From the NCBI GenBank assembly GCA_033762255.1, contig JANRLT010000061.1, positions 1-63,282 on the forward strand: a stretch of DNA of 63,282 nt, written 5' to 3'. A model generated the notes under the pieces. The model ran no database searches. It had not been told where the DNA came from and saw only the letters and a list, made by a program, of their open reading frames with translations. The translations under genes were made by a program, and so were the position numbers. Origin of the DNA: Pirellulales bacterium. GTDB lineage: Bacteria > Planctomycetota > Planctomycetia > Pirellulales > JALHPA01. Positions 1 to 63,282 of this stretch are shown here, piece after piece. Numbering within the stretch: position 1 is the first letter of the stretch; each line of letters begins with the position of its first letter.

Positions 1-49
1 GTAATTGGGCTATGCGGTCCCGTTCGTCTTTGGTAAGTTGCGCGGACAT
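1..49 (-). CDS. Transposase N-terminus (IS30-like?), partial
   Basis: Only the first 16 codons are visible, reading MSAQLTKDERDRIAQL from an ATG at 49. The pattern 'LT..ER..IA.L' is typical of the N-terminal helix-turn-helix of IS30-family transposases, but 16 residues cannot settle the family. The start codon is preceded by a GGAG that lies in the loop of a short hairpin (GGAAC-GGA-GTTCC). The rest of the gene is beyond the window edge. Confidence 0.55.
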   Translation of the reverse strand, partial: MSAQLTKDERDRIAQL

Positions 50-189
50 GGCTGGAACTCCGTTCCCAGTGGCGTGGATGTCAGATACCCGCACCGCTAG
101 TAACGTCCAGCCATGTTTTTTACAACCCCAATTCCCCCTGCAGGAAATTATTTTATTGACATAAATTGCGTTTCAGATTAGGGTCCGCC
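1..189 (-). mobile_element. 5' end of an insertion sequence, left copy
   Basis: Bases 52-189 recur in inverted orientation at 63145-63282 with one mismatch (near 142). The element's outer edge, read inward on the minus strand, begins GGCGGACCC at 189. A transposase reading frame starts at 49 and runs off the window. The flank at 190 is RAYT coding sequence, so the element inserted into that gene. The opposite IS end and the target duplication lie outside the window. Outward on the plus strand there is a TTGACA at 156-161 followed after 17 bases by TAGGGT, a possible outward promoter. The two shared copies in different sequence contexts make a mobile element the straightforward reading; the family is less certain. 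Confidence 0.8.
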
Positions 190-630
190 TGAACATGATT
201 TGGCATAATGACATAATCACCTAAATGATATCGATCCCCATCAAAATGGCTCAAGGTCGTCGCCACAATACGTGCCAAAATCCGGATCTTTTAATTGACA
301 ATCGCCGTATCCGCGATCGAGATAATCCATAAATTCCTTGGTAAAGAGTTTATTGTATTCATGGCGTAAATCGGGTTCATGGTGAAGCTCTTCCTTCCAA
401 TTTTTGGACTTGGGATCGATGTTATGGTGACGCAGCCATTGTTCACGACGAGCATGCCATGCCCGATTTAATGTCTGAGGAACTGAATCCGCAGTACGAA
501 ATGTAATAAAATAAGTAACACCTGGCTGATACCAATGAGGTAAATTACCCTGACTAACATAGAAATCCTCGTTTCGATCAAATAATTCGAACATGGATGA
601 ATCAATTTGATTAATTTTCCAAAGTTGCAT
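190..630 (-). pseudogene. REP-associated tyrosine transposase (RAYT), frameshifted and cut by an IS
   Basis: Y1-type (IS200-like, TnpA_REP) transposases cut and join single-stranded DNA and are linked to REP palindromes. From the ATG at 630 the frame reads MQLWKINQ and then the family-typical stretch PHWYQPGVTYFITFRTADSV. One extra base near 268-273 shifts the frame, which then stops at 241. In the other frame the family sequence continues as IVATTLSHFDGDRYHLGDY and then VIMPNHVQ up to base 190, where the IS begins inside the NHVH (HUH) motif. The catalytic-tyrosine half is missing. The gene is therefore broken twice. Palindromic repeats just upstream (701-1092) are probably its cognate elements. 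An upstream extension through the repeats to 858 is in frame but is repeat DNA, so I placed the start at 630. Confidence 0.75.
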
Positions 631-700
631 GATTCCCGTGCCAAAGCTTAAGTAGAATTCTAACTGCAAAGTGTGTGATTTACACCTAATGGGAAAAAAA

Positions 701-1092
701 TTGCTTATCGACATCGGGACGATGTCGGCGACGTAGCAGGCACGGTCCCCGTGCCGTTCGGCAAATAACGTTTTATGGCTGTGGGCCGAGTCTCGCAAAT
801 ACATACGGCCAGGCTTATTGCTTATCGACATCGGGACGATGTCGGCGACGTTGAGCACGGTCCCCGTGCCGTTCGGCCATAATGACGCTGTAACGCTCTA
901 ACGTTTCGCCATGAAAATACCCTGCAAAAATTGCTTTTCGACATCGGGACGATGTCGGCGACGTAGCAGGCACGGTCCCCGTGCCGTTCGGCCATAATGA
1001 TGTTTTAATTCAGTTTTATGGCTGTGGGCCGAATCTCGCAAATACATAAGGCCAGGCTCATTGCTTATCGACATCGGGACGATGTCGGCGAC
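701..1092. repeat. Array of four GTAG-type palindromic repeats
   Basis: The 19-base palindrome CGACATCGGGACGATGTCG (8-bp stem, 3-base loop) occurs at 709-727, 826-844, 939-957 and 1069-1087. In copies 1 and 3 it is followed by GTAG and a second hairpin, GGCACGG-TCC-CCGTGCC; copy 2 has a variant and copy 4 ends at the terminator. Between copies 1-2 and 3-4 a roughly 45-base spacer containing TGGCTGTGGGCCGA is also repeated, so the array looks like two units of about 240 bases. A GTAG tetranucleotide next to a hairpin is the usual signature of REP sequences mobilised by RAYTs, which fits the RAYT remnant beside it. Confidence 0.8.
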
Positions 1093-1094
1093 GT

Positions 1095-1134
1095 AAAAAA
1101 AGCCTTCTGGAATTGCTTCCAGAAGGCTTTTGTT
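1095..1134 (-). terminator. Rho-independent terminator
   Basis: A perfect 12-bp stem (AGCCTTCTGGAA at 1101-1112 and its complement at 1117-1128) with a 4-base loop is followed on the minus strand by a run of seven T. It lies about 65 bases after the stop of the DUF1559 gene and abuts the last palindromic repeat. Confidence 0.9.
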
Positions 1135-1197
1135 GTTAATAAAACGTGCCAGCAAACCAAGTAGCTCCCTTAAGTATCAAGAGAGCAAAACCTAGCA

Positions 1198-2367
1198 CTA
1201 CTGGGAAAGTTCGACCGCTTCACCACCACGGCGGGTGGTCAGGGCATAATACACGCGGGTGGAAACGCTGCTGCTGACCAGTTCGGTCACAGAGCTATCC
1301 ACAAACGCGTGGATCACCACGTCACCGGTGTGATCGCTACTCGGTCCCCACCAACGGTTGGGAGCGGCGGCACCGGTCGCAAAGTTGTAATACAAAGGCA
1401 TGGGCTGGGAACCGTTGGGGCCATAGTTCATGGCTGTTTGGTCATTAGCAGCCGGAGTGATCGGCTTGTAGACCAAACCGGTGGTCCCAGTCGTAAACGC
1501 GGGAGCCGCATTCGCGACGCTGTTATCGCCGCTGGTGCCAGCGGTGAAGGCAACCGGGAACGCACAGGCCCACACGCATTGCGGGTTGGTCCAGTTGTTA
1601 CAATTCACCGGAGCGGCGGTGCCAAACGTGACCCCTTCCTTGCTTTCGGTGCAGAGGATCGTCTTGGACGTGCCGTCCGAAACCCCCGCCATAGAAATCC
1701 CGCGCGACTGACGACCAGGGACAATCACGCCGTCAGCCACATTGTTTTGATCCTTGCAGAACCGCTGATGGGCGGTCGCGGGAAGGGCAATGTAGTTGGT
1801 GACCGAGTAAACCGCGGCGGTCCCGCCAGTGCCGAAGTTACCAGTGTTTTGGGAATCGCCGGAATAGCTGGGGCAGATCACCGCTTGCAAGGGCAATTGC
1901 TCAATTGGTACATCTGCATTACCACCCGCGGGGTTCTTGATCTTTAACACCGAGCGTTTGGCGGTGAACTTGTTAGAAGTAGTCGACAATTGCTTGTAAG
2001 TGGCGTCTTCTTCGATATAGGGCATCATCCGAATAATCCAGCTATACTGTTCGACCACTTTGGTGTTGGCCGGATTCAGGATGTTCTGCGGATTGTTCAC
2101 ATCATTGGGATCAAGTGCGGCATTGCCGGTCAAACCCACTTGGGGAAACCCGCAGAAGTACAGCGGGGGCAACGACTTTTGAGCGTCGTTGTAGTTGTGC
2201 GCGGCGATGGCCAACTGGCGAATCGCATTGCGGCACGAGTTGCGCAGCGCGGCCTGCCGCGCCATCTGAATGGCTGGCAGCAACAACGCCACCAGGATGC
2301 CGATGATCGCAATGACCACCAGCAGTTCGACGAGGGTAAAACCCCGTGTCCGAAGGGAACGTGACAT
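1198..2367 (-). CDS. DUF1559 protein with prepilin-type N-terminal signal
   Basis: The 389-residue product begins [18 protein letters not shown]. This is a type IV prepilin/pseudopilin cleavage site (RGFTLVE) followed by a hydrophobic helix ending [11 protein letters not shown]. The rest matches the DUF1559 family, which is heavily expanded in planctomycetes: an early C-x-N-N/R-like segment, [11 protein letters not shown], a central variable region, and a C-terminal [18 protein letters not shown] close to the usual 'HPGG..AF.DGSV' motif. It is presumably exported and surface- or pilus-associated; no specific role is known. The ATG at 2367 is preceded by AGGAGG at a good distance, so I preferred it to a start 18 bases upstream. 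A strong terminator follows at 1095-1134, so it is probably monocistronic. Confidence 0.9.
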
Positions 2368-3306
2368 AACAACCTCCTGAAACAAAGAAAGAAAAAAATG
2401 ATGAGACAGACGGCAAACGCCGTTGAATCCAAAATTGCAGACCCGCCGCGCTCATGCCAGGATGTTGTGCTAAGAATCCACAAAATGGTCGAAGCATCAC
2501 ATGCCGGGAGGCCGCGCGTCCGGCCTGTTCTCACTCGCGCGCTTTCCGGATGAAAAGGGCAAACTAACTCCCACCAGTTCTATTGTATCGGTCAATCAGG
2601 CCAGAGTGGTAAGTTCCCCACTAAATTCGCTAACATTGCCTGATTTCACACCAATAGCCGGATTGCTGTCAATCCGCGGGAAGCCAAAGTTGCTTATCCG
2701 GGAAGCACCTCTCTCGAAAATGAGATTTTTGTGTCCCTAGAGAAAACAATTTATACCCGACGCGCAACCCTGTCAAACTTTCGGTAACAATTCTAACAAA
2801 AGAAATAAAAATTGCGGGTTCCTGCAATTGCCAGTTTACGGGTGCATGTTTTCGCTTGTGATTTATTTCACAATAGCCGCGCCGTAATGAGGGCAGGGAG
2901 CGGAGGGGCGGGCGAGCGGTGGTGCAGGGGAGCGGAGGGGCGGGGGAGCGGTGGTGCAGGGGAGCGGAGGAGCAGGGGAGCGGTGGTGCAGGGGAGCGGA
3001 GGAGCTCCTCCATTACTCCACTACTCTAAACTCCACTCCTCCACACTCCAATTTTACAGTTCCCTCACCCCGGCCCTCTCCCGATAAGACGGTTTCAAAA
3101 ATGGGAAGCAAATGTCGGGAGAGGGAGAAAAACAGGGGGCGAGGGGGATTCGGCAACGGAGTTGCCTCCTACGGTTCTCACGATCTATTTTTTACAGTCC
3201 CCTCACCCCGGCCCTCTCCCGATAAGACGGTTTCAAAAATGGGAAGCAATTGTCGGGAGAGGGAGAAAAACAGGGGGCGGGGGGGATTCGGCAACGGAGT
3301 TGCCTC
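2368..3306. other. Gene-free stretch with tandem repeats
   Basis: No convincing gene lies between the DUF1559 start and the radical SAM stop. Upstream of the DUF1559 gene the sequence is ordinary and AT-rich around 2740-2870. From about 2890 it becomes low complexity (a G-rich array, then two 120-base direct repeats, listed separately). Open frames across the repeats exist only because stop codons are rare in the G-rich words. Confidence 0.7.
2914..3003. repeat. G-rich tandem array, 32-base period
   Basis: The word GAGCGGTGGTGCAGGGGAGC recurs at 2914, 2946 and 2978, that is every 32 bases, with small differences between units. A related partial unit precedes it (2892-2913). One strand is almost pure purine plus GC and could form G-rich secondary structure. 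It ends at an inverted GGAGCTCC. Confidence 0.75.
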
Positions 3307-3310
3307 CTAC
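3053..3310. repeat. Two 120-base direct repeats with CCCTCTCCCGA stems
   Basis: Units at 3053-3172 and 3190-3310 are almost identical (a few substitutions) and 138 bases apart. Each contains CCCTCTCCCGA and, 31 bases later, TCGGGAGAGGG, an 11-bp stem with a long loop, followed by GGCAACGGAGTTGCCTCC, itself a hairpin. The second unit runs 4 bases into the stop codon of the radical SAM gene, so transcripts of that gene end in this structure. Confidence 0.85.
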
Positions 3311-5205
3311 ATTTCACACTCCAGCACGCCACCACCCACCAGTCGCTTTGCTCCCTTCACCGGACCCGGCAATACCGCGTAATAATGGTCCAAATAGCTC
3401 AGTTGGCTATGGGCGGCGTCATGCAGGGTGTCCAGCCAGGGTTGCGGCACGCTGGCCAGGTCGGCATCCGGCAGCGTGATTTGCAGGGTCGTGTGCGGAT
3501 TGGCCAATAGTAACTGGCGAATAGCAGCCGAGGCCGATGGCAGTAACTCGCCCAGATTTCCCCCCGTTAGTCGGACATTCACCGCCTGGGCGAGCCGGTC
3601 CACGTGGTTATGTAGTTTGCCCGCCGCTAAATCAGCCGGGTTAAGGGATAAAATCCCCTCATGAGGCATGTTTTCCCCCGCAAATGGCCTTTCGGAACCA
3701 TTTTGTCCGATGCCGCAGACAATTTCACCGATCAAACCCAGGTCTTCGGGGCGGGTGGCGGGAATGGGGGCCTCGGCGGACCAGTCTAATGCCGCGCGGG
3801 TGGGGGCAGGCTCGGCCAGGGGGTCAAACTCGGCGTCAAACAGGTCCTGCGCCTCGTCCATCAGGTCCACCATGGTGGCCAAATCCAGCGTGGGCGTTTC
3901 GAGCACGTAATATGGCGGACGGGCCTGGTGACGCAGGCCTAACTGCGATGCTTCGTGCCGAAAGGCGGTTCCGGGCAAGATGGCTAGGTTAAAGACCTGC
4001 ACGCTGGTATACAGGCCGCTGTCATGGATGTAATCGAGGCTGCGGCGGATGGAGTCGACTGTGTCCCCCGGCAGGCCAATGATCAGGTCTACTTTGACCC
4101 GAATGCCATTATCCAGCATCGCCCGCGCCGCCCGCTGGTAGGAATGCAGGTTGTTGTTGCGGTCCATGAGCTGCATGGCCATGGGGTCAATCGATTGCAG
4201 GCCAATTTCAACCTCGGTAAAGTTGGCCTGGCGCAGGAGCTTAGCCGTGGGGGGCATGATCCCCTCGGCCCGGATTTCGCCAAAATAGCTGAATTGGCCA
4301 GCGGGGTTGGCTTCGGCCAGCAGACGCACAAAGTCATCAAACCGCGCCCGCTGATTGAGCGTCGGGTCTAAAATGACTACTTCCGTTGCGCCGCGCTCGC
4401 GGGCGTGGCGCAAATTCGCTAGGATTTTCTCTTGCGAAACAAAGTATAGGTCGTCGTAGCTTTTGGGATAAAAGCAGAATTTGCAGTTATAAATGCAGCC
4501 GCGGATCGTTTCTAACAGCAACATCCGTTCATCCGCAACGTCCAAGATGCCTGTTAAATACGGCGAACTAATGGGATCTAATTTTGGCAGCGGCCGCCGG
4601 GGGAGGGGGAGCTTTCCCGGGGAACGCCGCCAGTTGGGCTGGTGGGGGTCAAGGTCGGCGAACTTGCGGCTGTCGACGGGAGCGGCGACGTACAGACCGG
4701 GAATATCTAACCAGGCGTCATTAATCGGTGTAGTTGTATTGGCGGGGTTGCCGTTTTTTGCCGGCGAAGTGGCCGATTGCCGCGCGTTCCGCGTCAGCAA
4801 TTCCACAAAGGTCTGCTCCCCCTCGCCAATCGCCGCCAGATCGACCGCGGGATCGGTGAGGACCCAGTCGTTATCGAGAGTGATTTCCGGCCCGCCCAGC
4901 ATAATCAGCAACTCGGGGCGGGCGATTTTTAGCAGGCGGGCGATGTGGAGCGTGCGTTGGATATTCCACAGATAGCAGCTAAACCCGACCAGCCAGGGGT
5001 CCCGTGCCAATATTTGCCGAACCAGGGCCTGTTCGCCCGCCAGATTGGCCAGACGGGGGTCAAGGATCTCAATTTCGTAATCGCGGTCTAAATCATGCGC
5101 CAGGGCATGCATCTTTAGGTAGGCCGCGGCCAGCGGGACGTTGCCGCGGATCGGCTCGATACCAAAGGGGGGAATCGGCAATTGGGCCAACAGCACGCGG
5201 CGCAT
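3307..5205 (-). CDS. B12-binding domain radical SAM protein
   Basis: The 632-residue product has an N-terminal cobalamin-binding-like Rossmann region (about 1-135: LLAQLPIPPFG, LVGFSCYLWN, LLIMLGGPEIT, IGEGEQTF). A radical SAM core follows with the CX3CX2C cluster motif CIYNCKFC (Cys237, Cys241, Cys244), FGEIRAEG, VEIGLQSIDP and KVDLIIGLPGD. The C-terminal 170 residues are less conserved. Such proteins use a 4Fe-4S cluster and S-adenosylmethionine for radical chemistry, with cobalamin often as methyl carrier; the substrate cannot be told here. The cobalamin-ligand motif D-x-H-x-x-G is not obvious, so B12 binding is uncertain. The ATG at 5205 is preferred over an upstream TTG at 5220. The gene ends inside a direct repeat. 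A Uma2-like gene lies 21 bases upstream on the same strand. Confidence 0.85.
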   Translation of the reverse strand: MRRVLLAQLPIPPFGIEPIRGNVPLAAAYLKMHALAHDLDRDYEIEILDPRLANLAGEQALVRQILARDPWLVGFSCYLWNIQRTLHIARLLKIARPELLIMLGGPEITLDNDWVLTDPAVDLAAIGEGEQTFVELLTRNARQSATSPAKNGNPANTTTPINDAWLDIPGLYVAAPVDSRKFADLDPHQPNWRRSPGKLPLPRRPLPKLDPISSPYLTGILDVADERMLLLETIRGCIYNCKFCFYPKSYDDLYFVSQEKILANLRHARERGATEVVILDPTLNQRARFDDFVRLLAEANPAGQFSYFGEIRAEGIMPPTAKLLRQANFTEVEIGLQSIDPMAMQLMDRNNNLHSYQRAARAMLDNGIRVKVDLIIGLPGDTVDSIRRSLDYIHDSGLYTSVQVFNLAILPGTAFRHEASQLGLRHQARPPYYVLETPTLDLATMVDLMDEAQDLFDAEFDPLAEPAPTRAALDWSAEAPIPATRPEDLGLIGEIVCGIGQNGSERPFAGENMPHEGILSLNPADLAAGKLHNHVDRLAQAVNVRLTGGNLGELLPSASAAIRQLLLANPHTTLQITLPDADLASVPQPWLDTLHDAAHSQLSYLDHYYAVLPGPVKGAKRLVGGGVLECEM

Positions 5206-5226
5206 AAAAAGTTGGCCCAAAAAAGA

Positions 5227-5781
5227 CTAATTGGCAAATAATTCCGCCACCGGGCAGGAAAAACCCGGGAGCAAGTCCGGGGCCGTGAGTGTGTCGTTGA
5301 CACGTAGCGTGCGAGCGAAGCTGTCCGGCGTGTGGATGACAATTACTTGAGTGGAGGGGTAAACCACCCAAACTTGATGTGTGCCAGCGTTTAAATAATC
5401 CGCCACTTTCTCGTGAATTTCGGCGGCGCTATCCCCGAGAGAGACGACCTCAATCGCCAGATCGGGGGGGATTTCCCAATACCGCACAGGGACACCTGTG
5501 GCTGGGACACGTGCCGCGCGGACGTAGTACACATCCGGCCCACGCACGGTGTCTGGTCCGGATGAAAGGTGAAAGCCAGCGTCCGCGCACACCTCTCCCT
5601 GCCGACTGGATTCGGCCCAAAACCCCAGTCGCATAATCAGTTTGGCGACTATTCTTGAATGTCTTCCTCCAGGTGGCATGGATTCAATGACCTCTCCGCG
5701 TACTAGCTCGCGGCGCATGGTGCGGCTAGCGGGCAATTGCCAGAATTCGGCGGCGGTCAAAAGTGCGGTGGCAGAGGCCAT
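5227..5781 (-). CDS. Uma2 family (DUF820) putative endonuclease
   Basis: The 184-residue protein shows the PD-(D/E)XK-like pattern of the Uma2/DUF820 family: RRELVRGEVIESMPPGGRHS near the N-terminus, GPDVYYV, PPDLAIEVVS, EKVADYLNAGTHQVWVVYP and LPGFSCPVAELF at the end. Likely metal ligands are the Asp of GPD, the Glu of IEVVS and the Lys of EKV. The family is very abundant in cyanobacteria and planctomycetes; its biological role is unresolved. The ATG at 5781 (MASATALLT) matches the usual short N-terminus; a longer frame to 5958 would overlap the DUF1844 gene and reads unlike protein. It may share a transcript with the radical SAM gene downstream. Confidence 0.85.
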   Translation of the reverse strand: MASATALLTAAEFWQLPASRTMRRELVRGEVIESMPPGGRHSRIVAKLIMRLGFWAESSRQGEVCADAGFHLSSGPDTVRGPDVYYVRAARVPATGVPVRYWEIPPDLAIEVVSLGDSAAEIHEKVADYLNAGTHQVWVVYPSTQVIVIHTPDSFARTLRVNDTLTAPDLLPGFSCPVAELFAN

Positions 5782-5833
5782 GAATTTTTCCACAAGATTG
5801 CAGTGACAATTTTTTCTATTATACCATATCGTC

Positions 5834-6382
5834 TTAGCCTCCGCGTGATTCCTCCACAAAGGCCAGACGCAGTTGATACAGCCAATTGCGCAATATATTG
5901 GATTCCTCGGGCGTGCGGTTGCCGCTGGTTTTTTCCTCGAGGATTTCCAGCGTGTCAATGTAGTGCCGGGCCGCGGGAAGGTCGCGCGTCGCTTGCCCGG
6001 TCAGCGGATGCGGAATATCCCCCAGGGCCATGAGCGCCTGCGTGGCTAGCGTATTAATGAGAAACGCCAACGACGCGGGGGGAAACTGCCGCGTGGCGTC
6101 CGCCGCCGTGGGGGGAGGAGCCTTTCCCGCGGGGGAAGTCGATGATTGCGGCTCGGTGGTTTGTGGCAATGCGGCAGATTCAGGGGGAGAGGAATCCGCC
6201 GGAGCCACCACCGGAGAAGGGGCGTCACCGGTAGGCGTTTCCCCCGACAAAGGGACCGCGCCCCCATGGTCAGGGACATCTGTCCCGCCAGCAACACCGC
6301 GTATACGGGCTTTTTCGGCCTGGACTTGGGATTTCCAATCTTCGTCAACGAGAATTTTAGAGGGAGGGGGTTCCTGGGACAT
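5834..6382 (-). CDS. DUF1844 domain protein
   Basis: The 182-residue protein has an N-terminal segment (MSQEPPPSKILVDEDWKSQV), a Pro/Ser/Thr-rich linker of about 60 residues, and a C-terminal DUF1844 domain from about 100 (FPPASLAFLINTLATQALMA, LGDIPHPLTGQ, HYIDTLEILEEKTSGN, EESNILRNWLYQLRLAFVE). DUF1844 is a small helical domain of unknown function that is frequent in planctomycetes and some other phyla. No Shine-Dalgarno site is seen before the ATG at 6382. The linker is longer than in most relatives. Confidence 0.88.
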   Translation of the reverse strand: MSQEPPPSKILVDEDWKSQVQAEKARIRGVAGGTDVPDHGGAVPLSGETPTGDAPSPVVAPADSSPPESAALPQTTEPQSSTSPAGKAPPPTAADATRQFPPASLAFLINTLATQALMALGDIPHPLTGQATRDLPAARHYIDTLEILEEKTSGNRTPEESNILRNWLYQLRLAFVEESRGG

Positions 6383-6573
6383 GGTTACATTAAATTGCGG
6401 GGGATGGAGCCATGAAGGGGATGATCGCTCTACAATGCGCCCTTGCCAGGGGGCCGCTGAATTTTCAGAAAGGGGGGCCCATGATGCAACCTCTTTCGCA
6501 GCTTACATTTTACCAGGATTTTGAGACGAAAAAATCCCGTTTGATTACCAGAGGAATCAATTCACGGGTCTCT

Positions 6574-7956
6574 TCATTTTTCAAGAATGGGACCGCATTT
6601 TGCCAGCCAGGCCGCGAACCGCGGAGATAAGAGCGGCAATAGCCCCCGCCAGGTCCGGGCGGTGGCCCCTTGCTGACCCCGCGCGATCTGTCGGGCGGCG
6701 GCTCCTAACCGGGATGCATATCCGGGATCTGCCAGGCAGCGGCGCACAAAATCCGCCAGTTCCCGTTCATCCGACACCCTCACCGCCGCCGCTTGACCCA
6801 CCAGCAGATCCACCACATCGCGAAAATTCCAGGTATGGGGGCCAAAGCAGGTTGCCACGCCCAAGGCCGCCGGTTCGATCATATTTTGTCCCCCGCGCCG
6901 ATTGAACGAGCCGCCGACAAACCCGATGCGGGCCAAACTCCACCACTGGCTTAATTCGCCAATGGTGTCCACCAAAATCACCCGGGGAGGCGTGGCCGCT
7001 GATGGATCCGGGTGCTGATCCAATTGACTGCGACGAAGCCATGGATAGCCGCTGTCGTCCAGCAACCGGGCGACCGTGTCGAAACGTTCGGGATGGCGGG
7101 GAACCAAAACCAGCTTTAACCGGGGAAAATCGGGCCATAAATGGCGACAAACCCCCAAGACGAGGGCTTCCTCCGGCTCCCCCGTGCTCCCCGCTAAAAA
7201 AACCGTGTCGTCCGGGGTGATTCCCGCCCAGACGGCCAGTTGATCGATCATGGCGGATTCAGGCGGGGCGCTGGCCCCGTCAAACTTTAGCGAGCCGGTG
7301 ACCTGAATCGCGGCTTCCGGCACTCCCAAATCAGCGAATCGCCGACCATATTCGGCGGTCTGCGCCCCCAGATACCCAATTTTGGCCAAGCGGGGCCGCA
7401 ACATAGGCCGGAACCAGCGGTAGCCGCGCCAGCTTTTTTCACCCAGGCGACCATTAATCAGGGCCAGGGGAATGCCGCGACGCGCGGTGAGGGCCAGCAA
7501 ATTGGGCCAGAGTTCCAGTTCCACCAGGACCAGCAGATCGGGCTGAATGCGATCGAGCGCCTGATTTACCCCCCAGGAAAAATCGAGCGGCGCATAACTG
7601 ACCGTGGCGAAGGGGTACTTGCGGCGGGCCAATTCATAACCAGCCACCGTCCCGGTGGTCAGGTAAAAGCGCGGGGGAACCGGCCAGGCAAGGGCATGCT
7701 CGAACAGCGGTAAGAGCAGATTGACCTCTCCCACGCTGACGGCATGCAGCCAAATCCGGGGTATCCGCGCGACATCGCCCGTGTCGCTAATTGCGGGGGA
7801 GTCGGGGGGCGGGGGTTGCCACGGAGCGACCTCGCCCCACAGCTTAGCCGACCAGCCGGCCCGCCGCTTTCCCCGAATCCAGGACTGCCAGAGCAGATAA
7901 GGAGCGGCGGCTAGCCCTCCCATCAAATACAGCAGATTAAAAATCCAGGGAGACAA
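6574..7956 (-). CDS. waaA: 3-deoxy-D-manno-octulosonic acid (Kdo) transferase
   Basis: This 460-residue GT30-family enzyme adds Kdo from CMP-Kdo to lipid IVA at the cytoplasmic face of the inner membrane. Visible landmarks are an N-terminal membrane anchor (NLLYLMGGLAAAPYLLW), IWLHAVSVGEVNLLLPL (the catalytic Glu is in SVGE), LVLVELELWPNLL, LAGSTGEPEEALVL and EPAALGVATCFGPHTWNF near the C-terminus. Length is slightly above the usual 420-430 residues. The frame opens with TTG at 7956; the next in-frame Met is 11 residues in and would cut the anchor, so TTG is kept. It indicates a Kdo-containing, Gram-negative-type outer membrane lipid. Confidence 0.93.
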   Translation of the reverse strand: MSPWIFNLLYLMGGLAAAPYLLWQSWIRGKRRAGWSAKLWGEVAPWQPPPPDSPAISDTGDVARIPRIWLHAVSVGEVNLLLPLFEHALAWPVPPRFYLTTGTVAGYELARRKYPFATVSYAPLDFSWGVNQALDRIQPDLLVLVELELWPNLLALTARRGIPLALINGRLGEKSWRGYRWFRPMLRPRLAKIGYLGAQTAEYGRRFADLGVPEAAIQVTGSLKFDGASAPPESAMIDQLAVWAGITPDDTVFLAGSTGEPEEALVLGVCRHLWPDFPRLKLVLVPRHPERFDTVARLLDDSGYPWLRRSQLDQHPDPSAATPPRVILVDTIGELSQWWSLARIGFVGGSFNRRGGQNMIEPAALGVATCFGPHTWNFRDVVDLLVGQAAAVRVSDERELADFVRRCLADPGYASRLGAAARQIARGQQGATARTWRGLLPLLSPRFAAWLAKCGPILEK

Positions 7957-7969
7957 AGTGGATGTTAAT

Positions 7970-8060
7970 TAAGAATTAAAAATTAAGAATTAAGAGTGAG
8001 AAGGCGGAGAGTTGATATCTTAGGTCCTCAATGATCCTCCACTCTTCCATTGCTCCACTC
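7970..8060. repeat. AT-rich and CT-rich simple-word repeats
   Basis: Between waaA and secA the sequence contains near-duplicate words AATTAAGAATTA separated by AAA (about 7970-7999), then a run of CTCCA/CTTCC words (8035-8065). Similar low-complexity phrases occur at other gene borders in this window. No gene or terminator is evident. Confidence 0.6.
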
Positions 8061-8067
8061 CCCCCCA

Positions 8068-11000
8068 TCACGCCGTTTGTTTGGCTCCCCCTTTGCCGTG
8101 GCAATGTTTATATTTTTTGCCGCTGCCGCAGGGGCAAGGGTCGTTGCGGCCCACCTTGGGGCTGGTGTTGCGGATCGGTTCGACCTTGGCATCGATATCA
8201 CCCGGGTCACCGTTGGCATTGTTGGTGGCGGCATCCAGGACGGTCGGGGCTTCTTCCTTGATGGCGGTTCCAGCGTCGTGATAGGACAGCGCGGCCTCGC
8301 TTTCGTCCATGACTTCCAGTTTGAACATGGTATCGGTGATCCGCTCGCCAACATTGCGCCACATCTGCTCAAATAGCTTTTGCCCCTCCCTTTTGTATTC
8401 GACCTTGGGATCGACTTGGGCATAACCGCGCAGGTTGACGCTGCTGCGCAAATGATCCATGGCCAACAGGTGGTTTTTCCACGCGTCGTCCAACATCTGC
8501 AGCACCAACCGGCGTTCGGTATAACGAATCTCCGGTCGATAACGCATTTCCACGCCCATGAGTACCTGGCGTTCCATGATTTCGCGATCCATGTGTGCCA
8601 GTTCCTCGGCGGTGGGAAGGCCGACGGTTTCTTGCTGCAAAAAGTCGTAAAACTGGGAAAATTCGGTCGAGACCGAACCATCGGGATTGAGAGCCGGGCG
8701 GGCGGGGAGTTGTTGCAGGCGCTCTTTGACGACCTGGACGGCATTATCGGCATGGCGTTGCCAAGCATGGCTAAACTGCCACAGGCGTTTACGAATTTCG
8801 TCAAAGGGGAGGGTGCGAAACTCTTCATCGCTAACGGTGGCGTTAAAGCGGCGGCGAGAGAGTTCCGCCAGGAGTTCGCGTTGGACGTGCAATTGGCCGC
8901 TGGGGTCCACGGCGGAGCCTTGTCCCAGCAACTCGCGCACGGGCAGGTCCACTTCGCGCGTGGCGTATAGTTCCTCCGCCAGTTCGCGCAGGCGTTCGGC
9001 GAATTCCCGGGCGTCCAGGCCACGAACCTCCTCCAGCGGAACCTGAATACCAAATTTGGAAGCGGCCCAGGCGCAGGCCGTCCGGGCGCCATAGTCTTCT
9101 TGCAGGTATTTGTCGCCATCCGTCAGATCGATATTTTGGATGGCCTGGCCGACTTCGGCGACCAAACGATCATAAATATCATCGCGATCGATTTGCTTTA
9201 ATTCGCGTTCCTGCAAATTTGTCCCCCAGCGGCTGTTGCAAAACTTGCACAGGGCCTGCCAATTCCAATCCTCGGGGTCGGCTCCCTCGGGAAGATTTTC
9301 CTCGACGGCGTCCTGGATCAGACGCTGTCCCAGGCGGTCGGCTTCGTCCCGGGCAAAATTGACGGCGGTCTCGAGATCAGCGCCGACAAAGTCCTTACCC
9401 TGCAGCTCCACCGCTAACAGGCCCCCCGCCCATTTGGCAAAGGAATCCGGCCCATAGCGCTTATTGAGGTAAGTTTCCAAATGCTCGTGGATTTGTTTGG
9501 ACAACATTTCCAGGACCAAATGGCGGCAGTTTTCTCCGGAGAGGATGCGCTGGCGGTAACCATAGACGGCCTTGCGCTGCTGGTCCATCAGTTCATCGTA
9601 TTCCAGCAGGTTTTTACGGATGTCAAAGTTGCGTTCCTCGACTTTTTTCTGCGCGCCCTCGATGCGGCGGGTGACCATGCGGCTTTCGATGGCCTCGTCC
9701 GGCTGCATGCCCATCCGTTGGAGCCAGCCTTTGACCCATTCGCCGCCGAATTTGCGCATGAGGTCGTCTTCGAGGGAGAGATAAAAGCGGCTGGTGCCGG
9801 GATCTCCCTGGCGACCGCAGCGGCCTCGCAACTGTAGGTCGATGCGGCGGGATTCATGCCGTTCGGTGCCGACAATATGCAGCCCCCCCATTTCCTTGAC
9901 CCGTTTACCCTCGGGCTTCATTTGTTCGGCTTCTTCGATTTGGCGCACCAGGTCGTCCCATTCGTCCCGCGGCACATCGAGGCGGGTGGGGTATTTGCTT
10001 TGCAATTTGGCCCAGGCCATGGTTTCGGGATTTCCACCCAAGATGATATCCGTTCCGCGGCCCGCCATATTCGTGGCGATGGTGACGGCGTTCAACCGTC
10101 CCGCCTGCGAGACAATTTCCGCCTCGCGCTGGTGATGCTTGGCATTGAGGACCTGGTGTTTGATGCCCCGTTTTTCCAGCATCCGGGAGAGCTTTTCGCT
10201 ATTTTCAATCGAGACGGTGCCGACCAGAACCGGGCGGCCCCGCGGAAAGACGCGTTTGACCTTGGATCGGGGAATGGATTCTTCCCGCCGATCGGCACGG
10301 TTGCGGAATTGAATAGCGTCGTCGGCCTCCTTCAAGATTTCCCCTTGCATTTCGGACTTGTCGGTCAGTTCCAGGGTGTCCCATTTGTGAATGCGCTCGA
10401 TTTCCTCGGCCACGGCGTTGTATTTTTCTTGTTCGCTCAGATAGACCACGTCGGGATAATTAATCCGCTGCATCGTCCGATTGGACGGAATGGCGATCAC
10501 ATCCAGTTTGTAGATTTTCCAAAATTCGTTGGCCTCGGTCATGGCCGTGCCGGTCATCCCGCAGATTTTCTTGTACAGTTTAAAATAGTTTTGCAGCGTG
10601 ATGGTGGCTAGCGTCTGCGATTCCTTCTTGATGGGGACGTTTTCCTTGGCCTCGATCGCCTGGTGCAGCCCGTCGCTCCACTGCCGCCCCGGCATGAGGC
10701 GGCCGGTAAATTCATCCACAATCACCACTTCCAATTGCTTGCTTTCGGGGTTGGGCTGGACGACATAATTCACATCCCGCTTATACAAGTGATGCGCCTT
10801 GAGCGAATTATCAATCAGATGCGGCCATTCCATGTTGCCGGCGGTGTAAAAGCTTTCCACCCCGGCCAGTTTTTCGGCAAAGCGGACCCCCTCGTCATTG
10901 AGGATGACGTTATGCTCTTTTTCCTTGACCTCAAAATGGGTGTCGCGAATCAACTGCCGGGCAATTTTTTCGGCGCGGGAATATTTCGTGACGTCGTCGT

Positions 11001-11775
11001 GGGCCTCGCCCGAAATAATCAGCGGAGTCCGCGCCTCGTCAATCAAAATATTGTCCACCTCGTCAATGATCGCGTAGTGCAGCGGACCCTGCGATTGCTG
11101 CGCCTCCGGTCGAAAGCGCTTATCCCCGCGCATCGCGGGCTTCATATTGTCCCGCAAATAATCAAACCCAAATTCGTTATTCGTGCCATAGGTGATGTCG
11201 CAGGCGTATGATTTTTGCCGTTCCAGGCCGTTCATCCCGCTTTGAATGGCCCCCACCGTCAAGCCCAGGCCGATGTACAGCGGTCCCATCCATTCCATGT
11301 CGCGGCGGGCCAGGTAGTCATTAACCGTGACCACATGGACCCCCCGTCCCTCCAGCGCGTTCAAGTACGCGGGCAGCGTGGCGACCAGGGTTTTCCCCTC
11401 GCCGGTGATCATTTCGGCGATCGCTCCTGCGTGCAGGACCATCCCCCCCACAAGTTGCACGTCATAATGCCGCATTCCCAACCAGCGTCGGCCCCCTTCG
11501 CGGCAGACGGCAAACGCCTCCACCAAGATGTCATCCAGCGTCTGGCCGGCCGCCAACCGCCGCCGAAATTCAAATGTCTGCGAGCGCAATTCGGCGTCGC
11601 TTTGCGCCTGATATTTTGGCTCGAGCGCGTTGATGGCTTCGATTTTGGGTTGGATGCGTTTGAGATAACGGGCGTTGGACGAGCCAAAGATGGCCGTGAT
11701 CGACCGTTCCACACCCGTTGCCACGCCATTTAAAAAGCCTGTGGTGTTTTCCCACAGTTTTTCGAAAAAATCCAT
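8068..11775 (-). CDS. secA: Preprotein translocase ATPase SecA
   Basis: SecA is the motor ATPase that pushes preproteins through SecYEG. The 1235-residue product has the N-terminal nucleotide-binding domain with Walker A GEGKT (125-129), the [20 protein letters not shown] region, the preprotein cross-linking region, motif [10 protein letters not shown] with helicase motif [13 protein letters not shown], and a C-terminal SEC-C zinc motif [17 protein letters not shown]. The usual length is 840-950 residues. The excess lies mainly after the second nucleotide-binding domain, in a charged helical region (from about 800 to 1180), as in other large planctomycete SecAs. I chose ATG 11775 ([11 protein letters not shown]), which has AAGG/GGTGG upstream and matches family N-termini; the open frame upstream to 11964 does not read as SecA. 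Confidence 0.97.
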
Positions 11776-12582
11776 GACCGCTAGCCACCTTACAAAAATA
11801 CCGCCCACGCGACCATTCGCGCTTTGGGGCAAAGAAATTTGAATAACAGGAAAAAAACCAGTAAACGCCAGACTTGCCTTCACGCAAGTCAATTGCGCCC
11901 GGCCCATCAAAAATTGCGCAGCGAGAACTGGTAAACACGCTCGCAAATCCCCGGTCCCCATCACCTGCCGGTGAAGATCGCCGACGTTGCCGCTACGGGA
12001 GGCCTGGAAATTGACGCAATATTCTATTGCATATCAATTTATAGCGAGCGATAAAGAGGGTCAATGCACGCTCGGGCAACTCGCGCTGTTGCAAAGCGGC
12101 CACCACGGGCCGCCAAACCCCGAATGGAGCCCGGGCGGACAACTAAATTAAAAATATTTTTTAGCGCGGGAAAAAGGGAAGACTTGGCAAATATCAGCGA
12201 AAATTTAGGTAATCCCGGGCAGTTATACCGATTTAGCCGACAGCAAGTGGAAAAATTGCCAGCTTCCCGCCTTCTGGACCGATCGTGAACTTGCTTCGTA
12301 ATTTCTGGCTACGTAAAATAGGGGCAACTTTCGACGCGGGATTTTTCTAACCGCTGTTGAGGGCCAGTTGCGTCGCCCGGTCCGTTACGAGGCCTAATGG
12401 GAGGTCCCCCCCATTTCGGCTCGTGGATTGCGGCCACGCACTGCTATGTCGGCCAGGAACGGCCCAGAGGTCACGCTCCAGGGGTTGCCAGATTTCATTC
12501 AAGTAGGTGCCGCGCGGAACAGCTTCTTTCGCACAAAAGTCCCAACGTATAAGACGGGATGGGCGAGTGATACAGCCGCGAC
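11776..12582. other. Intergenic stretch between divergent secA and sigma gene
   Basis: About 800 bases separate two divergent genes and should hold both promoters. A 74-codon open frame at 12064-12288 is rich in Arg/Pro and resembles no family. AT-rich sequence at 12015-12050 and around 12150-12190 could carry promoters, but no hexamer pair stands out. No RNA gene was recognised. Confidence 0.5.
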
Positions 12583-13185
12583 TTGATTGAACAACCAGCC
12601 GCATTTGCAAGGGTACTTGAAGTGGCATTATCCGAAACCGATCGCCAACTATTAACACGCTGTCTGACAAAGCAGCCCAAAGCCTGGGAAGACTTTGTGG
12701 ATCGGTATTTGGGATTGATCGTGCATGTGATCAATCATGCGGCGCAGTCCCGATCCGTGCGCATTAGCCCCCCCGATCGAGAAGACCTGGCCGCCGATGT
12801 GCTGGTCCAACTCGTCCGCGACGACTTTCTGGTCTTGCGCAACTTTCGGGGCGAATCCTCCTTGGCCGCCTACCTGACCGTGATCGCCCGCCGCGTGGTG
12901 GTGGCCAAGCTACTTAAACGCGTAGCCGAACCGACGCTGGGTCACGCCGCGGAGCAGCACGCGGGGAACGGCCACGCCAGCGAGGATTGGCTGCAAAACC
13001 GGGATGAGGTCGAGCGTCTGCTTTCCGAACTAGAGCAATCCGAAGCCCAACTGGTAAAGCTGTACCATCTCGAGGGAAAAACCTATGCCGAGATCAGCAG
13101 CGCCACCGGCATGGCAGAAAACTCCATCGGCCCCTCTCTGAGCCGGGCGCGCGAAAAGCTGCGCCGCGCCGCGGTCAAGCATTGA
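12583..13185 (+). CDS. ECF-like RNA polymerase sigma factor
   Basis: The product (200 residues) has a region-2-like segment (WEDFVDRYLGLIVHVINHAA, DREDLAADVLVQL, FRGESSLAAYLTVIARRVVV) and a region-4 helix-turn-helix (QLVKLYHLEGKTYAEISSAT, GMAENSIGPSLSRAREKLR). This is the layout of ECF/sigma-70 family factors that direct polymerase to stress or envelope promoters. No anti-sigma gene is adjacent. The region-4 sequence 'IGPSLSRAREKLR' is a common planctomycete variant. The start is uncertain: the frame opens with TTG at 12583, and GTG at 12622 would give VALSETDRQLL, a more usual N-terminus. A GC-rich hairpin follows. Confidence 0.85.
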   Translation: MIEQPAAFARVLEVALSETDRQLLTRCLTKQPKAWEDFVDRYLGLIVHVINHAAQSRSVRISPPDREDLAADVLVQLVRDDFLVLRNFRGESSLAAYLTVIARRVVVAKLLKRVAEPTLGHAAEQHAGNGHASEDWLQNRDEVERLLSELEQSEAQLVKLYHLEGKTYAEISSATGMAENSIGPSLSRAREKLRRAAVKH

Positions 13186-13192
13186 TGGCCAT

Positions 13193-13210
13193 CCCCCCTA
13201 TTGCGGGGGG
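13193..13210 (+). terminator. GC-rich hairpin between convergent genes
   Basis: CCCCCC at 13193-13198 and GGGGGG at 13205-13210 form a short hairpin 8 bases after the sigma-factor stop and 25 bases from the stop of the convergent gene. There is no T-run, so intrinsic termination is only possible. Confidence 0.4.
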
Positions 13211-13234
13211 GAGCCGTGAATAACACCGCGCTGA

Positions 13235-15124
13235 TTATTTCCCTTCGTTGCGCAGGGCGTCAAAATACTCTTGCACCTGCTCGCGTTGATGCTTGGGCAG
13301 GCGCTGCCGATTGACCGCCTCGGCGGAATCCTTCTTGGCGGCGGCTACTTCCAGTTTGATCTGTTCGTTGATATTTCCTTTTTCGTTAGGCCCCCCCGCC
13401 TCGCCTGTTATGACCACCGGCCCTTTCTCGACCTGGGAATTGGCCTGTGTGTCGCGAAACTTGGGATTTTTCAGCGGATCGACTTTTTGACCGGCCCCCC
13501 CCGCGCCTTGCCCCGCCTTAAGTCCTCCCTGGCCAGCTCCCGCCACCTGGTTCCCTTGTTGTTGTTGACCTTGGCCTGCCCCCAGGCCCTGGCCCGGTTG
13601 TTGTCCATTACCAGGTTGATTGCCGCCAGCCATTTGTTGGGGGTTTCCCCCCTCGCCCGGCTGATTGCCAAATCCCAGTTGCTTGCCAGGGCCGGGTTGC
13701 TTGCCATCGCCAGGTTGGTTGCCACCGGCCATTTGACCCCCTTGCTTTCCCTGGCCCTGTTGGCCATTCTGTCCATTCCCGTTGCAATTTCCCTTACATT
13801 CGCCCAACTGCGCCAAAGCCCGATCCAGCATCTGCATTTCGCGGTCGTTTTTGGCCATTTGTTGCATCTGGTTTTGCATATTTTGCATGGCCTGTTGCGC
13901 TTGCTGCTGGTTGCCATTTTTTAAACCCTGGGCTGCTTGCTCCAACTGCTTGGCCAAATTTTGCAGTTTTTGTTGCTGGGGATCATGGCGGTTGGCCTGA
14001 TCCAACTGATTTTTTAGTTGTTCTAGCTGCTGGGCCAGTTTGTTCGCCTGATCCGGCTGATTGTTCTTTTGCGCGGCGGCTTGGTCTTTTTGCAGTTGGG
14101 CGATTTGGTTTTCCAGGTCTTTTTTTGCCTGATCGCGGGCTTGTTGTTGTTTGTTGAGCTGTTCCGCCAGCTTATTCAGTTGCTGTTCCAACTTTTGCTG
14201 ATTTGCGGGGTCTAGATTGTCTTTTTTGAGTTGTTCGGCCAGCTTGTCAAATTGCTCGGCCGCTTGTTCAAAGTCGTTATTCTTGAGCGCTTGGGCCATA
14301 TTATCAGCCGGGCCGTCGCCGGGCTGCTTTAGCGCGTTGAGCTGTTGTTTTAGCTTGTCATCACCCCCCACCTGGTCGCGGCGTTTTTCCAATTGCTTGG
14401 CCAAGTCGTTAAGCTTGCCCACCGCTTGGTCACTGGTCAATTGTTTATTCTTGGCCTGTTTTTGGATTTCATTCGCTTGCTTGAGCAATTGATCCATGAG
14501 CGCGGCGGTTTCCTTAAGTCCCTCCGCCACGGCTTCTTTATGTTGTTCCTCAAATTGTTTTTTTAGCGGTTCGGTCGCCTCGGCAATTTGCTTGGCCACT
14601 TCCGCGGGATCCGGAGTGTTGGCGGGAAGTTGAGGAGTCTGGGGATCGGAAAGAAACAATAGACCCAGGGCCAAAGCCGCCGGAGCCAAAGGCCACCAGT
14701 TGGACCGTGACCATCGCAGCGGAAATTTTTCGGCGATTTCCAGCCGCTCGACCCGCTTTAAGGCATCGCTAACCAGCGCCTGGCCCGCCGGGGTTTCGCG
14801 CTCCTCCGGCGGTAACGTCAATGAACTGGAAACACGCTCTTTAAGATCAAATCGATGGTCGATCTCCCAAGCCGCCTCCCATGACCGGGGACGAATGAAA
14901 TAGGCCCACAGCCCGGCCGTTATCAAACTGAAAATTGCGCCTCCCCCCAGCCAGGACCAACTCCAAAGCTGGCTCTCCACGGGAAAATCAACAAATTTTC
15001 GCACGCCAATGGCGACCGCCGCAATCAGCAAGAAAACGCCCAGGGTCATGACCCAACAAGCCAAAAACTGCTGCCAAAACAACCGGCGGGCGGCGATGTT
15101 TACCTGGCGGACAAGCGGTTCCAT
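13235..15124 (-). CDS. Membrane protein with Gln-rich coiled coil
   Basis: The 629-residue protein has two N-terminal membrane helices (about 20-40 WVMTLGVFLLIAAVAIGV, and 55-75 WLGGGAIFSLITAGLWAYF) and a third near 150-162 (LAPAALALGLLFL). A long soluble part follows: a helical coiled coil of about 190-430 built from KQLEQLA/KLNQLAEQL heptad-like words, then a Gly/Gln/Pro-rich low-complexity region (about 440-560) with repeated GNQPG words, and a charged C-terminus (HQREQVQEYFDALRNEGK). A segment near 85-110 (WEAAWEIDHRFDLKERVSSS) recurs in planctomycete proteins with an MoxR/DUF58/VWA neighbourhood, but no such partners are here. Function unknown; a cell-envelope scaffold is a guess. Composition bias makes homology searches unreliable. 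Confidence 0.75.
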   Translation of the reverse strand: MEPLVRQVNIAARRLFWQQFLACWVMTLGVFLLIAAVAIGVRKFVDFPVESQLWSWSWLGGGAIFSLITAGLWAYFIRPRSWEAAWEIDHRFDLKERVSSSLTLPPEERETPAGQALVSDALKRVERLEIAEKFPLRWSRSNWWPLAPAALALGLLFLSDPQTPQLPANTPDPAEVAKQIAEATEPLKKQFEEQHKEAVAEGLKETAALMDQLLKQANEIQKQAKNKQLTSDQAVGKLNDLAKQLEKRRDQVGGDDKLKQQLNALKQPGDGPADNMAQALKNNDFEQAAEQFDKLAEQLKKDNLDPANQQKLEQQLNKLAEQLNKQQQARDQAKKDLENQIAQLQKDQAAAQKNNQPDQANKLAQQLEQLKNQLDQANRHDPQQQKLQNLAKQLEQAAQGLKNGNQQQAQQAMQNMQNQMQQMAKNDREMQMLDRALAQLGECKGNCNGNGQNGQQGQGKQGGQMAGGNQPGDGKQPGPGKQLGFGNQPGEGGNPQQMAGGNQPGNGQQPGQGLGAGQGQQQQGNQVAGAGQGGLKAGQGAGGAGQKVDPLKNPKFRDTQANSQVEKGPVVITGEAGGPNEKGNINEQIKLEVAAAKKDSAEAVNRQRLPKHQREQVQEYFDALRNEGK

Positions 15125-15503
15125 GACTGGCCTGTATGGATATAGGGGCGAGTGGGCATGATGATACGATAAACACCGGCATTTTCAGTAAACTGAGTTA
15201 TTTTACCCCATTGACCGGCGGGGTACAAATCCATGTTATCGCAAATGTAGTCCGCTCACTCCGTAAGCGGATTCAACCACGTCGTTAGGCCGGAGCGGTA
15301 CCATAGTCTGGGCCATCTACCAGCAAAATTCCTAAATTCCTCTCTCGGGAATGAGCGCAGCACGCTCTGCAAACCATTACCCCATCATACTTTACAATAA
15401 ATTACGAGCTAAAATTAATTGGCAGAGGCGGGTTACGGTTAAGATCATTGAAGCTAGTAACGTATAATTGGCACAATCACATTAATTGAATAATTGAAAT
15501 ACG
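15125..15503. other. Intergenic stretch, nothing recognised
   Basis: This lies between divergent genes and must hold two promoters. It is AT-rich near 15390-15500. I see no repeat, RNA gene or clear hexamers. Confidence 0.45.
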
Positions 15504-15989
15504 ATGGCAAATGCCAGGACCACAACCGAAAACCTCACTCAACTGTTCAGAACTTCTGGGCCGAGTGTGCGTGGATTGCCCACTCCCGCTGATCTGCCGA
15601 CGGCGGATGTGGTCATTTATGACGGGGAATGTCGGTTTTGCCAGGCCCAGGTCGCGCGGATTCACGCCTGGGACGGGCGAGGGCGGCTGGCGTTTGTGTC
15701 GTTGCATGATCCTCTGGTGGCCCAGCGCTGGCCGCAGCTAACGCATCAGCAACTCATGGCCGAGATGCACCTGGTGACCGCCGCGGGTCAAATTTATCGC
15801 GGGGCGCAGTCGTTGCGATACCTTACTCGTCGACTTCCCTGGCTGTGGTGGCTGGCCCCAGCGTTGCACATTCCGGGTACGTTACCCCTGTGGAATTGGC
15901 TCTATGGGCTAGTGGCCCGAAACCGTTACCGTTGGGGTAAGGTGGAAAGCTGCGCGGATGGCAATTGTAAGGTGCACCTGCGAAAGTAG
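15504..15989 (+). CDS. DCC-family thiol-disulfide oxidoreductase-like protein (DUF393)
   Basis: The 161-residue protein contains the DUF393/DCC signature VIYDGECRFCQAQVARI, with the redox pair Cys43-x2-Cys46, followed by RLAFVSLHDPLV, a moderately conserved middle and a C-terminal NRYRWGKVESCADGNCKVH with two more cysteines. The family has a thioredoxin-like fold and usually lies near membrane or stress genes; substrates are unknown. The N-terminal 30 residues before the domain look unstructured, so translation may start further downstream, but the ATG at 15504 is the only ATG before the domain. No operon partner is seen. Confidence 0.85.
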   Translation: MANARTTTENLTQLFRTSGPSVRGLPTPADLPTADVVIYDGECRFCQAQVARIHAWDGRGRLAFVSLHDPLVAQRWPQLTHQQLMAEMHLVTAAGQIYRGAQSLRYLTRRLPWLWWLAPALHIPGTLPLWNWLYGLVARNRYRWGKVESCADGNCKVHLRK

Positions 15990-16209
15990 TAACCATAAGA
16001 ATTAACAATTAAAATTTTAGAATTATTTTTACAATACTTTTTGTAACTTGAGCGAATTCACTCTATTACCGCCGATGCCATCGGTGGCTTTGTGGGATGC
16101 GGCTAATCAAAATCCACTAACTATTTCGGCAACGGAGTTCCCACCCACAATAATGTATCTGCTCCGTGCCCCTTATTGATAAATGTACATCTTGTTCCGC
16201 GGGGTATGG

Positions 16210-17487
16210 CTATTTCGCTTCTTTTTCCTCAATATCTGTTTCTTTATTCTCTTTTTCCCCATTTTCTTTTTGCTCTGTCCCCTTTTCGCTAGCGGGAGCG
16301 CCTTTGAGCAACTCGGCGATCTTGTCCCGCAATTCTTGGCCATGGAGATCGCGGGCGGCCACCTTGCCGCTTTTGTCCAAGAGAAACGTCGCGGGAATGG
16401 CGTTGATGCCGTACTTTTCGGCCAGGGCCACGCGCATCGGTTCGCTGTCGTCGGCGTCAAAGATATTTGGCCAGGCGATGCCCTCTTGCTCTAGGTATTC
16501 CTTGAGCGCGTCCAGGTCGTTGTCCAGGCTCACGCCGACTACTTCCAACCCTTGTGGGTGAAATTCTTCATACGTGCTTTTGAGGTCGGGCATGGCCGCC
16601 CGGCAGGGTCCGCACCATGTCGCCCAAAAGTCAACGAGCACCACTTTGCCCGAGAGAGCGGCCGGGTCAAATTTATCCCCGTTGGCCAACACCCCGTCCA
16701 TGTGAAGCGGCTGGCCCACGATGTCCCGTGCCTTTTGCGGCACTCCCTTGGCGATTCGCTTGCCATATTGCCGCAATTCGCGAAATTCGCTGCTGGCAAA
16801 CAGTTCGCCGAAACGCTTGTAATCGGCCGTGGCCCGCTCCGCGTCGGGCTGCAGGTTGATCAGCTTGGTAATGGTCGTGGCGATGCGTAAATGCCGGGCA
16901 TCCAGCGTCTCCGGGGTTTCCTCCTTTAAAAAAGTATACGCCTGGTCTAGCAGCGCGGGATACTCCTTGACCGGTTGTTGATCGGCCCGTAACAGCTTTT
17001 CCTCGAGCGAATAAAATTTTGCCATTTTGGCGACGGACGCGTCCTTGTCCGACTCCAACTCCGCGGCCAATTTGGCCAGCTTGGCCTGGGCTTCCTCGTT
17101 ATCATATTGTGCCACCACATGCAGGGCCGCCAGGCGGGTTAATTGGGCGAACACGCGCAAATTTTCCGGAGGATTCTTGGCCAAAAGACGTTCGGCGCAC
17201 ACGCCCAGGGCGGGGCCGTATTCGTCTTGGGACTGGACGCTGCGGGGGGCGGTGGCCAGCCGGTCGGTATATTCGAACAATTCCTCGAGGGAGAGACTTT
17301 CGCGCGGGATAAAGGGATTGCGGGCGGGCTTGGCGGGCTTGAGGTCATCGGCGGCGGGATCTTCCTCGGCCGCGCGAAGCACGGCCATTCCCGGGCCTTC
17401 GGGTAAAATACAGGCGATCAGCCCCGCTGTGGCTGACAAACCGGTGATTCCCCACACAGCCCAACTCCAGCGAGATGAGAACGCCAT
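16210..17487 (-). CDS. TlpA/ResA-like thioredoxin-fold protein, exported
   Basis: The 425-residue product has an N-terminal hydrophobic export segment (AVWGITGLSATAGLIACIL), a helical middle region (60-250) with heptad-like Ala/Leu/Lys content, and a C-terminal TlpA-type thioredoxin domain with VVLVDFWATWCGPCRAAMPD (active-site WCGPC at 291-295) and the cis-Pro loop NAIPATFLLDKSGK. A highly charged Lys/Glu tail of about 25 residues ends the protein. Such proteins reduce disulfides on the periplasmic side, for example in cytochrome maturation or envelope repair. The helical N-terminal domain is typical of planctomycete versions; its partner is unknown. Confidence 0.88.
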   Translation of the reverse strand: MAFSSRWSWAVWGITGLSATAGLIACILPEGPGMAVLRAAEEDPAADDLKPAKPARNPFIPRESLSLEELFEYTDRLATAPRSVQSQDEYGPALGVCAERLLAKNPPENLRVFAQLTRLAALHVVAQYDNEEAQAKLAKLAAELESDKDASVAKMAKFYSLEEKLLRADQQPVKEYPALLDQAYTFLKEETPETLDARHLRIATTITKLINLQPDAERATADYKRFGELFASSEFRELRQYGKRIAKGVPQKARDIVGQPLHMDGVLANGDKFDPAALSGKVVLVDFWATWCGPCRAAMPDLKSTYEEFHPQGLEVVGVSLDNDLDALKEYLEQEGIAWPNIFDADDSEPMRVALAEKYGINAIPATFLLDKSGKVAARDLHGQELRDKIAELLKGAPASEKGTEQKENGEKENKETDIEEKEAK

Positions 17488-17640
17488 GTTACGTTACCTA
17501 TAAGAAATAGAAGAAAATGTTCGGGAATAATTGGGAGGCAGTTATTTATTGTGGCGGTGGAAAAGCCCCTCCGTCAAGCAATCATCCAGAAGTTGCCAAG
17601 AAAGTTCCGGGACCTAGCCCCCATCAATTGGCGATTAAAG

Positions 17641-17678
17641 CAAAAAAAGCCAAGAACCCCACAAAGGGATTCTTGGCT
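17641..17678 (-). terminator. Rho-independent terminator of the VWA gene
   Basis: AGCCAAGAA and TTCTTGGCT form a 9-bp stem (17648-17678) extended inside by CCC/GGG pairs. On the minus strand it is followed by a run of seven T. It lies about 58 bases after the stop of the VWA-protein gene. Confidence 0.9.
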
Positions 17679-17735
17679 GTTACGCTGATAAAAAGCGGGC
17701 TAAACCACGCGGTCCGGGAACCGCGGAGAGGTGCT

Positions 17736-20700
17736 TTAGAACAAACCGCCACCGCCGGGGAAGGGACTGTTCCCTTGTTGACCATTCTGGGTTGCCCCGG
17801 TGGCACCGGCCACAAAGTTAAATGTTTGCACAAAAGGGACTAGCGAAAACAGCGGGGTCGCCGTGATCCGCACATACCGCCGATCGGCCGAAACAACCGC
17901 CTGGGCGTACATGTTTGTCCCTTCCGGCAGGGTGGTGATCACCGGTTGGTAGCCGACCGCTCCGCGGGCAAAGAACGGAAATGCCCCGCCATTGGCCAGT
18001 TGCTGGTTGGCGGCAAAGTTATTGAGCGCGGAGTTGGCGTTTTGAGCATTGCCAATTTGCTGGGCTAGCACCGCCTGGGCGACAGCCGCTTGTTGCTGGG
18101 CGGCGACGGCGACCTGGGTGTCGGCTAATTTTTCGAGACGGCGGCCAGCCTTGAGGTCATAGACCACCAGCACCGGCTGTTCGCCCACGGGGATCAACTG
18201 GGTTTCACGGGCTTCTTTGTCGGTGCCATAGTTGGAAATAACTTCGACGGAAACTTTACCGCTGGTAACCTGCCCCCAAACCCGCTTGAGCATGATACGA
18301 TACGTACCAGCAAACCCGCGGGGGACGATGTAATCCTCAATGGAGGTCGCGGGGCCGTTTTTTCCGCGTTTGATAGCGGAACTATCACCCACCAATACCC
18401 CGCCCCCCAGGGAGCGCGGCTGACGGACAGAGCAGGACGTGCCGGCTGGTTCCTCGACGGTCAGGTCGATGTCGGCATCACCCGTCCAAGAGACCCGGAC
18501 AATCAGATCCCGCTCGAGCGCGGCATGCAGGTCGGCCTGAAATTTTTCGGCCGCGGCGGTTTGACCCGACTTTTTCAGACTCTCGAGCGTGCTCACCGCC
18601 AGCCGCTGGGCCTGATTGGCCAGTTCGATTTGATCTGCGGTCCAACCTCGTTCCAGGAAACCCAAGGAGGTCCATTGCACAGCGGCTAAATCCTGGGTTT
18701 GTTCCGCGAGTACCAGACCTAATTGATAAGGTTCCACGCGGTTTGGCTCTAATTCGGTGACGCGGCGCAAGATTTTTAGCGCGCGGGGTTTGAGGCCCTC
18801 AATTTTGGCCATGTAAGACGCCGCATAGAGCAAGTCCGTGGTGGTCCGGGCATAATCGACCGAAGACATCAGCGCCCGTTCGACTTCGGCCAGGGGCTGA
18901 TCGTCGGCGATCATTGCCAGACTGAGTCCTTCGTACATCCAGGGTTGTCCGTAGCCGTTTTTCAGCGCGGCCAGGATCATCGCCGCGGTCTCGGCGTATT
19001 TTTGTTCCTTCATCAATTGACGGGAAGTTTCCCGCACCTGTTGATCCTGTCGAAACGCGGCAATCAAGCGCTGGGGATCGTGCTCGGATTTTCCCTGAAT
19101 GGCGGGAAGACCGGCAAAGTAGGCGTCCCAGGCATCCGCCACGGATTGACCCGCCCGGGGCGTGACAACAATCCGCTGCGCCGGTTGACGCAGTTGCTCG
19201 AGCGCGGGATGTTCTTGATCGACCAGGTCGATACCGCCATTGGGATTTGCCGCGGGCGTCACCAATGCCGCCGGAGCGGGAGCAGGCTTTACCGCCACGG
19301 GAGCGGCTGGTTTAAGTTGGAGTGTTTCCGGGACGGCCCAGGCCTGGAGGCCGGGTTGGCCCGCGGGCAAGGGGAGCGGATCGGCAATGTTAAAGAAGCC
19401 ACCTTGCCCACCGCCGCCGCCGCCAAAGCCACCACCGCCAAAACCACCACCGCCACCGACCCCCGCGCCCCCCTGGCCGCCGGCAAACCCGCCGGGACCA
19501 CCCTGGTTGCCGCCACCCAGGGAGAAAGGATTGATCCCCCCGCCGTTGGTAATGGGAATCACCAAGTCGGCGACGGGGTAAACTTTGACCACGAGGTCAT
19601 TAGTGGCTTGATTTTTAGTGGTGATCAGCAAGACATCGTTTTTGACCAGATACGACAAATCATGGTCGTTTAGCACCAATCGCAAGGCGGACCGTAGTTT
19701 GATGCCGCTGATTTTCTTGTCAAATTTGGTGGACGTGTCAAAGTTTTCATCGTTGAGCGCCTTTTGATCGATTTGCACTTCGATTTTATGGCGGTCGCGA
19801 ATGTAATCCTTGATTTCTTCCAGGGTGAACTGTTGAAAGTCAAAATCGGTGCTGTCATCGAGGGCTTTATTGATTTTTTCCTCGGCGCTGCCGGTCTCGC
19901 TAAGATCGACCGCGCGGTACTTGGCCCGGCGGGCCGTGATATCGCGCCAGAAATCGGCGTCAGGATAAACAATCGGCGGATCATCCGGAAATGGAATCGC
20001 GGACTTATCGACGGAGATCAGCGCGTCCATCATCGCCTGATTATGCGCGTTGCGAATGGCATGATACTGGGCCACCGCTCCCTGGATGTTGGCATAGCGA
20101 ATCGCGTTGCTGGTGGTGGGGGATGGCTCAATTTCAAAGGCGACACGGGCCGCCTGCATCTCGGCATCGCGATAACGTCCTTCCGCCAACAGCACGTTGT
20201 ACCGTTCGATCAGTTGCTTGACCCGGTTTTGCCGGGCGTAAATTTGGTCCAGGGCTTCCTTGCGTTCTTGGCTGGCGCGTTCGCGCTGCAGACGTTCGAG
20301 TTCTTGCGCGTCCCATTCGACCCCGCGGCTAGCGGCTTCGCGAATGGCCTTGGTCAATAACTCGCGCAGTTCGGAACGGGCGGCGGCGCGCAGGTCGGTC
20401 GTGGCGTCCACGCGTTCCAACAGCGCTTTGAGGTTGGATTCGGCCAGGTGGGGATCGCTGCCGATGAGTCCCCGGGCGGCTTGCAACCCTTGCAGTGTTT
20501 CGCCGCGCAGTTTTTGCTCGATCAAATCGAGGCGATTTTCGACATCACCGACAAAGCCCGTGGAGGCGGCCGGGTCGTTCGCGGGATTGCCACGCAAGAT
20601 CAAGTCGCCGCTAGGGCCAATCGGAGGAGCGGGTTGGGGGGGTGGCGGAGCCAACGTACCCGCCGCGGGCGCGTCACCAGCGGGAAGTTGCGCCGCAACC

Positions 20701-22016
20701 GGACGAATGACACCCGCTCGATTCAGCGAGTGCTGAAAGGCCAGCGCGTTGACGTTTCCGGGGTCGCGGCGGAGGGCCTCATCGGCCAGCAGCTTTGCCT
20801 GGTCGTTCCGACCGGAATGCAACGCCTGGGCGCTCAGCTTTGACAAGGTTTCAGCCTGATTCTTGAGCATCCGGCCTGATTCTAACAAGCCAGCGCGACC
20901 CAGCAGAGGGAGGTCGCGACCGACTTCGGATTTGGCCAAGGTGACCAGTTCGGGCAGGAAGGATAACTCTTCGTTATTAACGCTGTCCGCCAGCGCCCAT
21001 TTTAACTCGACGGGTTGGCCGCCCGAAACGGCTGTCACGGTCAAATCGGCGGGTTGGGATAATTTACCCTGGCCGATGACCACGGTATCACGGTCGTAAC
21101 GCAACGGCGGCAGTTTGCGGGGGGAGATTTCCTCCAATCCCGCGGGCAAATTCACCGCGGTCGGCCACAAAACCGGTTGCCTGCTCGAATCTGCCAACAG
21201 TTGTCCGGCTTGTTGGGCGGTTAGCGTCTGGCCGTCGATCAGCAAGTTACCACCGGTTTGATTGGCCAAGACGGCTAAAAAAGCGTTGTGAGCGTCAGGG
21301 CCGATGGCATAGCTGGTGACACTGATCTGTGCATCGGCGGATTGTTCCACCAGTTGATTCAGGTCAGCGCCCCCCGTGCCGGCGTTATTGGCCCCGTCGC
21401 CGATATAGATGATACGCTTTGCGCCCGCGGCCGCGGATAGTTCCTTAACCGCCGCGCTCAGGCCGGTGTCCATGTCGGTGGTGCCCAGCGGCACGCGCTG
21501 ACGCAGTTTGGCCGTGGCGGTTTTCCATTCGGCGCTCTGAGGCGCGATAAAGCCCGCGGTCAAGGGAATGGCTTGCAGGTCCAAGGCCATCAATTGCACG
21601 CGGTCGTTTTTGCCCAGTCCGGCGGCAAGTTGTTCCAGCGCGGCCAGGGCCTTGTCTCGATAAACGCCCGATTGACTAGCGGAGGTGTCAAACAACACCA
21701 CCACATCATGGGCATCGGCCGGTGGAACGATGGTTTGCGGTTGCAGGCTGAGGGCAAAATAAGCTTTGCCGTCGGCGGCGGTGTAGCTTTCCAGTTGGCT
21801 GCCGGGCAAGGCCACGGCACTGGCCGCGCTGGCGGTCGGGGCCGCGCTGGTGGTCGGAGCAAGGGTGGGAGCTTTGATCCCCGGCGGGGCGGCAAAGACC
21901 TGTTGATACAACAATCCCTGGGTTGGGGCAAATGCCATCCCACCCAGGGCCATCGTTAGCGCGGGTGTTCCCAGCGCGAGTTTTCCCAAGACCAAATTCC
22001 AACGACGAGTTCGCAT
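17736..22016 (-). CDS. Large exported VWA-domain protein with secretin-like and Gly-rich segments
   Basis: The 1426-residue protein starts with an export signal (MRTRRWNLVLGKLALGTPAL). A von Willebrand A domain spans about 100-275, with MIDAS residues D110-T-S112-A-S114, a Thr in PLGTTDMDTG and an Asp in YIGDGAN; it should bind a divalent metal. Helical tetratricopeptide-like regions follow (390-440, 520-720). At about 745-825 there is a segment like the short N0/STN domain of secretins (LEEIKDYIRDRHKIEVQIDQ, LRSALRLVLNDHDLSYLVKN, VLLITTKNQ). A Gly-rich stretch (about 845-885) and more helical repeats come next. A Gln/Ala-rich C-terminus ends it. The role is unknown; surface or periplasmic protein binding is plausible. 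An AGGAG lies 6 bases before the ATG, and a strong terminator follows, so it is likely a single-gene transcript. Confidence 0.85.
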   Translation of the reverse strand: MRTRRWNLVLGKLALGTPALTMALGGMAFAPTQGLLYQQVFAAPPGIKAPTLAPTTSAAPTASAASAVALPGSQLESYTAADGKAYFALSLQPQTIVPPADAHDVVVLFDTSASQSGVYRDKALAALEQLAAGLGKNDRVQLMALDLQAIPLTAGFIAPQSAEWKTATAKLRQRVPLGTTDMDTGLSAAVKELSAAAGAKRIIYIGDGANNAGTGGADLNQLVEQSADAQISVTSYAIGPDAHNAFLAVLANQTGGNLLIDGQTLTAQQAGQLLADSSRQPVLWPTAVNLPAGLEEISPRKLPPLRYDRDTVVIGQGKLSQPADLTVTAVSGGQPVELKWALADSVNNEELSFLPELVTLAKSEVGRDLPLLGRAGLLESGRMLKNQAETLSKLSAQALHSGRNDQAKLLADEALRRDPGNVNALAFQHSLNRAGVIRPVAAQLPAGDAPAAGTLAPPPPQPAPPIGPSGDLILRGNPANDPAASTGFVGDVENRLDLIEQKLRGETLQGLQAARGLIGSDPHLAESNLKALLERVDATTDLRAAARSELRELLTKAIREAASRGVEWDAQELERLQRERASQERKEALDQIYARQNRVKQLIERYNVLLAEGRYRDAEMQAARVAFEIEPSPTTSNAIRYANIQGAVAQYHAIRNAHNQAMMDALISVDKSAIPFPDDPPIVYPDADFWRDITARRAKYRAVDLSETGSAEEKINKALDDSTDFDFQQFTLEEIKDYIRDRHKIEVQIDQKALNDENFDTSTKFDKKISGIKLRSALRLVLNDHDLSYLVKNDVLLITTKNQATNDLVVKVYPVADLVIPITNGGGINPFSLGGGNQGGPGGFAGGQGGAGVGGGGGFGGGGFGGGGGGQGGFFNIADPLPLPAGQPGLQAWAVPETLQLKPAAPVAVKPAPAPAALVTPAANPNGGIDLVDQEHPALEQLRQPAQRIVVTPRAGQSVADAWDAYFAGLPAIQGKSEHDPQRLIAAFRQDQQVRETSRQLMKEQKYAETAAMILAALKNGYGQPWMYEGLSLAMIADDQPLAEVERALMSSVDYARTTTDLLYAASYMAKIEGLKPRALKILRRVTELEPNRVEPYQLGLVLAEQTQDLAAVQWTSLGFLERGWTADQIELANQAQRLAVSTLESLKKSGQTAAAEKFQADLHAALERDLIVRVSWTGDADIDLTVEEPAGTSCSVRQPRSLGGGVLVGDSSAIKRGKNGPATSIEDYIVPRGFAGTYRIMLKRVWGQVTSGKVSVEVISNYGTDKEARETQLIPVGEQPVLVVYDLKAGRRLEKLADTQVAVAAQQQAAVAQAVLAQQIGNAQNANSALNNFAANQQLANGGAFPFFARGAVGYQPVITTLPEGTNMYAQAVVSADRRYVRITATPLFSLVPFVQTFNFVAGATGATQNGQQGNSPFPGGGGLF

Positions 22017-22704
22017 TGCGCTCTCCTAATGACGCAAAAAACTGAAGCGCGGGATTCCGTGTTCCGGTAGCGGAACCACCATCGCCTAGTATGGGTCAAA
22101 TGTGATTAGTCAACCAACGATAAGCGGTATGATCATGTAGCCTTTTTATGATCCTGCGTTTATTTACCTAAACCCCCACAGGAAATAAACACGCACAACA
22201 TGCCGGCAGGCTTTCCTTTTACGGCATCTTGATCATTGTTATCACCCTCAGGCGCAATTACAGCAATAGCCGGGAAAAAATTTGCAGCTCCCGCAAACTT
22301 GGGCCGTGCTTGCCATTCCGCTGGGCGGGATAACATTCTCTATCTTATTCGGCGACTTGGCCGCATGCTAGGAAAATCTGCCGATTTTCCGCTTTCCCGG
22401 AATGGCTTTTTGGCAAAAAAGCGGTTCCGGGGACGGGTTTTTCCGGGAAAATGCGTCCTAGGGACTGCATGACCCGGCAATGACAACCAAGCAGGACCAT
22501 TTTTGAGGGGGTTTTTCCCCCGGCAGGGCCAAGCCAGTTTGGCGGTATCAAACGGTCATTTGACACGGATTGCCACTTTTTAGCACACGAGGCGAGCCGG
22601 AGAATTCCCGCATCTGTGACACAGAAAGTTGGCAAACTGGCCACACCTAAACAACCAAGCGGAAATCCCGGCTCGGACCGGACAAAAATACCGTGTTTTT
22701 TTGC
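22017..22704. other. Intergenic stretch with clustered hairpins
   Basis: This 690-base gap separates the VWA gene from the Gfo/Idh gene upstream on the same strand. Two stable palindromes lie close together: GGAAAATC-TGCC-GATTTTCC (22371-22390) and CCCGGAA...TTCCGGG enclosing GCTTTTT...AAAAAGC (22396-22431); a shorter TTTTCCGGGAAAA follows near 22440. They may terminate the Gfo/Idh transcript or form part of a structured RNA; there is no clean T-run. The VWA promoter should lie between here and 22020. Confidence 0.55.
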
Positions 22705-24018
22705 TTAGGCAATTTTGGTGATGCCCGGCATCGCGATTTCGTGCGGGATACTGACATCTCCCCAGGAATATTCTTTAGGAGTCAGGTTCTCCTGGCTGTT
22801 AAGAGCTTCTTCCCAGGTGACTTTGCGTCCCGTGTAGGCGGACAGGCGGCCCATGATCGCCATTAATGTGCTTTGGCACATATATTGGCCATTATTGATC
22901 GTGTCGCCGGATTGCAGGGCCTGAAAGAGGGCGGCATGTTCGGCGCGGTACATATTTTCATTTTTGCCGGTAAATTTCCAAGGCTGTTCGCCGGTAATGG
23001 CGTGCTTCATGATATTGGCCGTCCCCTTGGAGCCATAAATCAGATCATTCACATCGACATGGCAGCCGTTTTGTTGGCGGCAATCGGAAAATAGCCGCAT
23101 TCCGTTTTTATATTCAAAAACCGAGCTAAAGTGATCATAAATATGCCCAAAGCGCGGATCGGTGCGGGTTTGTCGCCCCCCCAGGCTGACACAACTGACG
23201 GGGGCTTCGTCGCCCAAGGCCCAGGCCCCTTTGTCCAGGCTATGAATGTGTTGTTCGGCAATGTGATCCCCGGAGAGCCAGGTGTAATAAAGCCAATTGC
23301 GCATTTGGTATTCCATTTCGCTCCACTTGGGATCACGGGGATGGTGCCATAATTCGCCCGTGAGATAAGTGACGTGGATTGCGCGAATGTCGCCAATGCG
23401 GCCGTCGTGAATTTCCCGCATGGTGGCAATTTTGGCCGGTTCATAGCGGTAGCATAATCCCGAGACGATATTCAGTTTTTTATCCTTGGCCGCGGCGCAA
23501 CTAGCCAGAACCCGTCGCACACCGGCGGCATCCACGGCCACAGGTTTTTCACAAAAGACATGCTTTCCTGCCTGGACAGCGTACTCCAAATGCAATGGCC
23601 GAAAGTGCGGCGATGTGCAGAGCAGCACAATATCTATCCCGGAATCTATAACCTGCTTGTACGCGTCAAAACCCACAAATTGGCGATCCTTGGGGACATC
23701 GATGCGGTCCTGATACTCGCTGGCTTGCATCCCCGCGAGCGAACTTTCCAGCCGGTCGGCAAAGGTATCCCCCAGGGCGACAATTTGACAATTGGGATCG
23801 GCGCTTAGGGCGTCCATGGCCGCTCCGCTCCCCCGGCCCCCGCAACCCACTAGTCCAATCCGCAGCCGATCCGACCCGGCGGCATGCACGCCTCGGCCAA
23901 TGGCTAGGGTCGCCGCGCCAGCCAAAGCTGTCGTCCCCAAAAATTGCCGCCGCGAAGGTAAAGCACCAGCATTTAACGTGAGCTTGGAATTGGCAACGGC
24001 GGATGTGTTGGTGTGCAT
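22705..24018 (-). CDS. Gfo/Idh/MocA-family oxidoreductase, Tat-type leader
   Basis: The 437-residue protein has a twin-arginine leader (LPSRRQFLGTTALAGAATLA) and a Rossmann NAD(P)-binding domain starting LRIGLVGCGGRGSGAAMDAL. CEKPVAVD (the Lys of EKP is the usual catalytic/coenzyme contact) and a C-terminal domain with HIHSLDKGAW follow. The family oxidises or epimerises sugars and inositols using tightly bound NAD(P). Planctomycetes export many of them, presumably for polysaccharide breakdown. Substrate unknown. The ATG at 24018 precedes the leader at a sensible distance; the longer frame to 24096 adds only hydrophobic non-homologous sequence. Confidence 0.92.
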   Translation of the reverse strand: MHTNTSAVANSKLTLNAGALPSRRQFLGTTALAGAATLAIGRGVHAAGSDRLRIGLVGCGGRGSGAAMDALSADPNCQIVALGDTFADRLESSLAGMQASEYQDRIDVPKDRQFVGFDAYKQVIDSGIDIVLLCTSPHFRPLHLEYAVQAGKHVFCEKPVAVDAAGVRRVLASCAAAKDKKLNIVSGLCYRYEPAKIATMREIHDGRIGDIRAIHVTYLTGELWHHPRDPKWSEMEYQMRNWLYYTWLSGDHIAEQHIHSLDKGAWALGDEAPVSCVSLGGRQTRTDPRFGHIYDHFSSVFEYKNGMRLFSDCRQQNGCHVDVNDLIYGSKGTANIMKHAITGEQPWKFTGKNENMYRAEHAALFQALQSGDTINNGQYMCQSTLMAIMGRLSAYTGRKVTWEEALNSQENLTPKEYSWGDVSIPHEIAMPGITKIA

Positions 24019-24369
24019 AATAGTAAGAAGAAAAAAGCAGGAAAAGGTCTGGCGGAAATGGTAGCCGGAAATCCAGGATTTGCAAAGAATCAGCATTTAA
24101 TATAGCGATTTATAATTAAGGTGCAAACATTTTCGGGATTATTCATACAGATTGCGATTTTGCTCATAAATGTTTGGTGCAAGATAACCAAGTAAGCGGG
24201 AGGAGTTGAGCAATTTCCAAGGACAACCCCTATCCCCCGCTGTTGTCCTTCAATATCGCCGATTTTCGCTGTGATAAAAGGACTCTGCCAAACCGATATC
24301 GCGCGGCGACGATAGCCTGGAGGCAATTTTTGTGCTGCGGAGCTGTTAAACGCCTTATACAATAGCCGC
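24019..24369. other. Divergent promoter region, nothing specific
   Basis: This separates the divergent Gfo/Idh and kinase genes. AT-rich sequence at 24095-24175 is a likely promoter zone. No RNA gene, repeat or operator was recognised. Confidence 0.45.
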
Positions 24370-26703
24370 ATGTCCGCCGTGACCGCCATCACCGAGATCC
24401 ACCCCCCCGCCAGTCCCGCGTTGCACACGCTGGTCTGGGAAGAACTTTCGCGACGGGTGGATGCGTTTTGCGCCGCTTGGGAAAGCCCCGATCCCCCGCT
24501 GGATTTGCGGCCATTCTTGCCCGCCGAGGACCCCACCATTCGCCGGTTGGTGCTCATTGAGCTGATCAAAGTTGATCTCGAGTACCGCTGGGTGCGACAT
24601 GACCTGCCTAAACATGTCGAAGAATACGGCGGCGATTTTCCCGAACTCTTGGAAAAAGGGGAATTTCCCGCGGACCTGATTTATGAGGAATTTCACCTCC
24701 GCTCCCAGACCCCCGCGCCGCCACCGGCGCAAGAATATTATCACCGCTTTCCGGGGCAAGAAGCGCTCTTACGCAAATTAATCGGTGGCGAGACTAATCA
24801 GACCATTTCTACCCTGGCCAGCGGCCGCCGCGACCCTAGGTTTGAGCCAGGCGAACAAATTGACGATTTTGACTTGTTGCTCAAACTGGGCCAGGGGGCC
24901 TTTGCCGGGGTCTATCTGGCCCGCCAGCGGTCGATGCAGCGGATTGTCGCCCTAAAAATTTCACAAGACAAGGGTACCGAATCCCAAACGCTGGCTCAGC
25001 TTGACCATCCCCATATTGTTCGTGTTTATGACCAACGGTTGATTCCCGAGCGGAAGCTGCGGCTCATGTACATGCAGCACATTCCCGGGGGAACGCTGCA
25101 ACAAGTGGTCGAGCGGGTCAGATCCATCCCTCCCCACGAACGGACCGGTCGGCTACTGTTGGAATGCGTGGATGCGCAACTGCGCGACCGGGGCGAAGAC
25201 ATACCGCACGAATCAGGATTGCGTCAGCGCCTGGCCCGCATGTCGTGGCCGCAAGCGGTTTGCTGGATTGGTTCGCGGCTGGCGCAAGCGCTGGATTACG
25301 CCCATCAGCGGGGAGTCTTGCACCGCGATATTAAGCCCGCGAATGTGTTGGTGGCGGCGGATGGCTCTCCTCGCTTGGCGGATTTTAATGTTAGCTTTAG
25401 TTCCAAGGTGGCGGGTATCACCCCCGCCACGTTTTTTGGCGGTTCGCTGGCGTATATGTCGCCGGAACAATTGGAGGCGACCAATCCCCAGTCCGCGCGT
25501 CAACCGGAAGAACTGGACGGGCGGAGCGACATTTACTCCCTGGCAATTATGTTGTGGGAATTGCTGGCCGGGCAGCGCCCGTTTGCCGAACAGGCACTTT
25601 CCGGCAATTGGCAGGAACTGCTGTCGCAATTAACCGAAATGCGCCAGCGTGGCATCCCCCCCGAGCAATGGCGGCAATTGCCCGCTCCCCTGCCCGCGGG
25701 ATTAGCCGAGCTGCTATCGCAGTGTCTGGCTCCGGCGGCCGATCAGCGTCCCGCCACCGCCGCCACCCTCGCCCGGGAACTCGAATTATGCCTGCAACCC
25801 GCGGCCCGCCAGTTGTTTCATCCCCGTACCACCGGCTGGCCAAATTTTGCCCAATGGGGGCGGAGCTATCCCCTTTTACTAGTGGTCTTGGCGGGTTTGA
25901 TACCGAATGTGCTCCTGAGCGTGTTAAATATTATTTTTAACCTTGGCACTGTCGCCAGCAACTATCTGAGCTTTGCCGAATTTGCCCGGACTATCATCTA
26001 TCCCGTGAACGGGTTGGCGTATCCCTGGGGGATTGGCCTGGGCTTGTGGCTGGTTTGGCCAGTTATCACCGCGGTCAGCCAGCGTCGACAAGTGGCATTT
26101 CGCCCTGTGGATGCGTTGACGCCGCCACTCGCTCCGTTTTTGCCCGCGCGCTGTCTAAATTTGGGCCTGTGGATCGCGCTGATAGTCTTTGCCCTGTGGT
26201 GCGTGTCGGGCGTGGCAATCCCTATTTTACTGAGCCGAGCCGTGGAAGCTCCCCAGGTGGTTCCCTGGTCCTCGCGCGGGTTGCTGTTTGGGTCGCAACT
26301 GTTGTTTGGCGCGATGTCCGCGACGCAGGTTTATTTTTTGTTGACGTGGCTCTGCCTGCGCAGCTTTTACCCGGTGCTGGTCCCGCCTGGGGGTGGAACA
26401 CTCTCTGATCAAGAACATCTGCTGGCGACCGAACGCGTGGCCAGCAGAATGTTTTTTGTGACATTGGCCACGCCGTTTTTAGCACTTGCCTGCTTACCCC
26501 TGACAGGAACCCCCACCGATCAACATTTCACCGGCGTCTTTGTCGTCATCACGGTGTTTGGGTTTGTTAGCTTGGCGCTGAGTTATTTTTTTCAGCGCAC
26601 CCTGCAACAAGACATTCAGGTTTTGTTGCAAACGCAAGCCCCCGGTGGCGGCTCCTCGTGGAGCGTGGGCCTGGGGGATTCATTTTTTACGGGATCGCGT
26701 TAG
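24370..26703 (+). CDS. Membrane Ser/Thr protein kinase with DFN motif
   Basis: The 777-residue protein has a helical N-terminal extension (about 1-150) and then a Hanks-type kinase domain: Gly-loop GQGAFAGV (174-181), Lys196 of ALK, HRD at 318-320 with Lys322 and Asn325, and SPEQLE. The magnesium-binding DFG is DFN (338-340), a variant seen in several planctomycete kinases; the Asp is kept, so activity is plausible. After about residue 490 come roughly six membrane helices (for example SYPLLLVVLAGLIPNVLLSV, LWIALIVFALWCVSGVAIPI, LATPFLALACLPL). The kinase should face the cytoplasm. Targets are unknown. The gene stands alone, divergent from the Gfo/Idh gene. Confidence 0.9.
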   Translation: MSAVTAITEIHPPASPALHTLVWEELSRRVDAFCAAWESPDPPLDLRPFLPAEDPTIRRLVLIELIKVDLEYRWVRHDLPKHVEEYGGDFPELLEKGEFPADLIYEEFHLRSQTPAPPPAQEYYHRFPGQEALLRKLIGGETNQTISTLASGRRDPRFEPGEQIDDFDLLLKLGQGAFAGVYLARQRSMQRIVALKISQDKGTESQTLAQLDHPHIVRVYDQRLIPERKLRLMYMQHIPGGTLQQVVERVRSIPPHERTGRLLLECVDAQLRDRGEDIPHESGLRQRLARMSWPQAVCWIGSRLAQALDYAHQRGVLHRDIKPANVLVAADGSPRLADFNVSFSSKVAGITPATFFGGSLAYMSPEQLEATNPQSARQPEELDGRSDIYSLAIMLWELLAGQRPFAEQALSGNWQELLSQLTEMRQRGIPPEQWRQLPAPLPAGLAELLSQCLAPAADQRPATAATLARELELCLQPAARQLFHPRTTGWPNFAQWGRSYPLLLVVLAGLIPNVLLSVLNIIFNLGTVASNYLSFAEFARTIIYPVNGLAYPWGIGLGLWLVWPVITAVSQRRQVAFRPVDALTPPLAPFLPARCLNLGLWIALIVFALWCVSGVAIPILLSRAVEAPQVVPWSSRGLLFGSQLLFGAMSATQVYFLLTWLCLRSFYPVLVPPGGGTLSDQEHLLATERVASRMFFVTLATPFLALACLPLTGTPTDQHFTGVFVVITVFGFVSLALSYFFQRTLQQDIQVLLQTQAPGGGSSWSVGLGDSFFTGSR

Positions 26704-27016
26704 TGTCCCGGTTCTGGGCAATTGCAGCCCGTGGGGCCATGGATTACATCAGATTGGCAGGGATGAGGTATTTTTTCCACATGGGGTAAATTCGCCACGC
26801 GTCCTGTACTTATCCCCTTCGGCGGTGTTAATTCTGTAAAATTATTAATCTTTGCGATAGATAAGCTCAAGTTTTTTGACTCCAGGCCCGCTGCGCACTA
26901 TTAATTTAATGGCGTTCGCCACAAAGACCGTCTTGTCTTGTCTGGCGGTTTTATTCAGTTTCCTGCCTGCCGCGCGGCTTAATATGCGCGCCAGGGGCAT
27001 TCATCACGATTGATCC
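26704..27016. other. Intergenic stretch, nothing recognised
   Basis: About 310 bases between two same-strand genes. It is AT-rich near 26830-26860. There is no clear terminator after the kinase gene and no RNA gene. Confidence 0.45.
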
Positions 27017-27514
27017 ATGATAAAAAGTGTGACCTTGCCGGGACGTTTGTCAGGTTTTGGCTCTACTTCCGGGGGAATGTCGGGAGTAAAAAAACAAATC
27101 GACGCGCTGCTCGGTGCCCTGTATCCCACCGGTGCTTCACTAGAACGGCGGGCGGAAAAAAGAATGCCCTATCCCCACCTGGTTTATTTAACGCCGGTTG
27201 CCCCCGATGGCCACACCCCCGCTGGCGAAACACAAGTGGTCGCTGGCAAACACCTCAGCGAAAACGGTTTGGGCTTTTACCATCAGCAACCGCTGCACTA
27301 TCGACGGATGATTGTCAGTCTGGATCAGGGAAATGGTCGTTGGTTAGGGGTGCTAATTGACCTGACTTGGTGCCGCTTTACCAAACAAGGTTGGTACGAA
27401 AGCGGAGGCCGGTTTTTACAGTTAGTACCCTCCCCAATTGACGAAACTCCGTTGTCTTCAGCCTCCCCGCAAATCGACACTAGTTTGGCGGTAGAGGAGT
27501 TCATGTCCATCTAA
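27017..27514 (+). CDS. PilZ-like domain protein
   Basis: The 165-residue protein contains features of PilZ domains: ERRAEKRMPYPHLVYLTPV, where the RxxxR pair (R-A-E-K-R) would contact cyclic di-GMP, followed by HLSENGLGFYHQQPL matching the 'xSxxG' part, and a beta-rich remainder (RMIVSLDQGNGRWLGVLIDL, WCRFTKQGWYESGGRFL). Proteins of this type are receptors or regulators linked to c-di-GMP. Planctomycetes carry many degenerate PilZ-like proteins, so ligand binding is not assured. Its stop overlaps the stop of the convergent gene by four bases. Confidence 0.65.
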   Translation: MIKSVTLPGRLSGFGSTSGGMSGVKKQIDALLGALYPTGASLERRAEKRMPYPHLVYLTPVAPDGHTPAGETQVVAGKHLSENGLGFYHQQPLHYRRMIVSLDQGNGRWLGVLIDLTWCRFTKQGWYESGGRFLQLVPSPIDETPLSSASPQIDTSLAVEEFMSI

Positions 27515-28080
27515 AGCAATGCCCGCAAATGGTCGGGATCGTCAGGATCGCAAGCCAACAAAAACTCGACAACTTCGTGTAATAATTCGGGTTTTTCCAG
27601 CAGTTTGAGGCACCAGACAAGCTGCTTACCCGCGGCAAAAAAAAGTTCATTGGCCGGGGCCGACCGCGGTACAGACGGCGGCCACGCTCCGGTGTGTCTG
27701 GGGGGTTTGGCCCGCATGATCGCTTTGTGCCCGATCTGATAGGCATAGCCGTAATGCCCCCGGGCCAAGCGATAATCCTTTTCGGCCAGGGCCAGATCTC
27801 CCAGCCGAAAATGCACGCCCATGTTGTCGGGGCAGCCATCTAGTAGCCAGCGTAATTCCTCGCGGGCGATTTCGATTTCGTCCGCCTCTAGCATCTCCTC
27901 CACATCAGCCAGATCCAGCTCGCGCTCTTGAACGCAACGAGGCTGGACAAACTCCCATGCGCCCGAGGAATTTCGCCGTAACGCGACCTGGTTGGCGGAA
28001 TCACGACGATTTGCCGCGGCGGAGTCGGAGTCTTCCCGTGCTGGTCGGCGATCGTGGAATGGATATTTGCGTTTAGCCAC
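27511..28080 (-). CDS. Conserved-looking protein with TPR-like helices, unknown function
   Basis: The 189-residue protein begins with a basic, polar segment (MAKRKYPFHDRRPARED). Acidic and helical sequence follows, with a tetratricopeptide-like pair at about 70-125 (IEIAREELRWLLDGCPDN, HFRLGDLALAEKDYRLARGH, YGYAYQIG), and a C-terminal helical part (QLVWCLKLLEKPELLHEVVE). I do not recognise a specific family. It is cytoplasmic by composition. It converges with the PilZ-like gene, their stop codons sharing CTAA. Confidence 0.7.
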   Translation of the reverse strand: MAKRKYPFHDRRPAREDSDSAAANRRDSANQVALRRNSSGAWEFVQPRCVQERELDLADVEEMLEADEIEIAREELRWLLDGCPDNMGVHFRLGDLALAEKDYRLARGHYGYAYQIGHKAIMRAKPPRHTGAWPPSVPRSAPANELFFAAGKQLVWCLKLLEKPELLHEVVEFLLACDPDDPDHLRALL

Positions 28081-28259
28081 AAGGGGACAACTTTTATTAA
28101 TAAAGTAACCGAGGTCAAGTCGGCGCGCGGCCGTGATGAACTGCTGGCGGGATTCGGGCTGTTAACTTAGAATAACACCCCTGGCGAAGGTCGTCGAATG
28201 GAAATCTAGTCGCTAGAATCTCGGCGGCACTCCTACTTCCCGCGCGCAGGACGGTTGCC

Positions 28260-29441
28260 GTGAAAAAGTTATCCCCCGCCCCCCACCGCGAAACTTCCGT
28301 GCCGCTTTCCGCCAACTGGCTAAAGAACGTACGGCGGCGATTGCTGGACTGGTTTGAGGGGGCACAACGACCGCTTCCCTGGCGGAGCACGCGAGATCCC
28401 TACGCTATTTGGCTTAGCGAGATCATGCTGCAACAGACCACCGTGGCGACGGTTACTCCCGCGTATCGGCGGTTTTTAATCGCCTTTCCCACATTGGCCG
28501 ACTTGGCCGCCGCTTCTGAATCCCAAGTGCTGCGGGCGTGGGAAGGGTTAGGCTATTATCGCCGTGCCAGGCAACTACACTCGGCCGCTCAAATCCTGAT
28601 GCGCGATCATCAGGGGATATTTCCCCGTGACCCACGGCAGATCTTGGCATTGCCCGGCATCGGGCGTTACACCGCCGGAGCGATCGCCTCGATCGCCTTT
28701 GATTTGCCCGAACCCATTCTTGAAGCCAATACCTACCGTGTTTGGGCACGGCTACTAGGGGAAACTCGCCCCGTGCGTCATACCGCAACCCAGGCCCGCT
28801 TGTGGGAAGCGGCCGCAAAAATCCACTCCTCCCGAAAAACCGGAGCCGGACAGCTTAATCAGGCGCTTATGGAATTGGGTAGCCAAATCTGTCTGCCCAA
28901 GGTCCCGGGCTGCTTAATTTGTCCGGTACAGAGTCTGTGCGCGGCCTATCAGAGCGGCCAAGTAGCGCAGATCCCCGCGGCGGAAGCAGGTACCAACTGG
29001 ACACTCCGCCATGAAGGGGCGGTGATCGTCAGCGAGGAGCGCGGCTTGCTCATGACGCAATACGCGGATGGAGTCCGCTGGGCGGGCTTGTGGGATGTGC
29101 CGCGGGTGGTATTTTCCACTGGAGAATCAATCCCCACGGAAATAGCGGTCCCCTGGGAAAAACCCTGGACAAACACTCTAAAGAAGATCCTCGCAACCAA
29201 AGTACCGGGACGCTGGCGGATTGGTCCATGGTTCCGGCGTTTTAAGCATACCGTCACACGCTATAAAATTACGCTGGATGTCTGGCAGGCCAACTGGCGG
29301 GGAAAAACAAGCCTTGGTCCAAAATCGTTTGATCCCCGCGAGTATCGCGATGTCCGCTGGGTGCCCTTGGACCAGTTAGCCGGTTTGCCGCTTTCAACGA
29401 CGGGGCGCAAGATCGTGAATGAGTATTTGGGCGAGAATTAA
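28260..29441 (+). CDS. mutY: A/G-specific adenine DNA glycosylase MutY
   Basis: MutY removes adenine mispaired with 8-oxoguanine. The 393-residue protein has the catalytic-Glu helix (WLSEIMLQQTTVATVTPAY), the helix-hairpin-helix LPGIGRYTAGAIASIA, and the 4Fe-4S cluster motif C-x6-C-x2-C-x5-C in CLPKVPGCLICPVQSLC. A C-terminal NUDIX-like 8-oxoG recognition domain follows (GLLMTQYADGVRWAGLWDVP, FRRFKHTVTRYKITLDVW). The start is GTG at 28260; the first 20 residues (KKLSPAPHRET) are poorly conserved and a start further in is possible. Length is slightly above the usual 350-370. Confidence 0.95.
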   Translation: MKKLSPAPHRETSVPLSANWLKNVRRRLLDWFEGAQRPLPWRSTRDPYAIWLSEIMLQQTTVATVTPAYRRFLIAFPTLADLAAASESQVLRAWEGLGYYRRARQLHSAAQILMRDHQGIFPRDPRQILALPGIGRYTAGAIASIAFDLPEPILEANTYRVWARLLGETRPVRHTATQARLWEAAAKIHSSRKTGAGQLNQALMELGSQICLPKVPGCLICPVQSLCAAYQSGQVAQIPAAEAGTNWTLRHEGAVIVSEERGLLMTQYADGVRWAGLWDVPRVVFSTGESIPTEIAVPWEKPWTNTLKKILATKVPGRWRIGPWFRRFKHTVTRYKITLDVWQANWRGKTSLGPKSFDPREYRDVRWVPLDQLAGLPLSTTGRKIVNEYLGEN

Positions 29442-29517
29442 CATGTTTACGGCAATTTTTTGGTTTAATATCTTAATGCAGTCCAAGATTCCCGCGCGCT
29501 GATTGTATTCAACATTG

Positions 29518-30135
29518 TCAGTCGGGCAGGCCCATTGCCTGGCGATAGCAATAATCCAAAAGCAATTCCATCTCCAGACGCTGCGCTTGTTGACAGATCA
29601 TGATCAGGGAGGAATGTTGATGGCGTTCGGCGTACTGGCATAAATCCACAAACTTCGCGGCCAACCATGCTGTTCCCATAGCCAGTTCCCGCAGTTGTGG
29701 TGGGGTCTGTCCCTGGCTAGCGGCCTGAAATAACGGCAACGCCCGCTGGCATAATAATGGGTGGATGGGGTGCGGACCGACCCGGTCAAACCAATATTTA
29801 GCGTTTCCGGGATCAGGTTCCCGCCGGTGCATAATTCCGTGCCAGTAACTTCCCGTGGGATTATTGAGGGATTGGCTAATTGTATGGGATTCTTCCAATC
29901 CGTCATAAAGCAGCAATAATCCCGCGAGAATACTCCGCGCAAACTCTTTTTGGACAATTGGTCGGGGAGCAAGTAATTCGGCCAGTTCCAGTCGGCCTAA
30001 TTGTTCGCACGGCGTGGATTGCCGCTTACCCGGTCCCAGGTTGTTTAGACCCGCCTGTTCTACCCATTCCGCAAGCCGGGGAGATTGTAAATACTGATAA
30101 GCTGCCACGCGCTCTGAAGATGGTCGGTTTGTCAC
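29518..30135 (-). CDS. Conserved protein of unknown function
   Basis: The 205-residue protein has a helical N-terminal part, then LLLYDGLEESHTISQSL and YWHGIMHRREPDPGN, a block with His, Trp and charged residues that looks like a conserved active-site or ligand-binding motif, and a C-terminal helical part (ELAMGTAWLAAKFVDLCQYA). I have the impression that this motif recurs in planctomycete hypothetical proteins but cannot name a family. It starts with GTG at 30135. It is convergent with mutY. Confidence 0.75.
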   Translation of the reverse strand: MTNRPSSERVAAYQYLQSPRLAEWVEQAGLNNLGPGKRQSTPCEQLGRLELAELLAPRPIVQKEFARSILAGLLLLYDGLEESHTISQSLNNPTGSYWHGIMHRREPDPGNAKYWFDRVGPHPIHPLLCQRALPLFQAASQGQTPPQLRELAMGTAWLAAKFVDLCQYAERHQHSSLIMICQQAQRLEMELLLDYCYRQAMGLPD

Positions 30136-30693
30136 AATGTTGCCCGAAGATAATGTGACGTTTGTTTTACCGCGACACTACCACAGTATCGCATCAGGAG
30201 AGTAAATTTGGCAGGTGTGTCATATTAGGTTTTTGTGAAAAATTTGCTTTCAAATTTAGTTCAGGCATAAACGATTGGCGTTATCGATTAAAAAATATAC
30301 AAATCACTGCCCGGAAAATACATCCCCCCAAATGGATTTTGACTGATCCAAATTGCTCGGCGGAAATGTGATGGTGAATTGTTTTTTTCCGAAATGCATA
30401 AACTTCATGACGCGCGGCAAACTGAATTTTTTTGATGAAATTAGGTTAAATTGCAAAAAATGTCCTGATGGGTAAGGATGGGTCGATTTTTGCCTGATTT
30501 TCTCTCGCCGTTCAAGACTTCTTTTATAGTTTCCCATCACCCCCCCACTGCAGAAAACCGGGCTTTTGTGGTAAAACCTGGATGTGGTGATGAGAGCGGC
30601 CCTGATTGCCTATTTTACTAAAAGGGCGTTGGGGGATCTGCATTTTGTCTGCCCGGCGATTTTTTTGATCCCCTTCCTTTTGGCCACGTTGTG
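30136..30693. other. AT-rich intergenic stretch between divergent genes
   Basis: This 560-base gap precedes tyrA. It is AT-rich at 30170-30470 and then has a C-run at 30539-30546. I see no open frame with family resemblance, no clear hairpin and no riboswitch. Confidence 0.45.
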
Positions 30694-31551
30694 ATGGGTA
30701 AACCGTTGTACTCGACCGTGGCGATTGTGGGCGTGGGGCTGATCGGTGGCTCGCTGGGCTTGGCCCTCCGGGAACGTAAACTGGCCCGCCGGGTGGTGGG
30801 AATCGGTCGGCATACGCAGTCTTTGGCCGAGGCGGAATCGTTAGGGGCGATCAGTGTCGGAACCACGGATTTGGCCGCAGGGGTCAAAGACGCGGAATTG
30901 ATTATCTTGGCGACGCCCGTGGCCAGCATTGTCCCTTTGGCACGGGAAATTGCCTCGTTGGCCGCTGAAAACGCCATCATGACCGACTGCGGTAGCACGA
31001 AACGACAAATCGTGCGAGATTTGGTCAAAAATTACCCCCGCGGGATACAATTTGTCGGCAGTCACCCCCTGGCGGGAGGAGAAAAGCAAGGCCCCTTGGC
31101 GGCCAAGGCGGATTTGCTGAATGGCAAATACGTGGTGCTAACCCCTGGTACAAAGCAGTCGGCGGAGTCCTCCGCGGTGCTGGCGGTGGCGGACTTTTGG
31201 ACATCATTAGGGGCAACCGTGGTGTTCATGTCCCCGCGGGAACATGACAAATCGCTGGCCGCGGTCAGCCATTTGCCACATCTGGCGGCGGCGGCCCTGG
31301 CCCGCATGACCAGCATGGCGGATTTGCCCCTGTGCGCCACGGGCTGGCGGGACACCACCCGCATTGCCGCGGGCGACGCCCGCCTATGGACCGAGATTGC
31401 CCTCTCTAACCAAGATTACCTGGTGGCGGCCCTCGAAAAATATCAGCGTGAATTAGCCCTCTTCACGCGGGCTTTGGCCGTGGGGGATACGCGTAAACTC
31501 GAACAATTATTTCAGCAGGCGAAGGAGCGACGCGATGCTGTGGGAAGTTGA
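30694..31551 (+). CDS. tyrA: Prephenate/arogenate dehydrogenase
   Basis: TyrA oxidatively decarboxylates prephenate or arogenate towards tyrosine. The 285-residue protein starts with the Rossmann motif VAIVGVGLIGGSLGLALRER (GxGxxG). It continues with LIILATPVASI, MTDCGSTKRQIVRDL, FVGSHPLAGGEKQGP (family-typical His and Gly residues) and HDKSLAAVSHLPHLAAAAL. No ACT domain is present, so feedback control, if any, differs from longer forms. ATG 30694 is preceded by an in-frame GTG at 30691; either could be used. Its last 17 bases overlap purL, so the two are co-transcribed and translationally coupled. Confidence 0.95.
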   Translation: MGKPLYSTVAIVGVGLIGGSLGLALRERKLARRVVGIGRHTQSLAEAESLGAISVGTTDLAAGVKDAELIILATPVASIVPLAREIASLAAENAIMTDCGSTKRQIVRDLVKNYPRGIQFVGSHPLAGGEKQGPLAAKADLLNGKYVVLTPGTKQSAESSAVLAVADFWTSLGATVVFMSPREHDKSLAAVSHLPHLAAAALARMTSMADLPLCATGWRDTTRIAAGDARLWTEIALSNQDYLVAALEKYQRELALFTRALAVGDTRKLEQLFQQAKERRDAVGS

Positions 31552-34489
31552 AATTCGGCCCATCCCCACTGAACCAGATCGCGCCGCCGCGCGCATCCAC
31601 CAAGCCGCGGTTGAAATCGGCCTCCCCGCCGACTGCCGGGTTTGGGCCGCGTCGGGGTATCTATTAGACGGTGATTTAACTCGGGAACAAGTCCTTTGCG
31701 CCGCGGCGGAACTATTGTGCGATCCGGTGGTGGAAGAGTTTCGCGTGGCATCCTCCACCGATACCGAATGGCTTTTACCTCCGGAGAATGGCTACACCCA
31801 ACTGATCCATGTCCTGTATAAGCCCGGGGTGATGGATCCCGTGGCGGCCAGCGCCGCCAGCGCACTTGCCGATGGTGGCTGGCGGACCACCGGTGTGCGC
31901 ACATTTCGCAAATATTGGCTAGGAAGATTGGACACCGCGCAGTTGCACCGGCTGTCAACAAACGTACTGGCCAATGACGCCATCGAAGAAGCAATAGTAG
32001 GCCCCTTGCCATTTGATAAATTGGCCCTGGGCACCGATTATCGTTTGACGCAAATCACAGTCCCGATTCGCGCGTTATCAGACGATGAACTGCAAAAATT
32101 GAGCCGCGAAGGGCAGTTGTATCTGCAACTGGCCGAGATGCAAACCATTCGCGCGTATTACCGCGATTTGGAGCGTGATCCCACGGATATCGAGCTAGAA
32201 ACCCTGGCCCAAACTTGGAGCGAACATTGCTCGCACAAGACGCTGGCGGGGCGGGTGCACTATCGCGGGCCGGAGGGGGAGCGCTTTTATCAGAATTTGT
32301 TGAAGGAAACAATTTTTGCGGCGACAGTGCGGATTCGCCAAGAATTAGGCCCCGCCGATTGGTGTGTCAGTGTGTTTCAGGACAACGCGGGAATTGTACG
32401 GTTTGACGATCAGTACAATATCGTGATGAAGGTCGAAACGCACAACCACCCCTCGGCCATCGAGCCCTATGGCGGGGCCAATACCGGCCTGGGGGGGGTC
32501 ATCCGCGACCCGCTGGGGACCGGTTTGGGGGCCAAACCCATCTGCAGCACCGATGTGTTTTGCTTTGCCCCCCCCGACACGCCGGGGACCGACTTGCCCC
32601 CGGGGGTCTTGCATCCCCGCCGCGTCATGCGCGGCGTTGTCAGCGGCGTGCGCGATTATGGTAATCGCATGGGCATACCCACGGTCAATGGCGCTGTCTG
32701 CTTTGATCCCCGCTACCTGGGAAATCCATTGGTCTATTGCGGCAATGTGGGGCTAATTCCGCGCGATAAATCATTTAAAGAAGTCTTGCCCGGGGATTGG
32801 ATCGTGGCCCTGGGGGGACGGACCGGCCGGGACGGGATTCATGGAGCCACCTTTAGCTCCGCCGAACTCACCAGCGAAAGCGAGTCCGTGTCCGGCGGCG
32901 CGGTCCAAATCGGCAACGCCATCACCGAAAAAATGGTCCTGGATGTCGTCCTGCAGGCGCGGGACCGCAATCTGTTTCATGCAATCACTGATTGCGGCGC
33001 GGGGGGGTTCTCGAGCGCGGTGGGCGAAATGGGGGCCGACCTAGGCGCGCGGGTGGATCTGGAAAAAGCTCCCCTCAAATACACCGGGCTAAGTTATACG
33101 GAAATTTGGATTAGCGAGGCGCAGGAACGGATGATTCTGGCCGTGGGCCCCGATCAATGGCCTGAATTTTTATCACTGTGTCAGGCGGAGGGAGTGGAAG
33201 CGACGATTTTAGGGCAGTTTGTTCCCACGGGGCGGTTGCAATTGTTCTATGCGGGGACCTTGGTGGGGGATTTGGACATGCAATTTTTGCATGACGGCCG
33301 TCCCCCCGTAATCCGTCCCGCGACTTACACACCGCACAACGATTCTCCGTTGACGGTCAAAGGTGAATTGCCATCGTTGCAAAATGTATTGCCGCGGGTG
33401 CTGGCCGACTGGAACGTTTGCAGCAAAGAATGGATCATCCGCCAATATGACCATGAAGTGCAAGGGGGCAGCGTCCTCAAACCCCTAGTTGGCCCCGCGC
33501 AGTCCGGTCCCGGTGACGCCGCTGTCGTTCGGCCGGTGTTGCGCTCTCAACGCGGAATGGTGGTGAGTTGCGGTATTTGCCCTAGTTTTGGCGACTATGA
33601 CACGTACCATATGGCCGCCAGCGCCTTTGACGAGGCTGTCCGTAACGCCGTGGCAGTCGGGGCCGACCCCCGGCAAATCGCGGTACTGGACAACTTTTGC
33701 TGGGGTGACTGCGAAAAACCCGAAACACTCGGCGCGCTGGTCCGTGCCGCGCAGGCTTGCCATGATTTGGCCATTGCCTGGAAAATGCCCTTTGTTAGCG
33801 GCAAGGATAGCCTGAACAACGAATTTCGTTACGTGGACGGGGCAGGGCAAAAGCGGACAATCGCTATTCCCCATACGCTGCTGATCAGTGCCCTGGGACA
33901 GGTAGCGGACGTTCATCACTGCGTCAGCATGGACCTAAAACGGGCGGGAAATCGGCTCTGCTTGGTCGGAAATACCCACGAGGAATTAGCAGGCTCGCGT
34001 TATGCCAAAATCGTGGGTGCGACGGGAGGCGCGGTTCCCAAGGTCGATCCCGCGCTGGCCTGGCGGATTTTTGTGGCGATTCATCAGGCAATCGGCCAGG
34101 GTCTGTTGGCCGCGTGTCACGACCTGAGCGAAGGGGGGCTGGCGGTGGCTCTGGCGGAAATGGCTTTTGCGGGGGAATTGGGGGTGGCGGTCGAATTTGC
34201 CTGTCTACCTGGCACTGTGCGGCTAGCGTCATTGGCCAACGCCCCTCTTTATTCCCAAACAATTTTGTTTAGCGAATCCAACAGCCGCTTCTTATGCGAA
34301 GTGCCCCCCGACCTGACAGCGCGGTTTGAACAATGCCTGGCGGGGTTGCCGCATGCGTGGATCGGGCATGTAATCGCCGAACCCGTCTGCCAAATTACTA
34401 TCAACAAGGATGCCGGCGGGGTGGTGGAACACGCGCGGTGGAATCTAGCAGAGCTATTTGCGGCTTGGCGGGGACCGCTGGATTGGTAG
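31535..34489 (+). CDS. purL: Phosphoribosylformylglycinamidine synthase, PurS-PurL fusion
   Basis: PurL converts FGAR to FGAM in purine synthesis, using ammonia from the PurQ glutaminase. The 984-residue protein starts with two PurS-like segments (about 1-75 and 83-165; compare WEVEIRPIPTEPDRAAARI with LIHVLYKPGVMDPVAASAAS). PurL proper follows, with TLAQTWSEHCSHKTLAG, VMKVETHNHPSAIEPYGGAN, FHAITDCGAGGFSSAVGEMG and a second half ending in YDTYHMAASAFDEAVRN and CHDLSEGGLAVALAEM. Small PurLs are about 740 residues with a separate PurS; large ones carry the glutaminase. This one carries PurS-like parts but no glutaminase, matching the separate purQ 155 bases downstream. Confidence 0.95.
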   Translation: MLWEVEIRPIPTEPDRAAARIHQAAVEIGLPADCRVWAASGYLLDGDLTREQVLCAAAELLCDPVVEEFRVASSTDTEWLLPPENGYTQLIHVLYKPGVMDPVAASAASALADGGWRTTGVRTFRKYWLGRLDTAQLHRLSTNVLANDAIEEAIVGPLPFDKLALGTDYRLTQITVPIRALSDDELQKLSREGQLYLQLAEMQTIRAYYRDLERDPTDIELETLAQTWSEHCSHKTLAGRVHYRGPEGERFYQNLLKETIFAATVRIRQELGPADWCVSVFQDNAGIVRFDDQYNIVMKVETHNHPSAIEPYGGANTGLGGVIRDPLGTGLGAKPICSTDVFCFAPPDTPGTDLPPGVLHPRRVMRGVVSGVRDYGNRMGIPTVNGAVCFDPRYLGNPLVYCGNVGLIPRDKSFKEVLPGDWIVALGGRTGRDGIHGATFSSAELTSESESVSGGAVQIGNAITEKMVLDVVLQARDRNLFHAITDCGAGGFSSAVGEMGADLGARVDLEKAPLKYTGLSYTEIWISEAQERMILAVGPDQWPEFLSLCQAEGVEATILGQFVPTGRLQLFYAGTLVGDLDMQFLHDGRPPVIRPATYTPHNDSPLTVKGELPSLQNVLPRVLADWNVCSKEWIIRQYDHEVQGGSVLKPLVGPAQSGPGDAAVVRPVLRSQRGMVVSCGICPSFGDYDTYHMAASAFDEAVRNAVAVGADPRQIAVLDNFCWGDCEKPETLGALVRAAQACHDLAIAWKMPFVSGKDSLNNEFRYVDGAGQKRTIAIPHTLLISALGQVADVHHCVSMDLKRAGNRLCLVGNTHEELAGSRYAKIVGATGGAVPKVDPALAWRIFVAIHQAIGQGLLAACHDLSEGGLAVALAEMAFAGELGVAVEFACLPGTVRLASLANAPLYSQTILFSESNSRFLCEVPPDLTARFEQCLAGLPHAWIGHVIAEPVCQITINKDAGGVVEHARWNLAELFAAWRGPLDW

Positions 34490-34499
34490 TGACGGGGGC

Positions 34500-34540
34500 T
34501 TTATAACCAAAAACCAGTAACCAAAAACCAGTAACCGGTA
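34500..34540. repeat. Short direct repeat CCAGTAACC/AAAAACCAGT
   Basis: Between purL and purQ the word AACCAAAAACCAGT occurs twice in direct succession, followed by AACCGGTAG. This is a simple-word repeat of the type also seen at other gene borders in this window; no function is apparent. Confidence 0.65.
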
Positions 34541-34644
34541 GACAGTGGCATGAACTTTAGCCAGTAGGCCGTGGTTAAATTCGTTGGTTCGCGGTCTAAA
34601 GTCCGAACCACTGCATAAACATTATTAATTACCAAGGATACACC

Positions 34645-35460
34645 ATGCCCGTTACCGCCCTTATTTTAAGAGCCCCCGGCACCAACTGCGACGAGGAAAC
34701 CGCGTATGCCTTTGAATTGGCGGGCGCGCAAACCCAGCGCGTCCATGTGCGGCAACTTTTGGAAGAGCCCGGCATATGCAAGCATTCTCAAATCCTCTGC
34801 CTGCCAGGGGGGTTTAGTTACGGGGATGATATTGCCAGCGGAAGAATCCTGGGGGATCAACTGCGTCGGCAGTTAGCAGACACGCTCCGTGAATACCGCG
34901 CCGCCAATAAATTGATTCTGGGCATTTGCAACGGTTTTCAGGTGCTGATCAAATGCGGATTGCTCTTTGATGACTTTGAACAGAGCCCCGCCACCCTGGC
35001 CTGGAACGAGAGCGGTCGTTACCGGGACGCCTGGGTGAATTTACGGGTCCAGCCAGGACCGTGCGTCTTTTTGCGGGGGCTAACGGAATTTCCGCTCCCC
35101 TATGCGCATGGTGAAGGGCGGTTTGTGGCCCGGTCACCGGAAGTTTTGGCGGAGCTGGCCCGGCGGGGACAACTCGCGCTCTGTTATGCGCCTGGAGAGT
35201 CAAAAAACGTGGCCGCGCGGGGGGACGCACATTCTGAAGGGGGGGATTTGTCCGTAAAGTTGGACTTTCCGGACAACCCCAATGGTTCCCAGGCCAACGT
35301 GGCTGGCGTGTGCGATAGCACGGGACGGGTTTTTGGCCTGATGCCCCACCCCGAGCGTTACATCACCCGCACGCAGCATCCTTGTTGGACACGCGGAGCG
35401 GGAACCGAGCCGGGGTCGGGCCTCGCGATTTTTCAGAATGCCGTGGCCGCGGTGGGGTAA
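34645..35460 (+). CDS. purQ: Phosphoribosylformylglycinamidine synthase glutaminase subunit
   Basis: PurQ is a class I glutamine amidotransferase that supplies ammonia to PurL. The 271-residue protein reads ALILRAPGTNCDEETAYAFE, LCLPGGFSYGDDIASGRILG (oxyanion loop), LGICNGFQVLIKCGLL (nucleophile Cys in GICNG), PYAHGEGRF and LMPHPERYI (catalytic His and Glu). It is longer than the usual 220-230 residues, with an insert before QANVAGVCDS. An AAGGA lies upstream of the ATG. It belongs with purL. Confidence 0.96.
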   Translation: MPVTALILRAPGTNCDEETAYAFELAGAQTQRVHVRQLLEEPGICKHSQILCLPGGFSYGDDIASGRILGDQLRRQLADTLREYRAANKLILGICNGFQVLIKCGLLFDDFEQSPATLAWNESGRYRDAWVNLRVQPGPCVFLRGLTEFPLPYAHGEGRFVARSPEVLAELARRGQLALCYAPGESKNVAARGDAHSEGGDLSVKLDFPDNPNGSQANVAGVCDSTGRVFGLMPHPERYITRTQHPCWTRGAGTEPGSGLAIFQNAVAAVG

Positions 35461-35536
35461 GGGAATTTATCGTTCCTCATGCGTTTTTATTTCGCAATTC
35501 AAGCCAAGTACCATATCAAGGGGCAAAGCATTTACG

Positions 35537-36091
35537 CTACTGCCCCGATGCGATCGGCGCGGGGGCGGGACCATTGAGACTGGGGCGCACATTCGCTCCG
35601 CCGGAGATCACCCCCGATGTGTCCCCCATGATGGTGCCGCCGCTAACGATGGTTCCGCTGTTGCCGCAACAGTTTCCCTCGCCGCTGATGATGGTGCCGC
35701 CGCCATACGTCCCGTGGCTGACCGTTCCTCCACACGGATTACATCCACTTTCGCAACTGCTCACACAACAAGTCGTGGGGCAACAAACCGTCGTGGGGCA
35801 GCATTCGATTGGCTGGCAAATTGCCGCGGGAGCCGCGCTGACCACCGGTGCCTGGGTACACGGGGGACAAACCGGGGCGGGTGGGCACACCGGCTGCTGA
35901 ACCACGGGCACCGTCGTAACCGCCGGTGGAGCCACATAAACCGGCGTGGGCGTGGTATTGCACAGCGAATGATTGCAAAAGATATGCTGTTTGAACGCTT
36001 CACAACGGTTAAAGGTGTCAAAGCAAGCTTGACACCCGGTGAACATTGCCACACCAACCAAGAGACTCGAAAACCAGACAAAACGATTCAT
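35537..36091 (-). CDS. Cys-rich putative lipoprotein
   Basis: The 184-residue protein starts MNRFVWFSSLLVGVAMFTGC, a lipoprotein signal with the lipobox-like MFTGC at Cys20. About 20 further cysteines follow in pairs (CPPAPVCPPC, ECCPTTVCCPTTCC, ESGCNPCGG), between Pro/Val/Thr-rich stretches, ending in a Gly/Ser/Thr-rich tail (GGGTIISGEG, GGTIMGDTSG). It is exported and likely disulfide-bonded. No known family is recognised; a smaller lipoprotein of the same flavour lies at 52731-53114. A longer frame starting at 36109 is less likely. Confidence 0.7.
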   Translation of the reverse strand: MNRFVWFSSLLVGVAMFTGCQACFDTFNRCEAFKQHIFCNHSLCNTTPTPVYVAPPAVTTVPVVQQPVCPPAPVCPPCTQAPVVSAAPAAICQPIECCPTTVCCPTTCCVSSCESGCNPCGGTVSHGTYGGGTIISGEGNCCGNSGTIVSGGTIMGDTSGVISGGANVRPSLNGPAPAPIASGQ

Positions 36092-36505
36092 GGCACAAAA
36101 CTCCGGCAAGTCGCGAGAGAGGGGATTGGCCGACGATCAGCCCCTGCGTGATGTCGGCAAGCAACTCTAGGTCATGCCGAATGTGGTGCAACCGCGACAG
36201 TTGAAAAAACTCAACAATTAACGCAAGTTATTGCCAATAAATGACTTATGTCGAATGGTGTGCGTCCACCCGGTGACGAAAGTCGCCCCCAGAGCTTCCC
36301 GCAGATCCCTTTTCACAGATAAAGGGCAAAGCCCGTGCAGCATCATAAGAACTGTTCTGCTAAAGAAGGCCCGCGCAGCACACTTAAACCCGTGCGACGG
36401 ATTTATATTCGAGCCTCTTATGTCGACCGTGCCGCATAGGATGCGCTCCTAAAAGATGCGCACCCGGTTATGGACATCCCGCGAGGCATGCCCCGACCCA
36501 CAATT
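36092..36505. other. Intergenic stretch, nothing recognised
   Basis: About 410 bases between two minus-strand genes. No open frame resembles a protein, and no strong hairpin was seen. The promoter of the Cys-rich lipoprotein should lie near 36110-36240. Confidence 0.45.
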
Positions 36506-36595
36506 TTAGCCTTTACGATGCCGAATCCGCGCGCGCATCCGGCGTTTTTTGCGTCCCAATTTCCGTCGACCCTTACCTGTCTTTTTTACACCCAC
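36506..36595 (-). CDS. 29-residue basic peptide, ribosomal-protein-like
   Basis: The frame reads VGVKKTGKGRRKLGRKKR then RMRARIRHRKG and a stop, 29 residues, more than half Lys/Arg. It starts with GTG at 36595, preceded by GGAG at a 6-base spacing. Composition and size resemble small basic ribosomal proteins of the AURKAIP1/COX24 (bS22-like) or bL37 type, but I cannot assign it to either. The downstream galM-like gene ends are on the same strand but separated by over 100 bases. An RNA-binding role is inferred only from charge. Confidence 0.6.
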   Translation of the reverse strand: MGVKKTGKGRRKLGRKKRRMRARIRHRKG

Positions 36596-36730
36596 GATGC
36601 ACTCCGCAATTCACATTAAAAAAAGTCCAAAAAACGTAACTCAAAGAGAACAGTTAGTTTAGCGACGAACGGACCTGATGCAAGGGGGGGCCAAGGTTGG
36701 ACATCCCCCGCTGGCGGGAAATTTCCGGTC

Positions 36731-37915
36731 TTACTTGTCAATCGAAAACTTGTGCGTGGTCACTGAGTGAAACTTTTGGCCCGGTTTTAGTAACGTAGTG
36801 GGAAATTTGGGCTGGTTGGGCGAATCGGGATAATGCTGGGTTTCCAGGCAAAAAGCATGGTGTTGCTGATTGCCGCCGCTACCCGCCGATCCGTCGAGAA
36901 AATTCCCCGTGTAAAACTGAATTCCCGGCTCAGATGTGTAAATTTCCATCATCCGTCCCGATTTTGGCTCTTTGACTATCGCGACCAGAGTCGGTTTTTC
37001 CGGCGTGCCAGGGTTGCGGATCACATAGCAATGATCATAACCGCCGGTCTTGCCAGACTTTTTCAGCTCGTCAATCCGCGAGCCAATGGCCTGCGCCTTG
37101 GTAAAATCCATCACCGTCCCGGCGACTTTGCCATACTCGCCCGTGGGAATCAGTGTGTCATCCACGAGCAAGTATTGGTCGGCGGAAATAAGCAATTCGT
37201 GGCCCAAGACATCGCCCGAACCCACTCCTCCTAAATTCCAATAGGCGTGATTGGTCAGATTAACCACGGTCGGTTTGTCGGTCTCGGCCTGGTAGTCAAT
37301 GACAATTTCATTATCGGCGGTCAGAGTGTAAGTGACGGTGGTGGATAACTTGCCGGGATAGCCCTCTTCGCCGTCAGCGCTTTGGTAGGTAAAGACCACG
37401 CTGCGGCCATCGGAAGAGGGTTTGGCACGCCACATCACCCGGTCAAATCCCCCCGGTCCGCCGTGCAAATGGTTTGGCCCGTTGTTGGTGGCCAGGGTGT
37501 ATTCTTGGCCGTCGATCTTGAATTTTCCTTTGGCGATGCGGTTGGCATAGCGGCCGATCGTGCAGCCAAAGTGCGCGCCATGCCCCTCGTAACCCGCCAT
37601 GTCGTCAAAGCCCAGCGTCACATTCGCCGGTTTGCCGGTTTTGTCAGGGACCAGCACGGACTGCATGGCCGCGCCATAGTCGATTAAATTGAGCGTCAGA
37701 CCTTGCTCATTGGTCAGGGTAAAGAGCGTGACGGGCTGTCCGTCGCTGGTTTTTCCAAAAGGTTTTTGGGTCATGGTAGCGCGTGTGGGAATGGCTGATT
37801 TCGTAGCGGAAGGGGCTTTTTTGGTTGTGGCGGCGCCTTGCGCCAGCGCGTCGCTGGCCACGAAACACCATACCACGCAACACAGGGTAATAGAACAAAT
37901 CAACTGGCGGCGCAT
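36731..37915 (-). CDS. Aldose 1-epimerase (galactose mutarotase), exported
   Basis: The enzyme interconverts alpha and beta anomers of hexoses. The 394-residue product has a signal peptide (MRRQLICSITLCCVVWCFVA...ALAQ) and the galactose-mutarotase fold: GCTIGRYANRIAKGKF, NNGPNHLHGGPGGFD, VNLTNHAYWNLGG (catalytic His) and HHAFCLETQHYPDSPN (catalytic Glu). It probably acts in the periplasm on released sugars. A GGGAG lies before ATG 37915; an upstream in-frame ATG at 37933 is less favoured. No other sugar gene is adjacent. Confidence 0.94.
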   Translation of the reverse strand: MRRQLICSITLCCVVWCFVASDALAQGAATTKKAPSATKSAIPTRATMTQKPFGKTSDGQPVTLFTLTNEQGLTLNLIDYGAAMQSVLVPDKTGKPANVTLGFDDMAGYEGHGAHFGCTIGRYANRIAKGKFKIDGQEYTLATNNGPNHLHGGPGGFDRVMWRAKPSSDGRSVVFTYQSADGEEGYPGKLSTTVTYTLTADNEIVIDYQAETDKPTVVNLTNHAYWNLGGVGSGDVLGHELLISADQYLLVDDTLIPTGEYGKVAGTVMDFTKAQAIGSRIDELKKSGKTGGYDHCYVIRNPGTPEKPTLVAIVKEPKSGRMMEIYTSEPGIQFYTGNFLDGSAGSGGNQQHHAFCLETQHYPDSPNQPKFPTTLLKPGQKFHSVTTHKFSIDK

Positions 37916-38069
37916 CGAATTCTCCCCATTCATAAAAATGCTGGAATGTCCCGCCAGTAGCTAGAACTGTGGACCCTGGCAGGCCATGTTATTGCTCTTC
38001 ACTCCCCGACTCTGCCCCCAAAATATAACCCCCGTCGTGCCGGCAAACAAGTAACAGGCCAGGCCGGAT

Positions 38070-38806
<737 letters not shown>

Positions 38807-38890
38807 ATGTTGAATGAAAGTATGATGAACAGAGACAAATTGATATTTCCCCAGCGGACGGTTTTACGACGCCTCTCACAGGCAAACGAC

Positions 38891-38920
38891 AAACCCAGGG
38901 GAGGTTACCACCCTGGGTTT
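38891..38920 (-). terminator. Hairpin after the PEP-CTERM gene
   Basis: AAACCCAGGG (38891-38900) and CCCTGGGTTT (38911-38920) form a perfect 10-bp stem with a 10-base loop, about 70 bases after the stop of the PEP-CTERM gene. There is only a short T-run, so intrinsic termination is likely but not certain. Confidence 0.6.
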
Positions 38921-38990
38921 GTAATCCACGATTAGTGCCGAATGACAATCGAGTGATAATCCCGCACTCTAAAACACGTTCCGTTACTGT

Positions 38991-39647
38991 CTATCGCTTT
39001 GTATGGCGTTGGTACAGGAAATACCAACCAAGGGTGCTGCCCAAAACTACCCATAGTGTCACTATAGAGGGTTCTGGAATAGCTACTACAGTAACATTGT
39101 CTAGAGCACTTTTAAAGTTAGATCTCTCGGCACCGTGATAAAAGGTCAACGTGGTTGAGGAATTTTCTGCGGTAAATGAAAACCTGAACAATTCCCAATT
39201 AAGCATATACCATGAACCCGGACCCGGAGATTTAAAAAAACTTACTCGCGGACCAAAATCAAGGCTTAAATCCACGAGAGTTGGAAAGAATGTTCTACCA
39301 TCCGTTCCGCCACCAACATAAAAACTAACCTCATATTGTTGGCCAGACGTGGTGGGGAAACTTTGCCTGATGCCACTGTTTCGCGAATTTTGGAAAAGCC
39401 CACCCAGATCGATCCACTGATTCCCCGACTGTGCATTAAATGTAATATCGCTATCGGTAAACATAGTGTTAACTAATGCAGAATTTACCCCAACAACCTC
39501 CCAGCCTTGCAAGTTCGCTCCTCCACGGAAATTGGTAAACCCCCCGACTGGGACAAATGGTGTTTCAAACGAGCCATTGCTAATCAAATTTGCCTGCGCG
39601 ACGCCTACACTACAGCAGATAGCGAGTGCAATAAAAAATGAAAGCAT
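38991..39647 (-). CDS. PEP-CTERM sorted exported protein
   Basis: The 218-residue protein starts with a signal peptide (MLSFFIALAICCSVGVAQA). A beta-rich body follows (NLISNGSFETP, LQGWEVVG, YEVSFYVGGGTDG, WELFRFSFTAENSSTT), like DUF642/carbohydrate-binding-type modules. It ends with the PEP-CTERM sorting signal IPEPSIVTLWVV, a hydrophobic helix and a basic tail (YQRHTKR). Such proteins are processed by an exosortase and join the extracellular matrix. The exosortase is not in the window. The gene is more AT-rich than its neighbours (many A/T third positions), suggesting transfer. The ATG at 39647 begins the signal peptide. Confidence 0.85.
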   Translation of the reverse strand: MLSFFIALAICCSVGVAQANLISNGSFETPFVPVGGFTNFRGGANLQGWEVVGVNSALVNTMFTDSDITFNAQSGNQWIDLGGLFQNSRNSGIRQSFPTTSGQQYEVSFYVGGGTDGRTFFPTLVDLSLDFGPRVSFFKSPGPGSWYMLNWELFRFSFTAENSSTTLTFYHGAERSNFKSALDNVTVVAIPEPSIVTLWVVLGSTLGWYFLYQRHTKR

Positions 39648-39760
39648 TTTCAAGGTTGATACCTCAAAGTTGAAAAGTGAAATGGCCACCATAATTTCCG
39701 AGATTGCTCAATATTATAGTTACTTAGTTTATACTTGCGGCAAGCGTTCACGTCCGTTAC

Positions 39761-41236
39761 TTATATCGTGCTTGGCACGACAAAGGGCGCCCGGTACTCG
39801 CGCGTGAGCAGGTCGTTCGCGCGGGCGTTGCCGGGGAATGTCTCGGTCACGGGATCAAAGGTTAGGACCTCTCCCGCCTGCCAACGGGTGGAATCATCAA
39901 GGTGGACATGGTTGTCATCTAAATGCCGGGTAGTCCTTTCAAGCGTGTCGGCCACATCGTCGGCCAGTTTGACTTCTTGCAGACACTCGCGCAGCTCGCT
40001 GGGGCCAACCGGCTGGCCCAGCAAGTAGGAAATATTACCCGTGTGGCACAGCGCGCTCGACAGGTGCCCTTCGAGAATGGGGCCTTGCAGCTTACTGGCG
40101 TCATGCGCCCGAACGGCATCCACAAAGTTATGAAAATGGTTCCCGCCGCCGCGAAATTGCTTGATCGCCTGGCCATTTTTGTCAAATACCGTCCCGTCGG
40201 AATAGCTGGTCATGACCAGGTATCCGTCCGATCCCTCGACAATAATTCCCACCTTGGCCGTCTTAAAATCGCCGGTTTCCAGCCCGCGAACCTCAAACAC
40301 GATCGATTTATCGCCAAAGTCGTGCACCACCACCTGCGTGTTGGGCGTTTCCCCGGAATCCACATAACCAAACCGCCCGCCATAGCTAATGACCCGCTTG
40401 CTCAGTTGATTGACATTTAACGCCCAGCGGCAGAGGTCCATCTGGTGGATTCCCTGGTTTCCCAGGTCCCCATTGCCATAGGGCCATTGCCAGTGCCAGT
40501 CATAATGAAACTGTTTGCGGGTCAGGGGGGCCAGCGGCGCGGGACCGCACCATAGATCGTAATCCACGCTTTTTGGCGGGGAAAATTCACCCGCCGCGCC
40601 GATAGAAGGACGCCGCTTATAACAGAGCCCCCGCGCCAGTTTGACCTCCCCCAGCTTGCCGGTGTGAACATATTCCATGGCAGCGCGCATGCCGCCGGTC
40701 GAGCGGGACTGCGTGCCGACCTGGCAGATGCGGCCTAGTTTTTCCGCCGCCTGGACGATCCGCCGCCCTTCGCTGACGTTATGGCTAACGGGCTTTTCCA
40801 CGTAGACGTCCTTACCGGCCTGCATCGCCCAAATCGCGGTCAGCGCGTGCCAGTGATTGGGCGTGGCGGTGGAGATAAAATTGATCGAGGGATTTTCAAA
40901 GACGCGGCGCATGTCTTGGACAAATTCTGGCTTATGGCCGGTCGACTTGGCGATTTCCTCACAGACAGAGTTACCCACGTCGGCGTCGGCGTCGCAGATC
41001 ATGGCGATGCGGACATCCTTGCGTTGGGAAAATTCGCTAATATGTTCGCGTCCACGGCTGCGTACGCCTATGATCGCACACAAGAGCTGTTCATTGGGGC
41101 TGGTGGATTGGGGGGGGGCGTCGGCGGCCAGTGCCGATTGCCCTATCCCCAGGCCCGTCAATGGCGAAGCGGCTAGGGCGGCGGCGGTGGCCAACATCGA
41201 ACGTTCCAGCATTTCCCGGCGTGTGAGTTGCGACAT
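39761..41236 (-). CDS. Gfo/Idh/MocA-family oxidoreductase, Tat-type leader
   Basis: The 491-residue protein begins MSQLTRREMLERSMLATAAA, a twin-arginine export leader. The Rossmann domain follows (LLCAIIGVRSRGREHISEFS), with FISTATPNHWHALTAI, VYVEKPVSHNVSEG (EKP) and a C-terminal domain with HQMDLCRWALNVNQLSKRVI. It probably acts on sugars or glycosides with bound NAD. The substrate is unknown. An in-frame ATG lies two codons upstream (41242) with GGAG at only 3 bases, so ATG 41236 (9-base spacing) was chosen; this is not certain. The gene ends 114 bases from the PEP-CTERM gene. Confidence 0.92.
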   Translation of the reverse strand: MSQLTRREMLERSMLATAAALAASPLTGLGIGQSALAADAPPQSTSPNEQLLCAIIGVRSRGREHISEFSQRKDVRIAMICDADADVGNSVCEEIAKSTGHKPEFVQDMRRVFENPSINFISTATPNHWHALTAIWAMQAGKDVYVEKPVSHNVSEGRRIVQAAEKLGRICQVGTQSRSTGGMRAAMEYVHTGKLGEVKLARGLCYKRRPSIGAAGEFSPPKSVDYDLWCGPAPLAPLTRKQFHYDWHWQWPYGNGDLGNQGIHQMDLCRWALNVNQLSKRVISYGGRFGYVDSGETPNTQVVVHDFGDKSIVFEVRGLETGDFKTAKVGIIVEGSDGYLVMTSYSDGTVFDKNGQAIKQFRGGGNHFHNFVDAVRAHDASKLQGPILEGHLSSALCHTGNISYLLGQPVGPSELRECLQEVKLADDVADTLERTTRHLDDNHVHLDDSTRWQAGEVLTFDPVTETFPGNARANDLLTREYRAPFVVPSTI

Positions 41237-41432
41237 AAACATGGTCTCCGGTGGGAATGGGGCAATGGCGGATGAGGGGATTGTGTCAGGCAAGGGGGCC
41301 CCTGGGGGCATATAAAAAGACCGTGCAAAAAACTTCACTATGAAAAGCTCAGTTTATCGCGGCCAGCAGGGCAATGCAAATGTTTTTTTGCTGGCCGACA
41401 GGCCCCCGTAGATGTGGTTGTGTTTATCAATC

Positions 41433-41511
41433 ATCAGCCGGAACGCGCTAGCGTCCGGTTGTATTTTGCTTGTTGGCTTATTAAACCGTGGGCTAGCGCC
41501 CGTCGGCTGAT
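41433..41511. repeat. REP pair, copy 1
   Basis: A 79-base element starts ATCAGCCGGAACGCGCTAGC and ends CCCGTCGGCTGAT, so its ends are inverted repeats (ATCAGCC/GGCTGAT). Each half can form its own hairpin (CCGGA.CGC/GCGTCCGG; GGGC-TAG-CGCCC), as in paired REP (BIME-like) elements. It overlaps the last five codons of the RAYT gene. Confidence 0.85.
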
Positions 41512-41993
41512 AATTCTCGATCCATTCGGTCTTGAGCTTCGTTAACGTACAGGCACACGGCCTCCAAGTCATTGAGATCGTTGAGACATTCCCAGTCGCC
41601 ACCGACTGTCCAGATCGGTCTGTCGCGGAACTCGGTCCACACTTCGCGCAAACCTCGAGTGCAGTTCGCCTTCAATTGATCGCGGACAATTTTACCGGAA
41701 CAGCCTGCGGCAGTGGCCACGACATGCACATGATTCGTGCGCGCGTTGACGGTCCACAACTGCCAACCACGATGTTTACAGTGTCCGCGGCATTCTCCTT
41801 CAACGACCAGGCGTTGCTCGGGCGACAAGAGCAACACCTCGTGCTGGAGGCGATTCCTTCGCCAATTCGCCAATTGCGGTTGCGGTAGTTGATTCCCTTG
41901 CCGCCTATGCCGCCAACCGCGCTCATCACCCTGCAAGTGCGAGCCGTATACGGTCCAGGTGATGAAAAACGCTAGAGGTTCAGAAGCGTTCAT
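41493..41993 (-). CDS. REP-associated tyrosine transposase (RAYT), intact
   Basis: RAYTs are IS200-like Y1 nucleases thought to mobilise REP sequences. The 166-residue protein reads EPLAFFITWTVYGSHLQGDE at the N-terminus. It has the HUH motif NHVHVV (His88, His90) and the tail EAVCLYVNEAQDRM with Tyr149 as candidate catalytic tyrosine. Length is normal for the short class. It is flanked by direct copies of a REP pair: one begins 10 bases upstream of the ATG and the other covers the stop codon, so the C-terminal SADGR is encoded by REP DNA. A third, diverged copy lies at 43537-43614. The gene is complete and could be active. Confidence 0.9.
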   Translation of the reverse strand: MNASEPLAFFITWTVYGSHLQGDERGWRHRRQGNQLPQPQLANWRRNRLQHEVLLLSPEQRLVVEGECRGHCKHRGWQLWTVNARTNHVHVVATAAGCSGKIVRDQLKANCTRGLREVWTEFRDRPIWTVGGDWECLNDLNDLEAVCLYVNEAQDRMDRELSADGR

Positions 41994-42003
41994 ATGAATT
42001 ATA

Positions 42004-42081
42004 ATCAGCCGGAACGCGCTAGCGTCCGGTTAAAATGAATTGCTGAAACATTAAACCGTGGGCTAGTGCCCGTCGGCTGAT
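42004..42081. repeat. REP pair, copy 2
   Basis: A 78-base element of the same sequence and orientation as 41433-41511 (ATCAGCC...GGCTGAT, two internal hairpins, central spacer differing). It lies directly upstream of the RAYT start codon, so that the RAYT gene and both elements form a unit of 649 bases (41433-42081). Confidence 0.85.
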
Positions 42082-42128
42082 GATGTAGTGGTGATTTCCC
42101 TCTCTACACGTATTTCCACAAGACCCGC

Positions 42129-42494
42129 TTAACCAGCCACCGGCTGCCCAATGCGCAACAGGTTGCCATCGGGGTCGACAATCGCAAACTCCCGCATTCC
42201 CCACGGTTGGTCATTTAGGGAATCTTGCCGGGGAATACCGGACAGGGGCAATTTCGCCGTCTGGCAAGCGGCAAAAAAGCTATCGACATCGGCGACGCGG
42301 ATGTAACAACCCGCGTGCGAAATTTCGGGACGCAGGTTTGTCATGGTGAAAAAGTGCAGTTCCACCGAGCCACGCTGCAAGATAGCGTAATCGCCATGGG
42401 GATGAATATCGCCGCTAAAACCCAATCGCCGGTAAAACGCCAGCGTCTGGTCGAGGGACCGGCAAGGGAGCGTGGGTATGGCTAGGTCGTGCAT
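42129..42494 (-). CDS. VOC-superfamily protein (glyoxalase/bleomycin-resistance type)
   Basis: The 121-residue protein has the paired beta-alpha-beta-beta-beta pattern of the vicinal oxygen chelate fold: IPTLPCRSLDQTLAFYRRLG, YAILQRGSVELHFFTM, AGCYIRVADVDSFFAAC and FAIVDPDGNLLRIGQP. Sequence features are like bleomycin-resistance-type proteins (RGSVELHFF with a His, and the closing 'DPDGN' motif). Metal-dependent enzymes and antibiotic-binding proteins share the fold, so the reaction is not determined. The stop is about 50 bases from the REP pair copy 2. Confidence 0.82.
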   Translation of the reverse strand: MHDLAIPTLPCRSLDQTLAFYRRLGFSGDIHPHGDYAILQRGSVELHFFTMTNLRPEISHAGCYIRVADVDSFFAACQTAKLPLSGIPRQDSLNDQPWGMREFAIVDPDGNLLRIGQPVAG

Positions 42495-42526
42495 GGGGTG
42501 GTAATCGTATCGGCGGTTGAGAGGGA

Positions 42527-42751
42527 TTAAATTGCTGCTTTTAATGGGAGTTGCGGTTGGCTCGAATACTCGCTTACTTCCAACGGCATCCGGTCGATTT
42601 CAGTCAAAAAGCCCCCTGCGGAACGCCGGTAGTTGTCGGGATTTGTTTCCATTTTTCGAAAATGAGCAAGTTGTGCCTGAAAGAAGCGAATGCATTCCAG
42701 GGTAAAGTCGAGTTCTTGATCGTTATGAATTATGGGTAGCCTTACAAGCAC
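42527..42751 (-). CDS. Short protein of unknown function
   Basis: The 74-residue product starts with GTG at 42751 (MLVRLPIIHNDQELDFTLEC) and continues IRFFQAQLAHFRKMETNPDN, YRRSAGGFLTEIDRM. It has mixed helical character with no membrane segment. The 'HNDQELDFTLECIRFF' start reads like a conserved short protein but I cannot name a family. No close neighbour explains it. Moderate AT content matches the accessory patch around it. Confidence 0.55.
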   Translation of the reverse strand: MLVRLPIIHNDQELDFTLECIRFFQAQLAHFRKMETNPDNYRRSAGGFLTEIDRMPLEVSEYSSQPQLPLKAAI

Positions 42752-42840
42752 GTTTCTCGGTGTGGAGCTAAAATTTTATTGATTTAGAAATTTGAACGTG
42801 ATACGTGATACCAGCATTTTCGGCAAAGTTAATAGGAGCG

Positions 42841-43149
42841 TTACATCGAATCAAACTTTAGATCGGCATGGTCAAGTAAGCCAAAGTAAAAGTAGAGTTT
42901 AGCACACTCCGGATATTGAGACATGCAAAATTCATCTAGGAATTGATTCACCAAGTCGTAATGGTTATTCCATAAAACCCTCTCCGCAATGACCGCATGT
43001 TCCTCAAGTTGCTCAGCCGTGATCTGGTCCAAGTAAGCGAAGATTTCGTTTTCCGACCGGCAATTACAACCAAGTACGGGAGCGATGAGATAATGCAATT
43101 CCTCCGGCAGGTTTATCAGCACTCCGACTTGATAGGAAGAATGATCCAT
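42841..43149 (-). CDS. Acidic small protein of unknown function
   Basis: The 102-residue protein is acidic and helical (LPEELHYLIAPVLGCN, SENEIFAYLDQITAEQLEEH, LVNQFLDEFCMSQYPECAKL) with a start MDHSSYQVGVL. I recognise no family; the size and acidic helices resemble small immunity-type proteins, but there is no toxin gene next to it, so this is only an observation. It is AT-richer than the surrounding core genes. Confidence 0.6.
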   Translation of the reverse strand: MDHSSYQVGVLINLPEELHYLIAPVLGCNCRSENEIFAYLDQITAEQLEEHAVIAERVLWNNHYDLVNQFLDEFCMSQYPECAKLYFYFGLLDHADLKFDSM

Positions 43150-43172
43150 GTTGAAAAATTATGAGTTAATTC

Positions 43173-43478
43173 TTAGTGCCGCAACGAAAGATAAAACGTC
43201 GGTAAAAAGAACATGCCAAAGATTCCCAGCACAATTCCCAACCTGGCGTGGGAGGACGGCCTAAGGAGTTGTGCCAGGGCGCTGATGATAAATCCTGGCA
43301 ATGCCAGAAAAGCCACGTACATGGCAATCATCGAGATCCAGTCGCCAAACATCCCCACCCCGAATACAGCCATAAAACCAGTAAGGGAAAGGCCCAGTCC
43401 AATTTTAGCAAGCAAACTGTCCGGGGGAATCGCGGGCTGGTCTGGCTGCGACAATGGTGACGCGTAGGGATTTTGCAT
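43173..43478 (-). CDS. Small membrane protein with MQNPYASP N-terminus
   Basis: The 101-residue protein starts MQNPYASPLSQPDQPAIPPD, a Pro/Asn-rich leader found on many planctomycete small membrane proteins. About three hydrophobic helices follow (IGLGLSLTGFMAVFGVGMFG, ISMIAMYVAFLALPGFIISA, LGIVLGIFGMFFLPTFYL). Function unknown. The ATG at 43478 fits the leader; an earlier in-frame start at 43538 would run into REP DNA. Confidence 0.65.
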   Translation of the reverse strand: MQNPYASPLSQPDQPAIPPDSLLAKIGLGLSLTGFMAVFGVGMFGDWISMIAMYVAFLALPGFIISALAQLLRPSSHARLGIVLGIFGMFFLPTFYLSLRH

Positions 43479-43536
43479 TTGGGGAGATGTTAAGCGTAAT
43501 TGAACTATGGGTTGATAATGGTGTGTTGGTTTATCC

Positions 43537-43614
43537 ATCTGCTGGAACGTGCTATTGTCGGGTGGAAATTAATTGTTGGTTTATTGAACCGTGGACTAGC
43601 GCCTGTCGGCTGAT
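43537..43614. repeat. REP pair, diverged copy 3
   Basis: About 78 bases resemble the REP pair copies at 41433 and 42004 in the same orientation (ATCTGCTGGAACGTGCTATT ... GCGCCTGTCGGCTGATG). Both hairpins have many mismatches, so this is an older copy. It lies 59 bases upstream of the small membrane protein's start and 20 bases downstream of the SDR stop. Confidence 0.7.
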
Positions 43615-43633
43615 GTTATGGTATCGCCCTCAT

Positions 43634-44437
43634 TCACCCATACTTTCGCATCGCCCGGTCCACCAGCCACGGGCAGAGCCGATTCGCCCAGACCAAGGCC
43701 CGCCCACGCCAGTTGGGGACAATTTCTCCCCGCCCGGTTTCGATGGCCCGCACAATCGCCCGCGCCACCCTTTCCGCCGGGACACCCGGCGGACTGGGCC
43801 ATGGGGGGGTATGGTCGTCACCCAAAGTGTGGGCGTAGAAGTCCGTCTCGGTGGTACCAGGACTGACCAGTAACAGATCAATGCCGATTTTATTTAGCTC
43901 AGGACGGACGCTTTCGGACCAGCCGCGCAGGGCAAATTTGCTCGCGCAGTATTCACTATTTTGCGGAGTCGCGCGGTGGCCAAGGATTGAGCCTAAATTA
44001 ACAATCAAAGGGGTCTGGCCATTCTGTAGCAAAGGGAGTGCCGCCCGGCATAGTTCGACCGGGGCAAAAAAGTTGACCTCAAAAATAGTCCGTAATAGCC
44101 GGGGGTCGGATTGGGCAAACCGTCCCAAGCTGCCCGTGCCGGCGTTGTTTATCAGCAAATCCAAGCCGTGAAAACGGGATTCGACCATCCGCAGGGCGGC
44201 GGTGCGGTCCTCGGGACGGGTGATGTCCCCGACAAAGATCGCCGTTTGACCGGGGTGATTACGCGGATCTTGTGGGTTTTCCCAAGTTTTTTGCCATTCG
44301 GCCAGCAATTCCCCCCGGCGGGCCATTCCTAGGACATGTACGCCTTGCCCGACCAGCAAATCCGCCACCGCCCGTCCAATTCCACTGGAAACTCCGGTGA
44401 CCAAGGCCCTTAAATTTTTCAGTTTACGACGTATCAT
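43634..44437 (-). CDS. Short-chain dehydrogenase/reductase (SDR)
   Basis: The 267-residue protein shows the classical SDR layout: RALVTGVSSGIGRAVADLLV (TGxxxGIG), LDLLINNAGTGSLGRFA (NNAG), and the catalytic Ser of NLGSILGHR with Tyr/Lys in EYCASKFALRGW. NAD(P)-dependent oxidation or reduction is expected; the substrate is unknown. Length is normal. No partner gene is adjacent. Confidence 0.92.
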   Translation of the reverse strand: MIRRKLKNLRALVTGVSSGIGRAVADLLVGQGVHVLGMARRGELLAEWQKTWENPQDPRNHPGQTAIFVGDITRPEDRTAALRMVESRFHGLDLLINNAGTGSLGRFAQSDPRLLRTIFEVNFFAPVELCRAALPLLQNGQTPLIVNLGSILGHRATPQNSEYCASKFALRGWSESVRPELNKIGIDLLLVSPGTTETDFYAHTLGDDHTPPWPSPPGVPAERVARAIVRAIETGRGEIVPNWRGRALVWANRLCPWLVDRAMRKYG

Positions 44438-44776
44438 AATGTAGGCAGCACACCCAGGGAGGATGTGTTATTTCCGCGAATGAGATAAAATAAGGCGGGT
44501 GAATTCACAGCCGGACTGTGAAGTTTTTCACTTGTTGGTGATTGTACTTTGCCAGGCGGCGAAATAAGACCACGACAGACCGCAACCCGTAGACGTGTCG
44601 CACTCATGGGCCGGACTGCTAAAAATGTGGAAATTTCGGTCTTTTGGCAATCCGCGGCGATACTTGCCAATTTTTACGCGGCCGGTCGCCTGATCAATCA
44701 TGGTAAGCGATTTGCAATTCTTGGGTAAAGTCGGAACCATTTTCGCTGACCCAGAAAGTTGTGTGCCCACAATCTA
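44438..44776. other. Intergenic stretch between divergent genes
   Basis: About 340 bases between the SDR and DedA genes. No RNA gene or clear terminator was seen. Two short similar words (CAGCCGGACTG and GGGCCGGACTG) occur near 44510 and 44610. Confidence 0.45.
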
Positions 44777-45850
44777 ATGGATGAATTACTGCACCAGTAC
44801 GGCTATTTTGGGATTATTTTCTTTCTGGTATTGACCGGCTTTGGCCTGCCAATTCCCGAAGAGGTAGCCCTGATTGCCGCCGGGATTATGGCCGCCAAAG
44901 GCTACCTGGATATCTGGTTGGCCATGGGGGCCTGCCTGATTGGGTGCCTGCTGGGCGATAGCATTATGTATTTGATAGGCTATCGGCTGGGGGGGCGGAT
45001 GCTGCGCCCCGGATCGTTTTGGCGAAATTATCTCACGCCCGAACGGGAAAAATCTTTGGAACACCTGATCCACCGCCACGGGGTCAAAGTATTTTTTGTT
45101 TCGCGATTCTTGGTCGGGGTACGCTCCCCCGTTTATTTGACCGCGGGTATCTTACGCTATCCTTACCGCAAATTTTTTATTACCGACCTGTTTTGCGCAT
45201 CATTGGTAATTTTGCTTTTTACCGGGCTAAGTTATTTCTTTGGCGAATGGGCGGTCCGCATGGTCCAACAGGCCGAATACGGTTTGACCATTTTGGTCGG
45301 CGTGGGTCTGGTAGGGGCCACCATATTTGGTTGGTATTACGTGTATCACCGCCGCGGACCGCATGATCCCGGGGCGTTAGGCAAACTACTCGGCGAGGAT
45401 CAGCAAAGCATGGAAGAAGGCCTGCAGGATGAGGAACAATCCGCCACGTCCCAGCCAACCTCGACAGGCACCTCCCCGGAAGAAATTAACAATAGCCAGT
45501 CACCTTCTTTAACAGAACCCGTGGCGGAAAGTGCTGCCACGGCGACGCCGAGGATCCAATCTCCCGTAGCGGCTATTCCACCCCAGCCCACGGACGCTGC
45601 CTTAGAGACATCGCCCCCCCCGGAAAAGCCTAACCGAGCCGTGGGGACCGACCTGGACGCGGGACCCAACCCCGTACCCCGTCAAAATGGAAGCGTCAAT
45701 CCGCAAACCTCCCCCTCGACCGGTTTACACCCCCGCCAAAACGGTAATTTTGCGGGGGGTAATGGAAGCGATTATTCGCGTAAGCTAGGCAAAGCGACCG
45801 ACAGCTTGGATGGAACCCAGCTTACCGCCCTGAGTAAAAAGCGGATTTAG
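44777..45850 (+). CDS. DedA family membrane protein with disordered tail
   Basis: DedA/SNARE-associated proteins are inner-membrane transporters, some of which recycle undecaprenyl phosphate or other lipids. The 357-residue protein has the DedA domain (1-200): IIFFLVLTGFGLPIPEEVAL, LIGCLLGDSIMYLIGYRLGG and VFFVSRFLVGVRSPVYLTAG (family motif with Arg). Several further membrane helices follow. A hydrophilic tail of about 150 residues rich in Pro, Ser, Thr, Gln and Glu comes after, unlike the compact family norm. ATG 44777 is preferred over an upstream TTG at 44759. It faces away from the SDR gene. Confidence 0.9.
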   Translation: MDELLHQYGYFGIIFFLVLTGFGLPIPEEVALIAAGIMAAKGYLDIWLAMGACLIGCLLGDSIMYLIGYRLGGRMLRPGSFWRNYLTPEREKSLEHLIHRHGVKVFFVSRFLVGVRSPVYLTAGILRYPYRKFFITDLFCASLVILLFTGLSYFFGEWAVRMVQQAEYGLTILVGVGLVGATIFGWYYVYHRRGPHDPGALGKLLGEDQQSMEEGLQDEEQSATSQPTSTGTSPEEINNSQSPSLTEPVAESAATATPRIQSPVAAIPPQPTDAALETSPPPEKPNRAVGTDLDAGPNPVPRQNGSVNPQTSPSTGLHPRQNGNFAGGNGSDYSRKLGKATDSLDGTQLTALSKKRI

Positions 45851-46170
45851 CAAATGCTAGCGTTAGTTAAGTGGGATGCCACGTAAAATTCGCAGTTCGT
45901 TTGTAGGAATTAAAAGAGTAGGTTCTGTAATTTTTTCATTTTTCCGGGGCGGCCTCTTGTAAATCTGTACACTTTGGTGTATGATTGCCACCAGTGAACA
46001 TTCGACCACAAAGGAAAATGGTCGAAAAATCACGTAAAAGACGGACGACTATGATTTTTTTAGATTGTTTTTTGTGCGGCGCGTGATTTGGCACACTGCG
46101 TGCATTAACAAACTTCCGTCTTGTCAGGATCTTAATCTTCTCAGTTTTTTCACAAAGAATGGAGTCTGTC
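45851..46170. other. csrA upstream region
   Basis: About 320 bases between DedA and csrA. It holds a short TACAC-TTTG-GTGTA palindrome near 45965-45982 and, further down, the 8-bp hairpin with an AAGGA loop listed separately, then AT-rich sequence with T-runs. The csrA promoter should be here but no convincing hexamers were identified. Confidence 0.55.
46001..46026 (+). promoter_or_regulatory. Hairpin with ANGGA loop in the csrA leader
   Basis: TTCGACCA (46001-46008) and TGGTCGAA (46019-46026) form a perfect 8-bp stem with the loop CAAAGGAAAA. AAGGA in the loop matches ANGGA, the core of CsrA-binding sites, which are usually displayed in a hairpin loop. A second ANGGA (ATGGA, 46159-46163) overlaps the csrA ribosome binding site. 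Together this is the layout expected of CsrA autoregulation; binding is not shown. Confidence 0.6.
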
Positions 46171-46728
46171 ATGTTAGTGCTATCGCGCAAGGTGAACGAA
46201 AAAATTCGGATTGGTCAAGATATTGTGATCACCGTGCTAGCGTTTCGCGGCAATGCGATTCGCCTGGGGATCGAGGCTCCGCAGAGTGTGCGTGTGCTCC
46301 GGGGCGAATTATCCGCGGACGCATCCTCATCCGCCACGCCGGTACAGTATGTTTTAGCCCAATTGCTATCGACACAGTCTGAGGGGGAATCCCTGGACAT
46401 CCTTGCCGGCGAGGAAATTTCCACGGAGCCCGCTGAGCAAAACATTCGAGTCGAGGTTGTTGAACTACGGCAAAACCGCCAACCCCGTTATCGTCAAGAA
46501 ATCACCACCGCCACCCGGCAGCAGGCTATTTTATCAGCAGCGGGAACAGACACCTCCGCTCCCTTGGCCAAGAAACTTGCCGCACGCCGCGGGGCGGGGA
46601 CTGGTGGAAACGCCTCCGCCAATGAAAGTCAAACTGGCTCTTCGGCGGAATTATCTTCAATAGGGGAGGATGACCAGTGTATTGAGCCATTTTCCACCGC
46701 CGAGGCAAATCTGTCGCTAAGTGTCTAG
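46171..46728 (+). CDS. csrA: CsrA carbon storage regulator with long C-terminal extension
   Basis: CsrA binds GGA motifs in mRNA leaders and controls translation. The first 55 residues follow the family closely (MLVLSRKVNEKIRIGQDIVI, then TVLAFRGNAIRLGIEAPQ). The known protein is 60-75 residues, but this one is 185, with a Ser/Thr/Glu/Gln-rich tail of about 125 residues containing LDILAGEEISTEP and IRVEVVELRQNRQPRYRQEI. The tail might be a disordered or protein-binding extension; its role is unknown. ATG 46171 is preceded by GGAG with 6 bases spacing; an upstream in-frame ATG (46159) would lie in that ribosome binding site. It is followed by a hairpin. Confidence 0.93.
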   Translation: MLVLSRKVNEKIRIGQDIVITVLAFRGNAIRLGIEAPQSVRVLRGELSADASSSATPVQYVLAQLLSTQSEGESLDILAGEEISTEPAEQNIRVEVVELRQNRQPRYRQEITTATRQQAILSAAGTDTSAPLAKKLAARRGAGTGGNASANESQTGSSAELSSIGEDDQCIEPFSTAEANLSLSV

Positions 46729-46740
46729 CAGACCTGTAAT

Positions 46741-46770
46741 GAGCGCGTTGTGAATGGTTCTAACGCGCTC
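46741..46770 (+). terminator. Hairpin after csrA
   Basis: GAGCGCGTT and AACGCGCTC form a perfect 9-bp stem with a 12-base loop, 13 bases after the csrA stop. There is no long T-run; the nature of the terminator is therefore uncertain. Confidence 0.55.
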
Positions 46771-46989
46771 TATGGATTAATCCACATGGTGCGTGGCATT
46801 GCTAGCCGCGACTCGAGCGCTGGGTCAAAGCAAAGGATTCAAGTTGGGGGATCAGCCACCGGGCACTTGCTCCAGGTATTTTACCGCTCTAACCCATAAG
46901 CAAGCTATCCTACGGCACATCCTCAAACGAATCGTTGACAAAACACTACTTAATGCCTTGGCACACTGTTAGCGGTAATGTGGTGGATC

Positions 46990-49455
46990 TTAACGGTAGA
47001 GCGGCATCGCGCTGGGGCGATCCGCCATAATGGAATTCCCAGGGGAGGTAAGTGCCGGACTGCCGTAGATCTCGGGAGCTTGTTCCCCTTGTGGGAATGT
47101 TCCCGGCGGGGCGGTTGACCCAACTGGCACTTGCAGGTTGGTGGTTGGTTGGTTCGCGGTTGCATAGCCGCCAGGTGCGTTCGGTCCCACGCCCAGGTTG
47201 GGCCAAGCGACCGCTTCTGACCAGACGGGGGACGCGGCCAGGTTTGAGGGTCTGGCTGCGTCCCCTGGCAGTGTGTTTACTGGTACCGTGTTCCCCCTAT
47301 CAACGTAGCTTGCGGATTCCTGCGCCGCTGGTACAAGCAAACTCGCGGGTTGGGTGGTGCCTGGTTGTTCGGCGGTTTGCGGCACAGGCTCTTTGCGCAG
47401 CCAGGGGTTAGGTTGCATATTTGCTTGTTGTATATGCTCGAGCAGGATGCGCCGCACCGTGGCGACACTTTTAGGATGGCGATGAATATCCACGTGATTG
47501 GCGGCGACGGTGACTTCCCGTTCCACCTGATAATCACGGACATACTCGGCAAAGCGGGTGGTCTTTATCTGCTCGATCGAGGCACTGGTCAATTCCACGA
47601 TTCCATCCCCGGGCGAGCTATAACGGTAGATTCCGCTGCGCGGGACCAGGCCCACGATATTGTCATGTTTGACCCAGGGAGCGCGTCGCGCCTGAAACAT
47701 AACTGGCAGGATGGGTGAGTTTGGCGAGAGGGAGTCGATGCTGGTGGTGATTTCCAGCAGTTTGGGATCGCGGATCAAGCCGGGATTTTTTTCGATCAGT
47801 TCATGCCTGCGCATCGAGAGCATCTCGGGCAGCTTAATCAACCGGCGAGCCAGCACCTGGGTGTAGTCATTGGAAAATTCGCTTCCCAGGTGGGGTGTGC
47901 CGATCGTGACAATTCGTTTGATGGCGGGATTTGGTTGAAAGAAAAACAGTTCCCGTAATTCAGCTCTGTATTTTTCACTGGCTACGATGCCGTCAAACGG
48001 TTTATCACTAAGGATTTTCCAAAAACGATCCTCGCTGTCGATAACTTGCAAGCGAGAAACCAGCCCCCCCATACTATGGCCGATCAGCACCATTTGTTCC
48101 ATGGCGGGCTGGCGGCTTTGCGGATCAAAGGTTTGGCGGTAATTGCGCAGATCCCCGCGAAAGCGCGTCGCGCTGTACCAAAACGGCTGCCCGGTCGGAT
48201 AAAAATAGAACAAAAATTGATAGCGACTGCGCAAATCGGCGGAGCCTTGCAGATCATTAAACATCTCCATCCACGTAATTGGGCTAGACCACAATCCATG
48301 CACAAACACCACGGGAATTTTATCGGGATTGTACGGTTCCAGCAAGTACAGTCCCGCCAATTCCTCGGTGCTGCCGGGGTTTAGTAGTCCACTGGTGCTG
48401 GCATCCAGTTTACCTAGTTGGGGATTACTCAGAAAATGCGCCAGCGGCGTGGATAGGTCCGTCTCGAGCGGCACTTGCCGGTCGCACACGGTTATGTCGC
48501 TGGACGTCAATGGATCATATAAATCCAGCACGGCGCGGTGGACGTTACAGGTGGTCCCCGCCTGGGGCTGCTGATGAGCGTGCGAACCATGTTCATCCGG
48601 CAACAGTCGCAAAAATGCCGTTAGTGGAAAACTCAGTCCCGGGGGGAAATATTTTTCCCGCGTGGTGGATGTCGCGGGGGGCTTGCGCACGGCGATGAGC
48701 GGCACGCCCAGGCCGTAGGTGTGATAATGATTGCGCAGGCCGGTGACTTGATAATCGCTGACGAACTCAAATTTTTCGATTTCGGCGGGATTCCACTGGC
48801 CATTGCGAAGCTGGACCTGAATTTGCCATTTTTGCCCGGCGACCTCGATCTCGGCTTGCATATCGGGGCGCAATTGGCCTTCTTTTTGCACAATTTTGAG
48901 CGCGCTCTCGAGCGCTTCGTTGTACAAATCACATTCCTGGCGAAACTGAGGGTCATAGGGATTACGAAATTGGGCAAAACGCGGATCAAACAAATAGTAA
49001 TAGCTATGCGCGACGGACGCCCCAAAGTAATCCAGCGCTAATTTACCATTCGCGCGTTGTTGCTTTAAACCCTCCAGATAGGCTATCTCGGCGTATGCCT
49101 GGCAGCCGTCCGGTGACGGATCAACCCGCAAGATTTCATGCAGGTCGGTAAGCAAGACTTGCGCGTCGCCGTCCAATTTATTCAGCAAATCATTGCGACG
49201 CAGATACTGGATGGTGCGCTCGGTCGGCTGCGGACCCCCATGCGATATGAGCTTGAGCGTGGAGTCCAGCGGGTTAGAAGAAATCGGCCGCAGTTTGACG
49301 ATTTCAGAACTAGCGCAGCCCCCCAGCATCACTACTGTCAGAATTGCCCAACCCCAGCCACGCGCAATAGTCTTCGTTCCCGCCGAACGGCTTACGGTCG
49401 GCGTCGGGGCGTCATCATGCCTGGTAAATTTCCACCCAGATGCCATCCGGCGCAT
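46990..49455 (-). CDS. Putative lipoprotein alpha/beta hydrolase
   Basis: The 821-residue protein begins with a basic leader and the hydrophobic segment WGWAILTVVMLGGCASSEIV, a lipobox (LGGC, Cys47). The middle has the alpha/beta hydrolase core: PVVFVHGLWSSPITWMEMFN (HG oxyanion), QMVLIGHSMGGLVSRLQVID (nucleophile Ser in GHSMGG) and VTIGTPHLGSEFSNDY. The expected Asp and His follow less clearly (one candidate is NHVDIHRHP). It is probably anchored to a membrane and hydrolyses esters or lipids; the substrate is unknown. The C-terminal 150 residues are Pro/Ala/Thr-rich and poorly conserved. Length is much greater than a typical lipase. Confidence 0.82.
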   Translation of the reverse strand: MRRMASGWKFTRHDDAPTPTVSRSAGTKTIARGWGWAILTVVMLGGCASSEIVKLRPISSNPLDSTLKLISHGGPQPTERTIQYLRRNDLLNKLDGDAQVLLTDLHEILRVDPSPDGCQAYAEIAYLEGLKQQRANGKLALDYFGASVAHSYYYLFDPRFAQFRNPYDPQFRQECDLYNEALESALKIVQKEGQLRPDMQAEIEVAGQKWQIQVQLRNGQWNPAEIEKFEFVSDYQVTGLRNHYHTYGLGVPLIAVRKPPATSTTREKYFPPGLSFPLTAFLRLLPDEHGSHAHQQPQAGTTCNVHRAVLDLYDPLTSSDITVCDRQVPLETDLSTPLAHFLSNPQLGKLDASTSGLLNPGSTEELAGLYLLEPYNPDKIPVVFVHGLWSSPITWMEMFNDLQGSADLRSRYQFLFYFYPTGQPFWYSATRFRGDLRNYRQTFDPQSRQPAMEQMVLIGHSMGGLVSRLQVIDSEDRFWKILSDKPFDGIVASEKYRAELRELFFFQPNPAIKRIVTIGTPHLGSEFSNDYTQVLARRLIKLPEMLSMRRHELIEKNPGLIRDPKLLEITTSIDSLSPNSPILPVMFQARRAPWVKHDNIVGLVPRSGIYRYSSPGDGIVELTSASIEQIKTTRFAEYVRDYQVEREVTVAANHVDIHRHPKSVATVRRILLEHIQQANMQPNPWLRKEPVPQTAEQPGTTQPASLLVPAAQESASYVDRGNTVPVNTLPGDAARPSNLAASPVWSEAVAWPNLGVGPNAPGGYATANQPTTNLQVPVGSTAPPGTFPQGEQAPEIYGSPALTSPGNSIMADRPSAMPLYR

Positions 49456-49755
49456 CGCTGTGGCCTTTACACAAAAAATAGTCGGAAAAAACCCCGTCTG
49501 GCAACGGCGGGGCGGGCCAGGGCAAATTGGACGTACCGCTGGGTTGGTATCGCGGCAAAAAAAAACGGTCCCCTGCCCCAGGACCGTCGGCGGGAACCAT
49601 ACTCGCCCGGATGTGTCTAGGCAAGAGCAATATTTTCACACCTGTGTCCCGCCTCGCGGTGCTAGCAATCCAAGAGTGCGTCCTTTACATTCAATGTTTG
49701 GTCATTTTAGGTGCCAGGAAACGTGACTACGGCCGGATCAAGAGGCTTGGGATTG
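49456..49755. other. Intergenic stretch, nothing recognised
   Basis: About 300 bases between divergent genes. It includes C-rich and A-rich simple sequence near 49555-49570. No RNA gene or clear promoter was identified. A GTG at 49711 is an alternative start for the GNAT gene. Confidence 0.45.
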
Positions 49756-50370
49756 ATGATGGCAATGACAAATTCGGGCTTTACCCCTCCCCCGCTCTCG
49801 GCGGGCCACTGGGCTGTCGGCGATTTATGGCTGCGCCCTCCCCGGCCCGAGGATATCGAGCCCCTGTACGCCGCGGTCATGGAGTCCGTGAATGAAATCC
49901 AACCCTGGCTCGCCTGGTATCATCCGGGTTATTCCGTCGATGATTGCGCCCGTTGGGTGAATGATGTGCCCGCTGCCTGGGCGGAGGATCGCTCGTATAG
50001 TTTTGCCATCTTTGACCAAGCCACAGAGGCGCTGTTAGGCACCATTGGCATTAATCAACTTGATCGCTTTAACCGGCGGGCCAATCTGGGCTACTTTGTC
50101 CGGACTAGCACGACCCGGCGGGGCATCGCCACGGCGGCGACCTTGCGCTTGGCGAGGTTTGGCTTTGCCGAGCTAAAGTTGCAAAGGATAGAAATTGTGG
50201 CGGCGGTGGGAAATTATGCCAGCCAAAAAGTCGCGCTCAAAGTCGGCGCCACCCGCGAAGGTGTGGCCCGCCGACGCTCCCACGTTGCCCAACAACAGTT
50301 GGATACCGTGATGTTCTCTTTGGTCAAAGAAGATCTTGCCGGGGATCAGCCAATCACGCTTACCGGTTAA
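49756..50370 (+). CDS. GNAT-family N-acetyltransferase (RimJ/RimL type)
   Basis: GNAT enzymes transfer an acetyl group from acetyl-CoA to an amine. The 204-residue protein has the GNAT fold landmarks DLWLRPPRPEDIEPLYAAVM, FAIFDQATEALLGTIGINQL, NLGYFVRTSTTRRGIATAAT (motif A, R-x-x-G-I/T-A binding CoA) and LQRIEIVAAVGNYASQKVAL. Resemblance to RimJ/RimL ribosomal-protein and to antibiotic acetyltransferases suggests N-terminal acetylation, but the target is unknown. ATG 49756 is chosen; the frame extends upstream to a GTG at 49711. Its stop overlaps the stop of the convergent plsC by 4 bases (TTAA). Confidence 0.88.
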   Translation: MMAMTNSGFTPPPLSAGHWAVGDLWLRPPRPEDIEPLYAAVMESVNEIQPWLAWYHPGYSVDDCARWVNDVPAAWAEDRSYSFAIFDQATEALLGTIGINQLDRFNRRANLGYFVRTSTTRRGIATAATLRLARFGFAELKLQRIEIVAAVGNYASQKVALKVGATREGVARRRSHVAQQQLDTVMFSLVKEDLAGDQPITLTG

Positions 50371-51020
50371 AGCGGTTCCTGACGTTTTGCGCGCAGGGCT
50401 TGGGCGGTTGCCTGGCAAGCGGTCAGCCGCCGGGTCAATTCGGCCAGAAGTGTGTCATCGTCATAACCCTGGATTTCTTGCGGAAAAAGTGGTTCGCCAT
50501 ATTCAATTTGGACCCAACCAGGGCTGGGCCAGGAATGACTACGGGGCCAGGCTTCGTACAGACCCGCCAATCCCACGGGGACAATCGCGGCTCCTGTCCG
50601 CCGGACCAGCGCTAAAAATCCGGGCTTGAGCGGTTGGACGCGTCCATGGGGGGTGCGGGTTCCTTCGGGAAACATCAGAACCACTTCACCCGCCTTCAGC
50701 CGCTTCATGGTTTGCTTGATTCCTTCCAGTCCCAGTCCTTCGCGGTCAATGGGAATCGCATCAAGGGAAAGAATGAGCCAGCGGAACCAGGGATGATGAA
50801 AAAGTGATTCGCGGGCCAAATAATTCATGCGCCTGGGACAGACGCAGCCGATCAAAGGCGGATCGGCGTTGCTTTGATGATTTGCCAGGACCAGCACGCC
50901 CCCCGTTGCCGGAAATTTTCTTGTCCCCCGCGCGCGCAGGCCCAGATAGGGGATGGCCGCCAACCAGGCGGCATAGCGTAAAAATTCATACCAAAGTCGC
51001 TGGGGCCAACGTCGTTGCAT
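50367..51020 (-). CDS. plsC: 1-acyl-sn-glycerol-3-phosphate acyltransferase
   Basis: PlsC adds the second fatty acid to make phosphatidic acid. The 217-residue protein has LVLANHQSNADPPLIGCVCP (NHX4D catalytic His/Asp), IPIDREGLGLEGIKQTMK, LMFPEGTRTPHGRVQPLKPG (FPEGTR) and AIVPVGLAGLYEA. It starts with an N-terminal helix. ATG 51020 is preferred over an in-frame TTG at 51029. Its upstream neighbour is the alpha/beta hydrolase on the same strand 21 bases away, so the two may form an operon. Confidence 0.92.
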   Translation of the reverse strand: MQRRWPQRLWYEFLRYAAWLAAIPYLGLRARGTRKFPATGGVLVLANHQSNADPPLIGCVCPRRMNYLARESLFHHPWFRWLILSLDAIPIDREGLGLEGIKQTMKRLKAGEVVLMFPEGTRTPHGRVQPLKPGFLALVRRTGAAIVPVGLAGLYEAWPRSHSWPSPGWVQIEYGEPLFPQEIQGYDDDTLLAELTRRLTACQATAQALRAKRQEPL

Positions 51021-51041
51021 TTCTGGCAAAAGCCCGGCGAT

Positions 51042-52154
51042 TTAGGGTTGAACAAAATTTAGATGGGAACGCATCCGGCCCAAGATCCAGGCCGTCCCCA
51101 GATACTGGCGATAATCGTGCGTCTTGCCCAGGGAAGAAGCGACATCCCATTGCCGGACCTTGGGGGCGTGGACGGCGGCGATCCGCGCCCCGACATAGCC
51201 GATAGCCTCGGGATGGGTGTTTCGATCAACCAGGTGATACCGCTTGAGGGCGGGGTCCAAGCTATTATTAAAAAATAATGCCCGCTCGACGCCATTCAGC
51301 GCGAAACCATGCGGTTGACCCGGTAATAGCCAGCACTCATTAATGGCGGTGGCAAAAAACACCCCCCGCACCGGACCCAACGCGCCGGTGGCTTCCGCGG
51401 GCAAGCGATAACCCGCGAGTGAACCTCCTCCGCGCAAATGCAGCGCTCCGCTGGCGATCCGCGCTCCGTAACTATATCCCACCAAACCCACGGGAGTGCC
51501 AGGGAGTAAATCCTTTAAAAAGTTAGCCAGATAAATCCCTTCGCTAGTTGTCCGGGCCGCCTTGGTCTGGATGTCCTGGATTTGGCCTTGAATTTGATCG
51601 CTGGGCCAGGACCATATGATAATTCGGATCGGTTGATTGCACCAACCGCCGCGCAGAGCCTCCCCTACGGTATAGCCAAAGTCCACCGCGTCTTGAAAGT
51701 TAAAGCGGTTGCCGTGCAGTAAAACATACGTGGGTCGGTTATCCAGGCTGGCCAAAAATTCGGCGTGTGTGGCGTGATTCCAGCGGCAAGCCGTGGAATC
51801 GCAGTGCTGGAACGCCAGCCGCGCGGCGGAAACATCGCGGCCCGACTGATAGCAGGGTAAACCGCGACTGCTGACCAGCCAATAGTCCACATCTGGCGTT
51901 GTAACGACGGCAGGACCGTCCGCGGATGGCGGAGGCAAGGTCTCTTCGGGGGGAGTAGCGTATATCCAGCCAGTGGACCACAACAAAAGCGCCGCCAAAA
52001 GGGTAACCGGCCATAATTCTGGCAGCAAAGTCATTAGCCAGCGTTGCGCAACGAGGGTAAGCGGGTTGAGCGCAATTTTTTGGTTGGGATACGGCATCGC
52101 TGACATCCAGTAATAATCGCGGAGCATCTTTGTAAAATGACCGCCATCCACCAT
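51042..52154 (-). CDS. Putative membrane-anchored alpha/beta hydrolase
   Basis: The 370-residue protein has an N-terminal hydrophobic anchor near 45-65 (LWPVTLLAALLLWSTGWIYA), a Cys-containing segment and a hydrolase-like domain: TYVLLHGNRFNFQDAVDFGY, IRIIIWSWPSDQIQGQIQDI and VGLVGYSYGARIASGALHL, where the Ser of GYSYGA is the candidate nucleophile. A candidate His is in IAAVHAPKVRQWDV. It resembles DUF900-type esterases; the substrate is unknown. The frame opens with TTG at 52286, but ATG 52154 (MVDGGHFTKMLRDYYW) is the better start because the first 44 residues are basic and family-unlike. Confidence 0.78.
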   Translation of the reverse strand: MVDGGHFTKMLRDYYWMSAMPYPNQKIALNPLTLVAQRWLMTLLPELWPVTLLAALLLWSTGWIYATPPEETLPPPSADGPAVVTTPDVDYWLVSSRGLPCYQSGRDVSAARLAFQHCDSTACRWNHATHAEFLASLDNRPTYVLLHGNRFNFQDAVDFGYTVGEALRGGWCNQPIRIIIWSWPSDQIQGQIQDIQTKAARTTSEGIYLANFLKDLLPGTPVGLVGYSYGARIASGALHLRGGGSLAGYRLPAEATGALGPVRGVFFATAINECWLLPGQPHGFALNGVERALFFNNSLDPALKRYHLVDRNTHPEAIGYVGARIAAVHAPKVRQWDVASSLGKTHDYRQYLGTAWILGRMRSHLNFVQP

Positions 52155-52730
52155 GGGACAGGCAAGGGGAACCGCTGAGGGGGCTGTGGCAGGCGCCCAG
52201 CGCGGGTAATGCGGATTATGCCGCCGCGCGCGGCTTGACCGATTACAGGAGGGCAAATTTTTCGGATCAACAGTAGGTAGCCGCAAGCTGCCACCGCGTC
52301 ACCGCTACAGTCCTACAAATTTAGCACGTGATTACGCCGATGATGTGGTAAAAATGCCACAATGTTGAAAAAAATTTTCGTGTTGCGTTTGCACAACGTC
52401 AACCATGATGTAAGTTTTCACAGCTTACCATCGTGCGCGGCGGCAACCCTACCGCCAGCGACAGCCCGCCGTGTCACGATACACCCGAATTGGTCAGTCA
52501 GTTGGCGACCAGCGGTTGATTGAATGATTTTTTTACCGTGGTTGCCGTTGGCGGCCCCCGCCCGAGTGGTTGACTGCAGCCCCTCCCGCCGCCAAATAAA
52601 CACCCGCCCCCCCCGACCCGGCCGTTGTGTCAGCCGGTTGAACATCCGTTGCGCTGTGCGCAAGGGAACTCAAGATGATCCCCGGCCTCCGCGGGTAGCG
52701 GAGGAATTTTTTATTGAAAGGAGTTTCGTC
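52155..52730. other. Intergenic stretch between divergent genes
   Basis: About 580 bases. A small palindrome GTGG-TAAAAATG-CCAC is seen near 52347-52362, followed by an A-run. No RNA gene was recognised. The lipoprotein promoter should lie in the last 250 bases. Confidence 0.45.
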
Positions 52731-53114
52731 ATGCAACGAATCTTAAGCTTGCTCGGTCTGGCTGTTGTGGCCGCGGGTTTGTCCGGCTGTTCCGCGTGCG
52801 ATGGATTAACATCGGATTGTGGACCAGGCATGGGTGGCATGCGTTGGGGCTTGTTTAACAAACATGGCATGCATAATGATTGCTCTCCCTGCAGCGCGAC
52901 GGTCCCCGCCAATAATTGCCCCTGCGGCGACAGCGCGGCGATCAGCGGTCCAGCGCTGGGCGGATCGATTGGCGGGGCGGAACTGGCCAGTTCGAACTGC
53001 GCTTGCTCCACCGGCGGCGGCGCGGAATTGATTGGCGGCGCGCCCGCGATGGTGGATAGCCTGCCCCCCGCTCCCAGCGGCACACGCTCCCGCGTGATGC
53101 CGGGAATCGAGTAA
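52731..53114 (+). CDS. Small Cys/Gly-rich lipoprotein
   Basis: The 127-residue protein has a lipoprotein signal MQRILSLLGLAVVAAGLSGC (lipobox LSGC, Cys20) and a short body rich in Gly, Cys, Ser and Ala (SPCSATVPANNCPCGDSA, LASSNCACSTGGGAE), ending PAPSGTRSRVMPGIE. AAGGAG with a good spacing precedes the ATG. It shares style with the Cys-rich lipoprotein at 35537-36091. Exported; function unknown. Confidence 0.75.
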   Translation: MQRILSLLGLAVVAAGLSGCSACDGLTSDCGPGMGGMRWGLFNKHGMHNDCSPCSATVPANNCPCGDSAAISGPALGGSIGGAELASSNCACSTGGGAELIGGAPAMVDSLPPAPSGTRSRVMPGIE

Positions 53115-53163
53115 ACGGTCCGCGTCATCCGCCGCCGCGCCTTGATGGCGTCGTCTGCGGGGT

Positions 53164-54039
53164 TTAGTCGATTGTTTCCCGCTTGACTTTTTCAATCTTT
53201 TGCAAGAACGCCCGCAGGGACTGCGGGCGGGCGGCGGGGTCGATTTGCAGGCATTGCATGATCGTTTCGCCCAGAACGGGATCGATGCGGGGGCATAGTT
53301 GCGTAATTTGCCGCGGCTCGATCTTGTCATGATTCAGCGCGTCCATCCCCGTGGATTTACCCTTTGGCCAGGGAAGCTCCAGCGCAAACAGCTCAAAGGC
53401 GGTCACCCCGAACGCAAAAATATCCAGGCGCTGATCGGTCTTTTTGCGGCGGACCACCTCGGGAGCCAGATAGTTGGGCGTTCCCACGCGGTTGCCCGGT
53501 TGCATATATTCAGCCTTGGCCGGCAGGGTCAGGCCAAAATCGATCAACTTTAGAGACGTTGCGTCCTTGGAGCAGACAAAATTTCGCGGGCAAATGTCGC
53601 GGTGAATGTATCCCCGCCCATGCACGTAATCCAGGGCCTCGGCCGCTTGCCGCAAGAGGGCCAGTCGATTGCCGTTGAGCAATTCGCTTTTGGAAATAAT
53701 GAGCGAGTTAAGTCCGGGACCATCCAGAAATTCCATTAAGATGTAGGCCCGGTTGTCCGTGGTGGTGCCGTGCTCCAGGGTCTTGACGATTCGTGGGTGA
53801 TCCATCCCCAGGGCGATTTCCCCCTCGCTCGGTTTTTTGAGGGCTTTAAAGCGGGATTCCACCGCCTCGGTCTTATCCTTGTCCTGAATTTTTAAACCGA
53901 CCATTTTGCCGGTCTGGCGATCGCGGGCGGCAAAAAATTCCGACATGGTGCCCGAAATCGCTTCACGTTCGATTTCAAAGCGTTGGGCGATATCGACTTT
54001 ATTGGAAAAAAGCGCGCGAATTGCCTGTAAAAATCCCAT
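53164..54039 (-). CDS. Ser/Thr protein kinase-like protein with HRDxC motif
   Basis: The 291-residue protein consists of little more than a Hanks-type kinase domain. It has Lys50 (VGLK), HRDICPRN (146-153) and IDFGL (DFG 167-169), with GTPNYLAPEVVRRKK. In the catalytic loop the canonical Lys of HRDxKPxN is Cys150, and the Gly-rich loop is degenerate (ISGTMSEF), so catalysis may be reduced; Asp148 and Asn153 are kept. A pseudokinase role or a variant mechanism are both possible. No membrane segment is seen. It lies convergent with the lipoprotein. Confidence 0.87.
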   Translation of the reverse strand: MGFLQAIRALFSNKVDIAQRFEIEREAISGTMSEFFAARDRQTGKMVGLKIQDKDKTEAVESRFKALKKPSEGEIALGMDHPRIVKTLEHGTTTDNRAYILMEFLDGPGLNSLIISKSELLNGNRLALLRQAAEALDYVHGRGYIHRDICPRNFVCSKDATSLKLIDFGLTLPAKAEYMQPGNRVGTPNYLAPEVVRRKKTDQRLDIFAFGVTAFELFALELPWPKGKSTGMDALNHDKIEPRQITQLCPRIDPVLGETIMQCLQIDPAARPQSLRAFLQKIEKVKRETID

Positions 54040-54189
54040 CGGACGATATACCTAAAAAGCTATTTTCCCGTGGCAGTCGATGTGGAGGGACGGGGAACAA
54101 AGGAAGCTTCCCCTATTATTATAATCCACGGATTTGTTCCGTGCCCCTTTAGCCACCCCGACTAGGTCAAAATACCGGCAAAACAGCCG

Positions 54190-54999
54190 TTATTTGCCGC
54201 AATAGTCGATGACCCGGGCGATTTCGCTCTTGAGATCGGGACGTCGCACGATCCGGTCCACAAAGCCATGTTCCAGCAAAAATTCGCTGGTCTGAAAGCC
54301 CTTGGGCAATTCAATGCGAATGGTGGCTTTGATCGTGCGGGGACCGGCAAAGCCGATCAGCGCCTTAGGTTCGGCAAAGCAGACATCCCCTAGCGACGCA
54401 AAGCTGGCCGCCACGCCCCCCATGGTGGGATTGGTCAGGACGCTGATAAACAACCCCCCCGCTTCGTGATAGCGGGCTAGCGCGGCGGATACCTTGGCCA
54501 TTTGCATCAACGAGAGGATTCCTTCGTGCATGCGGGCACCGCCTCCAGAGGCACTAATGATGATCAGCGCCAAATTTTGGGTGGTTGCCCGTTCTACCAG
54601 GCGGGTTAGCTTTTCGCCAACGACCGAGCCCATGCTCCCCATGATAAACGCCGAATCCGTCACGCCGATGGCTACCCGTCGCGCACGGACCATGCCGGAG
54701 CCGGTAACAATTGCATCCGCCAGGCCAGTGCGCCGCTGTTCGGCGGCAATCCGCTCGGCGTACGGCTTTTTATCATTAAAGCCCAGCGGATCGACAGATG
54801 TCAGGGCGGGATCCCATTCTTCAAAAGTTCCCTCATCCAAAACCTGCGCCAGACGTTCCCGGGCGCTCACATACCAGTGAAAATCGCATTCGGGGCAGGT
54901 ATTGAGCCGTTGCTCGGCCGCTTTGACAAAAATTGTCGCCTGACACCCGGGACATTGCTGCCATAATCCTTCGGGGACACCCCGTTTGCTGCGTTTCAT
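54190..54999 (-). CDS. accD: Acetyl-CoA carboxylase carboxyltransferase subunit beta
   Basis: AccD with AccA moves the carboxyl group from carboxybiotin to acetyl-CoA to make malonyl-CoA for fatty acid synthesis. The product begins [20 protein letters not shown] and has the four-Cys zinc ribbon (CPGC...CPEC), then [59 protein letters not shown] and the oxyanion region [12 protein letters not shown]. The C-terminus is typical. Starts upstream are possible: the frame runs to 55110 and includes an in-frame GTG, but these add non-conserved sequence. accA is not in the window. Expected to be essential. Confidence 0.94.
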
Positions 55000-55508
55000 G
55001 GGGGGTTGGGGGGTGACGTTGATAAGGGATTCCAGATTGCCTGTCGCCACGGAAATTACCTTTGTCCACGAAAATGGGAAGTTTGGGGACCCTGGCACAA
55101 CCACCCCCATGAATTCGACCTGACAGCAGGTTTCATAGGCTGGTTGTGGCGGCGGTTCAATAGACTTAGCGAAAACGGATAGTCTGTAGTTACCCCAAAC
55201 TCCCGATTTGGGGAATGCCGTTTCAAACTTTTGGAATGAAATTCCCCACCAAATTTATCGTTTAGGGACTAATTTGAACAGCAGTCTCATAAAATCGCCA
55301 TGATTGCGGGAGGCCGTAATGCTACAGCAGAAGGGTACTATACCCGATATTGGAGACGAAAAGGCTGATTTCAGGTGAGAGCCGGAATAACCAAAAATGG
55401 ATTGAATAAGAATGTTACGATGTTGTTAAATTAAATGCTAGTAATGGTTTATAGCAATTTACTGTATGGATGATCGGTCTGGAATGTGTCGCAAAACTGC
55501 TGAAAACA
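55000..55508. other. Intergenic stretch upstream of accD
   Basis: About 510 bases, of which 55000-55110 may be part of accD. The rest is AT-rich between 55230 and 55500. No RNA gene or riboswitch was recognised. Confidence 0.45.
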
Positions 55509-56114
55509 TCAATTGGCGGAACTAACGGTAAAATTCATTTCCGTTCGCCAGGTTTTGGCATGTAATTCTAATTCGGTCGTGGTGGCCGCCTGCTCAAAAA
55601 CCTTCCAAAAATCAAATTCTCCCCCGGGGTCCAGTTGTGCGGCAAACCAACTGGCCAGCGGTTCGGCCACGATAATCGCCACACGCCCCTGGGAATGCTT
55701 TTTGGCGATTTTTTCCAATCCCGCTTCCAGTCGCTTGGCCGCAGTCGTGATCACTTCGCCTTGCGGCGGGCAAACGCTTTCTGGATGCTCTTGCCATTGT
55801 TTATAGACCTTAGGCTGTTTATGGCGGATGTCATCGATCAGCATCCCCTGCCAAAGGCCGAGATTCATATTGGCAAATTGTTCACATTTATAAACTTTGG
55901 CCCGCAACGGTTTGGCAAGCAAATTTGCCGATTCGACGCAGGCCGTTTGGTTGCCGCAGTAAATCGCCGTCCAGGTTTGCTCCTGAAGTTTGACCGCCAA
56001 TTGGCGAATTTGGTCCTGGCCCGCTGGCGAAAGTGGCAAATCCAGATTGCCGGCAATCCGTTCTTGCTCGTCATAAAACGTTTGCCCGGGACGGATTAGA
56101 ACTGTTTGTAACAT
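55509..56114 (-). CDS. Histidine-phosphatase superfamily protein without catalytic histidines
   Basis: Family members use a His in the N-terminal RHG motif as phosphoryl acceptor and a second His late in the sequence. This 201-residue protein aligns over its length (LDLPLSPAGQDQIRQLAVKL, ANMNLGLWQGMLIDDIRHKQ, RLEAGLEKIAKKHSQGRVAI), but the RHG is RPG (residues 8-10) and the later 'SHG' is VAEP (149-152). Both catalytic histidines are therefore missing, so it is probably not a phosphatase. It may bind a phospho-ligand or a partner. The frame is intact, which argues for a function. It lies 50 bases downstream of rpe on the same strand, so co-transcription is likely. Confidence 0.82.
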   Translation of the reverse strand: MLQTVLIRPGQTFYDEQERIAGNLDLPLSPAGQDQIRQLAVKLQEQTWTAIYCGNQTACVESANLLAKPLRAKVYKCEQFANMNLGLWQGMLIDDIRHKQPKVYKQWQEHPESVCPPQGEVITTAAKRLEAGLEKIAKKHSQGRVAIIVAEPLASWFAAQLDPGGEFDFWKVFEQAATTTELELHAKTWRTEMNFTVSSAN

Positions 56115-56163
56115 ACAATGTTGATCCTAGATTTTTAATTTCCGGTGATTGGTCCCCAGGGGA

Positions 56164-56922
56164 CTAAGCAAGATTGTCAGAACCGGCGGCGGCCAACCTA
56201 GTCAGGCTGTTGATTGCCGCGGCGTAGTCTTTTTGGCGAAAAATACCCGAACCCACCACAAACAATTGTGCCCCGGCGGCGGCACAAGAGCTAATCGTTT
56301 GCGCATTGATGCCGCCATCCACCTCCAACAACAATTCGGGATTGCTGGCGCGCGACCAGTCGCGGATTTGGCGTAATTTGTCGAGTGCGGTGTCGTCAAA
56401 CGCCTGTCCGCCAAAACCTGGTTGCACACTCATGGGAAGCACCAGATCGCAATCCGCCAAAAAAGGTTGCACCGCGGCGGCTGGCGTGGAGGGATTGAGA
56501 GCTAACCCGGCCGCTGCGCCCAAGGAGTGAATTTCTTTTAGCAACGGCCGCGGATCGCGCACGGCTTCGATGTGAATCGTCAAGACATTCGCCCCGGCGT
56601 CGCGATAGTGCCGCAGATAATCCGCGGGATTGCTAATCATCAAATGGACATCCAAGACAAGATTCGTGCAACGGCGGCAGGCTTCGACAATTGTCAGCCC
56701 ATAGGTCAAATTCGGGACAAAATGTCCATCCATGACATCCAGGTGCAGACAGGCCGTTCCGGCAGCTTCTAAGCGGAAGATTTCCTCCGCCAGTCGGCCA
56801 AAATCGCACAACAGCAAAGAAGGCAACACCGCCGGACAGTGCGCGCGCAATTCGCGCAACCGGGCCCTACCTGCTGTATTTACTAGAGAGTCTGCGGACA
56901 CAAAGCCCGGAGCCAGGATCAC
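56164..56922 (-). CDS. rpe: Ribulose-phosphate 3-epimerase
   Basis: Rpe interconverts ribulose 5-phosphate and xylulose 5-phosphate in the pentose phosphate and Calvin pathways. The 252-residue protein has the TIM-barrel landmarks LPSLLLCDFGRLAEEIFRLE, CLHLDVMDGHFVPNLTYGL (metal-binding His/Asp), LVLDVHLMISNPADYL, MSVQPGFGGQAFDDTALDKL and LLEVDGGINAQTISSCAAAG. The start is GTG at 56922; about 30 residues precede the conserved 'PSLL', slightly more than normal. It lies 49 bases from the histidine-phosphatase-like gene. Confidence 0.94.
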   Translation of the reverse strand: MILAPGFVSADSLVNTAGRARLRELRAHCPAVLPSLLLCDFGRLAEEIFRLEAAGTACLHLDVMDGHFVPNLTYGLTIVEACRRCTNLVLDVHLMISNPADYLRHYRDAGANVLTIHIEAVRDPRPLLKEIHSLGAAAGLALNPSTPAAAVQPFLADCDLVLPMSVQPGFGGQAFDDTALDKLRQIRDWSRASNPELLLEVDGGINAQTISSCAAAGAQLFVVGSGIFRQKDYAAAINSLTRLAAAGSDNLA

Positions 56923-57331
56923 CCGTGATCCATGCTTTCCTCCTGTCGCGAATCGCCAAGGATGAGTGTTGCGATAACGCTAACAGGCTGGGAAAAATGG
57001 GTTGACCTGGGTCTCCCTCTGGGAGAATGGCGTATTGCGAGTGTTGAACATCAACACCCGGTTTTGCATCGTAAAGCTCGTACCGTCATAAAATGCGATA
57101 GCCAAGCCTTCGAAACGTCCGGCGCTTTCCCCGCCCAACGCTACATGAATTGTAGCAGATATTGGCAAGAATTTACACGCGCGGGTGAAAAGATTGTCCT
57201 AAGTTCATGGTGTGCAATCCTTTAAAATTTGCGGCATCATTTTTGCTAAGATTACGAATTTTCATTTTTGGCTTAGCTAATATGCCAATTCCTCATTGTT
57301 TTCCGAGTACTGACAGAAAAAGAACACAAGA
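56923..57331. other. Intergenic stretch with a weak open frame
   Basis: About 410 bases. A minus-strand frame at 56980-57168 reads VALGGESAGRFEGLAIAFYD, a plausible but unassigned protein fragment without a good start. It may be a remnant. No RNA gene was recognised. Confidence 0.4.
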
Positions 57332-58102
57332 TCATCGTTCCAATTCAGCCACCTTGGGCAGGTCTTCCAAATTTTTTAAGCCAAAGAGTTTTAAAAAGCG
57401 GGGGGTCGTGCGATACAGGGGGGTGCGGGGAGATTCAGGCGGTCGTTCGAGCTGTAACAACTGTCGCCGCACTAACTGGCTCAGGATGGCTCCGCTGGGC
57501 GTCCCTCTTTGCTGTTCCACCGCCTCGCTGGTTAATGGCTGGTTGTAAGCCACAATTGCCAAAACATCCACCGCCGCCGGCGACAAGCGCGCTGGACGCA
57601 CCCGTCCAAAGAGGGCGTCGCGCATCCGGGCGTACTCGCTTCGCAGGCTTAGGCGATACCCGCCAGCCAAACTTTCGATGGTATAAGGGCAGTCCGCCGC
57701 GACATAAAAGTGATTGAGATCCCGCACCAGTTCGTCAATCTCCGCCGCCGTGACGCCCCGCATCAAACTGGCCAGATGCGCGCTGCTAATTGGTTGCTGA
57801 TCGGGCCGTCCGACAAAGAGCATGACCTCGACCAGCGAACGGGGTGTGATGGGGCAAACCGCTTCATCCGGGTTGCCAGGGTGCAAAATATCCCCGGCGT
57901 CTTCGCTCCCGCGGATATCGCCGGGGATTGCGCTTTGCGACGAATTCGCGGCATCCAACAGGGGATCCGTGCCGTCGACAACGGGAATAGAATAGGGATC
58001 ATCCCCCTGGCGCAAGAGCGACTGAAACGCTTGGCTTAGTTGATCCAGCGAAAACCCCGCGTCCAACGCGGGATTGCCGCTGTCTGGATTGTCCACACCC
58101 AT
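57332..58102 (-). CDS. scpB: Segregation and condensation protein B
   Basis: ScpB forms the Smc-ScpA-ScpB condensin that organises and segregates the chromosome. The 256-residue protein has an N-terminal extension of about 80 residues that is Asp/Ser-rich and not typical of the family, then the winged-helix core (RSLVEVMLFVGRPDQQPISS, GGYRLSLRSEYARMRDAL, RLSPAAVDVLAIVAYNQPLT, VEQQRGTPSGAILSQLVRRQ) and a short tail. scpA is not in the window. It is 45 bases from the sugar epimerase gene upstream. Confidence 0.93.
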   Translation of the reverse strand: MGVDNPDSGNPALDAGFSLDQLSQAFQSLLRQGDDPYSIPVVDGTDPLLDAANSSQSAIPGDIRGSEDAGDILHPGNPDEAVCPITPRSLVEVMLFVGRPDQQPISSAHLASLMRGVTAAEIDELVRDLNHFYVAADCPYTIESLAGGYRLSLRSEYARMRDALFGRVRPARLSPAAVDVLAIVAYNQPLTSEAVEQQRGTPSGAILSQLVRRQLLQLERPPESPRTPLYRTTPRFLKLFGLKNLEDLPKVAELER

Positions 58103-58147
58103 GTTGACGAAGACCTCTTGCCGCGAGTCAGGTTCATTCCAGCTATT

Positions 58148-58996
58148 TTAGCCGCGTTTGCCTACCTCTTTTTTCATAAAAGCCAGGCCTTCCTTGGCCA
58201 GTTGCATTTCGTCGTCAAACATTCGCCGCCAGATTTTGGTTGCGGCGCTGATGCCCGGCAAGGCCAAGCCAAACGCTTCGACCACGAGCCAACCGTTGTA
58301 TTTCACCTCATGCAAGGCGTTAAAGGTCTCGTTCCAACCGATCTCCCCCTGACCCGGTGTGCTGCGGTCGTTCTCGCTAATATGCACATGATACAAATGC
58401 GGTGCCGCCAATCGTATCGCCGTGGAAATATCCTTCTCCTCGATATTGGCGTGAAACGTGTCGTACATCATCCCGCAAGCGGGATGATCCACCGCCTTGA
58501 CAAAGCGCACCATTTGGGCGGCGCAATTAAGAAAATACAATTCAAACCGGTTGAGATATTCGCAGGCCAGCCGCACATTGGCCTGCCCCGCGTGCTCGGC
58601 GACTTGCCGCATGCTTTCCACACCCCATTTAAACTCATCCTCGGTGGGGCCTTTGCCGGTGAATTCGCCGATTGCCGAATGAAACGGCCCGAGCAGCGTC
58701 TCCGCCCCGATCGCCGCGCAGCAATCCACGGTTAATTTATTGTTTTGCACGCCCAAGGCGCGTACTTTCGCATCGGGACTAATGGGATTATCAGCCGCTC
58801 CTCGCACCGCTACCGCCGTGCAGGCCAAACCCAGGTCGGTCAACTTCTTTTTCCAGGGGATAAACAATTCGGGTCGGGGGTCAAAGATCGGCACTTCCAC
58901 GCCATCGTAACCCAGCGCTTTTAATTGTTCCAAAATCGGCAGCAGACCGTCATGCAGGTGATCGGTCCACAACAGCAAATTCATGCCGTATTTCAT
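58148..58996 (-). CDS. Sugar phosphate isomerase/epimerase (TIM barrel)
   Basis: The 282-residue protein is a xylose-isomerase-like TIM barrel: YGMNLLLWTDHLHDGLLPIL, YDGVEVPIF, LACEYLNRFELYFLNCAAQM (metal-ligand Glu), GMMYDTFHANIEEKDI (Asp/His), LYHVHISENDRSTPGQGEIG and WLVVEAFG (Glu). The pattern resembles D-tagatose/D-psicose 3-epimerases, but related sugar isomerases are too close to separate. It is probably cytoplasmic, as no export signal is seen. Confidence 0.9.
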   Translation of the reverse strand: MKYGMNLLLWTDHLHDGLLPILEQLKALGYDGVEVPIFDPRPELFIPWKKKLTDLGLACTAVAVRGAADNPISPDAKVRALGVQNNKLTVDCCAAIGAETLLGPFHSAIGEFTGKGPTEDEFKWGVESMRQVAEHAGQANVRLACEYLNRFELYFLNCAAQMVRFVKAVDHPACGMMYDTFHANIEEKDISTAIRLAAPHLYHVHISENDRSTPGQGEIGWNETFNALHEVKYNGWLVVEAFGLALPGISAATKIWRRMFDDEMQLAKEGLAFMKKEVGKRG

Positions 58997-59436
58997 CGGG
59001 CAAGTCCTTTGATAACAGAGTGTGGGCGTGGGTACCCCAAAAATGGGTCAGGGGAAACGACAAGGCCAAAAAATCTATTCACGGACGAATTTTCCCTATG
59101 GTGACAGATTTTGCGGCCAGGGGCAACAGAGGGTAAAGCGGAAGTTGTATTCTCGTTATTTTTATGGGGAAAATCGCTAGCCCCCCCTCGTTGAATTCGT
59201 CCCTCGCTAAAAATTCACGTTGGCTTTTTTGGCCAGGCCGGGGAAGGTAGCGGGAAATATTTTAAAAAAACGACCCCGACTTGCATCCAACCGGCAACAT
59301 CGGGCGAATTCATGGTTGAGCGCTCAGATTGGAAATTTTGACGGGAGAATGTTAGTCATGCCGTTCCCTTATGGCGTGCTTGGTAATTCTCCACACAATT
59401 TAGTGACATTTTTACCCCACAATTCAGGAGTTATTT
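58997..59436. other. Intergenic stretch upstream of the fasciclin gene
   Basis: About 440 bases between divergent genes. GCATCC (59283-59288) and GCGAAT (59304-59309) lie 15 bases apart; these resemble, with one mismatch each, the CCATCC/CCGAAT pair I recall for mycobacterial SigK promoters (usual spacing 16-17). This is a suggestion only. A GGAG ribosome binding site precedes the fasciclin ATG. Confidence 0.4.
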
Positions 59437-60003
59437 ATGAAGATCAGTCTTTTTGCCCTTTTAGCGGTTGCCACCGGACTGTTTGTTGGTCAGATGTCTT
59501 ATGCTGGCAAGCCCTGTGCCGCCAGTCGTGCCCAAGCTTCCGCTGCCTACCGTGGCCATGCCGTCCAGCATGTCGCGTTCGCCAAGGAAGAAGCCAAAGA
59601 TATTGTCGACACAGCCGTGGGAGCCGAAGGTTTTAAGACCTTGGTCGCCGCTGTCAAGGCCGCGGACCTGGTTGAAACCCTCAAGGGCAAAGGTCCTTTT
59701 ACGGTGTTTGCACCCACGGATGAAGCATTTGCCAAGCTTCCCAAGGGTACCGTGGAAGAACTGCTCAAGCCGGAAAATAAGGACAAGTTGGTGGCCGTGC
59801 TGACGTATCACGTGGTGCCGGGCAAGGTTTTGGCCGCCGATGTGGTCAAGCTGAAAGAAGCCAAAACTGTCCAAGGCACCGCCGCCAAAATCACCGTCAA
59901 GGAGGGCAAAGTGATGGTGGACGACGCGAATGTGGTCAAAACCGACATCATGTGCGCCAATGGCGTGATCCATGTCATTGACTCAGTCATCCTGCCCAAG
60001 TAA
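59437..60003 (+). CDS. Fasciclin (FAS1) domain exported protein
   Basis: The 188-residue protein has a signal peptide ([20 protein letters not shown]...YAG) and one FAS1 domain: [40 protein letters not shown] (the conserved [11 protein letters not shown]1 motif), [14 protein letters not shown] and [10 protein letters not shown] at the end (H2-like). FAS1 proteins mediate adhesion and surface interactions. A GGAG with good spacing precedes the ATG. It sits directly before an ECF sigma/anti-sigma pair, with a hairpin between (60009-60042), so its expression may be under that factor. Confidence 0.94.
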
Positions 60004-60008
60004 GTTAA

Positions 60009-60042
60009 TTTTCCGTAACTATGAAAGTTTAACTACGGAAAA
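60009..60042 (+). terminator. Stem-loop between the fasciclin and sigma genes
   Basis: TTTTCCGTA (60009-60017) and TACGGAAAA (60034-60042) form a perfect 9-bp stem with a 16-base loop, 5 bases after the fasciclin stop and 10 bases before the sigma frame. Without a T-run it may act as a partial terminator or as a stability element that lowers sigma expression relative to fasciclin. Confidence 0.65.
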
Positions 60043-60051
60043 TCTTCGAAA

Positions 60052-60624
60052 TTGGATGGCAATTGGCTTGTGACTGACTTGATTTTGCCACGCATAGCCG
60101 CTGGAGACACCACCGCCGTACGCGATTGTTTATCGCGTTACGGCGGTTTGGTTTGGTCCCTTGCGCAGCGTTGCTTGGCCAATCCCACCGATTGCGAGGA
60201 AGCAACCCAAGAAATATTTATAGAAATTTGGCAACAAGCCGAGCGTTTTGATCCAAACCTGGGTTCGGAAACCGGCTTTATCAGCCTGTTAGCCCGCCGC
60301 CGGTTGATTGATCGCTTGCGTCGGGCCAATCGTCAACCCAACACATCTTCCATTACTGACGACATTACCGTGCCGCTTGCCCCCAACAGCTCCTGCCCGT
60401 TGGAATTGGCCGAAACCACCGCCCAGGTGCGTGAACGGTTGGCCAAACTGCGCCCAGCGGAGCGGCAGGCGGTTCAACTGTCGATTTGTGACGGACTGAG
60501 CCATGCCGAAATCTCGGCCCAGACGGGACAGCCGCTGGGGACGGTAAAATCCCACGTTCGCCGGGGTTTACAGTTTTTGCGTCAGATGTTTGTCGCCGAC
60601 CTTGAGCAAGGGGGCGTGACATGA
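60052..60624 (+). CDS. ECF RNA polymerase sigma factor (SigK-like)
   Basis: The 190-residue protein has region 2 (RYGGLVWSLAQRCLANPTDC, EEATQEIFIEIWQQAERFDP, FISLLARRRLIDRLRRANRQ) and region 4 (LRPAERQAVQLSICDGLSHA, EISAQTGQPLGTVKSHVRRG). It overlaps the anti-sigma gene by ATGA, indicating translational coupling. It looks like the SigK/RskA class: an ECF factor paired with an RskA-type anti-sigma. The frame opens with TTG at 60052; GTG at 60070 (VTDLILPRIAAGD) is an equally good start. Its likely target, the fasciclin gene, lies directly upstream. Confidence 0.93.
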   Translation: MDGNWLVTDLILPRIAAGDTTAVRDCLSRYGGLVWSLAQRCLANPTDCEEATQEIFIEIWQQAERFDPNLGSETGFISLLARRRLIDRLRRANRQPNTSSITDDITVPLAPNSSCPLELAETTAQVRERLAKLRPAERQAVQLSICDGLSHAEISAQTGQPLGTVKSHVRRGLQFLRQMFVADLEQGGVT

Positions 60625-61583
60625 ATTTCACCGAGAACCCCCGTGAAGAGCGGTATTGGGAACTGCTGGAACAACATCTGGCGGGGAGCCTGAATCCCCA
60701 GGAAGCCGCCGAGTTTGCCCGCCTGAGCGCGGAATTTTATCCCGCTGCCGAAAATCCGCCCGGAACAGATCCCCATTTGGCCAGTCAAATCGGAGTTACA
60801 ACCGATCTGGCCCACTGGAAAGAACTGGCGGGACTGGTCGTTGCCGCCCAAGCGGTCCCCAATTACCAGGAATTGCCCGGATCCCTGGCCGAAAAAATCC
60901 TAGCCACAGCCACCCTGCCGGATCATAGGCAAACGACGCGCAAAGGCTTCGCATCGCAGCCGGTCCACGTCGCCAGTGCCGGTACATTGCATGGCGATCC
61001 ACGCCCGTCTCGCCCAGACTCGGCAAATGTTACCCCTGCCCAGCAATCCCTCTGGTCGCGAGAAATGGGGGCTTGGTTGGTGGCGGCGGCAAGTATTTTT
61101 TTAGCATTTGTGACGTTGCTCAATCGCGCCTCGGACAGATCTAGGGACATCGTTGTGGTGCCACCTCCACCCAATGCCGCCGTCCAGCGAGAGGAAATGC
61201 TTGCCCGGGCGGGTCAGGAAAACGCCCAGATTATCCGCCGCGACTGGACCGCCACGATGGACCCCGCCGCCCTAGGGGCCAGCGGTGACGTGGTCTGGGA
61301 TAACGCGGCCCAGCGTGGATATATGCGTTTTCGAGGCTTGCCGGTCAATGATCCCCGCCAGGAACAGTACCAACTGTGGATCTTTGACACCGCGCAGAAT
61401 GAAAAATACCCGATTGACGGAGGGGTTTTTGATATCGAGCGGGGGACGGGGGATATTATTATTCCCATTCAGGCAAAACTGGCGGTCCAGCAGCCGACGT
61501 TATTTGCGATCACGGTGGAAAAGCCAGGTGGCGTGGTTGTTTCCGACCGTTCGCGCTTGCCTCTCTTGGCCAAGGTGGAGTAA
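60621..61583 (+). CDS. RskA-like anti-sigma factor
   Basis: The 320-residue protein has an N-terminal cytoplasmic part (YWELLEQHLAGSLNPQEAAE, typical of anti-sigma domains that hold the sigma factor). A single membrane helix follows near 150-170 (MGAWLVAAASIFLAFVTLLN), then a periplasmic C-terminal domain of the RskA family (MRFRGLPVNDPRQEQYQLWI, FDTAQNEKYPIDGGVFDIER, PTLFAITVEKPGGVVVSDRS). Such proteins release their sigma factor after regulated proteolysis. It starts within the sigma stop (ATGA). Confidence 0.92.
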   Translation: MNFTENPREERYWELLEQHLAGSLNPQEAAEFARLSAEFYPAAENPPGTDPHLASQIGVTTDLAHWKELAGLVVAAQAVPNYQELPGSLAEKILATATLPDHRQTTRKGFASQPVHVASAGTLHGDPRPSRPDSANVTPAQQSLWSREMGAWLVAAASIFLAFVTLLNRASDRSRDIVVVPPPPNAAVQREEMLARAGQENAQIIRRDWTATMDPAALGASGDVVWDNAAQRGYMRFRGLPVNDPRQEQYQLWIFDTAQNEKYPIDGGVFDIERGTGDIIIPIQAKLAVQQPTLFAITVEKPGGVVVSDRSRLPLLAKVE

Positions 61584-61649
61584 GGTAATGAATGTTTGAA
61601 AGAAGCATGCCCATGGCAGAATCCGGCCATAAACACAGATCCTGTGCAA

Positions 61650-61687
61650 TCCGCATTCTTCATTCATCATTCTTCATTCATCATTTA
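61650..61687. repeat. Simple-word repeat ATTCTTCATTCATC
   Basis: The words CATTCTTCATTCAT and CATTCTTCATTCATCATTT follow each other directly before the Tat epimerase. It belongs with the other low-complexity gene-border phrases in this window. Confidence 0.6.
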
Positions 61688-61699
61688 CCCCCTTCCCCC

Positions 61700-62695
61700 A
61701 TGTCTTCCCCCTCCCGTCGGCATTTTTTACAAACTTTGGGCGTGGCCGCCGCGGCTGGTATTGCGACGCGGCAGACAGGTCAGACGTCAACTGTCCTCGC
61801 GGCGGATGTGGCCCCCGTGCCGTCAACCGCCACCCACCAGGCAACCGCAACTCGCCAGCCCCCCGAGCGGACGCATTTGGGCGTGTCAACGTACTCCTTT
61901 TGGCAGTTTAACCGAGAGGACTGGCGCGACCTGGGCAAGTGCATCGACGCCGCGGCGGAAATGGGCTTTGACGGGGTGGAGATATTACACCGTCAAATGG
62001 TTGACGAGTCCAACGCCACGCTGCAAGGGCTAAAAAAGCGGGCGTTTGTCAATGGTCTATCGCTGTGCGGGTTTTCCACGCACCAGGGATTTGTTTCGCC
62101 CGATCCGGCCGAGCGGAAAAAAAACATCGACCATACCATTCACTGCATTGAGTTGGCCTACGCGATGGGCATTCCCACGATGCGGGTCAATACGGGCCGC
62201 TGGGGGACGAGCAAGGATTTTGACGCCCTGATGGCCAATCGCGGCATCGAGCCAAACCTGCCTGGCTATACCGATGAGGACGGCTACAAATGGGTGATCG
62301 ACAGTTTGGCCCAATGCCTGCCCGCCGCCGAAAAATGCGGCGTCTACCTGGGATTAGAAAATCACTGGGGGCTGGGCCGCACACCAGAGGGGGTGCTAAA
62401 AATCATCAAAGCAATCGATAGTCCCTGGCTAAAGGCGACGCTGGACACGGGAAACTTCCTGGAGGACCCCTATGACCGGCTGGAACTGATGGCCCCTCAG
62501 GCGATCCTGGTCCAGGCCAAGACGTACTACGGCGGCGGCCTGTGGTACAGCCTGGATTTGGATTATCCCCGCATCGCCAAAATGCTGGCCAAGCACAACT
62601 ATCGCGGGTGGATCTCGCTCGAGTTTGAGGGAAAAGAAGACCCAGCGACGGGGGTCAAGAAGAGCATTGAGTTGCTCAGAGGGGCATTTGGGTAA
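61700..62695 (+). CDS. Sugar phosphate isomerase/epimerase with Tat-type leader
   Basis: The 331-residue protein begins MSSPSRRHFLQTLGVAAAAG, a twin-arginine leader. A xylose-isomerase-like TIM barrel follows: LGVSTYSFWQFNREDWRDLG, MGFDGVEILHRQMVDES, MRVNTGRWGTSKDFDALMAN, GVYLGLENHWGLGRTPEGVL (metal-ligand Glu), LKATLDTGNFLEDPYDRLEL and WISLEFEGKEDPATGV. It is presumably exported and acts on sugars in the periplasm. An open frame upstream to 61592 would remove the twin-arginine from the N-terminus. The preceding anti-sigma gene is 116 bases upstream, so the two might be linked, but this is not shown. Confidence 0.9.
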   Translation: MSSPSRRHFLQTLGVAAAAGIATRQTGQTSTVLAADVAPVPSTATHQATATRQPPERTHLGVSTYSFWQFNREDWRDLGKCIDAAAEMGFDGVEILHRQMVDESNATLQGLKKRAFVNGLSLCGFSTHQGFVSPDPAERKKNIDHTIHCIELAYAMGIPTMRVNTGRWGTSKDFDALMANRGIEPNLPGYTDEDGYKWVIDSLAQCLPAAEKCGVYLGLENHWGLGRTPEGVLKIIKAIDSPWLKATLDTGNFLEDPYDRLELMAPQAILVQAKTYYGGGLWYSLDLDYPRIAKMLAKHNYRGWISLEFEGKEDPATGVKKSIELLRGAFG

Positions 62696-62984
62696 GGGGG
62701 GAGGCACTGTAACAATAAAATGTGCATTTTTCTATTTGTGTGGTGGTGACGCAAGGCACTGGTTGACGTACGCGGATTTACGTATAGGTGGTTAATGTAG
62801 TACGGCGAGTCAGGCGGAATTAGGTTGTGCAACTACAGTAGGGTGGTACAGCCAATTAACATGGCGATGTCAATGACAACAATCCTTTGCTGCCCAATTA
62901 TGAGCGGAGTGGATTCGCGCCTGTAGAGCAGTATCTTTTTTCCTCCCCAAATAAAGTAATTCTCAATCTCTGCCGCCCGACCGG
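62696..62984. other. Intergenic stretch before the ATPase remnant
   Basis: About 290 bases. No protein frame or RNA gene was recognised. It ends at the stop codon of the DUF2075-like remnant. Confidence 0.45.
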
Positions 62985-63144
62985 TCAAATTGTTTTAAAG
63001 CCGATTCTTCGCAAGTAGCTGTATGTGTCATCATAATATTCTGGCTTACGAGTGGGATCTGATTCGGAACCATCAGGCACAACGATCACCATACCTTGAC
63101 GCGCACGCGTTAGCAATACTCGATAAGCGTTCTTCATGTGAAGT
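62985..63144 (-). pseudogene. C-terminal remnant of a DUF2075-type ATPase/helicase gene
   Basis: On the minus strand the frame reads LHMKNAYRVLLTRARQGMVI, then VVPDGSESDPTRKPEYYDDT and YSYLRRIGFKTI, with a stop at 62985. The block 'KNAYRVLLTRARQGMVI' and 'DPTR.PEYYD' is characteristic of the C-terminal helicase motif VI region of DUF2075/Schlafen-like DNA/RNA helicase-domain proteins. The frame runs to 63144, where the IS begins. Only the C-terminus is present, so this is the 3' half of a gene cut by the IS; the 5' part is beyond the window. Confidence 0.8.
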
Positions 63145-63282
63145 GGCGGACCCTAATCTGAAACGCAATTTATGTCAATAAAATAATTTCCCGCAGGGGG
63201 AATTGGGGTTGTAAAAAACATGGCTGGACGTTACTAGCGGTGCGGGTATCTGACATCCACGCCACTGGGAACGGAGTTCCAG
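63145..63282 (+). mobile_element. 5' end of the same insertion sequence, right copy
   Basis: All 138 bases match the reverse complement of 52-189 except one. It begins GGCGGACCC and ends two bases before the position where the transposase ATG lies in the left copy, so the transposase would start just outside the window on the plus strand. The element interrupts a DUF2075-type gene at its left boundary. Both copies therefore point outward from the window with their 5' ends facing inward. Confidence 0.85.

Follow-up and report, generated by a model that had tools for sequence, protein, structure and literature searches.

A RAYT-like gene between two REP pairs in a Pirellulales genome and the REP-bordered sites of its relatives

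The window, the whole stretch of 63,282 nt analysed here, is contig C61 of a Pirellulales genome of 5.47 Mb (72 contigs, 96.6% complete). Between an SDR-family gene and a Gfo/Idh/MocA oxidoreductase gene, it carries a RAYT-like gene with a pair of 28-nt REPs on either side. The features of the region are as follows.

39761-41338, minus strand: flanking Gfo/Idh/MocA oxidoreductase gene, likely start ATG 41236 (Pfam, neighbour comparison).
41433-43614, no strand: REP-bounded block, absent between the SDR and MocA orthologues in 17 of the 46 relatives read.
41433-41460, plus strand: REP A, left end of the unit, foot ATCA outward (pattern search, folding).
41484-41511, minus strand: REP B, which codes the last five RAYT codons and the TAG stop (pattern search, folding).
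41493-41993, minus strand: RAYT/TnpA-REP-like gene, 166 aa, with HUH (H88, H90), Tyr149 and Q154 (alignment, predicted fold, structure search).
42004-42031, plus strand: REP A, identical to the 41433 copy, beginning 10 nt from the RAYT start codon (pattern search).
42054-42081, minus strand: REP B with one mismatch, right end of the 649-nt unit (pattern search).
42129-42494, minus strand: glyoxalase/VOC-family gene inside the block (match in 1 of 145 relatives at E ≤ 1e-10).
43587-43614, minus strand: fifth REP, type B, decayed and weakly folding, 19 nt past the SDR gene stop, right end of the 2,182-nt block (pattern search, folding).
43634-44437, minus strand: flanking SDR-family gene (Pfam; one match at E ≤ 1e-45 in nearly all genomes having SDR).

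In both pairs, a 28-nt REP A on the plus strand is followed, after a spacer of 22-23 nt, by a 28-nt REP B on the minus strand. Pair 1 occupies 41433-41511 (79 bp), and pair 2 occupies 42004-42081 (78 bp), starting 10 bases upstream of the RAYT ATG (41993, minus strand). The gene takes its TAG stop (41493-41495) from the REP loop GCTAGC, and REP DNA also codes for residues 162-166 (SADGR). The gene and its two pairs form a unit of 649 nt (41433-42081) with the ends ATCAGCC and GGCTGAT. The two pairs, their distance from the start codon, the stop and last five residues in REP DNA, and the 649-nt unit with its ends had been read by the first-pass annotation, and its coordinates and numbers are correct to the base; the fifth REP at 43587-43614, which bounds a larger block, is absent from it. 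The A copies (41433 and 42004) are identical and the B copies (41484 and 42054) differ at one base. The spacers of the two pairs are unrelated, indicating that only the REPs themselves are repeated.

The 28-nt REP consists of ATCAGCCG, four variable bases, GCGCTAGC, three variable bases and CGGTT. In single-strand folding, each of the four unit REPs presents an unpaired ATCA that is followed directly by the stem. Both REP pairs fold better than 200 of 200 shuffles (z -4.3 and -5.9), and the fifth REP folds no better than its shuffles. A chance repeat is ruled out: searched with the two half-REP patterns, the window has 2 and 3 matches, and 100 shuffles of it have none. In further scans of the region, no known RNA family of Rfam matches 38500-46000, the promoter scan gives 0 sites (shuffle mean 2.6), and terminator-like sites number 6 (shuffle mean 3.6, sd 2.2).

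A stop codon within a REP loop, and a pair placed so close to the start codon, would suit REPs that act at the RAYT gene mainly as RNA hairpins over the stop and before the start, controlling RAYT expression. Across 56 RAYT loci, kept after duplicates and loci with short flanks are dropped, the stop codon lies within a recurring 12-mer at 5 loci, compared with 0 of 56 for the start codon and 0 of 56 for a mid-gene position. These five (L056, L060, L071, L151 and the window RAYT) carry REPs of differing types. However, five of 56 loci are a minority, and a point 40 nt past the stop falls in a recurring 12-mer at 33 of the 56, indicating that the REPs usually lie just beyond the stop. The REP family is also dispersed genome-wide, and REP-given stop codons of flanking ORFs are already on record, as are REPtrons and the overlap of REPs with the RAYT 3' end, in the available text of PMC3733652. 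We consider such a mainly RNA-level role very improbable.

The protein carries the residues expected of a single-tyrosine HUH enzyme. All 34 of the 34 aligned rows have H88, H90 and Y149, and Q154 is almost as constant; the Y----Q motif is present as Y149...Q154. The Pfam profile Y1_Tnp matches 31 of the 34 rows at E ≤ 0.01, and the window protein, at 13.9 bits against a cut-off of 23, is not among them. Among the same rows, the NCBIfam model REP_Tyr_transpos (REP-associated tyrosine transposase) matches 13 and transpos_IS200 matches 27. The NCBIfam scan of the window protein itself gives no match, and its sequence is too far from NCBI's RAYT model. An AlphaFold2 model of the window protein has a pLDDT of 89 and a pTM of 0.82. 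In a structure search with this model, IS200-type transposases come out on top (2ec2, Z 15.7; 2f4f, Z 15.3), and the E. coli RAYT-REP complex 4er8 reaches Z 10.2, compared with 8.7 for the best unrelated row. The predicted fold is that of the IS200-type transposases and E. coli RAYT, Y1 HUH. A kinetochore protein, the sole match of a sequence search against solved structures, has E 0.72 and is taken as chance.

The genome has a single copy of the RAYT gene; its other matches there are two of 38% and 30% identity and two fragments at E 0.05 and 0.41. The one at 38% identity (L051, C60:51253-51723) is a second RAYT-like gene and stands beside a different repeat, of the GTTAGCAAGGG type. One gene copy per REP type thus holds for the window genome. 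Among 146 genomes searched, its own included, 39 have a RAYT relative at E ≤ 1e-8. Named relatives of the protein are mostly from Planctomycetota, with some from Acidobacteria, and the nearest by name are from Planctomycetota.

The 28-nt REP is a real dispersed family. With at most 3 mismatches allowed, the pattern has 112 matches genome-wide (54 plus, 58 minus), and the reversed pattern has 0 in the same whole-genome search. The count settles a check proposed in the first-pass annotation, in that REP pairs occur elsewhere in the genome too. Among 100 of the 112 REPs listed, 80 are of type B and 20 of type A, and 59 stand in groups; neighbours within 150 nt in this same set are inverted in 28 of 31 cases, the feet pointing outward in 18 of these and inward in 10. 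Spacers are conserved within each of two recurrent doublet types, which makes the doublet look like the unit that spread. One type has its feet outward in a 39-nt register (C7:6178, C20:33627, C6:79909 and others), and the other has its feet inward in a 52-nt register (C39:35556, C67:50080, C72:19855, C60:19296). The spacers of the RAYT-flanking pairs are not shared with the dispersed doublets of the genome. With their inverted arrangement and two types of conserved spacer, the doublets resemble REPINs as outlined by Bertels and Rainey 2011 (PMC3116915, available text); they differ from that outline in the low number of REPs and in the RAYT-flanking doublets having spacers of their own.

The association of gene and repeat extends over related genomes. 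For 59 distinct RAYT loci, kept after removal of duplicates and short flanks, an exact repeat of at least 14 nt is common to both gene flanks at 50; such a repeat is present in 2% of the 398 pairings made across loci and in none of the 295 shuffles. The type of REP foot tracks the branch of the protein over 61 related loci (duplicates and short flanks again dropped; foot patterns written after the flanks were read). In particular, AT[CT]AGCC feet are found at least twice at 16 of 17 RAYTs with at least 54% identity, at 1 of 10 with 46-54%, and at 1 of 34 below. NTGAGC feet are found at 0 of 17, 9 of 10 and 3 of 34, respectively. Comparison of 14 ATCA-type with 8 NTGA-type proteins, with 11 distant rows outside both groups and L098 left out of the NTGA group because of its short flank, gives five alignment columns that split the groups with no overlap: 21 (Q/P), 45, 100 (mostly G/P), 122 (mostly F/L) and 134 (mostly W/C). 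These columns are candidates for foot recognition, in which a role in recognition is confounded with descent.

Four other genomes of the 146 have a RAYT at least 55% identical and contain 21, 103, 108 and 454 REPs of the pattern. The genome with 454, G136, has three divergent RAYTs, one of them within an array of alternating REPs. Orphan REP sets also occur: in G028, G052, G126 and G132 there are 17-30 REPs of the pattern, and the profile search finds no RAYT. The number of REPs is therefore not always coupled to the presence of a RAYT, and a strict link between them fails on these four genomes.

REP-bearing relatives that have no RAYT would be expected if the REPs were leftovers of past activity and the protein no longer active. 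The weak Y1_Tnp match of the window protein points the same way, as does the state of the REPs in the window genome, where the family varies and some copies are decayed. However, the RAYT frame is open with all catalytic residues kept, the fold is predicted with high confidence, and the two REP A copies are identical. We regard a relic as quite unlikely.

The same evidence upholds the identification as a REPtron made in the first-pass annotation: a single-tyrosine HUH gene between REPs, with a RAYT-like predicted fold and a dispersed REP family. Gammaproteobacterial REPtrons, such as that of E. coli (4er8), likewise have a single-copy Y1 HUH gene of the same fold between REPs, REP doublets dispersed genome-wide, and REP subtypes combined in pairs. 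The canonical class 2 RAYTs have a 5' GT[AG]G foot, whereas the window REPs have ATCA instead, and a classical GTAG RAYT is ruled out by this foot. The nearest published group is class 3 TnpA-Y1 of Planctomycetes and Acidobacteria, for which Y----Q, CnGA feet and many genomic hairpins are given in the available description (Quentin et al. 2018, PMC6006769). On that description, the window RAYT agrees with class 3 in phyla (Planctomycetota, some Acidobacteria) and in Y----Q, and its locus shares several atypical flanking hairpins that recur in the genome, REPtron-like. The foot, however, is CnGA in class 3 as described and ATCA here, the NTGA of the sister branch (46-54% identity) being closer. 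Because the CnGA foot is not found, we place the locus among the REPtrons, on a branch that resembles class 3, and do not assign it to class 3 itself. An ATCA foot does not appear in the text passages on RAYTs and REPs that were searched.

IS200/IS605 elements (IS608, ISDra2) have the same Y1 HUH fold and supply the best structural matches of the window model; in contrast to them, the window RAYT is single-copy and has the same outward-facing hairpins at both ends. TnpB is not found among six window neighbours scanned with Pfam. Searches of a plasmid collection and a phage collection give no match. An autonomous insertion sequence, multi-copy and self-moving, is ruled out by the single copy and by the lack of a match in these collections.

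The genes on either side of the REPs allow the site to be compared with relatives. The SDR gene is present in 123 of 146 genomes, in one copy in all but two. In 17 of the 46 relatives for which the SDR downstream flank is read, SDR and MocA are adjacent in the same order and orientation. Their distance, taken up to the first ATG from the aligned start onward, is 105-459 nt in these 17 and 2,397 nt in the window. Neither a REP (up to 5 mismatches) nor a RAYT is found between SDR and MocA in the 17 relatives. The outermost REPs of the window (41433 and 43587-43614), with feet outward, enclose 2,182 nt, and the 215 nt outside them are within the relatives' range. The DNA absent in relatives thus fits the 2,182-nt block and not specifically the 649-nt unit. 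By comparison of sequences, SDR-MocA is a filled site in the window and an empty site in relatives, with REPs at both borders of the surplus DNA. The refuting condition set in the first-pass annotation, a unit fixed in all relatives with no REP pairs elsewhere, does not hold, and on this test its proposal survives.

The 17 empty-site relatives span four families (f14, f16, f19 and f20). The choice of 20 of the SDR loci favoured f14 and f16, since adjacent SDR and MocA genes were by then known from G014 and G016, and these two families are over-sampled. MocA is not found after SDR in the other 29 of the 46, over 0.9-3.6 kb of flank read. G001, the sole genome of the same family, is among these 29, its contig ending 2,266 nt after SDR, so it is from more distant families that the empty state is read. 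Another of the 29, G101, has a weak RAYT match (L202; E 3e-6, 20% identity) 960 nt beyond its SDR orthologue.

Besides the RAYT unit, the 2,182-nt block contains the glyoxalase-family gene and small ORFs. The glyoxalase-family gene is rare in the order. With a match in 1 of 145 relatives it gives the block the look of accessory DNA, and was itself likely acquired, judging from this distribution. Base composition is not very informative: GC content drops from 0.54-0.56 at the RAYT to about 0.42 across the small ORFs (42500-43250), but DNA beyond the block, at 38750-39750, shows a comparable dip to 0.43-0.44.

Comparable sites are found elsewhere. In four genomes of genus g44, the site beside dnaE is filled in both orientations, holds a lone pair, or is empty. 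In G057, dnaE is followed by a REP pair, a RAYT in the dnaE direction and a second REP pair. In G080, the same RAYT (76% identical) has the opposite orientation and lies beside a duplicated dnaE 3' end; this duplicate (L168), 69 aa of the dnaE C-terminus, is next to the inverted RAYT unit, with some 440 nt between it and the complete dnaE gene. In G085, dnaE is followed by one REP pair and no RAYT, and this pair has the same 54-nt register as the RAYT-flanking pairs of G057 and G080. In G094, neither a REP of the type nor a RAYT is found in the dnaE flank read. In genus g17, G077 has REPs, a RAYT and a REP pair. G092 has a REP pair that matches that of G077 and is alignable through the spacer, with one REP lacking its foot, and no RAYT; G016 has neither REP nor RAYT at the site. 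At L232 in G092 (4501-6129), an unrelated ORF of 477 codons lies between an outward-facing REP and the REP pair, and is possibly REP-bounded cargo that has no RAYT. Two ATCA-type RAYTs of congeners (L143 and L144) share no flanking genes and thus gave no empty-site test. The states of the dnaE and g17 sites indicate that, at REP borders, RAYT segments are gained, lost and inverted.

Such gains, losses and inversions could come from ordinary homologous or replication-slippage recombination between REP pairs, in which case the RAYT would not be moving itself. Being near-identical to each other and at the same time inverted repeats, the flanking pairs permit deletion as well as inversion. A single REP pair remains in G085 and in G092 at sites where a congener has pair, RAYT and pair, and the G080 unit adjoins the duplicated dnaE 3' end. 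For loss and flipping, such recombination is at least as good an explanation as transposition. Taken alone, however, it leaves unexplained both the first arrival at the SDR-MocA site and the matching of RAYT to REP. We hold recombination as the whole explanation to be a serious possibility, at somewhat under even odds.

The RAYT could instead excise and insert the segment between outward-facing REPs, of 649 nt or 2,182 nt, as a self-contained mobile unit like a macro-REPIN or composite element. The ends ATCAGCC and GGCTGAT are present on both the 649-nt unit and the 2,182-nt block, the SDR-MocA sites of relatives are empty, and the dnaE site occurs filled in both orientations, with a lone pair or empty. 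The 477-codon ORF that G092 has at the position of the G077 unit, with an outward-facing REP on one side and a REP pair on the other, would also fit. However, the genome has only one RAYT copy, and multi-RAYT genomes (G016, G057, G119 and G136, in which a subset of pairs was compared directly) have copies too divergent (47-61% identity) to be fresh duplicates. No match comes from the plasmid and phage collections, the DNA missing from relatives exceeds 649 nt, and recombination could have produced the dnaE and G077 cases by deletion, inversion or replacement. The proposal in the first-pass annotation that the unit moves as a whole is only partly supported: the filled, empty and flipped sites in relatives stand in its favour, and the size of the absent DNA, the single copy and the lack of a plasmid or phage match stand against it. 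A self-contained mobile unit is, in our judgement, rather unlikely.

RAYTs are described as domesticated and immobile. We favour, with a probability of about 0.72, a resident REPtron: a single-copy gene whose Y1 HUH protein spreads REP doublets in trans, and which arrived with REP-bounded accessory DNA. The 166-aa protein would be a Y1 HUH single-strand endonuclease. It probably binds the 28-nt REP hairpin via the stem and the unpaired 5' ATCA foot, and would use Tyr149 to cut and rejoin single-stranded DNA. REP doublets would be spread around the chromosome in trans by this activity, the RAYT gene itself staying as a single-copy resident; DNA cleavage and REP movement by the RAYT are what we infer from the residues, the predicted fold and the repeats. 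The gene may have reached the SDR-MocA site as part of REP-bounded accessory DNA, and the REP pairs would serve as joints at which RAYT segments are gained, lost or flipped. For Pseudomonas and Stenotrophomonas, the available texts of PMC3686654 and PMC3390384 do report RAYT genes at novel positions, acquisition that was probably lateral, and REPs in the absence of a RAYT.

An extension of the resident REPtron would make outward-facing REPs the ends of composite units. The class-3-like RAYT would cut single strands at any two ATCA feet and so pick up, drop or flip a segment, including its own gene and the glyoxalase-family cargo. We think this extension unlikely; if it were true, REPtrons would not be strictly immobile. 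The arrangement as such is a known one in an under-studied phylum, to which the match of foot to branch is a useful addition and the REP-bordered filled, flipped and empty sites a suggestive one. The matching of the foot (ATCA or NTGA) to the branch, together with the five separating columns, makes recognition testable by swaps. Transposition and recombination can be told apart at the sites where related genomes show a filled, a flipped or an empty state, or a single remaining REP pair.
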